Assembly (NCBI GenBank): GCA_001800135.1
Contig: MGUU01000001.1
Span: 1 to 35,001 of the forward strand
From: Elusimicrobia bacterium RIFCSPLOWO2_02_FULL_39_32
GTDB lineage: Bacteria > Elusimicrobiota > Elusimicrobia > 2-02-FULL-39-32
Direction: 5' to 3'
Length of the DNA stretch: 35,001 nucleotides
In this document: positions 1 through 35,001 of the stretch, in pieces
Layout of the letters: each line of letters begins with the position of its first letter
Numbering within the stretch: the first letter of the stretch is position 1
The notes under the pieces: model-generated
Told to the model about the DNA's origin: nothing
What the model saw: the letters and a program-made list of their open reading frames with translations, nothing else
The model's database searches: none
Made by a program: the position numbers and the translations under genes

Positions 1-69
1 TTAAGGTTTGCGATTCGTGAAGGCGGACACACTGTAGGCGCAGGTGTGGTAACCGAAATTTTGGAATAG
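1..69 (+). CDS. tuf: Elongation factor Tu, C-terminal end (partial)
   Basis: The first 22 codons in frame 1 read LRFAIREGGHTVGAGVVTEI followed by LE and a TAG stop. This matches the conserved last strand of EF-Tu domain 3, where the REGGxTVGAGxV stretch is a family hallmark. The rest of the gene lies left of the window. EF-Tu carries aminoacyl-tRNA to the ribosome. Its position directly before rpsJ is the common str-S10 arrangement in bacteria, and there is only a 48-base gap to rpsJ with no clear promoter or terminator in it. Confidence 0.95.
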   Translation, partial: LRFAIREGGHTVGAGVVTEILE

Positions 70-117
70 TTGCCCATAAAAAATAGAGCGGCGCTAAATA
101 AAAAATAGGTAAAAATT

Positions 118-444
118 ATGGCAGAACAAAAAGTAGCTTCAGAACAGAAAGTAAGAATTCGTTTAAGAGCGTATGATCACAGGATGCTAGATGATTCTTT
201 AGCAAAGATTGTGGACACGGTTCGGCGTTCCGGAGCTTCTATTTCAGGGCCTGTGCTTTTACCTGTGCAAATTAAAAAATATACGGTTCTTCGATCTCCG
301 CACACGGATAAAAAATCCAGAGATCAGTTTGAAGTGCGGGTGCATAAAAGGTTAGTTGACATTGTGGATCCAAGCCCTAAGACCATTGAAGAATTAATGA
401 AGTTGGATTTGCCCGCAGGGGTAGAGGTGGAGATTAAAACATGA
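118..444 (+). CDS. rpsJ: 30S ribosomal protein S10
   Basis: The 108-residue product has the S10 core from about residue 11: [17 protein letters not shown], then [19 protein letters not shown] and the [20 protein letters not shown] loop. S10 sits in the head of the small subunit and also takes part in antitermination with NusB. It has about ten extra N-terminal residues compared with the usual protein of roughly 100. It is the first gene of the S10 cluster, and its TGA stop overlaps the ATG of rplC (ATGA), which suggests translational coupling. Confidence 0.97.
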
Positions 445-1259
445 GTGAAACTCAAACAGTTTCTTTTGAACCAAAAAATGAGGTTCAGGATCAAACTCAA
501 ATTCAAAATTTTGATCCAGCAAGTTTTCCTTTAAAGACATTGTTAGGGATTAAAGCTGGCATGACTCAAATTTATTCTGAATCAGGAGTGGCGATCCCTG
601 TATCTGTTATCGCCGCAGGCTCTTCCATGATTACGCGTATAAAAACTCCCTCTAAAGATGGTTATAGCGGAGTTCAGTTAGGGGTGGGGGAATGTAAAGA
701 AAAGAATTTGACAAAATCTTATTTGGGACAATTTAAAAAAAATAGTTTGGTTGCTTTGCGATGGTTAAAAGAGTTTAAAGTTAATGAGAATGAATTGGAA
801 AAATTTAAAATGGGTCAGAAAGTTCCTGTAGAGATTTTTTCTGCCGGAGATTATGTGGATATTTCCGGGATTTCCAAGGGAAAAGGGTTTGCCGGAGCCA
901 TGAAGCGGCACAATTTTCATGGTTTGCCAGCATCGCACGGAGCTTCAGATAAGGAGCGTTCTCGAGGATCCAGCGGTGGAGGTTCTGGGCAGCCGCAAAG
1001 AGTATTTAAGGGAACAAAAATGGCGGGACGCATGGGTTGCGATTGGGTAACCACTCAAAAAATTGAAGTGGTAAAAGCGGATAAAGAAAATCAGCTGCTT
1101 TTAGTAAAAGGTTCAGTGCCAGGACCTATTGGCAATTTCGTAGTGGTAAAACAGACTTCTAAAAATTTAAAACATAAACGCGCTTTAGTTGTTTCCGCAA
1201 AAGGCGCTAAGAAAGCGGCTCCTAAAAAAGCAGCTCCTAAAGCGTCGGCAAAAGGATAA
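441..1259 (+). CDS. rplC: 50S ribosomal protein L3 with N- and C-terminal extensions
   Basis: L3 binds 23S rRNA near the peptidyl transferase centre and starts large-subunit assembly. The L3 fold begins at about residue 33 ([12 protein letters not shown]), and the rRNA-reaching loop carries [13 protein letters not shown]. At 272 residues it is longer than the usual 205-215. There are about 31 polar, Gln-rich residues in front, and a Lys/Ala/Pro-rich tail ([16 protein letters not shown]) at the end. The start is well supported because its ATG overlaps the rpsJ stop as ATGA and no other ATG lies near the usual L3 start. The basic tail resembles rRNA-binding tails seen on other ribosomal proteins. 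Confidence 0.95.
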
Positions 1260-1264
1260 GAAGC

Positions 1265-1876
1265 ATGGAAATCAGCGTGATTGATTCTGAAGGTAAAGTA
1301 AAGGGTAAGCGTGAGCTTAACAACCCTCTTTTTTCCGCTCCTTTAAAAAATAGTTTTGTTTTGCATGAAGTGGTGAGAGCCTATCTTGCGAATCAAAGAA
1401 AAGGAACGCACTCTACTTTAACCAGAACAGAAGTTTCCGGAGGCGGTAAAAAACCTTGGAAACAAAAGCACACAGGTCGGGCTAGGTCCGGCTCTACCCG
1501 CTCCCCTTTATGGAGAGGCGGAGGCATTATTTTTGGGCCAAAAATGAGAAGTTATAGAATTGATTTGCCCAAACATAAGGTTGAGCTTGCTCTTTCAGAA
1601 GCTTTAAGCAGTAAGGCAAACTCTGGAGAACTTTTGGTTTCTGAAAAACCAATTTTAGAAAAACCTAAAACTAAATTGTTGTGCGCCTGGCTAAAAAATA
1701 GAGGGCTAGGAGATCATACCCTTTTAGTATTGAATCAAAAAGATGAAGATTTAAGTTTAGCGGCAAGAAACTTAAAGAATTTTAAATGGATTTTATGGAA
1801 TCATCTTCATCCTTATCATGTATTGCAAGCAAAAAAAATAGTTTTCACAGAAGAGGTATTCAATGGCATTAAATGA
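1265..1876 (+). CDS. rplD: 50S ribosomal protein L4
   Basis: The 203-residue product is of normal L4 length. The rRNA-penetrating loop is clear at about residues 55-85, with TRTEVSGGGKKPWKQKHTGR followed by ARSGSTRSPLWRGGG. L4 lines part of the exit tunnel; in some bacteria it also represses its own operon, but nothing here shows that. The last 14 bases overlap rplW in another frame. Confidence 0.96.
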   Translation: MEISVIDSEGKVKGKRELNNPLFSAPLKNSFVLHEVVRAYLANQRKGTHSTLTRTEVSGGGKKPWKQKHTGRARSGSTRSPLWRGGGIIFGPKMRSYRIDLPKHKVELALSEALSSKANSGELLVSEKPILEKPKTKLLCAWLKNRGLGDHTLLVLNQKDEDLSLAARNLKNFKWILWNHLHPYHVLQAKKIVFTEEVFNGIK

Positions 1877-2162
1877 GTGGAACATTCTAAAACAGCCTCT
1901 TTTAACTGAAAGATCTTCTCATTTGAAAGAGCAAAATAATCAGTATGTTTTTAAAGTGGATCCTCTTGCGAATAAATGGCAAATTAAAGATGCTGTGCAA
2001 AAAATATTTAAGGTGAACGTAAGAAAAGTGCGCACCATGAATTTTGACGGAAAATTGCGCCGTTTGTCTCAAGGCCGTCCGCAAGGCAGAAGAATTGCTT
2101 GGAAAAAAGCGATTATCACCTTGCAGGAGGGACAAAAAATTAACATAGAAGCCGAGTCTTGA
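1863..2162 (+). CDS. rplW: 50S ribosomal protein L23
   Basis: The 99-residue product has the L23 signatures: [11 protein letters not shown] near the start, then [20 protein letters not shown] and [13 protein letters not shown]23 sits at the tunnel exit and is the docking point for trigger factor and SRP. The ATG lies 14 bases inside the end of rplD, so translation is probably coupled. Length and order (rplD-rplW-rplB) are standard. Confidence 0.96.
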
Positions 2163-2175
2163 GAATAGGAAAATT

Positions 2176-3027
2176 ATGCCGATAAAAAGTTTTAATCCTT
2201 ATACCCCTTCCCGCAGATTTATTACTGTGGAAGATTTTTCTGATCTAACTAAAAAAGAGCCGGAAAAATCTTTAATTCTGACAATCCCTAAAAAAGGAGG
2301 GCGTAACAATACCGGGCAAGTGATGGTGCGCCATCAAGGCGGGGGCCATAAAAGGCAAATTAGGATTGTGGATTTTAAAAGAGATAAGAGGAATGTTCCG
2401 GGTAAAGTGATCGCCATAGAATATGATCCTAACCGAAGCTCTCGGTTAGCTTTAATTCAATATGCGGATGGGGAAAAAAGATACATAATTCAGCCTGAAG
2501 ATTTGAAAGTTGGAGATAGCATTTTAGCAGGAGCTGAGGCAGAAATAAAAAATGGGAATGCGTTAGCTTTATCCGGAATACCAGTTGGAACTTTTGTGCA
2601 CAATATTGAACTTTTTCCTGGACGGGGAGCGCAGCTTGTGCGCTCTGCGGGAGGAGCAGCCCAGCTCATGGCAAAAGAAGGGGAGTATGCTACTTTAAAA
2701 ATGCCTTCAGGAGAAATTAGAAAAATTTCCGTGCGTTCTTATGCGACCATAGGAAGGGTAGGGAATGCAGACCATGAAAATGTTACTTTAGGCAATGCGG
2801 GCCGTTCCAGACATATGGGAATTCGTCCCACGGTGCGAGGCACTGCCATGAATACAGTGGACCATCCTCATGGCGGAGGGCGAGGCAAATCTAAAGGGAA
2901 TAAGCACCCGCAGTCCCCTTGGGGACAGCCTGCTAAGGGTTATAAAACAAGAAGCTCTAAAGTTTGGGATTGGCTGATTATTTCTCGAAGAAAAAAAGGC
3001 AGCACAGAACAGGTGGTGGTGAGCTAA
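2176..3027 (+). CDS. rplB: 50S ribosomal protein L2
   Basis: The 283-residue product is a full-length L2. It starts [20 protein letters not shown], has the RNA-binding [19 protein letters not shown] stretch near residues 50-70, and the C-terminal [15 protein letters not shown] segment with the conserved His needed for peptidyl transferase activity. L2 bridges the subunits. Its stop is one base before the rpsS start. Confidence 0.97.
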
Positions 3028-3028
3028 A

Positions 3029-3316
3029 ATGTCTAGATCAACTAAAAAAGGTCCTTATGTGGATGAAAAATTGCTTAAAAAAATTACAAGATTAAATCAA
3101 GCTTCTGAAAAAAAAGTAGTTAAGACCTGGGCCAGGGCTTCTACCATACCTCCAGATTTTGTGGGGCACACGTTAGCGGTTCATAATGGCAGAAAATTTA
3201 TTCCGGTTTATGTCACAGAACAGATGGTGGGTCACCATCTAGGTGAATTTTCTCCAACAAGGTTCTTTAAAGGCCATGGCCAAGCTCATACCAAAGAAGC
3301 CGGGGAGCTTACATAA
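3029..3316 (+). CDS. rpsS: 30S ribosomal protein S19
   Basis: The 95-residue product carries the S19 hallmarks [18 protein letters not shown] at the N-terminus and [27 protein letters not shown] near the C-terminus. S19 forms a complex with S13 in the small-subunit head. It starts directly after rplB and is followed one base later by rplV. Confidence 0.97.
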
Positions 3317-3317
3317 C

Positions 3318-3671
3318 ATGCAAGCGGTTGCTCGGCTTCAATTTGTTCGCACTGCTCCTAGAAAACTGAACCAGATTTTAACTTTGGTTCGGAGAAAAAA
3401 AGTTTTGGATGCGTTAAGAGAATTAAAATTTTTACCTAAAAGAGGAGCGATTATTGTGGCTAAAACCATAAAAAGCGCTGCATCCAATGCTGGGGACAAG
3501 GAGCTTAAAAATTTAAATTTAAGAGTAGCTTCTGCTTGGGTAGGCCAAGGTCCGGTTTTAAAAAGAATGAGAGCCCATGCCATGGGCAGAGGCGCAACCT
3601 ATAAAAGAAAAACTTGCCATTTAACGATAGTGGTTTCTGATGGCAATGGAAAAGTAAAAGAGGAGATTTAA
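3318..3671 (+). CDS. rplV: 50S ribosomal protein L22
   Basis: The 117-residue product matches L22 from its first residues (MQAVARLQFVRTAPRKLNQI) through the tunnel-lining beta hairpin LKRMRAHAMGRGATYKRKTCHLTI. I chose the ATG at 3318 because it starts one base after the rpsS stop and has GGGGAG about ten bases upstream. The open frame extends back to an ATG at 3243 inside rpsS, but that would add 25 residues unlike any L22. Confidence 0.94.
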   Translation: MQAVARLQFVRTAPRKLNQILTLVRRKKVLDALRELKFLPKRGAIIVAKTIKSAASNAGDKELKNLNLRVASAWVGQGPVLKRMRAHAMGRGATYKRKTCHLTIVVSDGNGKVKEEI

Positions 3672-3683
3672 AGGAGTTTAAAC

Positions 3684-4490
3684 TTGGGACAAAAAGTTCA
3701 CGCAAAAGGTATTCGGTTAGGCTATACTGCAGATTGGGACTCTAAATGGTTTTCTAAAAGAGATGCTCCCGCGTTGATTGAAGAAGATCAAACCATTCGC
3801 AGATATTTAAAAGAAAAATTACGTTTAGCCGCGGTCTCTAAAATTGTGATTGAACGCGCTGGAAAATATTTAAAAATTAATATTTATACTGCGCGGCCTG
3901 GAATTGTGATTGGTAAAAAAGGCCAGGATATTGAAAATATTATTAAAGATATTGAAAGAATCACGAACCTTAAAGGTTCTGTGAATGTAAGTGTTTTAGA
4001 AATTCAACGTCCGGAAGTAGATGCGCAGCTGGTGGCAGAAGCGATCGCTTTTCAGTTAGAGAGAAATATTGGATACCGCAGGGCCATGAAAAAAGCAATG
4101 GAACGTTCCATGCAGGGAGGAGCTCAAGGCATTAAAGTGATGGTGGGCGGCCGTTTAGGCGGAGCAGAAATTGCCCGCAGAGAATGGTTAAGAGAAGGGA
4201 GAGTGCCTTTGCAAACTTTCCGAGCAGAGATAGATTATGGTTTTATTGAAGCCCACACTAAGATGGGACGCATTGGAGTGAAGGTATGGATTTTTAAGAA
4301 AGAGCATTATAAGAAAAGCGAAAGAGAAATTAGGGATGAAGCAGCTAAACTAATTGAGAAAGAACGTTTAGAAGAATTAAGTAAGCAGGCAGAAGAAGGA
4401 AAAATTAACGTGGAACCCATCATTCCAATAGAAGAGGAACCAGAAACACCGGAAATTGCGGGCGATTTAGAAGAAGGGGTAAAGGAATAA
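3684..4490 (+). CDS. rpsC: 30S ribosomal protein S3
   Basis: The 268-residue product has the S3 start MGQKVHAKGIRLGYTADWDSKW, a KH domain with the GKKG loop at residues 77-80, and the C-terminal half with RAEIDYGFIEAHTKMGRIGVKVWI. S3 lies at the mRNA entry channel. The start codon is TTG, with AAGGAG overlapping the rplV stop at 3671-3676 and seven bases of spacing. An acidic tail of about 45 residues (Glu/Pro-rich, ending DLEEGVKE) extends beyond the usual end; such tails are seen in several phyla. Confidence 0.96.
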   Translation: MGQKVHAKGIRLGYTADWDSKWFSKRDAPALIEEDQTIRRYLKEKLRLAAVSKIVIERAGKYLKINIYTARPGIVIGKKGQDIENIIKDIERITNLKGSVNVSVLEIQRPEVDAQLVAEAIAFQLERNIGYRRAMKKAMERSMQGGAQGIKVMVGGRLGGAEIARREWLREGRVPLQTFRAEIDYGFIEAHTKMGRIGVKVWIFKKEHYKKSEREIRDEAAKLIEKERLEELSKQAEEGKINVEPIIPIEEEPETPEIAGDLEEGVKE

Positions 4491-4496
4491 TTTTTT

Positions 4497-4910
4497 ATGT
4501 TGATGCCAACTAGGGTTAAATATCGTAAATCTCAAAGAGGCCGGTTAAAAGGGAATTCAAAAGCTGGAAATGATATTGCCTTTGGACAATATGGTTTAAA
4601 AGCCATGGACAATGCCTGGATTACAGCGCGTCAGATTGAGGCTACTCGAGTGGCTTTAACTCGTTTTATTAAAAAAGGCGGAAAACTGTGGGTAAGAATA
4701 TTTCCAGATAAACCAATCTCAAAAAAACCTGCTGAAACCCGCATGGGAAAAGGAAAAGGAGCTCCGGAATTTTGGGTAGCGCCGGTTAAAAGAGGAAGGA
4801 TCATGTTTGAGTTAGAGGGCGTCACTGTGGATGTAGCTAAAGAAGCGATGAGGCTTGCATCCCATAAACTACCCATACCAACCATTTTTGTGCAAAGGGA
4901 AGCTGCTTAA
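4497..4910 (+). CDS. rplP: 50S ribosomal protein L16
   Basis: The 137-residue product starts [19 protein letters not shown], which fits the usual MLxPKRxKYRK start of L16, so the first ATG (4497) is preferred over the ATG at 4503. The loop [22 protein letters not shown] is diagnostic. L16 helps position tRNA in the A site. AAAGGA lies about ten bases upstream. Confidence 0.96.
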
Positions 4911-4911
4911 A

Positions 4912-5136
4912 ATGAAAGCGCAAGAACAAGCGAATATTCGCGAATTGCCAATTCCGGATTTAAAGCTGCAATTAAAAGATTGTGAAGAAAAACTTTTTAA
5001 TTTAAAATTTAAAAATTCCATAAGCCGGTTAAAAAATGGTTTAGAAATTAGAGAGCTTAGGAAGCATAAAGCTCGTTTGATAACATGGTTAAGACAAAAA
5101 GAGATTGCAGAAACGAAAAAGGCGGTGCCGGTTTGA
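4912..5136 (+). CDS. rpmC: 50S ribosomal protein L29
   Basis: The 74-residue product has the L29 pattern of two helices: REIPxxDL-like [20 protein letters not shown], then [30 protein letters not shown]29 sits near the tunnel exit next to L23. I chose the ATG at 4912, one base after the rplP stop. The frame is open back to 4855 inside rplP, but the added residues are unlike L29. A short tail (AETKKAVPV) extends the usual end. Confidence 0.93.
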
Positions 5137-5366
5137 TTAAAGAAAAAGTAGGGATTGTAGTTTCAGATAAAATGGCTAAAACCCGGGTGGTGCGGGTAGA
5201 ACGTTTGGTGCGGCATGGTAAATATCAAAAGATTTTAAAAATCAGGAAAAAATTTTATGCGCATGATGAAAAGAATGAATCTAAAGAGGGACAAAAAGTG
5301 CGCATTCAGGAGACAAGGCCAACCTCCAGTTTAAAAAGATGGAAGGTTGTTCAAATTTACGTTTAA
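5133..5366 (+). CDS. rpsQ: 30S ribosomal protein S17
   Basis: The S17 OB-fold is clear: [21 protein letters not shown], then [21 protein letters not shown] and [20 protein letters not shown] place the start at the TTG at 5133, which overlaps the rpmC stop as TTGA and gives 77 residues with the usual S17 beginning. An in-frame ATG at 5085 would add 16 residues read from inside rpmC and is less likely. The start has not been proven. Confidence 0.9.
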
Positions 5367-5379
5367 AGAAAATTAATTT

Positions 5380-5748
5380 ATGATTCAAGAACGAACGATA
5401 TTAAAAGTAGCGGATAATTCTGGAGCAAGGATTGTGCGTTGTTTCCGTATTTTAGGCGGAACCCGCAGACACTACGCCTCTTTAGGGGATATTATTATCT
5501 GTTCTGTTCAGGATGCTTTGCCTACAGCCGCCATAAAAAAAGGGGATGTAGTTAGGGCTGTTGTGGTGCGTACGGTAAAAGAGTTTCATCGCACGGATGG
5601 CTCTTATGTTCGGTTCGATGATAATGCAGCCTGCATTGTGGATGATAAAGGAGAACCTCGCGGAACCAGAATTTTTGGACCAGTGGCAAGGGAATTAAGA
5701 GATAAAAATTATCTTAAAATTATCTCTTTAGCTCCAGAAGTAGTATAA
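5380..5748 (+). CDS. rplN: 50S ribosomal protein L14
   Basis: At 122 residues this is an exact-length L14. It begins [19 protein letters not shown] and contains [33 protein letters not shown] and [14 protein letters not shown]14 contacts L19 and the 30S subunit in a bridge. It is the first gene of the spc part of the cluster, here only 13 bases after rpsQ, so the S10 and spc segments look like a single transcription unit. Confidence 0.97.
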
Positions 5749-5771
5749 AGGGGTGTTTTTAAAAAAAATAT

Positions 5772-6077
5772 ATGTGGTTAAAAAAGAAAGATAATGTTTT
5801 AGTTTTAAGCGGAAAAGACAAGGGCAAGAAAGGCGAGATCTTAAAGAAAACTGGAGATTCCAAGTTTCTTGTGGCTAAAATTAACATGGTTAAAAAACAC
5901 CAGCGTTCAACGGGTCAAGAGGTGGGCGGCATCATTCAAAAAGAATTGCCTGTTAACCAATCAAAACTTGCGTTGATTTGCCCGCAATGCGACAGCCCAA
6001 CCAGAGTCAAGATCTCTTTTTTAGATAATGGAGAGAAGAGCCGGGTTTGCAGAAAATGTTCAGCAAGGATTGAGTAA
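5772..6077 (+). CDS. rplX: 50S ribosomal protein L24, four-cysteine type
   Basis: The 101-residue product has the KOW motif near residues 5-30 (KKKDNVLVLSGKDKGKKGEI) and L24-like VAKINMVKKHQR. Its C-terminal half carries two CxxC pairs, C70/C73 and C93/C96, which should bind zinc; this four-cysteine form occurs in many bacteria. L24 starts 50S assembly. A 23-base gap separates it from rplN. Confidence 0.95.
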   Translation: MWLKKKDNVLVLSGKDKGKKGEILKKTGDSKFLVAKINMVKKHQRSTGQEVGGIIQKELPVNQSKLALICPQCDSPTRVKISFLDNGEKSRVCRKCSARIE

Positions 6078-6080
6078 CTT

Positions 6081-6689
6081 ATGCAAAAGAGAGAAGCTGA
6101 AAACGTTCGTCCAAGACTAAAAGAATATTATAAAACCGCTGTGATCCCTAAATTGATGGAACAGTTTGGTTATGATAATCCCATGTCTTGTCCTCGTTTA
6201 GAGAAAATTGTGGTGAATGTGGGATTGTCGCAAGCCAGGGAAGATATTAAAGTGGTGGATTTGGCAGCGGATGAAATATCCCGCATCACAGGACAGAAAG
6301 CTCAAATTAGAAGAGCAAAAAAATCAATTTCTAATTTTAAATTAAGGCAAGGCATGCCCATTGGAGTTAAGGTGACCATGAGACGGGACCGGATGTATGA
6401 ATTTTTTGACAGATTAGTTTCCATTGCTGTGCCCAGAATTAGAGATTTTAGAGGTTTTGACGCGGGAGCTTTTGATGGTCATGGCAATTATAATTTAGGA
6501 TTAAAGGAACAACAGATTTTTTTAGAGATTGATTTAGAAAAGGCGGATAAGGTAAGAGGGATGAATATCTCCATTGATACTTCAGCTAAAAATGATAATG
6601 AAGCAAAAGCGCTTTTAGAGTCTCTAGGATTACCTTTTAGAAAAATTAAAGAGCAGCAGCCTTCTAAAAAAGAACAGATTAAAAAATAA
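6081..6689 (+). CDS. rplE: 50S ribosomal protein L5
   Basis: The product contains the L5 core: NPMSCPRLEKIVVNVGL, ITGQKAQIRRAKKSISNFKLR, GVKVTMRRDRMYEFFDRL and IRDFRGFDAGAFDGHGNYN. L5 binds 5S rRNA and contacts the P-site tRNA. At 202 residues it is about 20 longer than usual, because of a Lys/Gln-rich C-terminal tail (KEQQPSKKEQIKK) and a few extra residues in front. Confidence 0.96.
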   Translation: MQKREAENVRPRLKEYYKTAVIPKLMEQFGYDNPMSCPRLEKIVVNVGLSQAREDIKVVDLAADEISRITGQKAQIRRAKKSISNFKLRQGMPIGVKVTMRRDRMYEFFDRLVSIAVPRIRDFRGFDAGAFDGHGNYNLGLKEQQIFLEIDLEKADKVRGMNISIDTSAKNDNEAKALLESLGLPFRKIKEQQPSKKEQIKK

Positions 6690-6704
6690 GGCGGAGGAAT
6701 TTAA

Positions 6705-6890
6705 ATGGCAACGATTGCCTGGATGGCAAAAATGAGAAAACCACAAAAATATGCAACGCGCTTTAGAAACCGTTGCAGTCAGTGCGGAAGGCCAAGGGGT
6801 TTTTATCAGGATTTTGGACTTTGCAGGATTTGTTTTAGAAACCTGGCTTTAAAAGGCGAGATTCCAGGCGTTAGAAAGTCGAGCTGGTAA
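6705..6890 (+). CDS. rpsN: 30S ribosomal protein S14, zinc-binding (type Z)
   Basis: The 61-residue product is the short zinc form of S14. It has C24xxC27 (CSQC) and C40xxC43 (CRIC), followed by [18 protein letters not shown], the standard S14 end. Type Z S14 is found in many Gram-positive bacteria, Thermus and deep-branching lineages, whereas gamma-proteobacteria use the longer cysteine-free form. GGAGG lies 5-10 bases upstream of the start. Confidence 0.97.
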
Positions 6891-6895
6891 AAGAT

Positions 6896-7285
6896 ATGGA
6901 TCCATTAGCTAATTTTTTTACTTCTTTAAGAAATGCCAGCAGAAAAGGGTTGGAAAAAGTGGATGTGCCTTTTTCTAAAATTAAAATAGCGGTTGCTAGA
7001 GTGTTGAAAGAAGAGGGATATATTCAGAATTATCGTTTATTGGAGGAAGACCGCGTCCCATTCTTGCGGGTTCAAATGAAATATTCTGATAAAAAAGAGC
7101 CTGTGATTAACGGCATAAAAAGAGTTTCCAGGCCTGGTTTAAGGATTTATGATCACTATAGAAGTTTAAAGAAAGTGGATGGAGGAATGGGGGTTGCGAT
7201 CCTTTCCACCTCTAAAGGGATTTTGGCTAATAGAAAAGCGAGGCAGATGAAAGTTGGCGGGGAAATTATTTGTCATGTGTGGTAA
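6896..7285 (+). CDS. rpsH: 30S ribosomal protein S8
   Basis: The 129-residue product has the normal S8 length. It begins DPLANFFTSLRNASRKGLEKV and ends with GGMGVAILSTSKGILANRKARQ and KVGGEIICHVW. S8 binds the central domain of 16S rRNA; in Escherichia coli it represses the spc operon, though the target site was not searched for here. Confidence 0.97.
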   Translation: MDPLANFFTSLRNASRKGLEKVDVPFSKIKIAVARVLKEEGYIQNYRLLEEDRVPFLRVQMKYSDKKEPVINGIKRVSRPGLRIYDHYRSLKKVDGGMGVAILSTSKGILANRKARQMKVGGEIICHVW

Positions 7286-7292
7286 AGTTTAA

Positions 7293-7868
7293 ATGAGCAG
7301 AATCGGAAAAAAATTAATTAATATACCGGATAAGGTTTCAGTGCAAGTCCAGGATGCTTCCATAGAAGTGAAAGGTCCCCTAGGCGTTTTAGCTAAAAAA
7401 ATCCCTCAAGGGATTACCGTGGAGGTTAAAGGAAAAGAAATTCATGTTTTAGACTCTGCTGCTTTACCCCAAAGCCATGCGCTGCATGGGTTGATGCGCA
7501 CTTTAATTGCCAACATGGTTCAAGGCGTGGTTCAGCCTTGGAAAAAGGATTTAGAAATTCAGGGCGTTGGGTACCGAGCCGCTAAAAATGGGCAAATTCT
7601 TAATTTGCAGGTTGGTTATTCACATCCTGTAAATTTTAAAATCCCTGATATTGTTCAATTTAATGTGGATGCGAAACAGACCCAAATATCTTTTAGCTCT
7701 CCGGATAAAGAAATTTTAGGAAACCTGACAGCCAAAATCCGCTCTATAAGGAAACCTGAGCCTTACAAAGGAAAGGGAATTCGTTATGTGGGAGAAAGAG
7801 TTACTCGTAAGGCTGGTAAAGCCGCAGGCGCGGTAGGATCTGCCGGCGGAGGAGGAGCCAAGAAATGA
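7293..7868 (+). CDS. rplF: 50S ribosomal protein L6
   Basis: The product has the L6 start [17 protein letters not shown], two repeated alpha/beta domains, and the conserved C-terminal [25 protein letters not shown]. It is 191 residues, about 10 above the norm, because of a Gly/Ala-rich end ([15 protein letters not shown]). L6 sits near the factor-binding site. The stop overlaps the start of rplR. Confidence 0.97.
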
Positions 7869-8227
7869 GCGTAGGTTCTTTAGAACGTTATCTTTTTAGA
7901 AAAGAAAGAATTAGAAAAAAAATTTTTGGAACAAAGGAACGTCCTCGCCTTTCAGTTTACAGGAGTTTAAACCATATTTACGCGCAAATTATTGATGACA
8001 GCGCAGGAAAAACTCTTGTTGCCAGCTCCTCTTTAGACTCTTCAATTAAAAAAGAGTTGAAAGCTGGAGGGAATAGCAAAGCAGCTGCAATGGTTGGCAA
8101 ATCCATTGCGGAAAAAGCTGTTAAATTGGAAATTAAAAAAGTGGTGTTTGATCGAGGTGGGAGAATTTTCCATGGCAGAGTAAAAGCGCTGGCGGATGGG
8201 GCTAGACTTGGGGGGCTTGAATTTTAA
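7865..8227 (+). CDS. rplR: 50S ribosomal protein L18
   Basis: The 120-residue product has the L18 signatures [31 protein letters not shown], and the end [23 protein letters not shown]18 binds 5S rRNA with L5. Its ATG overlaps the rplF stop as ATGA and its TAA is directly followed by the rpsE ATG, sharing a base. Confidence 0.96.
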
Positions 8228-8718
8228 TGAGAATTGATTCGTCACAACTAACTTTAACTGAAAATGTCATTACTGTAAACAGGGTGGCTAAAGTGGTAAA
8301 AGGTGGAAAACGTTTTTCTTTTAATTCCATTGTGGTTGTAGGAGATGGGGCAAGACATGTGGGAGTTGCTATAGGAAAAGCTAAAGAGGTTCAGGCTGCG
8401 ATTGCCAAAGCAGCTGCTCGGGCTAGAAAAGAGTTAATTGAGGTGCCTCTAGTGGGCACAACTATTCCTCATGAAGTGATTGGCCGGTTTGGAGCTGGAA
8501 AATTGTTGATGAAGCCTGCCGCGCCTGGAACTGGAGTGGTTGCTGGAGGTTGTGTGCGGGCCGTGCTAGAAGCTGTAGGCATTAAGGATATTTTAACAAA
8601 ATCTTTAGGATCTTCTAATACTTTTAATTTAGTGTATGCTACCATGGAGGCATTAAGAAATTTGCGTTCAAAAGAAAGCGTAGCCAAATTAAGAAACAAA
8701 GAATTAGCTGAGGTATAA
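8227..8718 (+). CDS. rpsE: 30S ribosomal protein S5
   Basis: The 163-residue product has both S5 domains: the double-stranded-RNA-binding part ([21 protein letters not shown]) and the C-terminal part with [26 protein letters not shown]5 contributes to decoding accuracy. It starts on the last base of the rplR stop. In the usual spc order rpmD (L30) should follow, but only four bases separate rpsE from rplO. Confidence 0.97.
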
Positions 8719-8722
8719 ACAC

Positions 8723-9187
8723 ATGTTTTCACTTTCTAACTTACACCCAAGTCCCGGCTCTCACCACCGCAGAAAAATTGTGGGAAGAGGGGTGGGCTCT
8801 GGACACGGACGCCATGCCACTAGAGGCATGAAAGGGCAGCGTTCTAGGAGAGGAGATTCTAAAATGGTGGGTTTTGAAGGGGGACAAATGCCTCTTTTGC
8901 GCAGAATTCCAAAACAAGGGTTTACTCCTCCTTTTAAAGAGAAACTTGAGATTGTGAACATTGCTGCGCTAGAGGAGAATTTTGAAAATAATAGCGCGGT
9001 CTCTCCTCAAACGCTTTTAGAAAAAGGTTTAATCCGAACCAATCTTCCTTTAAAAATTTTAGGGAGCGGTGAACTTAAAAAATCTCTTAAAGTTTCTGCT
9101 CAACATTTTTCCCAAAATGCTAGAGTCAAGATTAAAGAAGCCGGAGGGGAAGTTCAAGTTCTTTTGAATGCCCAAAAGAGCAAGTAA
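8723..9187 (+). CDS. rplO: 50S ribosomal protein L15
   Basis: The 154-residue product has the L15 start LSNLHPSPGSHHRRKIVGRG, then GSGHGRHATRGMKGQRSRRG and FEGGQMPLLRRIPKQGF. L15 joins late in 50S assembly. It follows rpsE directly, without rpmD, and is followed by psd rather than secY. The psd ATG lies inside the last 20 bases of rplO. Confidence 0.96.
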   Translation: MFSLSNLHPSPGSHHRRKIVGRGVGSGHGRHATRGMKGQRSRRGDSKMVGFEGGQMPLLRRIPKQGFTPPFKEKLEIVNIAALEENFENNSAVSPQTLLEKGLIRTNLPLKILGSGELKKSLKVSAQHFSQNARVKIKEAGGEVQVLLNAQKSK

Positions 9188-9821
9188 GCTTCCAGTTGCC
9201 AAAGAGGGTTTTCCCTTTATCCTTGGTTTTTGTATTGCTGGTTTCATCTTTGTTTTAATTCCATTCGTTTTTTTTCGCTTCCTTAGTTTATCTTCTTTTT
9301 TACTCGCCACATTTTGCATCTACTTTTTTAGAGATCCGGAAAGGGAAGTTCCGCAAGATTCAACCATACTTTTATCTCCGGGAGACGGAAAGGTGCTGGA
9401 AGTTTCTGAGGAGAGTTCCCCTTACTTTGAAGGAAAAGCAAAAGTAATAAAAATATTTCTTTCCATTTTTGACGTGCACATTCAGCGCGCTCCCATGGCA
9501 GGAAAAATTTTAAGGATTGATTATCAGAAAGGAAAATTTTTAGACGCGAGAAACCCAAGAGCAGCTTATGAAAATGAAAACAATGTTATTGTAATTCAAA
9601 CTAAAAAAAGTAAAATGGTAGTTAAACAAATAGCAGGTCTTATTGCCCGCAGGATCGCCTGCTGGGTTCAAATGGGTGAAGAAATTGAGGCTGGGCAAAA
9701 ACTTGGGCTGATTCGGTTTGGATCCCAAGTGAATTTAATTTTACCCATGGATGTGGAAGTTTGTGTTTCCCCGGGAGAACGCTTAATCGGGGGAGTGAGT
9801 GTTGTAGCGCTGCATAAATGA
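9168..9821 (+). CDS. psd: Phosphatidylserine decarboxylase proenzyme, short type
   Basis: This enzyme makes phosphatidylethanolamine from phosphatidylserine at the inner membrane. The protein has an N-terminal hydrophobic stretch at about residues 14-52, the family segment FFRDPERE (53-60), SPGDGKV (70-76) and FDVHIQRAP (101-109). The RFGSQV motif has Gly185-Ser186, where the proenzyme should cut itself and turn the serine into the pyruvoyl cofactor. At 217 residues it matches the short Psd form. It starts inside the end of rplO, so it is probably translated with the ribosomal operon, and pssA, which makes its substrate, comes next. Confidence 0.95.
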   Translation: MPKRASKLPVAKEGFPFILGFCIAGFIFVLIPFVFFRFLSLSSFLLATFCIYFFRDPEREVPQDSTILLSPGDGKVLEVSEESSPYFEGKAKVIKIFLSIFDVHIQRAPMAGKILRIDYQKGKFLDARNPRAAYENENNVIVIQTKKSKMVVKQIAGLIARRIACWVQMGEEIEAGQKLGLIRFGSQVNLILPMDVEVCVSPGERLIGGVSVVALHK

Positions 9822-9852
9822 ATGATAGAATAGTAAAAATTTTAATAAAACC

Positions 9853-10662
9853 ATGAAACCAGGAATTTATCTTTTGCCCAGCGTGCTGACCGCAGCCAAT
9901 ATGGCGCTTGGCTTTTATTCCATTACCGCTTCCATAAAAGAGAATTGGTATGAAGCTGCCTGGTGCACATTAGCCGCAATTTTTATAGATATTTTTGACG
10001 GGCGGGTAGCGCGTTGGACTAAAACAACCTCTAAATTTGGCGTTGAGTTCGATTCTTTTTCAGACTGGGTTTCTTTTGGAATAGCTCCTGCAGTGATGAT
10101 GTACATGCTGGTTTTAAAAGATCATGGCAGAATTGGTTTTGCCATTGCCTTGCTTTATGTGATTTGCGGAGCTTTGCGTTTGGCTCGATTTAACATTAAA
10201 TCCTTATTTGATAAAGATCAAACGCCTTATTTTATAGGGCTGCCAATCCCTGCTGCAGGGGGGATTTTAGCCTCTTTTGTAGTGCTTTATGACATATGGG
10301 CGGAAGGCAAAAAAGCAAGAACCATTAAACTTGTGATGAGCCAAGTCCCGGCTTTTTTTCATCTTTTGCCAGCCATTGTTTTCGTTTTAAGCATCTTGAT
10401 GATTTCTGAATTAAGATACTCTTCTTTTAAAAAAAGCAATATGATGAAGGTGCGCACTCTGCGCACTTTTTTAATCACACTTTTGGTCTGTTTAATGATT
10501 TATATTTATCCTCAAAACACAATTTTTATTTTATTTGTGAGTTATATCTGTTCTGGGGTGATTGAATATTTTTGGAGAATCTCTCTTAAAAGACAACCCA
10601 AAAGGGATTTAGAAATTGAGGTCCCTGATGGCAAATCTTGGGAGATCAAAAGAAAAGCTTAA
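9853..10662 (+). CDS. pssA: CDP-diacylglycerol-serine O-phosphatidyltransferase
   Basis: This membrane enzyme joins CDP-diacylglycerol and serine to give phosphatidylserine, the substrate of the psd product upstream. The CDP-alcohol phosphatidyltransferase motif DGxxARx8Gx3Dx3D is complete at residues 49-71 (DGRVARW ... GVEFDSFSD). About seven or eight hydrophobic segments fill the rest of its 269 residues, which is a normal length. It begins 31 bases after psd and is followed 18 bases later by leuA. Confidence 0.94.
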   Translation: MKPGIYLLPSVLTAANMALGFYSITASIKENWYEAAWCTLAAIFIDIFDGRVARWTKTTSKFGVEFDSFSDWVSFGIAPAVMMYMLVLKDHGRIGFAIALLYVICGALRLARFNIKSLFDKDQTPYFIGLPIPAAGGILASFVVLYDIWAEGKKARTIKLVMSQVPAFFHLLPAIVFVLSILMISELRYSSFKKSNMMKVRTLRTFLITLLVCLMIYIYPQNTIFILFVSYICSGVIEYFWRISLKRQPKRDLEIEVPDGKSWEIKRKA

Positions 10663-10680
10663 AGTTTGTAACTAAAACTA

Positions 10681-12246
10681 ATGAAAGAAAAAATATTTAT
10701 TTTTGACACCACGTTACGAGATGGAGAACAATCTCCTGGCTGCAGCATGGATGCAAAAGAGAAACTTGAGATTGCTCATCAGCTGGCTCGCTTAGGGGTG
10801 GACATTATTGAGGCTGGTTTTCCAATCTCTTCTCCGGGTGATTTTGAAGCTGTAAAGAAAATAGCGGAAACTGTGGGCAGAGAAAAAAAAGGAACAGAGT
10901 TTCCTCAAATTTGCGGCCTATCCAGAGCGATTAAAAATGATATTGATGTTTGTTGGAATGCGGTCAAGGGAGCTAAGAACGGAAGGATTCATACTTTCCT
11001 TGCCACCTCAGACATTCATATGAAATATAAATTAAAAATGACAAGGACCCAAGTTTTAGAGCGGGCATATGAGATGGTAAAACATGCGCGCAAATATACG
11101 GATAACGTTGAATTTTCTCCGGAAGATGCGGTGCGGTCTGATTTAGATTTTTTAGTGCAGGTGGTTACTGCGGTAATAGACGCGGGAGCCACCACTGTCA
11201 ATATTCCAGACACTGTGGGTTATGCCATCCCACTAGAATTCGGCGAGCTCATTAAGAATCTTTTTGAAAGAGTTCCTAATATTAAAAAAACAGTTTTGTC
11301 TGTTCATTGCCACAATGATTTGGGTTTAAGCGTTTCTAATTCTTTGTCCGCAGTCTTGAATGGCGCTCGGCAAATTGAATGCACCATCAATGGTTTGGGA
11401 GAACGGGCCGGGAACGCTTCTTTAGAAGAAATTGTCATGATTTTAAAGACAAGATCAAATATTTTTAATGTGGAAACAAATATCAATACCAGCGAGATAC
11501 ATCGTACCAGCCGTTTGGTGAGTCAGGTGACGGGAATGGTGGTGCAGCCCAACAAAGCAGTGGTGGGGGCTAATGCTTTTGCTCATTCTTCAGGCATTCA
11601 TCAGGATGGAATGATTAAACATCGAGACACCTATGAGATTATGAATCCAGAAGATGTGGGCATAGAAGAAAGCACGCTTTTATTAACTGCGCGTTCTGGA
11701 AGAAATGGATTGAATAACCGTTTAAAACATTTGGGTTTTGAACTTTCTAGCAAAGAGATGGACCTTTTATTTGAAAAATTTAAAATTTTGGCTGACAAGA
11801 AAAAGTATGTTTTTGACGATGATTTAATTGCGCTTCTTACTGAAGGTAAAGCTGAAACCCGGGAATCTTATGTTTTGGAATATTTAAATACTTCTTCTGG
11901 CACAGGAACTATTCCCACGGCCACAGTGCGTTTAAGGATGGGGGATAAAATTTTTCAAGAAGCTGCGTGCGGGGATGGACCTGTGGACGCGTCTTATAAA
12001 GCGATTGATAAAATTACAGGCAAGAGCGTAAAATTGGAAGATTACTCTTTAAGGGCGATCTCTAGCGGCAAAGATGCTTTAGGAGAAGTCACAGTTCGCT
12101 TAGACCAAGCCGGGCAGAAAATGATTGGCCGCGGCACTTCCACAGATATTATTGAAGCCAGCGCAAAAGCCTATTTGTCCGCGGTGAATCGCCTGCTTTC
12201 TTCCAAAAAAACAACTTTCCAAAAAAAGAGTCAAGAACAATTGTAA
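10681..12246 (+). CDS. leuA: 2-isopropylmalate synthase
   Basis: LeuA condenses acetyl-CoA with 2-oxoisovalerate in the first committed step of leucine synthesis. The catalytic TIM barrel shows [12 protein letters not shown] at residues 9-20, the metal-binding HCHNDLG at 209-215 and GERAGN at 240-245. The C-terminal part (about 385-505) looks like the LeuA leucine-binding regulatory domain. At 521 residues it has normal LeuA length, and SSGIHQDG at about 309-316 fits LeuA. Homocitrate or citramalate synthase are less likely alternatives. No other leucine gene is present; it is tied to the lipid genes by a short gap. Confidence 0.93.
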
Positions 12247-12251
12247 ATTTT

Positions 12252-13481
12252 ATGAACCTTAAACAAAACGGGTTTAAATTTTTCTTTTTTTTAATCCCTT
12301 TTTTTTTGTTTCAGAATTTTCTTTTTGCTTTAGAAGTTGCGCCTCTTATTAATTTACGGCTGCTTGGAGGCCAATATGTTTTTGAAAGCCAGGAATCTAA
12401 TGTCTCTGGAAATATTCATGCGCTCCTATCCCCGGCAATCTCTTTTAATAAACAGTGGTCTTTGATTCCCTCTATTTCAAGCAGTTGGAGAGGCATAAAA
12501 TCTGTGCAGGAATTAGTTGGCGGTGGAACGCTTTTTCAGCAAACCCAAGACCATGCAGCCAATTTAAAAGGAATTTTTCGTTACAATAAAGAATGGCAAT
12601 TTAAAGCAGGCGGAGGATATAGAATTCAGCTGCTAAAAGAAACTAAAGATGAGGATTGGGGTGACGGGCTTTTTGATTTTCGCAAAGCATCTGCCAATTT
12701 AGAGGCGGAGAATCAAGGTTTAGAGAGTTTCACCTATCGTTTAGGGTATGATTTTTATTCCATTGATTTTAATAATTTTTCTTCTTTAGAATCTCAAAAA
12801 AGAGAATTGGGCAGAGAAAATGTTGCGGCTAAAACCTTAAATACCAATAATCACGCTGGTTTTATTACTCTGAACGCTCCTTTTACTTTTATAAATGAGA
12901 AAGAAGGAAAAGCGGAAGTTTCTTATTATTTTACAGCTCGTAATTTTACAGATCAAAAGATTGTGCGCTTAAGCGGGGAGTTGTCCGGGGATTTAAGAAA
13001 AGATCAGAGCCACATGCTGAGAGCTGAAGTTTTTTTCCCACTTTTCGCTTTAGAGCGAGTAAAAGTCCTGATGGAGGTTAAAGGCGCTTACAGTTTTCTT
13101 GATTCTAATCAGAATAACTATGACGCTAAAAAGACTCAATTTAATTCAAATTATTATTCTTACAGGGATATTTCGAATTCAACAAATTTTAATTTTCTTG
13201 TGGGAAGTCTTCCTTACATTTTTAGCTCTGGTTTTAGTTATGTAAGAAGAAATTATTCAGACAGGCCGGTTCAGGATTTAAATGGGAATTATGGTTCTGG
13301 AACAGTTCATCTAAATGAATATTACGCGAATTTTTCTTTTACAATGCCGCTTAACAAATTTTTTAAATTTCAGCTGCTTTCAAATTTTGGCTGGTCTAGA
13401 TCTAACATGAAATATGAAAAGACCTATCGCTATAATTACCATACTTTTACTTATCTTGCAGGCATCCTTTACGAATATTGA
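12252..13481 (+). CDS. Probable outer-membrane beta-barrel protein, unknown role
   Basis: I do not recognise a named family. The 409-residue protein starts with a strongly hydrophobic signal peptide (residues about 8-26, Phe/Leu-rich, probable cleavage after FLFA). The mature part has no long hydrophobic helices. Instead it has many short alternating stretches rich in Tyr, Phe, Asn and Ser, with Asn-rich loops, and it ends in YLAGILYEY with a terminal aromatic residue, as barrel proteins recognised by BamA often do. It starts five bases after leuA, so it may be co-transcribed. Confidence 0.7.
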   Translation: MNLKQNGFKFFFFLIPFFLFQNFLFALEVAPLINLRLLGGQYVFESQESNVSGNIHALLSPAISFNKQWSLIPSISSSWRGIKSVQELVGGGTLFQQTQDHAANLKGIFRYNKEWQFKAGGGYRIQLLKETKDEDWGDGLFDFRKASANLEAENQGLESFTYRLGYDFYSIDFNNFSSLESQKRELGRENVAAKTLNTNNHAGFITLNAPFTFINEKEGKAEVSYYFTARNFTDQKIVRLSGELSGDLRKDQSHMLRAEVFFPLFALERVKVLMEVKGAYSFLDSNQNNYDAKKTQFNSNYYSYRDISNSTNFNFLVGSLPYIFSSGFSYVRRNYSDRPVQDLNGNYGSGTVHLNEYYANFSFTMPLNKFFKFQLLSNFGWSRSNMKYEKTYRYNYHTFTYLAGILYEY

Positions 13482-13492
13482 ACCCGAATATT

Positions 13493-13534
13493 ATTAGAAA
13501 ATGAGAATCGGTAAAAAATTAGTCATTTTCTAAT
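13493..13534. repeat. 12-bp perfect inverted repeat between two genes
   Basis: ATTAGAAAATGA at 13493-13504 is the exact inverse of TCATTTTCTAAT at 13523-13534, with 18 bases between. It lies 11 bases after the barrel gene stop and 30 bases before the kinase start. No T-run follows, so it is not a classic terminator; an operator or an AT-rich transcript end are both possible. Confidence 0.5.
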
Positions 13535-13564
13535 GGAACGTACAGATCATATCAATCTAATTTC

Positions 13565-15136
13565 GTGAATTTAACAGACATTGAAAATCTTCTTAAAGCC
13601 AACAGGATACTCTCCTCTACCTTAGAAATTGACAAACTCCTAAAAGTGGTTTTGGAACTGGCCGCGGAAGTGGTGCGCGCTGAGACCGGCTCTCTTCTTA
13701 TTTTGGATGAAAAGACCAATGAATTAGTTTTTGACGTTGCTTTAGGCGATGCGGGCCAAACCTTAAAAACTATTCGTTTGAAATTAGGCGAAGGAATCGC
13801 CGGTTGGGTGGCAAAAGAAAATAAGCCTTTGATTGTGAATGATCCTGCCAATGACCCTCGCTGGACTAGGCGAGCTGACGATAAAACAAAATTTATTACT
13901 CGAAGCATTCTTTGCGTGCCCATGGTGCATCAGGGAAAACTTTTAGGAGTGGTTCAGGCCATCAATCGTAAAGATTCTTCTGGCTTTTCAGAGGAAGATA
14001 GAATTGTTTTAGAGGCGTTCGCATCCCAGGCAGGAGTGGCTCTGCAAAACGCTAGGTTATTTTCTTCTTTGAAACAGGAAAAAGAAAAAGTGGAAACGAT
14101 ATTTTCTGAGATGTCAGAGGGAGCTTTGCTCACAGAGGATAAAGGAAATTTGCTTTTATGCAACCCGTCTGGCTCTAGGTTGTTGGCGATTAACGAGGAA
14201 GAAGAAAAAAATAATATTTGGGAAATTTTTAAAAATTTTTCCATTGCCCCTCCTTTGACTCAATTTATCAAAAGTGAGTCTAGCCTTATTACTTTTGAAG
14301 CGGCCAGAAAAGGAGGAAAGAGTCTGATCCTTTCTGGTTTAATGAAAAAAATTATTTCAGAAAAAAAAGAATTAATTGGTTATTTAACGATTCTTAGGGA
14401 CGTCACTTTAGAAAAGAAAGAAGAAAAACTAAAAAGGGATTTTCTTTCTTTAATGTCACACAAGCTAAAAACTCCCTTAGTGGCGATCACAGGATATACC
14501 CCCATGCTTTTAGAAGATGAGGAGCTTCCTAAACTTCAACCATACTTTAAGAAAGCGATTGAAGCGATTCATAATCAAGGGGTTCATTTAAAGCAGCTCG
14601 TGGAAAAACTGATTTTATTTTCTTTGATTGAGGCAGAAGAATTAAAATTAAATAAAAGGCAAAGCGAAGTAAAAAAGATCATCCTAGAAGTTATGAATGG
14701 AATGAAAACAGTTCTGGAGGAGAAGAAAATTAATCTGGTTTTGGATGAATCTTTAGATAAAATTCCAACCCTGTCGCTGGATCAGGAAAAGTTTAAAGAA
14801 GTGATTAAATGTCTGATGGAGAATGCGATTAAATTTAACCCAAAAAATGAAAAGAACATCACACTTTCTGGAACGTTCAATGGTTTGGAGATTTGTCTTT
14901 CTATTAGAGACAATGGTACTGGAATCCCCAGTGAAGAGTTTGATAAAATTTTTCAAAAGTTTTATCAGATTGAAGAATCTTTTACCGGACAAGTGGAAGG
15001 AGCAGGCTTAGGCTTAAGTTTAGTCAAGCGTTTGGTGGAGGTGCATGGAGGGCGGGTGGAGGTAGAATCTAAGATGGGGGAGGGAAGCGCTTTTATCATA
15101 CATTTACCCCTGCCTGATTCTAAAAATTTAAAATGA
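13565..15136 (+). CDS. GAF-domain sensor histidine kinase
   Basis: This is a soluble signalling kinase of 523 residues. Residues about 15-165 form a GAF domain (LLILDEKTNELVFDVALG ... GEGIAGWVA ... LCVPMVHQGKLLGVVQAIN). Residues about 175-285 look like a PAS-type sensor with TILRDVT at its end. The phosphoacceptor is His299 in FLSLMSHKLKTPL. The ATPase part has the N box ENAIKF at 419-424, G1 DNGTG at 449-453, the F-box FDKIFQKFY at 459-467 and G2 GAGLGL at 479-484. There is no signal peptide or membrane helix, so the signal should be intracellular. The start is GTG. No response regulator is present in the window. The stop overlaps the tldD-like gene as ATGA. Confidence 0.93.
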   Translation: MNLTDIENLLKANRILSSTLEIDKLLKVVLELAAEVVRAETGSLLILDEKTNELVFDVALGDAGQTLKTIRLKLGEGIAGWVAKENKPLIVNDPANDPRWTRRADDKTKFITRSILCVPMVHQGKLLGVVQAINRKDSSGFSEEDRIVLEAFASQAGVALQNARLFSSLKQEKEKVETIFSEMSEGALLTEDKGNLLLCNPSGSRLLAINEEEEKNNIWEIFKNFSIAPPLTQFIKSESSLITFEAARKGGKSLILSGLMKKIISEKKELIGYLTILRDVTLEKKEEKLKRDFLSLMSHKLKTPLVAITGYTPMLLEDEELPKLQPYFKKAIEAIHNQGVHLKQLVEKLILFSLIEAEELKLNKRQSEVKKIILEVMNGMKTVLEEKKINLVLDESLDKIPTLSLDQEKFKEVIKCLMENAIKFNPKNEKNITLSGTFNGLEICLSIRDNGTGIPSEEFDKIFQKFYQIEESFTGQVEGAGLGLSLVKRLVEVHGGRVEVESKMGEGSAFIIHLPLPDSKNLK

Positions 15137-16506
15137 TGGATTGGAAAATTTTAGAACCTGTATTAGTTTTTGGAGACTATAGTGAAGTTTATGCGGAAGA
15201 GTCTTACGGCCAGGTCATTAGTTTTGAAGATGGAAAAACTGATGAGATTGAGAGCGGGCAATCCAATGGTCTTGGTTTAAGATATGTGGAAGGGGAAGAA
15301 ACCCGTTTTGGTCATGTGGATGGCTGTGATCAGGAGCCGATCTTTAGATTAAAGCAAGAATTGTCACAAGGTTTAAAGACCATTCAACAGATAAAGTTAC
15401 CTTCTCAACTAATCCCTTTGCGCCACAAAATTTTAAAAAATCCCCTTGAAATTTCTTTGGATAAAAAAATAGAAATTCTTCAAAGAGCAGACCATGCTGC
15501 CCATTTAGTTAAGGGGAATGAAAACATTCGTCAGGTCTCTTTAACCTTGGGAGAGCGCGTTAAAAAAATATTCTTTTTTTCGCAAGAAGGGGGTTTCCTC
15601 TCTTCTTTCTCTGAAGAAAGAGTTTATACAGTATTTGCAGTCACGGTAGTGGCATCAAAAGATCATACTTTGCAGACAGCTACAGAGGTGATAGGAGCTC
15701 TTTCTGGATTTGAAATTTTTGACAGGACGGACCCATCGGAAGTTGCAGTGAGAGCTGCGGAACGAGCCATACAAAAACTACTGGCGCCGTCTGCTCCAAC
15801 AGCTGAGATGCCGGTGATCTTAGAAGCCCAAGCCGGCGGCACCATGATCCATGAAGCGATTGGCCATTCTTTGGAAGCGGATGGAATTCAAAAAGGGATT
15901 TCTCCTGTTTATGCTGGAAAAATCGGCGCTCAGGTTGCGAATGAAAAGATTACAGTTTATGACGATCCAACCCTGAGCTCTTTCCGGGGTTCATTCTTAT
16001 ATGATGATGAAGGGACAAAATCTGAAAAAACCATTTTAGTGGAAAAAGGAATTCTAAAAAATTATCTTTATGACCGTTTTTCCGCCAGAAAAGAAAAGAT
16101 TAAGTCCAATGGACATGGCAGAAGAGAATCTTACGCGCATAAACCAATTCCAAGAATGTCTAATACTTTTATTGGTTCTGGACCAGATGATCCTAAACTT
16201 ATTTTAGCTTCAGTTCAAAATGGGCTTTTAGTGCGCCGCATGGGCGGCGGTCAGGTGAACCCTGTAACAGGAGATTTTGTTTTTGAGGTAGAGGAAGGTT
16301 ATTTATTGGAGAATGGCAAAATAAAGAGTCTGGTTAGAGGCGCATCTCTCTTAGGTAATGGTCCTGAAGTGCTAAAGACCATTGATTTGGTAGGGAATGA
16401 TATGGGGTTTGGTGTGGGAACTTGCGGGAAAGATGGGCAAGGCGTGCCGGTTTCTGACGGCCAGCCCACCATAAGAATTCCAAAACTTCTAATTGGGGGA
16501 CAGTAA
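15133..16506 (+). CDS. tldD: TldD-type metalloprotease (PmbA/TldD family)
   Basis: The 457-residue product matches TldD. The zinc-site helix HEAIGHSLEADG has His240, Glu241 and His245 in the HExxxH pattern typical of TldD. The segment MGGGQVNPVTGDFVFEVEEGYL and the end GFGVGTCGKDGQGVPVSDGQPTIRI also fit; the Cys of GTCGK is a likely third metal ligand. In Escherichia coli, TldD works with TldE (PmbA) on unfolded peptides and on microcin B17 and CcdA antitoxin. No TldE-type partner is visible here. The start overlaps the kinase stop by four bases, so the two are likely co-translated. Confidence 0.9.
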   Translation: MMDWKILEPVLVFGDYSEVYAEESYGQVISFEDGKTDEIESGQSNGLGLRYVEGEETRFGHVDGCDQEPIFRLKQELSQGLKTIQQIKLPSQLIPLRHKILKNPLEISLDKKIEILQRADHAAHLVKGNENIRQVSLTLGERVKKIFFFSQEGGFLSSFSEERVYTVFAVTVVASKDHTLQTATEVIGALSGFEIFDRTDPSEVAVRAAERAIQKLLAPSAPTAEMPVILEAQAGGTMIHEAIGHSLEADGIQKGISPVYAGKIGAQVANEKITVYDDPTLSSFRGSFLYDDEGTKSEKTILVEKGILKNYLYDRFSARKEKIKSNGHGRRESYAHKPIPRMSNTFIGSGPDDPKLILASVQNGLLVRRMGGGQVNPVTGDFVFEVEEGYLLENGKIKSLVRGASLLGNGPEVLKTIDLVGNDMGFGVGTCGKDGQGVPVSDGQPTIRIPKLLIGGQ

Positions 16507-16520
16507 AAATTGGGTTTAAA

Positions 16521-17543
16521 ATGAGCAATTCACTGCTCACCTTAAATGATGATATGATGAAGAATTTCTATAAAGGTAAAAAGGTACTTATCACTGGCGG
16601 CTTAGGATTTCTGGGAAGTAATTTGGCTCATCAGTTGGTAAAATTTGGCGCGAAGGTTACTCTCCTAGATTGTCTTTTAAAATCTCATGGCGGCAATCCT
16701 TTTAATATCCATGGAATTAAGAAGGAAGTTGAATGGGTTAAAGGGGATATACGTAATTTTTCTCTTGTTCAGAAACTGATTAAAGGAAAAGAGTTACTTT
16801 TTAACATTGCAGCCCAAACCAGCCATACAGACAGCATTGTCCATCCTTTTTTAGATGTGGAGATCAATACAAAAGGGCAAATTAATATTTTAGAGTCCGC
16901 AAAAGCCCATAATCCTTTTTTAAAAATTGTTTATTGTTCCACCCGCGCGGTTTATGGCGTTTCTAAAAAAAAAGTTTTGGATGAAGAAATTTTGCCAAAT
17001 CCCATGGATATCTATTCTGCGGATAAACTTGCGGGAGAAAATTATCATCGTATTTACGCAAAAGTTTTTGGATTAGATACTATCATTTTAAGATGCGCCA
17101 ATGGCTATGGACCCAGGGCCCAAATGCTTCAGCCTTCTTTTGGGATTTTAAATTGGTTTATTCGTTTAGCGTTGGACAATCAGGAGATTAAAATTTTTGG
17201 AGATGGAAAACAGGTAAGGGATTATGTTTATGTTTCGGATATTGCGCAGGCGTTTTTAAACGCAGGTAAAGTTAAGCAAGGAGAAGGCAATATTTACAAT
17301 GTAGGGTGTGGAAAAGGAATCCCTTTGATTGAAATTGTAAAAAAGATTGTGCAAATTGCTGGATCTGGAAAAATTGTTTATGTGCCATGGCCAGAAACAA
17401 ATAAAAAAATTGATGTGGGGGATTTTACCGCAAATATTGATAAAATTAAAAAGGAAATTGGCTGGCGCGCAAGAGTTCCATTAGAAGAGGGGCTATCACA
17501 AACCATTCAGTTTTATAAAGAGAACAAAAAATATTATTGGTGA
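16521..17543 (+). CDS. NAD-dependent nucleotide-sugar epimerase/dehydratase
   Basis: This is an extended short-chain dehydrogenase of 340 residues. It has the NAD-binding GGLGFLG at residues 26-32 after a KKVLITG strand, an acidic end of strand 2 (LLD), the catalytic Tyr165-x3-Lys169 (YSADK) and Ser140/Thr141 in YCSTRAVYG. RCANGYGPRAQ and the C-terminal GDGKQVRDYVYVSDIA fit the sugar-nucleotide epimerase/4,6-dehydratase group. The exact sugar cannot be told. Starting at the internal ATG pair near 16554 would remove an 11-residue leader and give a more usual N-terminus, so the start is uncertain. Confidence 0.85.
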   Translation: MSNSLLTLNDDMMKNFYKGKKVLITGGLGFLGSNLAHQLVKFGAKVTLLDCLLKSHGGNPFNIHGIKKEVEWVKGDIRNFSLVQKLIKGKELLFNIAAQTSHTDSIVHPFLDVEINTKGQINILESAKAHNPFLKIVYCSTRAVYGVSKKKVLDEEILPNPMDIYSADKLAGENYHRIYAKVFGLDTIILRCANGYGPRAQMLQPSFGILNWFIRLALDNQEIKIFGDGKQVRDYVYVSDIAQAFLNAGKVKQGEGNIYNVGCGKGIPLIEIVKKIVQIAGSGKIVYVPWPETNKKIDVGDFTANIDKIKKEIGWRARVPLEEGLSQTIQFYKENKKYYW

Positions 17544-17544
17544 C

Positions 17545-17577
17545 TAAAAGTTTAAATAATTGGCAATGAAACTTTTA
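17545..17577 (+). terminator. Possible weak AT-rich terminator
   Basis: TAAAAGTTT at 17545-17553 pairs with AAACTTTTA at 17569-17577 over 15 bases of loop, directly after the epimerase stop, and is followed by TTTC. The stem has only one G-C pair, so this is weak evidence. Confidence 0.3.
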
Positions 17578-17639
17578 TTTCACCTTTCAATAAAGCGAAG
17601 TCTAGGGGGTTTTACTTAATCGGGGTAATAGGAGGTCAT

Positions 17640-18233
17640 ATGAAAGCTGTACTTTATAGTATAATCACAACTTTTTTATTTATGGGAACAGGATGTTATC
17701 AAACAGTTAATAAAGGAGAGAAACTTATGGTCATTTTTGAAACAACAATGGGGAATATTAGTTGCAGGCTTTTTGAAAAAGAAGCTCCGATCACAGTGAA
17801 AAATTTTATTGGCTTGGCAGAAGGTAATATTGAGTGGGCGGATCCAAAGACCGGGGAAAAAGTAAAAAAGAGATTTTATGATGGTTTAATTTTTCATCGG
17901 GTGATTCCGAATTTTATGATTCAAGGAGGCTGCCCTATTGGCAATGGCACTGGCGGGCCAGGATACCAATTCCAGGATGAGATTGTTCCAGCCATTACAT
18001 TTGATCGTCCCGGAAAACTTGCCATGGCTAATGCCGGACCTGGAACCAATGGATCACAATTTTTTATCACTCATATTCCTACTCCTTGGTTAAATGGGCA
18101 TCACACTATTTTTGGGGAAGTGGTGGAGGGGCAGGATGTGGTGGTGGCTATTGGCAATGTTCAAAAAGAGATGGGAGATAAGCCTTTAACCCCGGTGATT
18201 CTTAAAAAAGTAATAATTAGAAAAGAAAAATGA
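17640..18233 (+). CDS. Peptidyl-prolyl cis-trans isomerase, cyclophilin type, with possible lipoprotein leader
   Basis: The cyclophilin fold is clear: [38 protein letters not shown] and [14 protein letters not shown], with the catalytic Arg of FHRVIP. Such enzymes speed proline isomerisation during folding. The first start (17640) has AGGAGGT at 17630-17636 only three bases upstream. It adds a 29-residue leader with a hydrophobic stretch and a lipobox-like GTGC (Cys19), implying export. A second in-frame ATG at 17727, with AAAGGAGAG in front, gives the normal length and sequence of a cytoplasmic cyclophilin ([13 protein letters not shown]). Both starts may be used. The stop overlaps the next gene as ATGA. 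Confidence 0.92.
17712..17729 (+). promoter_or_regulatory. Internal ribosome binding site and second start codon of the cyclophilin gene
   Basis: AAAGGAGAG lies at 17712-17720, six bases before the in-frame ATG at 17727. It is as good as the site for the upstream start and would give a product without the leader peptide. Confidence 0.6.
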
Positions 18234-20038
18234 AAAAAAAATGGCTCTCTTTTTCGTCTAACCTCTCTTCAAAAAACTTGAGGCTGTTCTCTCAACCAAT
18301 TGAATGTTTAGGGTTGATAGGTTTTATTTTATTTTTTGCTTCATTTTCATTTGCTGAGACTGTAGAAAAAGAGAGTTGGAAGCCGCAGATTTTTATTTAT
18401 CAGCCGCCTGCTCCTACTATTAGCACCAGTCCTGTTTTTAAAAGCGTGGATCCGCAAATTATTCAGAAGATTATTGATTTGTTGGAAGAGCCTAATTTAG
18501 GAAAGTTAGAGGATTTAGAAGAAAACCCTACCCTTAAAGAAATTAATTCTTTTGTAACCCCTCAGGGGTTTGAGTTGAAAAATCGTTATACCCGTTTAGG
18601 CGTGGTTCTTTCTGAATCCTTAGGATGGGAAGAGGTTAAACATATTCGCGTGATCAGCGAACAGAATTTAAAACAGCGTTTAACCACAGTGGCTCGCTGG
18701 GATCATTCTCCGAACGTGCGTTCCATTGCTTTAATAGCTTTGGCTTCCTTAAAAGATAAAAATGATTTAGTTTATTTTAAGGAAGCGCTTTGGTCTAGAA
18801 ATATCGGCATCCGTTTTGCTACAGTTGAAGCTTTAGTAAAGTGGAACCTTCCAGAATCCATCGAGGTTTTACAAGAGATCTCAAATAGGGATGAGTCTAA
18901 ATTAATACGAGTTTTTGCGCAAGGCAGTTTAGCTCTTTTGGGTGATCCCAGGGGAAAAGAGTCCTTGCGCAAAAATTTAGAGGATAGAGATTGGCTGATC
19001 AGAACCTTTTCCGCAAAGTTTATAGGAGAGGTTGGCACAGAAGAAGATTATGAGCTTTTGCTGGACCAACTGAATCGGGAGCAGACCGCAACTCCCAATG
19101 AGTTTGTGATTACAGAGATTTCCATTGCTGCTTTAAAACTTTTTCCTCAAAAGATAGAAAAAGAAAAGCTTGAGCGGGAAAGGAAAGCTCTTGAGAAAAA
19201 AAAGAAAAAAGCAGGAGTCATCCTAAAGCAGAATGAACCTGAAGTAAAGAAAGAGCCGCTCTTAAAAAAAAGAACTTATTTTGAGCTAGACCCTTTGATT
19301 GTTACAGCTCCCCGCTTAAGGATTCCTCAGACAGAATTGGTGGATTCAAGAATTAATTTTCAACTTTTAAAAATTGTGCAGGAAAAAGAGGACTTTAGAG
19401 TCACTCAAGAAATGATTGACCAATCCACTGCCTATAGGGATTTAAATGAGCTGGTGACCCCAAACGGCATTCGTTTAAAAGCCCGATATACAGTATTAGG
19501 ATTTCTTTTAACAGAAGGGCTTGCAGGCACAAAAGATTTTCAATTAAAAAATGAGTTAACTCGGATTGCCCGAGAAGGGAAAAATCCAGATGTGCGTTCT
19601 TTTGGCTTGATCGCATTAGCCTATTCTAAGGATAGAAGTCACCTGGGCCTTTTTCAAAACGCTTTAAGGAGCGAGCATGTGGCAGATCGTTTTGCGGCGG
19701 TAGAGGCTATGGAAATTTGGGGTTATGAGGAAGCAATTTCTATTCTTGTAGGGGTTACAAAATTAGACACGTCCCCTTTTGTGCGGGTTTTTGCCGCAGG
19801 AGCGATTTTAAGAATGGGGGATCTTTTAGGGAAGGATTTTCTTATTCGTTCTTTGGATGAGGAGGATTGGGTGAGTAAGGCGATGGCGATGCGTTATCTG
19901 GGCGAGTTAGGAGGTGCCCAAGAATATCCTAAGCTATTGTCTTATTTTGGATCAGACCAAAAAAAGTTTGTGCAGGCTGAGATGTGTTCCAGCTTGCTCC
20001 GCCTTCACTCAAAAAGATTTAAAGAAGAAGGGGAATAA
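18230..20038 (+). CDS. Secreted HEAT-repeat protein with two copies of one domain
   Basis: The 602-residue protein has a long signal or anchor segment (hydrophobic at about 27-42, ending SFAET). The first domain (about 107-304) and the second (about 407-592) are clearly related: [20 protein letters not shown] against [20 protein letters not shown], and [19 protein letters not shown] against [19 protein letters not shown]. Both contain HEAT-like helix pairs. A charged Lys/Glu linker at about 306-346 joins them. HEAT repeats normally bind other proteins; the partner is unknown. It overlaps the cyclophilin stop by four bases and stands 93 bases before exbB, suggesting a link to folding or energised transport at the envelope. 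Confidence 0.85.
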
Positions 20039-20131
20039 CTGATAGAGGCATAACCAACTGATTCTTTGGTCTAAAAGCATGAGACAAAGCGTTTTGTTGG
20101 AGAATAAATTTTTTAGAAAGGGTGGTGGAAA

Positions 20132-20746
20132 ATGATTACGTTATTTAAAGGCATGGCTTTAACTGGAGGGGAGTGGGTCATTTATCTTTTGGGAATCTGC
20201 TCAATTCTTGCTGTGGCTGTGATGGTTGAACGAGCCATACTTTTTTCTAAGGAAAAAAAGGAATTTAAAAAAGTAGAAGAAGAGTTTTTAAAAGTTATGC
20301 AAAGCCTGAATTTTAGTCAAATTTCTCAAACCTTTCAAAATTTTACAGGCCTTTCAGGAAGGATCTTACGCACTGGACTTTTGCAAAGCCAAAGAGGAGC
20401 TCATGCGGTAGAAGAAGAGATTCTTTCAGTGACTTCTAAAGAAAAACAGAGATTAGAAAAAAGAATGATTATACTAGGAACCTTAGGCAACAACGCTATT
20501 TATATTGGTCTTTTTGGAACTGTGTTAGGAGTGATCAAAGCGTTTCATGATCTTAGTGAAAACGGCAATTCAGGTCCGGAAGTGGTGATGCAAGGGCTTT
20601 CTGAAGCGCTGATAGCAACTGCTGTGGGACTCTTAGTGGCTCTTCCCTGCGTGGTGGCTTATAACATTTTGCAAAAACAGATTAAAGATTTACTTTTAGA
20701 TACTGAATCTTTAGCCAGGCTGCTTTTAGCTAAACTTAAATCTTAA
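20132..20746 (+). CDS. exbB: MotA/TolQ/ExbB family proton channel subunit
   Basis: The 204-residue protein has the three-helix layout of ExbB/TolQ: a first helix at about 14-37 (VIYLLGICSILAVAVMVERA), a cytoplasmic part, then two helices in LGNNAIYIGLFGTVLGVIKAF (about 117-137) and GLSEALIATAVGLLVALP (about 156-173). With ExbD it uses the proton gradient to drive TonB. exbD and a tonB-like gene follow at once, so ExbB is a better call than TolQ, though sequence alone cannot separate them fully. GGTGG precedes the start. Confidence 0.92.
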   Translation: MITLFKGMALTGGEWVIYLLGICSILAVAVMVERAILFSKEKKEFKKVEEEFLKVMQSLNFSQISQTFQNFTGLSGRILRTGLLQSQRGAHAVEEEILSVTSKEKQRLEKRMIILGTLGNNAIYIGLFGTVLGVIKAFHDLSENGNSGPEVVMQGLSEALIATAVGLLVALPCVVAYNILQKQIKDLLLDTESLARLLLAKLKS

Positions 20747-20756
20747 CGTTTTTTAG

Positions 20757-21167
20757 ATGAATATTTCTCAAACAGACGAAGAAGCTATAACCGCAATCAA
20801 TATTGCGCCATTGGTGGATGTGGTGCTTGTGCTTTTAATTATTTTTATGGCCACCGCTCCTTTGATTCATAGGAGATCAGTGAATGTGAATGTGCCTAAA
20901 GCCGCGTATGCAGAGCAAAAAGCCACTACTTCTTTAAACCTTGCTTTTACGGAAAAAAGAGAGCTTTATTTAGGAGAAGATAAAATTTCTCATCACGATT
21001 TAAAATTTCAGCTTTCCAGCATGCTGCGGGCTGATCCCGGATTACATATCGCTCTTTTAGCGGATCAAACCATCCCTTATGGGGAAGTGGTTGAAATTCT
21101 TGATCTTATCAGAGGCTCTGGCGTGAAAAAAATAGCTTTGGAAGTTCGTTCAAAAAAAGTTGAGTAG
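20757..21167 (+). CDS. exbD: ExbD/TolR family biopolymer transport protein
   Basis: The 136-residue protein has one transmembrane helix at about residues 17-34 (APLVDVVLVLLIIFMATAP) with Asp21, the conserved proton-carrying residue of ExbD/TolR. The periplasmic domain ends in VEILDLIRGSGVKKIALEV, the usual ExbD C-terminus. It lies ten bases after exbB, and its TAG stop is inside the first codons of the tonB-like gene. Confidence 0.93.
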   Translation: MNISQTDEEAITAINIAPLVDVVLVLLIIFMATAPLIHRRSVNVNVPKAAYAEQKATTSLNLAFTEKRELYLGEDKISHHDLKFQLSSMLRADPGLHIALLADQTIPYGEVVEILDLIRGSGVKKIALEVRSKKVE

Positions 21168-21900
21168 CTCAACTAGTGTGAATGAAGAGGCTCTTTTTAA
21201 AAAAGCTCTTATTTTTTCCGTTCTATTTCACTCTCTTTTTTTGGCAAGCATTCATTTAAGGAATATTTTTTTTGGAGAGGGAACAGAGCCTCAAACCCTG
21301 GAAATAGATCTTACCAAACCTTTTCATGTTGGCGGCAATCCTTTATTAAAACCTGGCGGCGGAACAACTTTACAAATTCCAAAAGTAGAGGGAAAACCAG
21401 CTGTATCTGAAGTTTTTAGTGAAAAAAAACAGAGCCCTAAGGAGTGGCTTTTGTCTGGCACTGACGCAAAGGAAACTGAAAAAAGAGAAATGGAAAGCGG
21501 CCCAAATGTTGAAAAAGTTCCAGGCAGTTCACAGGAAGGTGAAGGAGAAGGTTTTTATGGAACTGGAGGGGGACAAGGCGGGGGTGAAGGACAGGGGGGT
21601 GGAATTCCATTATCTCGTTTCCCAAAATTGTTAAACAGAAGAGAAATTTTAAAGTTACTGAAGAAACATTATCCTCCTCAAGAACGGCAATTAGGAACAG
21701 AAGGAGCAGTGGTTGTGGATCTTCATTTAAGCGCAGAAGGGATGGTTTTGGGAATGGAGGTGATTGAATCTGCTGGACTTTCTTTTGATGAAGTGGCAAG
21801 AAAAGTTTCCTTAAAAATGCGTTTTTCTCCAGCCATGTTACAGGACAAACCCATAGCTGTAAAAATCCGTCAAAGCATTATCTTCCAATTAGAGGACTAA
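21160..21900 (+). CDS. tonB: TonB-like energy transducer
   Basis: TonB links the ExbB/ExbD motor to outer-membrane receptors. This 246-residue protein has one N-terminal membrane helix (about 14-32, ALIFSVLFHSLFLASIHL), a Gly-rich linker (about 127-150) where most TonBs have Pro-rich repeats, and a C-terminal TonB domain from about 160. That domain contains REILKLLKKHYPP, GAVVVDLHLSAEGMV, VIESAGLSFDEVARK and the final strand IRQSIIFQLED. The start is TTG at 21160 overlapping exbD, or GTG at 21178; a small hairpin (GTTGAG/CTCAAC, 21159-21173) covers this junction. No receptor gene is seen here. Confidence 0.85.
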   Translation: MSSSTSVNEEALFKKALIFSVLFHSLFLASIHLRNIFFGEGTEPQTLEIDLTKPFHVGGNPLLKPGGGTTLQIPKVEGKPAVSEVFSEKKQSPKEWLLSGTDAKETEKREMESGPNVEKVPGSSQEGEGEGFYGTGGGQGGGEGQGGGIPLSRFPKLLNRREILKLLKKHYPPQERQLGTEGAVVVDLHLSAEGMVLGMEVIESAGLSFDEVARKVSLKMRFSPAMLQDKPIAVKIRQSIIFQLED

Positions 21901-21955
21901 CATTTTAGTCTTGGTTCATATAACTAACTGAGTAAGTGATTAGGTTGAGTGAACT

Positions 21956-23113
21956 ATGAATCCATTAGATAAGAAAATGGATCCCATCTGTGGGATGAGG
22001 GGAAAAATTCAAGCCCATGGAGAATGGTTTTGTTCTATTCATTGTGTGCGTAAGTTTGAACAGGAAAAAAATCTTCCTCCATTAAAGGAAGAAATTCTTT
22101 GCGCTGCGGGAAAAAAATCGTTTTATTCTTACCCGCTTTTTTGGGTAGGTTTAGCGATTATTTTTATTTTAGTTTTATCTCAATTTGTATTCTACTTATC
22201 AGATTTTCCTCATCACTTTTGGATCTATTTTAAAAAAATATGGTTTCCTTTAGTTCTTGGTTTTCTTATCGGTGGTTTTATAGAAGTTTATATTCCAAGA
22301 AGCTATATTTCTAAATCTCTGGCTGGTTCAAGCTTTAAGACAATCCTGCGAGCAGTTTTTCTTGGGTTTATTTTTAGCGGCTGTTCTCATGGTTGTTTAG
22401 CGATTGCTCTTGAGCTATATAAGAAAGGCGCTTCTCCTTCCGCAGTCATATCCTTTCTCTTAGCAAGTCCATGGGCGAATATCTCCATTACCCTTTTACT
22501 TTTTAGTTTTTTTGGAACTAAGGGAATCCTGATACTTCTAGGAGCTTTTGTGGTTTCACTCTTTACAGGTTTTCTTTTTGCTTTTTTAAGCGACAAAGGA
22601 ATGGTTGAAAAAAATCCGCATAGTTTAGATTTTTTAGATCAGTTTTCCATAAAAAATGATATTCAATCTCGTTGGGAAAACTATCATTTTCAAGCAACTG
22701 TTTTTATAAAACAAGATCTCCCTAAAATTTTTATAGGAGCGTTCAATTTGTCTCAGATGGTTTTATGGTGGGTTTTGCTGGGAATGACTTTTGCTTCTTT
22801 AGCTGGGGCTCTTATCCCCATAACCTTTTTTCAAAACTGGATGGGCAAAGATTTTTTAGGGATGGGGGTCACCTTAGGTTTTGCAACAATTCTTGAGGTT
22901 TGTTCTGAAGGCACCGCTCCCCTTGCTTTTGAAATTTATCGTCAAACCCATGCTTTTGGCAATACTTTCTTATTTTTAATGGCTGGGGTCATTACAGATT
23001 ATACGGAAATTGGTCTTTTATGGACTAACATTGGTTGGAGAACAGCGCTTTTTCTTCCCATCATAGCTGTCCCAGCCACATTTTTGATCGCTACTTTATT
23101 TAATTATTTTTGA
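21956..23113 (+). CDS. Permease of the ArsP/SO_0444 type with N-terminal YHS-like metal-binding segment
   Basis: The first 40 residues hold a YHS-like motif, MDPICGM followed by WFCSIHC (Cys12, Cys26, Cys30), as found on copper P-type ATPases. The remaining 340 residues contain about eight to nine membrane helices and the permease signatures SGCSHGCLAIALELYKKGASPSAV with ISFLLASPWANISIT, and in the second half ATILEVCSEGTAPLAFEIYRQ. These fit the PF03773 permease family (ArsP, organoarsenical export) and best the SO_0444 subgroup, proposed to export copper or zinc. The substrate is therefore an inference. It stands alone between the tonB-like gene and korA. Confidence 0.8.
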   Translation: MNPLDKKMDPICGMRGKIQAHGEWFCSIHCVRKFEQEKNLPPLKEEILCAAGKKSFYSYPLFWVGLAIIFILVLSQFVFYLSDFPHHFWIYFKKIWFPLVLGFLIGGFIEVYIPRSYISKSLAGSSFKTILRAVFLGFIFSGCSHGCLAIALELYKKGASPSAVISFLLASPWANISITLLLFSFFGTKGILILLGAFVVSLFTGFLFAFLSDKGMVEKNPHSLDFLDQFSIKNDIQSRWENYHFQATVFIKQDLPKIFIGAFNLSQMVLWWVLLGMTFASLAGALIPITFFQNWMGKDFLGMGVTLGFATILEVCSEGTAPLAFEIYRQTHAFGNTFLFLMAGVITDYTEIGLLWTNIGWRTALFLPIIAVPATFLIATLFNYF

Positions 23114-23170
23114 ATTATTTTGGATATTAGGGTTGATACTCTATTTTTTATCCGGAGCAAAATAATTTTT
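23113..23170 (+). terminator. Possible terminator after the permease gene
   Basis: AATTATTTTG at 23113-23122 pairs with CAAAATAATT at 23158-23167, and the inner GATA/TATC can extend the stem; the right arm runs into TTTTT (23166-23170). The stem is AT-rich and the loop long, so confidence is low. Confidence 0.35.
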
Positions 23171-23216
23171 AGAAAAGCGAGTTACTATACCTGATAAAAT
23201 AGTCAGGTTTCTTAGC

Positions 23217-23244
23217 TTGACAAACCATGATGGTCTGCTATAAT
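23217..23244 (+). promoter_or_regulatory. Consensus sigma-70 promoter of korA, placed for a leaderless mRNA
   Basis: TTGACA at 23217-23222 and TATAAT at 23239-23244 match both consensus hexamers exactly, with a 16-base spacer and an extended -10 TG at 23236-23237. The korA ATG begins at 23252, seven bases after the -10 box, which is where transcription should start. There is no room for a ribosome binding site. Confidence 0.85.
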
Positions 23245-23251
23245 TATTATC

Positions 23252-24979
23252 ATGCCTAACAATCTAACCATTCGTGTAGGAGGGGATACCGGCACAACGA
23301 CCGGTGTTATTTCTACTGGGGAAATGATTACTCTTGCCTTAGCGCGTTCTCAATATGATGTGTTTACCTTTAGAACCAACCCTGCGGAAATCAAAGGCGG
23401 TCAAGCGATGTTTCAGGTGCGGATGGGCAACCATCCAGTGCTTTCTCAAGGAACCAATCTGGATGTTCTGATCGCGTACGATGAGGAATGTCTTAAAATG
23501 CATGGGAAAGATTTAAAATCAGAAGGACTTTTAATTTTTGATGCGGATGTTTTTATGGCGGACGATATGTATAAAGCGCAAGCTTATGGAGTGCCATTTA
23601 TCTCTTTAGCTCAAAAGGATGCTGGCAATAAAAAAGCTAAAAATGTGGTTGCCATGGGGGTTGTTTCTGAAATTTTAGGCCTTCCCTTAGATTCAGTCAA
23701 GCAAGTGGTTAAAGAACAGTTTAAACATAAGCCTGAAAATGTAATTGAAGCTAATTTAAAAGCTTTGGAATCAGGCTGGTCCTGGGCTTTAAAAAATAGC
23801 GTGCTTAAGGATTTTGCTGTAAAGCCAAGAGAGTTAAAAGCTACGAAGCTGGTGATGTCTGGCAATGAAGCGATGGCTGCAGGAGCTATCCATGCGGGCT
23901 GTCGTTATTATGCTGGTTATCCTATTACGCCTGCTTCTGAAATTTTAGAATTTATGCAAAAACAGCTGCCAAAATTTGACGGGGTGGCGATTCAAACTGA
24001 GGATGAGATTGCTGCTGTGATCTCTTGTATTGGAGCTTCATTTGCAGGGGCTAAAGCAATGACAGCAACCAGCGGCCCTGGTTTTTCCTTAATGTTAGAA
24101 GCTTTAGGACTTTCTTCCATGACAGAAACTCCGATTGTAATTATAGATTGCCAGCGCGGCGGCCCCTCTACAGGTCTTCCTACAAAAACAGAACAATCTG
24201 ATTTAATGCAAGCGGTTTTTGGCGGGCATGGAGAAGCTCCCAGAGTGGTGATGGCTCCAGCAAATGTAAAAGATTGTTTTTTTGGAATTATTAAAGCATT
24301 TAATATTGCGGAAAAATATCAGATCCCTGTCATCATGCTTTCCGACCAGTCTCTTTCCCAAAGAACACAAACCTATACAAGACCAAAATTAAATACCATT
24401 CCAGTATGGGATAGAATCAAGGCGAATGGCAGCAACGCTGGCGAATATTTAAGATATCAAATTACAGATAATGGAGTTTCACCTGTGGCTCTTCCAGGCA
24501 AAGATTCTTCAACTTATGTGGCGACTGGATTAGAACATAATGAACATGGAGATCCTACTTATACGCCTGCGAACCATTTTAGAATGACTACTAAAAGACA
24601 TAAGAAATTAGAGTACATTGCAAAAGAAAAAGGATTTACACGCCGTTTTGGAGATGAACAGGCTAAAGTGGGAATTCTTTCCTGGGGTTCTACAGAAGGG
24701 CCTATTGAAGAGGCGATTCGCAAGGCAAATCAGCTGGGGTATGAAGTAGCTGCTTTGCAAGTTAAAATGTTGCATCCTCTACCTGATGAAGAGATTCGCA
24801 ATTTTTTAAGTTCTGTTCAGCAGGTGATCGTACCTGAACTGAATTTTACTGGACAGTTCAATCAGATTATTCGAGCAAAATATTTAATCCCAACGATTCG
24901 TTTAAACAAATGCGCAGGCATGCCTTTTACCCCGGAAGAGATCCTAAATAAAATTGAGGAAGTTATTACTAAAACTTAA
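23252..24979 (+). CDS. korA: 2-oxoacid:ferredoxin oxidoreductase, fused gamma-alpha subunit (probably 2-oxoglutarate)
   Basis: With KorB this enzyme interconverts 2-oxoglutarate and succinyl-CoA using ferredoxin. Residues 1-185 form the gamma domain (VGGDTGTTTGVISTGEMI ... FRTNPAEIKGG), and residues from about 198 the alpha domain with AGYPITPASEILEFM (221-235), IQTEDEIAAV and QRGGPSTGLPTKTEQSDL (301-318). The 575-residue gamma-alpha fusion is typical of KorA; a related 2-oxoacid substrate cannot be excluded. The promoter suggests a leaderless transcript. korB follows five bases after the stop, and citrate synthase next. Confidence 0.92.
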   Translation: MPNNLTIRVGGDTGTTTGVISTGEMITLALARSQYDVFTFRTNPAEIKGGQAMFQVRMGNHPVLSQGTNLDVLIAYDEECLKMHGKDLKSEGLLIFDADVFMADDMYKAQAYGVPFISLAQKDAGNKKAKNVVAMGVVSEILGLPLDSVKQVVKEQFKHKPENVIEANLKALESGWSWALKNSVLKDFAVKPRELKATKLVMSGNEAMAAGAIHAGCRYYAGYPITPASEILEFMQKQLPKFDGVAIQTEDEIAAVISCIGASFAGAKAMTATSGPGFSLMLEALGLSSMTETPIVIIDCQRGGPSTGLPTKTEQSDLMQAVFGGHGEAPRVVMAPANVKDCFFGIIKAFNIAEKYQIPVIMLSDQSLSQRTQTYTRPKLNTIPVWDRIKANGSNAGEYLRYQITDNGVSPVALPGKDSSTYVATGLEHNEHGDPTYTPANHFRMTTKRHKKLEYIAKEKGFTRRFGDEQAKVGILSWGSTEGPIEEAIRKANQLGYEVAALQVKMLHPLPDEEIRNFLSSVQQVIVPELNFTGQFNQIIRAKYLIPTIRLNKCAGMPFTPEEILNKIEEVITKT

Positions 24980-24984
24980 AAATC

Positions 24985-25845
24985 ATGGCTAATATAAATA
25001 CGCATGTGCAATCAGTTGCTGATATTAAAAGTAAGGTAAATCCTGTCTGGTGTCCTGGCTGTGGGGATTTTGGGGTGCTTTCTGCTATTTATAGAGCTTG
25101 CCTTACAATGGATTTAGATTTAAAAAATACCGTGATTGTTTCAGGCATTGGCTGTTCAGGCAGACTTCCTATTTTTACTAAATGTTATGGTTTTCATGGA
25201 GTGCATGGAAGAGTTTTGCCTACAGCTACTGGCATAAAATTAGCCAATCCAAATTTGGAAGTGATTGCAGTGGGTGGAGATGGAGATGGTTTAGCTATAG
25301 GCGGAGGTCATTTTCCTCATGCGGCTAGACGTAATGTTGACATGACTTATATTATGATGGATAACTCCACTTATGGATTAACTAAAGGACAAGGTTCTCC
25401 CACCACTTCTCCGGATTTTCATTTAAAGGCTCTGCCTTATGGAGTACAAGAAGAAAATCTAAATCCTGTTGCCTTATCCTTAGCCTATGATGTTTCTTTT
25501 GTTGCCCGAGCTTTTTCTGGGGCCATTGATCAAATGACTGATCTATTTATTAAGGCAATAAAACACAAAGGTTTTTCTTTTGTGCATTCCATAAGCCCTT
25601 GTACTGTTTTTAATGATACCTATAAATATTACCGGGAAAGGATTGTCAATATTCCAGAGGAGCATGATGTTCATAATAAAAAATCCGCTTTAGATCTTTG
25701 GCAAGTAAAAGGAAAAGTTTATCTGGGCGTGTTTTTTGAATCTGGCAGAGAAGATCTTGGCTCCACTTTAAAGAATCTCTCACAGTCTGTGCAAAGCAAA
25801 TCCGGCAAAGGCTCTATAGATAAATTGTTTGACCAGTTCATTTAA
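24985..25845 (+). CDS. korB: 2-oxoacid:ferredoxin oxidoreductase, beta subunit
   Basis: This is the thiamine diphosphate subunit that partners KorA. It contains NPVWCPGCGDFGVLSAI (Cys23 and Cys26), GIGCSGR (Cys57) and SPCTVFN (Cys206), which together suit a 4Fe-4S cluster, and the cofactor-binding GDGDG at 98-102 with Asn127 in MMDNSTYGLTKGQ. The 286-residue length is normal. It is probably translated from the korA transcript, as no promoter fits in the five-base gap and no clear ribosome binding site is visible. Confidence 0.93.
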   Translation: MANINTHVQSVADIKSKVNPVWCPGCGDFGVLSAIYRACLTMDLDLKNTVIVSGIGCSGRLPIFTKCYGFHGVHGRVLPTATGIKLANPNLEVIAVGGDGDGLAIGGGHFPHAARRNVDMTYIMMDNSTYGLTKGQGSPTTSPDFHLKALPYGVQEENLNPVALSLAYDVSFVARAFSGAIDQMTDLFIKAIKHKGFSFVHSISPCTVFNDTYKYYRERIVNIPEEHDVHNKKSALDLWQVKGKVYLGVFFESGREDLGSTLKNLSQSVQSKSGKGSIDKLFDQFI

Positions 25846-25878
25846 AATCCCCTAGGTTTCCTTTCTTTCCTACTAAGG

Positions 25879-25908
25879 TTGATCTTGAGCGCAAAACTTG
25901 AGTATAAT
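25879..25908 (+). promoter_or_regulatory. Sigma-70-like promoter of the citrate synthase gene, close to the start codon
   Basis: TTGATC at 25879-25884 and a perfect TATAAT at 25903-25908 are 18 bases apart. The start codon at 25918 is nine bases after the -10 box, leaving at most a few bases of leader and no ribosome binding site. Confidence 0.7.
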
Positions 25909-25917
25909 TAATAAATT

Positions 25918-27096
25918 ATGGCAGAAGTATTAAATACGAATAATTCAATGGCTGAGCTTAAAAATTCAAAAACACTTACTCCCTCTCACTCTGGTTTAGA
26001 AGATATGGTTGCCACAGAATCTTCTATCTGTTTTATTGATGGCCCGCGTTCCCGCCTTATTTATAGAGGATATTCCATCAATGATTTAGCCAATCAAACT
26101 ATCTTTGAAGAGATTATTTATCTTCTTTTATTTAAGAAGCTGCCGAATTCTCAGGAACTTAAAGCATTCTCTCAACAGTTAGCGCAGGAAAGAAAATGTC
26201 CGGAAAAATTTATCGAAAGAATGAATTCCATCCCAAAGACAATTCATCCCATGACTGTTTTAAGAACCATGGTTTCAGCTTTAGCTTTTTTTGATCCAGA
26301 CGCAGATCAAGTGAATTTTGATTCAAATTTAAAAAAGAGCATTAAGAGCATTGCGCAAATCCCCACCATTATTGCCGCTTGGGATAGGATTCGGAATGGA
26401 AAAACACCAGTTGAACCGGATCAAAATCTTACCCATTCTGAGAATTTTCTTTATATGTTATCCGGGAAAAAGCCGGAACCATTGAGCGCTGAAGCCTTTA
26501 ATTTATATCTTGTATTGCTTGCAGATCATGAGCTCAATGCTTCTACTTTTGCTTTGAGGGTAACAGCCTCCACTCTTTCAGATTATTATTCAGGGATCAC
26601 CACAGCGATCGGAGCTTTAAAAGGGCCATTGCATGGCGGAGCGAACGAACAGGTTTTAAAGATGCTTTTAGAGGTTGGTGCGGTTTCTAATGTGGGAACG
26701 TATCTTGAAACCGCATTTAAGGAAAAGAAAAAAGTTATGGGTTTTGGACATAGGGTTTATAAAGCGCTGGACCCAAGATCCCCGCTTTTAAAAGAGATGG
26801 CAGAAAAAGTATGTAAAAAAACAGGAAACGAAAAACTTTTTGAGATCTCTAAAAAAATTGAAGGGATTGTAACCCAAGCCAAGAAACTGCCTTCTAATGT
26901 GGATTTCTATTCTGCAACCCTGCTCTATTGCGTAGGGATACCCATAGATTTGTTTACCCCAATGTTTGTGATGAGCCGTATTGCTGGCTGGAGCGCTCAC
27001 TACTTAGAGCAGATCGGGGACAACCGTTTGATTCGGCCTCGGGCTGAATATCGAGGAGCTTTAGACCTTCCTTTTATTTCTATAGAAAATAGATGA
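25918..27096 (+). CDS. gltA: Citrate synthase
   Basis: The 392-residue enzyme condenses acetyl-CoA with oxaloacetate. All three catalytic residues are visible: His239 in GPLHGGANEQV, His278 in GFGHRVYK and Asp329 in NVDFYSA. HELNAST (His204) is also conserved. The first ~30 residues are polar and variable; an internal ATG at 25948 would shorten the leader, but the promoter position favours 25918. A 2-methylcitrate synthase is a less likely alternative. Together with KorAB this gives part of a ferredoxin-linked citric acid cycle. A hairpin with a T-run follows. Confidence 0.93.
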   Translation: MAEVLNTNNSMAELKNSKTLTPSHSGLEDMVATESSICFIDGPRSRLIYRGYSINDLANQTIFEEIIYLLLFKKLPNSQELKAFSQQLAQERKCPEKFIERMNSIPKTIHPMTVLRTMVSALAFFDPDADQVNFDSNLKKSIKSIAQIPTIIAAWDRIRNGKTPVEPDQNLTHSENFLYMLSGKKPEPLSAEAFNLYLVLLADHELNASTFALRVTASTLSDYYSGITTAIGALKGPLHGGANEQVLKMLLEVGAVSNVGTYLETAFKEKKKVMGFGHRVYKALDPRSPLLKEMAEKVCKKTGNEKLFEISKKIEGIVTQAKKLPSNVDFYSATLLYCVGIPIDLFTPMFVMSRIAGWSAHYLEQIGDNRLIRPRAEYRGALDLPFISIENR

Positions 27097-27103
27097 TCTC
27101 TTA

Positions 27104-27138
27104 TGTAAAGTCTAAAGGGTATGACTTTACAATTTTTT
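27104..27138 (+). terminator. Rho-independent terminator after citrate synthase
   Basis: TGTAAAGTC at 27104-27112 pairs perfectly with GACTTTACA at 27123-27131, with a ten-base loop, followed by six T at 27133-27138. It starts eight bases after the gltA stop. Confidence 0.8.
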
Positions 27139-27195
27139 CCCAATGGTCATCGCCGTAAAAGAGCATTAGGACTTAGATATTAGTAACGTTCTATA

Positions 27196-28188
27196 ATGTT
27201 TGCGCAAAGAAAAGTTTTTATTTTTGTTTTTCTTTATTTAACTCTTTTCCCGCCTTATTTAATAAGCACATTAAAAAGCTCAACTCGTTCAGTCGTCATT
27301 CTGGAAAAATTGAATATTCCGGTAACTTCAAAGATTAAGAACATTAAAGTTTGGATGCCTATCCCAGCCCAAGATTTTTATCAAAGCACTAAAATCTTAA
27401 AAATAGAATCTGATCTTCCTTATAAAATAAGCGAGGAGCTTAATTATAAAAATAGATTTTTATTTTTTGAAAATAGGGAACCTGTGGAAACTGGAATTTT
27501 TAATATTAAGGTGAGTTATCAAGTTTTAAGAAAAGAACAAACTCCAAGGACCTCAAAAAATAAATCCAACAATTTTGAAAAAAATGAAAAGGGTTCAATT
27601 CTGAAATTTTTGGAACCTAGAGGATTGGAAATGGCCGATGATGAAATTAAAAGAATTGCAGAGGAGAATACCAAAGGAATTAATGACCCTTTAGAAAAAG
27701 CAAGAGCCATTTACCAGTATGTTCTTAAGTTTATGAAATACGATAAATCTGGCGCCGGGTGGGGAAGGGGTGACGCAGTTTATGCCTGCAAAGTAGGTAA
27801 AGGCAACTGCACTGATTTCCATTCCTTATTTATTTCTTTAGCTAGAGCGGTTCATATTCCGGCAAGGTTTCGCATGGGGGTCCCTTTGCCAAAGGAAAGC
27901 GAGGGTGATCTTTCCAGCGCTTATCATTGTTGGGCAGAATTTTATAATGATGAGCTTGGATGGATACCGGTAGATATTTCTGAAGCCTGGAAGAATTCCA
28001 ATAAAGCAAACTATTTTTTTGGCAATTTAGACTCAGACCGTATTTTACTTACCACCGGCAGAGAAATCGTTCTTGAACCAAAACAGAATGGGCCGGCTCT
28101 TAATTTTATTTCTCAACCCTATGTGGAAATTGACGGCAACCCTACTTCGGACTATGCTCTAGCCAGGATTTATAAAAAACATTCTTAA
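27196..28188 (+). CDS. Transglutaminase-like (cysteine-protease fold) domain protein, probably exported
   Basis: The first 25 residues are a basic-hydrophobic segment that should act as a signal peptide or anchor. From about residue 165 a transglutaminase-like domain shows the full catalytic triad: Cys205 in GKGNCTDFHSLFISLAR, His244 in AYHCWAEFY and Asp260 in WIPVDISEAWK. Such bacterial domains usually act as proteases or amidases, often at the envelope; the substrate is unknown. Its ATG overlaps a chance-looking TATAAT, no ribosome binding site is seen, and the start is therefore uncertain. It appears to stand alone. Confidence 0.85.
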   Translation: MFAQRKVFIFVFLYLTLFPPYLISTLKSSTRSVVILEKLNIPVTSKIKNIKVWMPIPAQDFYQSTKILKIESDLPYKISEELNYKNRFLFFENREPVETGIFNIKVSYQVLRKEQTPRTSKNKSNNFEKNEKGSILKFLEPRGLEMADDEIKRIAEENTKGINDPLEKARAIYQYVLKFMKYDKSGAGWGRGDAVYACKVGKGNCTDFHSLFISLARAVHIPARFRMGVPLPKESEGDLSSAYHCWAEFYNDELGWIPVDISEAWKNSNKANYFFGNLDSDRILLTTGREIVLEPKQNGPALNFISQPYVEIDGNPTSDYALARIYKKHS

Positions 28189-28324
28189 ATCCAAATAATT
28201 TTTTATAAGTGCTTTTATCTTAGAAATGGTTTTTTAAGCATGAACTACATATCGAGAAGTAAAAAAGAGATGGCTGTGAAGGCATGAGCAGCCTTTAACG
28301 AAATTAGAGGAGGAGAGAACTTGT

Positions 28325-28942
28325 ATGAATAAGCGAAGCGCATTGATGGTCTTTAGTCTATTATTGGCAGTTGGGGCGCTCCCTATAAGAGCAGCAGAAC
28401 ATCCACACGAACATCCAACAGGAGCTGAACACCCGACTCCTCAAACCCAATCTTCTGATGTGAAGAAAGAACATCCTGATCAGGCAAAAGAGCGCCCACA
28501 GTCAGAGGGAAAGTCAGGAGATGCGGCAGCTAAAGAACACCCCAAAGAAAAAAAAGAACATCCTAAAGAGCATCCTAAAAAAGGAGTTAAAGAAAAAGCG
28601 TTTCAGGATCAGTATGAGAAAGTTGTAAAAGATTATTTAGATCAGGCATCATCTAAAACAGGCGGGGTCTATACCATTAAAGATGAGGTTGCGAATAAAG
28701 AATGGAATCTTAAATTGACTAAAGTTCATAAATCTAAAATTTGCATGTTACAGGCGAATAAAGTTTGTTTTGCCTGCGCTGATTTTCAAGAAGTGAATGG
28801 AAAATCAAAGTTAGATTTAGACTTTTATGCGGATAAGGCGGAAGATGGAACGATTGCCATTAATAAAGTATTAATCCATAAAGTCAATGGAAAACCCAGA
28901 TTCACTTATGACAGCCAAAACAACATGGTTCCAGTAAAATAG
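28325..28942 (+). CDS. Secreted Glu-His-Pro repeat protein with a cysteine-containing C-terminal domain
   Basis: I do not recognise a characterised family. The 205-residue protein has a signal peptide (about 1-24, cleaved at RAA). Residues 25-84 form a low-complexity region with seven EHP tripeptides (25, 29, 35, 49, 71, 78, 82) and one ERP, plus many Lys; the His density suggests metal binding. Residues about 92-205 form a compact domain with a C-x7-C-x2-C set (Cys140, 148, 151). AGAGGAGGAGAG (28306-28317) is a strong ribosome binding site. The 136-base gap upstream can form GGCTG/CAGCC or AAGGC/GCCTT hairpins (28272-28295). A redox gene, ccdA, follows. I recall similar EHP-rich proteins from Omnitrophota-like genomes. 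Confidence 0.75.
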   Translation: MNKRSALMVFSLLLAVGALPIRAAEHPHEHPTGAEHPTPQTQSSDVKKEHPDQAKERPQSEGKSGDAAAKEHPKEKKEHPKEHPKKGVKEKAFQDQYEKVVKDYLDQASSKTGGVYTIKDEVANKEWNLKLTKVHKSKICMLQANKVCFACADFQEVNGKSKLDLDFYADKAEDGTIAINKVLIHKVNGKPRFTYDSQNNMVPVK

Positions 28943-28953
28943 AAAAAGTTTGT

Positions 28954-29005
28954 ACTCCAGAACCAACATTAAATACCTTAAATTCGATGTTGGTTCTGGA
29001 GTTTT
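28954..29005 (+). terminator. 16-bp perfect hairpin: terminator of the EHP gene and/or cover of the ccdA ribosome binding site
   Basis: Positions 28954-28969 are the exact inverse of 28987-29002, with 17 bases of loop, and a T-run at 29002-29005. This looks like a terminator. The right arm also contains GGAG (28998-29001), which lies six bases before the first possible ccdA ATG at 29008, so the stem would hide that site. Confidence 0.7.
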
Positions 29006-29007
29006 AA

Positions 29008-29775
29008 ATGCTCATTTATGAAGATGTCGAGCAAACAAGAAAGGATATGGATCATCTCTCTTTTTTTACAGCTTTTATAGCTGGGATAGTTTCTTTTTTA
29101 TCCCCTTGCGTGTTGCCTCTAATCCCAGGATATATCTCTTTTGTTTCTGGTTTGTCTTTAGAGGAGATTTCCAAGGGGGCTGAACAATCTTTTCTGGTTA
29201 AAAAAGTTGGTTTTGGAACTTTAGCTTTTGTCGCTGGATTTTCTTTGGTTTTTACTCTCTTGGGCGCATCTGCAAGTTTAGCTGGACAATGGCTCTCGCG
29301 ATATCTAACTATTATTAGTAAAATTGCCGGAGTTGTAATCATTTTTTTTGGCCTGCACACCATGGGATTATTAAAACTGCGCTGGCTTTTTTATGAAAAA
29401 AGATTCCAACTTTCTAAAATTCCAATAGGCTTATTAGGCTCTTTTGTCATGGGTCTTGCCTTTGCCTTTGGCTGGACTCCTTGCATTGGCCCAATCTTGG
29501 CTGGGATCCTTGCTTTAGCCGCAACTCAAAGCACTGTGGTTCAGGGAACTCTATTATTACTAATTTATTCTCTTGGATTAGGGATCCCTTTTATTTTAGC
29601 TGGATTTGGAATGAATTATTTTTTGAGATTTTTTAATCGTTACAAGCGGTTCATTCGTTTAGGGGAAATATTTTCAGGACTTTTATTGGTATTTATTGGC
29701 GGGCTTATCTTTAGCAATCGTCTGACTGCTATTTTAAAATATCTTCCCAGTTGGTTTTATAGTTTTTCTCTTTGA
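29008..29775 (+). CDS. ccdA: CcdA/DsbD-type thiol-disulfide transport membrane protein
   Basis: CcdA moves reducing power from cytoplasmic thioredoxin across the membrane, for cytochrome c maturation or other extracytoplasmic thiol proteins. Six hydrophobic helices and both redox cysteines are present: Cys34 in FLSPCVLPLIPGYISFVSG and Cys159 in GWTPCIGPILAG. Counted from the ATG at 29008 it has 255 residues; most CcdA proteins would start at the ATG at 29047 (MDHLSFFTAFIAG). The first start has GGAG at good spacing, the second has AAGGA too close. No cytochrome c maturation genes are nearby; the cysteine-containing EHP protein upstream is a possible client. Confidence 0.9.
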   Translation: MLIYEDVEQTRKDMDHLSFFTAFIAGIVSFLSPCVLPLIPGYISFVSGLSLEEISKGAEQSFLVKKVGFGTLAFVAGFSLVFTLLGASASLAGQWLSRYLTIISKIAGVVIIFFGLHTMGLLKLRWLFYEKRFQLSKIPIGLLGSFVMGLAFAFGWTPCIGPILAGILALAATQSTVVQGTLLLLIYSLGLGIPFILAGFGMNYFLRFFNRYKRFIRLGEIFSGLLLVFIGGLIFSNRLTAILKYLPSWFYSFSL

Positions 29776-29856
29776 ACTCATATTTTATTGAAGGATGAGC
29801 CCCAGTGTGAGGAAACCTACGCTATTTATTTGGCGTTTGGCGTCTGATTTTTACCA

Positions 29857-30618
29857 ATGAAAATAGGTGTGGTTATAATTTTCCTTAGCCTCACTTTTTT
29901 TTTGGAGTTTCTTTTTCCCTTATTTCAAGCGCGTTCAAAACGGATGCGGCATGCCTTAATCAATCTTACATTTGGAGTTTTTAATGCTTTTTTGGTTGGT
30001 TTTTTATTTTCCAGTCTTACGGTTTTTATTAGTCAATGGTCAGAGCTAAACCATTTTGGATTGTTGCATTGGATGAACGCGTCCCCTCTTTTTTCCGGCT
30101 GCATCGCTTTTATTTTATTTGATGTTTGGATGTATGTTTGGCATAGAATCAATCATCGGGTTCCATTTTTTTGGGCTTTTCACCGCATGCACCATACAGA
30201 CTTAAGCGTAGATTCTACCACAGCCTTTAGGTTTCATACGGGAGAAATTGTTTTATCTTCTCTAATGCGATTGGCTGTTATTCCTTTAATAGGGATCAAT
30301 CTTAATGTTCTTATGCTTTATGAAATTTGTCTTCAGCCCATTATTATTTTGCACCATAGCAATCTTAAAATCCCTGAAAACTGGGATAGAGCTTTTCGTT
30401 TTTTAATTGTTACGCCTAACATGCACAGGGTGCATCATTCTCAAATAAGGGAAGAGACTAATTCAAATTATGCCAGCATATTTTCACTCTGGGATCGTCT
30501 AGGCAAAACATTCCAAAAGAGGTCTGAATTTAAAACTTTGGTATTTGGTTTGCCTGAATTTACTTTAAAGTCTTCTCAAAGTTTTTTTGGGATGGTAAAG
30601 ACTCCATTTTTTTCATAG
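29857..30618 (+). CDS. Fatty acid hydroxylase/sterol desaturase family membrane enzyme
   Basis: The 253-residue protein has several membrane helices and the histidine boxes that bind two iron ions: WHRINH (His96, His100), FHRMHHTD (His109, 112, 113), HH at 166-167, and MHRVHHSQ (His190, 193, 194). This family hydroxylates or desaturates lipids using oxygen. The exact lipid is unknown. It is followed five bases later by a glycosyltransferase-like gene. The 81-base upstream gap holds short repeats (ACGC/GCGT) with no named motif. Confidence 0.9.
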   Translation: MKIGVVIIFLSLTFFLEFLFPLFQARSKRMRHALINLTFGVFNAFLVGFLFSSLTVFISQWSELNHFGLLHWMNASPLFSGCIAFILFDVWMYVWHRINHRVPFFWAFHRMHHTDLSVDSTTAFRFHTGEIVLSSLMRLAVIPLIGINLNVLMLYEICLQPIIILHHSNLKIPENWDRAFRFLIVTPNMHRVHHSQIREETNSNYASIFSLWDRLGKTFQKRSEFKTLVFGLPEFTLKSSQSFFGMVKTPFFS

Positions 30619-30623
30619 AAAAA

Positions 30624-31253
30624 ATGGATTTTCAACTTGTTATTTTCATTAAAGCGCCAGTTCCGGGGAAAGTTAAGACCAGACTGGTTCCTCCTTTAAC
30701 TTTTGAGCAAGCGGCAGGCGCTTATAAAGGTTGGGCACAAGATTTATATAAAAGGTTTTCTTCTTTAAAATCTTTGAAAGTTCAGATCGCTTATAAGCCT
30801 CATGCAGATTTCCCTACTCCAGAATGGTTAAACCCTAAAAAATTACTTTTCGGTGGTCTTCTGGAGGAAATCCCATTTTTTTTGCAAAAAGGGAAAAATT
30901 TGGGAGAAAGATTAAACCATGCTTTTAACCATACTTTTAAGGAGGGATCAAAAGCAGCAGTTATCATTGGTTCAGATTCTCCTGGTCTTCCCTTAGCTTA
31001 TATTAAAGAGGCATTCCATGCTTTAAATAAAGCTGATTTAGTCCTAGGCCCTAGTTTGGATGGGGGATATTATTTAGTTGCTTTAAAACATGGGGTGGAA
31101 AGTCTTAAATTATTTAAAAATGTTATTTGGTCTAGTTCCTTTGTATTAGAAAAAACGCTTGAGAATGCAAAGAAATTGAATTTAAAAGTTCATCTTTTGC
31201 CTGAATATTTTGACATAGATGAACCTAATGATTTGCAGTTTCTTAATTTATAA
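30624..31253 (+). CDS. TIGR04282-type glycosyltransferase-like protein (DUF2064)
   Basis: The 209-residue protein fits the DUF2064/TIGR04282 family, related to nucleotidyl- and glycosyltransferases. It has the KAPVPGKVKTRLVPPLT start (residues 10-26), GSDSPGLP at 116-123 and GPSLDGGYYLVAL at 142-154. Members commonly sit beside TIGR04283 glycosyltransferases, as here, and both have been named for arsenosugar biosynthesis, but no arsenic methyltransferase or radical SAM partner is visible in this window, so the arsenosugar role is only a family label. Confidence 0.88.
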   Translation: MDFQLVIFIKAPVPGKVKTRLVPPLTFEQAAGAYKGWAQDLYKRFSSLKSLKVQIAYKPHADFPTPEWLNPKKLLFGGLLEEIPFFLQKGKNLGERLNHAFNHTFKEGSKAAVIIGSDSPGLPLAYIKEAFHALNKADLVLGPSLDGGYYLVALKHGVESLKLFKNVIWSSSFVLEKTLENAKKLNLKVHLLPEYFDIDEPNDLQFLNL

Positions 31254-31332
31254 TATTTGATTGAGTAGAAAAGAGCAAGAAATTTTCAATATTCGGGTTC
31301 AAGGATCTAGGTAGAAAATAGGTTAATCTCTT

Positions 31333-32028
31333 ATGGAACTTCATTTAATATCGCTCATCATCCCTGTATTTAATGAAGAGAGTTTGATTGAAGAAGAGAT
31401 CAAAGTTCTTCGGCAAGTTTCCACCCTACTTCCCATTGAAATTATTGTTGTGGATGGAGGCAGTTCTGATGGCACAGTGGAAATTGCGGAAAGAACTGCG
31501 GATCGTCTTATTTCTTCTCCTTTAAAAAATAGGAGCTCTCAGATGCGTTTAGGCGCAGAAGCGGCAAAGGGAGAGCTTTTAATTTTTCTGCATGCGGATA
31601 CTAGACTGCCTTTGGATTGGCAAAAAGCAGTTATAAGCTGTTTTGAATCTAAAGGTCAAAAAGTTGTGGCTGGAGCGTTTAAGTTAAAATTTAATTCTGA
31701 TAGCTCTATCTATAAATTGATCGCTTTTTTGGCAAATTGTAGAACTCAAATCACTGGTGTGCCTCAAGGGGATCAGGCGTTATTTGTGAGCAGCCAAGCT
31801 TATAAAGAATCCGGAGGATTCCCTCAAGTTCCATTAATGGAAGAATATCTTTTTATTCCGAATTTAAGAAAGTTGGGTTCTATTAAAATATTGAATCAGG
31901 AAATTTTGTCTTCTGTACGGAGATATGTAAAAAATGGGCCATTTCGTAATTCATTTAAGAATTCATTTTTGGTCTTATTATTTTATCTTGGAGTTTCGCC
32001 GAAAAGATTGGCAACTTGGTATAATTAA
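31333..32028 (+). CDS. TIGR04283-type family 2 glycosyltransferase
   Basis: The 231-residue protein starts with a GT-A fold: LISLIIPVFNEESLIEEEI, DGGSSDGTVEIAE (41-53) and the metal-binding LIFLHADTRLP (83-93). GVPQGDQALFVS and FPQVPLMEEY in the middle, and a hydrophobic end (FLVLLFYLGVSPKRLATWY), match TIGR04283 proteins. It probably transfers a sugar from a nucleotide donor at the membrane. It pairs with the gene upstream across an 80-base gap. Confidence 0.88.
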   Translation: MELHLISLIIPVFNEESLIEEEIKVLRQVSTLLPIEIIVVDGGSSDGTVEIAERTADRLISSPLKNRSSQMRLGAEAAKGELLIFLHADTRLPLDWQKAVISCFESKGQKVVAGAFKLKFNSDSSIYKLIAFLANCRTQITGVPQGDQALFVSSQAYKESGGFPQVPLMEEYLFIPNLRKLGSIKILNQEILSSVRRYVKNGPFRNSFKNSFLVLLFYLGVSPKRLATWYN

Positions 32029-32134
32029 TGCCTTAAACCGAGATTATGCATTAGGAAATGGAATTTTACAAAAAATATGGGTCATCTTTCGTCACAAAAA
32101 AGTTCGACCGTACTCATAACTAAATGGAGAGAGT

Positions 32135-33859
32135 ATGAATAAAGATAACTGTCTTGAGCTTCCAAAAGAAGAAGAGATGTTTTTACATGGTCATGAAAAG
32201 GCTTATCTTCAAGGATTAAAAACTTTGGAGCGAATCGGCTTTGCCAAAAAATTATGGGCTAAAGATCCTGCGCTTTGGAAGAATGAGCCGCAGCATCAAA
32301 AGATCATAAAAAATTCTTTAGGCTGGCTTTTTGTTGCAGATAAGGTTTTAGAGAATTTGGATGAACTGCTTAATTTTACAGAAGAGGTTAAAAAAGATGG
32401 AGTTGAACAACTCCTTTTATTGGGAATGGGGGGGTCTAGCCTAGCTCCAGAGCTTTTCCGTTTAAGTTTGCCTGTTAAACCAGGTTTTCCTAAATTGTAT
32501 GTTTTAGACAGCACAGATCCAGACTGGATCAGTGAGGTTGAGACTTCTTTAAGATTAGATAAAACGCTTTTTATTTTTGCCAGTAAATCAGGAACTACCA
32601 TTGAGCCTTTAAGTTTTTTCAATTATTTCTATAACAGAGTTAAAGAAAATGGAAATCAGTTTGTGGCAATTACTGATCAAGGCACGTTCCTAGAGAATTT
32701 AGCCAAAGAAAAAGGCTTTAGGAAAATTTTTTTAAACCCTGGAGATATTGGAGGACGTTTCTCCGCTCTCTCTTATTTTGGCATGGTTCCAGCAGCTTTA
32801 AGCGGGATGAACGTAAAAGAGCTTTTAAAGAGCGCAAAGAAAATGGGTTCGCTTTGCGCGGCACATGTGCCTTTAAAAGAGAATCCAGCTGTAAGGCTAG
32901 GACTATTTTTAGGAGAGCTGGCTAAACTTTCTTTAGATAAAGTGACCTTGGCTTTACCTCAAGAGCTGGAAGCATTTGGTTTGTGGATAGAACAGTTGAT
33001 AGCGGAAAGCAGCGGTAAAGAAGGTAAAGGGATTGTGCCAATTGCGGGAGAATCATTCACTGCCAATAAAAATTATACAGAAGATCGTTGTTTCGTAGCG
33101 ATTCATTATAAAAATAAAGGGGAAATTACCGAATTAGAAAGTTTTCTAAAAAATATAGAGAAAAAATTTCCTTTATTAAAGATCGTTCTAAATCAGCCAG
33201 AGGATTTGGGAGGGGAATTAATTCGTTGGGAAATAGCTACTGCGGCAGCCTGCGCTCTTTTAGGAGTAAACGCATTTGATCAGCCGGATGTTCAATCCGC
33301 AAAAGATATGACTGGAACCATTTTAAAAGAATTAGAAAGCAAAGGCTCATTGCCTAGATTTTTAAGTCACTATGAGGATGAATTTTTTAAAATCACCTTT
33401 AGCGATGTTTCTCTTCAAAATATAGAGTTAAACCAAAAGAATTGTTCAGGATTAATAAAAGATTTTTTTGCGCAAATAAATCCGAATGATTATATTGGGC
33501 TTTTGGCTTATCTGCCTTTTAAACTCAGCTTACATGATGAGCTTCAAGATTTAAGAAATTCTTTAAGAGATCAAACTAAAGCAGCTACTTTATTTGGCTA
33601 TGGTCCTAGATATTTACACTCCACTGGACAGCTGCATAAAGGGGGAGCGAATACAGGAGTTTTTTTAATTTTGACTCAAGAACCAAATAAAGAATTGCCT
33701 ATTCCAGGAAAAAAATATTCATTTAAAGATTTAGAAATGGCGCAAGCTTTAGGGGACTTTCAAGCTCTAAATAGTAAAGGAAGAAGATGCCTTTATATCC
33801 ATTTAAAGAAAGATGCGCTGGTTTCAATACAAAAACTTAAAACTTATATTATTCCTTAA
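32135..33859 (+). CDS. pgi: Glucose-6-phosphate isomerase, tal-pgi type without the transaldolase part
   Basis: Pgi converts glucose 6-phosphate and fructose 6-phosphate. The protein has two SIS domains with GMGGSSLAPE (97-106), SKSGTTIEP (150-158), GGRFSALS (206-213), AESSGKEGKGIVPI in the middle and HSTGQLHKGG (495-504) near the end. This wording is closest to the isomerase half of bifunctional transaldolase/isomerase proteins, yet here it stands alone at 574 residues. GGAGAG precedes the ATG. It is the last plus-strand protein gene before the repeat and the tRNA. Confidence 0.9.
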   Translation: MNKDNCLELPKEEEMFLHGHEKAYLQGLKTLERIGFAKKLWAKDPALWKNEPQHQKIIKNSLGWLFVADKVLENLDELLNFTEEVKKDGVEQLLLLGMGGSSLAPELFRLSLPVKPGFPKLYVLDSTDPDWISEVETSLRLDKTLFIFASKSGTTIEPLSFFNYFYNRVKENGNQFVAITDQGTFLENLAKEKGFRKIFLNPGDIGGRFSALSYFGMVPAALSGMNVKELLKSAKKMGSLCAAHVPLKENPAVRLGLFLGELAKLSLDKVTLALPQELEAFGLWIEQLIAESSGKEGKGIVPIAGESFTANKNYTEDRCFVAIHYKNKGEITELESFLKNIEKKFPLLKIVLNQPEDLGGELIRWEIATAAACALLGVNAFDQPDVQSAKDMTGTILKELESKGSLPRFLSHYEDEFFKITFSDVSLQNIELNQKNCSGLIKDFFAQINPNDYIGLLAYLPFKLSLHDELQDLRNSLRDQTKAATLFGYGPRYLHSTGQLHKGGANTGVFLILTQEPNKELPIPGKKYSFKDLEMAQALGDFQALNSKGRRCLYIHLKKDALVSIQKLKTYIIP

Positions 33860-33901
33860 CTCAAAATATCTACTTATGATGAGTTTGTTGAATTATTGTT
33901 T

Positions 33902-33932
33902 CGTCATTCCCCGGTCAAGCCGGGGAATGACG
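33902..33932. repeat. REP-like palindrome
   Basis: CGTCATTCCCCGG (33902-33914) and CCGGGGAATGACG (33920-33932) form a perfect 13-bp stem with a five-base loop. No T-run follows on either strand, so it is not a normal terminator. Palindromes of the type GTCATTCCCC are widespread dispersed repeats in bacterial genomes. It lies 43 bases after pgi and 85 bases before the tRNA. Confidence 0.7.
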
Positions 33933-33977
33933 AGCACATGCGAATATTTTAACAGACTTAAGGATAGCTTATGCCTT

Positions 33978-35001
33978 TTAAAATAATACAATTTTTCCAT
34001 CTGGGGTAAAATTTTTGCGCCCATAGCTCAGTTGGATAGAGCGTTCCGCTTCGAACGGAAAGGCCGTAGGTTCGACTCCTACTGGGCGCACCAAAATCTG
34101 ACTTTTTTCAAATTGACCGACTTTTTGGTTGGCGGCGCAAAGCGCCGTCCACTGATTTTGTGGGGGGAATGCAATGCTTTTCGGCGCGCTGACGCGCGCC
34201 TCTCTGCCCGCCAAGACGAGGTTCGAGCCAAAGATTTCTTTGGCAGTAACCTTTTTCGCAAAAAGGTTACTCTCCCGTGCGATTTCAGGCAGGCTTCCTG
34301 CCTCTTTTATCCATTCCGCCATCGGTTCGAGCCAGCCAGTCCGCTTTTGTTCAATCCGCGCCATTTGCTCCTCCAGCGACTTCTTTTCGGAAAGGAGTTT
34401 TGCTTTCTCGGTTCGGTAGATTTCGCGGTCAATATCTTGCTCTAAATATCCATCGAGAAGTCGCTGGAGCTTCGTTTGTATGGCGCGGGTTCTCTCTTGG
34501 CTTTCCTGAACAAAAGCGGTTGAGGATTGGGCGGCTTCGATTTTCTCTTTTTCAAGCATGACGTTAAGTTCCGCCGCCCAATCCGGTCTCAAAGAAAATT
34601 TTTGAATAAGAGATGATAACTGGCGATCCAGTTCCTCTTGGCGAATACAAGGTTCGGGACATTTGAGTTTTGATTTCTTGGTGCAGTGGTAATAGACATA
34701 CTCGTGCACATTGCCGTTCTTTTGCTTTTTCACCTTGTATTCGCCAGTTATCATCATTCCGCATGAGGCGCAGGAAAGGAGGCCGCAAAATGGTTGTGGT
34801 TCGTTTTTCTGCTTGTGGTGCGGACGACCTCTCTGTTTCAATACTTCCTGCGCCTTATCAAAAATTTTCTTGGAGACGACTGGCTGGTGCTTGCCCTCGT
34901 GGATTTCTCCACCATAGCGAAAGTGTCCGTAGTAGAACGGATTGGAAAGGATAAAAGTAATTCTGTCTCGGTGGAGTCGCTTGCCGTTCCGAGAATGGAT
35001 A
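33978..35001 (-). CDS. Large serine recombinase, C-terminal part (partial, N-terminus off the right edge)
   Basis: The frame is open to the right edge, before the first start-like codon at 34841. Reading in from 35001, it gives FILSNPFYYGHFRYGGEIHE and VVSKKIFDKAQEVLKQRGRP, the recombinase domain, then a zinc ribbon with CASCG and later CTKK...KCPEPC, then a long coiled-coil (about 34360-34560). Large serine recombinases cut and join attachment sites to insert or excise elements. The catalytic resolvase domain lies off-window. The last ~38 codons read through the antisense tRNA-Arg (VGVEPTAFPFEAERSIQL) and end at a stop at 33978 in DNA beyond the tRNA. Five hairpins lie in its 3' part. Confidence 0.88.
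   Translation of the reverse strand, partial: IHSRNGKRLHRDRITFILSNPFYYGHFRYGGEIHEGKHQPVVSKKIFDKAQEVLKQRGRPHHKQKNEPQPFCGLLSCASCGMMITGEYKVKKQKNGNVHEYVYYHCTKKSKLKCPEPCIRQEELDRQLSSLIQKFSLRPDWAAELNVMLEKEKIEAAQSSTAFVQESQERTRAIQTKLQRLLDGYLEQDIDREIYRTEKAKLLSEKKSLEEQMARIEQKRTGWLEPMAEWIKEAGSLPEIARESNLFAKKVTAKEIFGSNLVLAGREARVSAPKSIAFPPQNQWTALCAANQKVGQFEKSQILVRPVGVEPTAFPFEAERSIQLSYGRKNFTPDGKIVLF
34017..34093 (+). tRNA. tRNA-Arg, anticodon TCG
   Basis: The full cloverleaf is visible: acceptor GCGCCCA/TGGGCGC, D arm GCTC-AGTTGGATA-GAGC, anticodon stem TTCCG/CGGAA with loop CTTCGAA (anticodon TCG, reading CGA), five-base variable loop, T arm GTAGG-TTCGACT-CCTAC, discriminator A and an encoded CCA at 34091-34093. 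The antisense strand is read in frame as the end of the recombinase gene, which points to integration at this tRNA. Confidence 0.97.
34133..34303. repeat. Run of five short-loop hairpins within the recombinase gene
   Basis: Perfect stems with loops of 3-4 bases: CGGCGC at 34133-34138 with 34142-34147; GGCGCGC at 34183-34189 with 34194-34200; GCCAAAG at 34227-34233 with 34238-34244; AGTAACCTTTTT at 34245-34256 with 34260-34271; and AGGCAGG at 34287-34293 with 34297-34303. The third and fourth touch each other. They use different sequences, so they are not copies of one repeat. Confidence 0.75.
34371..34469. repeat. 14-bp perfect inverted repeat in the recombinase gene
   Basis: CTCCAGCGACTTCT at 34371-34384 is the exact inverse of AGAAGTCGCTGGAG at 34456-34469, with 71 bases between. 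It falls in the part coding for the coiled coil. Confidence 0.6.

Follow-up and report, generated by a model that had tools for sequence, protein, structure and literature searches.

How does the reading frame of a large serine integrase come to run through the antisense strand of an intact tRNA gene, and does integration thereby alter the very enzyme that carries it out? The question is raised by the right-hand end of the window, by which we mean the whole stretch of 35,001 nucleotides analysed here, where a minus-strand frame is open without a stop ahead of tRNA-Arg, passes through the antisense tRNA and stops at 33978 after 340 open codons. The initial annotation had described this course and had ascribed about 38 C-terminal codons to the tRNA and its flank, which is accurate, the codons being 303-340 and 38 in all. 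The features needed for the argument are the following.

33978..35000, minus strand: large serine integrase, C-terminal 340 codons; the N-terminus lies beyond the contig end; PF00239, PF07508 and PF13408 are present in full-length relatives
34017..34093, plus strand: tRNA-Arg(TCG) with encoded CCA, intact, serving as attB; uninterrupted counterpart in G001:C3
34094..35001, minus strand: element-coded portion of the integrase, conserved among the relatives compared up to the codon preceding the tRNA CCA (..SQI-LV)
33978..34093, minus strand: host-derived integrase tail, consisting of antisense tRNA-Arg and 39 nt upstream, which replaces the native tail
34089..34093, minus strand: crossover core TGGTG, the complement of the discriminator base and CCA of tRNA-Arg
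34070..34074, minus strand: T-loop motif CGAAC, offset by 19 from TGG, which is the proposed contact of the zinc domain within the B half-site
34089..34225, minus strand: predicted right inverted repeat, corresponding to the P arm and the last ~44 element-coded integrase codons, by analogy with the repeats of L043, L045 and L048

The insertion at tRNA-Arg

The window frame contains the Pfam domains PF07508 (Recombinase) and PF13408 (Zn_ribbon_recom), and a relative, L045, has PF00239 together with both, which are the class features of a large serine integrase; the integrase profile furthermore matches the A118 integrase (4kis). The contig (C1) stops at 35001 and thus leaves the integrase N-terminus unassembled, and the missing catalytic domain (PF00239) is present on no contig of the window genome, where only an unrelated recombinase was found, on C20. 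The arrangement is not a matter of chance, since 138 of about 173 loci have, according to ARAGORN, an antisense tRNA where the integrase gene ends, counts that are not independent as the loci are mutually related. Compared across other tRNA genes, the related recombinases likewise enter the antisense tRNA and their tails vary, the tRNA-coded part being 3-125 codons long. That the window frame stops past the tRNA is therefore nothing special, since 41 of 132 loci share this position and tail length is arbitrary.

The initial annotation had proposed that an element is integrated at the tRNA 3′ end, that the integrase frame is thereby fused to host DNA, and that the C-terminus would differ in the excised form. 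The first of these is borne out by an empty site in a genome of the same genus (G001) and by a far end on another contig of the window genome, the second by the host origin of codons 303-340, and the third is supported by the attP-spanning P′ arms described below. In the uninterrupted site of G001 (contig C3) a GPI gene is followed by tRNA-Arg and by a TPR/transferase-like gene whose start adjoins the tRNA CCA, and both flanks of the insertion are about 90% identical between the two genomes. The TPR/transferase-like gene of the window genome is found on contig G000:C17, where it is 90% identical to the G001 flank. The left element end, GATTTT joined to AGTGTCTTTACAGCGCAGTTCGAACCTATTTTATCC, adjoins the start of this gene and is followed by genes for an HNH protein (PF01844) and a DNA methylase (PF01555), then by a second P′ arm and, at the contig end, a hairpin. 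The flank gene, the left element end and the second P′ arm on C17 indicate that the window contains the right end of an insertion at tRNA-Arg, which is probably a tandem of two elements. The insertion thus has the features of a tRNA island in that it lies exactly at the tRNA 3′ end, leaves the tRNA intact and has a known empty site.

The initial annotation had also called for a direct repeat, a second copy of the tRNA 3′ end beyond the element, and no long repeat of this kind was found. No second copy of the tRNA 3′ end occurs in the window genome at up to 3 mismatches, nor is there any 28-nt repeat of it in the 10-kb flanks of the relatives, and the long-repeat model was accordingly dropped; what is found is a core of 3-5 bp and a P′ arm that mimics the tRNA. 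A short core instead of a long repeat is what is expected of a serine integrase. The core TGGTG is common to attP, attB and attR, and attL retains 3-5 bp of it, the exact crossover dinucleotide presumably lying within GTG.

Two further observations were made in this genome. A palindrome, cgtcattccccggtcaagccggggaatgacga, lies between the GPI gene and tRNA-Arg (33905-33936) and recurs in copies of ~89% identity on C16, C18 and C26, as a REP-like dispersed repeat. A second, different serine integrase of the window genome (L013, G000:C11, 1-728) ends inside tRNA-His, its stop lying 12 nt into the tRNA and the gene being also cut by the contig end.

The family and its attachment sites

Scanning of the GTDB contigs yielded 79 loci, most of them from Patescibacteria and others from Syntrophaceae, Acidobacteria and Dehalococcoidia; in one class, 150 of 240 genomes proved in a second search to have relatives. 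The hosts of the 138 loci with an antisense tRNA are many Patescibacteria along with Syntrophaceae, Acidobacteria, Dehalococcoidia and members of the window's own class, and the tRNAs hit are those for Gly, Arg, Lys, Leu, Thr, Val, Tyr, Cys, Asp, Glu, Ala, Gln, Ser, Trp, Asn, Ile, Met, Pro and His. Integrases at Gly, Arg, Lys and Leu tRNAs of different phyla are 74-92% identical, and at the DNA level they cease to match at the tRNA CCA: in close relatives the DNA is conserved to ..AGTCAGATTT and continues with TGGTG or TGGAG and the resident tRNA, from which it follows that the element-coded sequence ends at the CCA and that the discriminator base belongs to the shared core. The integrase bodies are under strong purifying selection (dN/dS ~0.1-0.25). 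A phage or viral origin was rejected, since IMG/VR holds neither a relative nor the attP pattern and phage and plasmid matches are distant, none of those among the matches listed exceeding 30% identity. It should also be mentioned that the integrases of L045, L048, L104 and L119 are 75-90% identical to that of the window although they come from different phyla (Patescibacteria, Syntrophaceae, Acidobacteria, Dehalococcoidia); this likeness points to transfer between phyla, contamination of metagenome bins being another possible source. At the insertion sites U73 was seen in tRNA-Lys (L108, L109) and A73 in tRNA-Gly (L043, L044, L046), which may be either peculiarities of the hosts or the result of integration having changed the discriminator base, which is an identity element of the tRNA.

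In complete relatives, which measure 3.3-7.4 kb in total, the integrase lies between inverted repeats of ~137 bp that are 95-100% identical (98.5-100% in L043, L045 and L048), and the right copy codes for the last ~44 residues. Outside the left copy a P′ arm is found in reverse orientation, and the same P′ arm recurs in forward orientation at the far left end of the element, giving the layout host / P′ - cargo - P′(inverted) - P(inverted) - integrase - P / tRNA. The cargo is flanked by inverted repeats of its own (69-324 bp) made of the P′ arm and hairpins, and it varies from restriction-modification-like genes to a zeta-toxin-like kinase with an HD protein, membrane proteins and an XRE regulator, with no second gene in common among the cargoes looked at. 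The idea of a simple insertion sequence, a unit of ~1.8 kb with inverted repeats, was dropped since a second, left-end P′ arm and cargo were found. On a reading that we consider an even bet, the element would consist of an integrase module and a cargo module, each lying between inverted repeats, with two identical inverted attP sites as the joints. The attP sequence was deduced from internal P′-P copies and from attL and attR, and the excised circle should accordingly hold two identical attP sites in inverted orientation. The right inverted repeat of the window (34089..34225) is predicted from the relatives rather than visible in the window itself, and its left copy would fall in the unassembled gap.

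Hairpins of 13-18 bp were observed to the left of the inverted P′ arm in L048, L058, L068, L085 and L108, with arms that differ between elements yet stay complementary and with a conserved loop (TTCCTTTT.GAAGAAAAAATCGGTCGCGCGC); one such hairpin forms the end of contig C17. In L082 a frame judged by eye to be tryptophanyl-tRNA synthetase-like lies between two P′ arms (8323-8868).

In complete relatives attP is situated inside the integrase gene, and reading the integrase from P into P′ yields a conserved C-terminus, ..ARTYFxxN followed by a stop. The P′-coded peptide is ~12-15 residues long and ends in ..[AVI]RT[YFH]Fxx[N].. and a stop, with native tails such as ILVCLYSLARTYFIRNS, MVRLFYQIRTYFQNL and ERFFEFARTHFSTKV, all three ending at the stop, and WRCFLDEVRTFFEKN..; in our translation the two P′ arms of the window genome (contig C17), joined to SQI-LV, read ILVCLYSAVRTYFIRNG and ILVCLYSLARTHFIKNC, each followed by a stop. 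In 46 of 48 distinct P′ arms the motif [CA]GAAC stands in the integrase frame as Arg-Thr, at 24 nt from TGG if TGG starts a codon, at 23 (once 20) if its T is the second base and at 25 if it is the third; the exceptions are L139, a pseudogene, and L195, with an in-frame CGAAG (VRRFF). Variation furthermore falls on synonymous sites (Arg as CGA or AGA, 17:14; Thr as ACN with all four third bases), and the stop is kept a few codons after the Arg-Thr motif. Since the spacing shifts by 1-2 nt exactly with the entering frame, the sequences indicate that the tail is selected as protein, and it is this conserved peptide that is lost on integration. Part of the conservation is nonetheless not coding, since the P′ arm serves at the same time as a DNA site and in some clades resembles a sigma70 promoter (in L082 with 11 of 12 consensus matches). 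Integration cuts off the conserved peptide and substitutes an antisense-tRNA peptide, so that the C-terminus of the protein is altered as in an integration-dependent switch, and the native-tail protein is encoded by no intact locus. In one structure model of a tail-swapped protein residues 509-524 are disordered, with a pLDDT of ~37 there against a mean of 74.9 overall. It looks as though the tRNA-derived tail itself is arbitrary and the loss of the native tail is what matters.

The sites have the form known from large serine integrases, a short core and a zinc-domain motif lying ~5 bp more distant from it in attP than in attB. The T-loop motif is offset from TGG by 19 nt in the tRNAs as opposed to 23-25 in the P′ arms (52 of 52 pairs scored), and for the LI integrase the zinc-domain motif is shifted by 5 bp between attB and attP (PMC3783163); taken together, these offsets make the tRNA T-loop the probable zinc-domain contact. 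The T-loop, where the crossover of DsiB has been inferred to lie, was rejected as the crossover site since acceptor stems differ among close relatives at different tRNAs and the identity of the elements ends at the CCA.

Two identical attP sites lead one to expect both orientations of integration. The tail-swapping orientation is however found in 138 loci and the opposite one in three: L055, where the integrase is broken and the element lies at the ssrA (tmRNA) 3′ end (9000-9200), L140, where the native tail is frameshifted, and L073, the 3′ side of which is off the contig. Two of the three opposite-orientation copies are thus damaged, and the bias suggests a loss of those integrated copies that can still make the native-tail enzyme, although with so few cases it is a lead and not a proof.

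What loss of the native tail may do

The mechanism that we propose starts from what can be read directly in the sequences, namely the insertion, its breakpoints, the P′ arms, the conservation of the tail as protein and a tail-swapping orientation in nearly all copies. On this view tRNA-Arg has received at its 3′ end a small integrative element that encodes a large serine integrase, the host site consisting of conserved tRNA features with the CCA and discriminator as core and the T-loop (TTCGA) as binding motif. The attP would span the integrase 3′ end such that the P arm codes for the last ~44 body residues and the P′ arm for the conserved C-terminal peptide, and the excised circle would make full native-tail integrase. 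Integration would exchange the P′ arm for the tRNA, whereby the native peptide is lost and an arbitrary antisense-tRNA peptide gained, and this swap may switch the integrase once integrated, leaving it with a presumably altered activity. In the most likely version the native tail is needed for attP x attB recombination, which the tail-swapped integrase would no longer perform, and loss of the tail would protect the chromosome, in which a second attP is still intact and tRNA attB sites number in the dozens, from rearrangement. As a whole, this explanation (a tRNA-inserted element with attP across the integrase 3′ end, a tail lost on integration and an activity altered thereby) is the best available, and we put its probability at roughly 0.6. 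The purifying selection on mostly tail-swapped copies is no less compatible with continued mobility than with permanent inactivation, and a dN/dS of ~0.1-0.25 in fact favors the former.

Alternatively, the tail-less form would change the direction of the reaction and favor excision, so that the native-tail form integrates, the tRNA-tail form excises and a separate directionality factor is replaced rather than the enzyme switched off. This we hold to be possible but rather unlikely. It is in agreement with the lack of a second gene common to the cargoes looked at, with the continued purifying selection on the integrase bodies, and with the decay, in two of three cases, of opposite-orientation copies, which could not switch; a directionality factor fused to a serine integrase has also been reported to control direction (PMC5737554). 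However, the tRNA tails are wholly different in sequence and length, and therefore just the loss of the native tail, not the gain of a particular one, could carry the signal, while a directionality factor may also be encoded elsewhere in the genome.

The orientation bias could likewise have another cause in expression, in that tRNA transcription enters an integrase of opposite orientation in sense and the resulting over-expression destabilizes such copies. The geometry of L055, with the ssrA 3′ end beside the 5′ side of the integrase, would agree with this, but the explanation, which we find doubtful, accounts for the bias only and has no bearing on the conserved native tail or on its loss.

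The notion of a neutral by-product, which the initial annotation had left as an alternative, holds that attP happens to overlap the integrase 3′ end, that the P′ arm is conserved as DNA and that the C-terminal residues are immaterial in either state. The zinc-domain-like motif of the P′ arm, its promoter in some clades and the tolerance of arbitrary tRNA tails are compatible with this, but constraint on DNA only predicts one spacing and about one third of the arms in frame, whereas the P′ peptide stays in frame despite a changed entering frame (spacings of 23, 24 and 25), varies synonymously (CGA/AGA, ACN) and retains its stop. The notion is thereby weakened to the point of being improbable, the C-terminus lost on integration being conserved as protein.

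Finally, antisense-tRNA ORFs are known for peptides such as GVEPT..SIQLSYG, which might mark the tail as an annotation artefact, the protein ending elsewhere or not being made, but this is scarcely credible for a true integrase frame that is conserved to the last codon before the tRNA and enters it in the same frame in nearly all close relatives.

Relation to known systems and meaning of the finding

The closest parallel is DsiB of the Dehalococcoides ssrA islands, a serine recombinase the gene of which overlaps the attachment site with its 3′ end, as does the integrase gene here, and reads into ssrA or a neighbouring island, and it was suggested that DsiB may be fully functional only on the circularised element (McMurdie et al. 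2011, PMC3146451). Those islands have as their own a single site, ssrA, a T-loop crossover, a 20-bp repeat, a partner, DsiA, and a multi-gene module (PMC3146451), whereas the window family uses nearly all tRNA types as targets and has paired inverted attP sites. The window element is set apart from them by its target, tRNA-Arg, by having no 20-bp repeat and by the partner gene, no DsiA-like gene being present in the cargoes looked at; ssrA is the target, by its 3′ end, in one relative only (L055). Furthermore, the work on DsiB saw a divergent C-terminus only, whereas the window family has a conserved native tail coded across attP. In mycobacteriophage BPs attP likewise lies inside an ORF and integration alters the C-terminus of the encoded repressor and thereby its state (PMC4557955), but the protein altered there is separate from the integrase and loses a degradation tag, while here it is the serine integrase itself. 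The phage large serine integrases (A118/LI, TP901-1, phiC31, Bxb1) share with the window family the domain order, the zinc ribbon, the coiled coil and the ~5 bp shift of the zinc-domain motif between attB and attP; unlike them, the window family targets tRNA 3′ ends and has attP inside the integrase ORF, and no directionality-factor gene was seen. Islands of the Islander/TIGER type resemble it in inserting at the tRNA 3′ end and leaving the tRNA intact, but differ from it in that here the enzyme is a serine integrase and the core 3-5 bp rather than a long repeat of the tRNA 3′ end. The literature searched, which included few subscription journals, describes no such serine integrases at tRNA genes in Patescibacteria, no conserved native tail coded across attP and no paired inverted attP sites, though priority is not certain.

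The one-way course of serine integration and the timing of excision are usually attributed to a separate directionality factor. There is about as much for as against the broader view that the loci make up a large, mostly Patescibacterial class of elements with attP in the integrase gene, in which integration would edit the integrase off or into reverse without such a factor. The finding explains why many annotated recombinases of these genomes end in antisense-tRNA peptides, and it shows general tRNA features (T-loop and CCA) as the target of a serine integrase in nearly any tRNA across phyla, which may be of use in finding integrases for uncultured groups. Here the enzyme is rewritten by the act of integration, a directly testable control that is internal to the gene.
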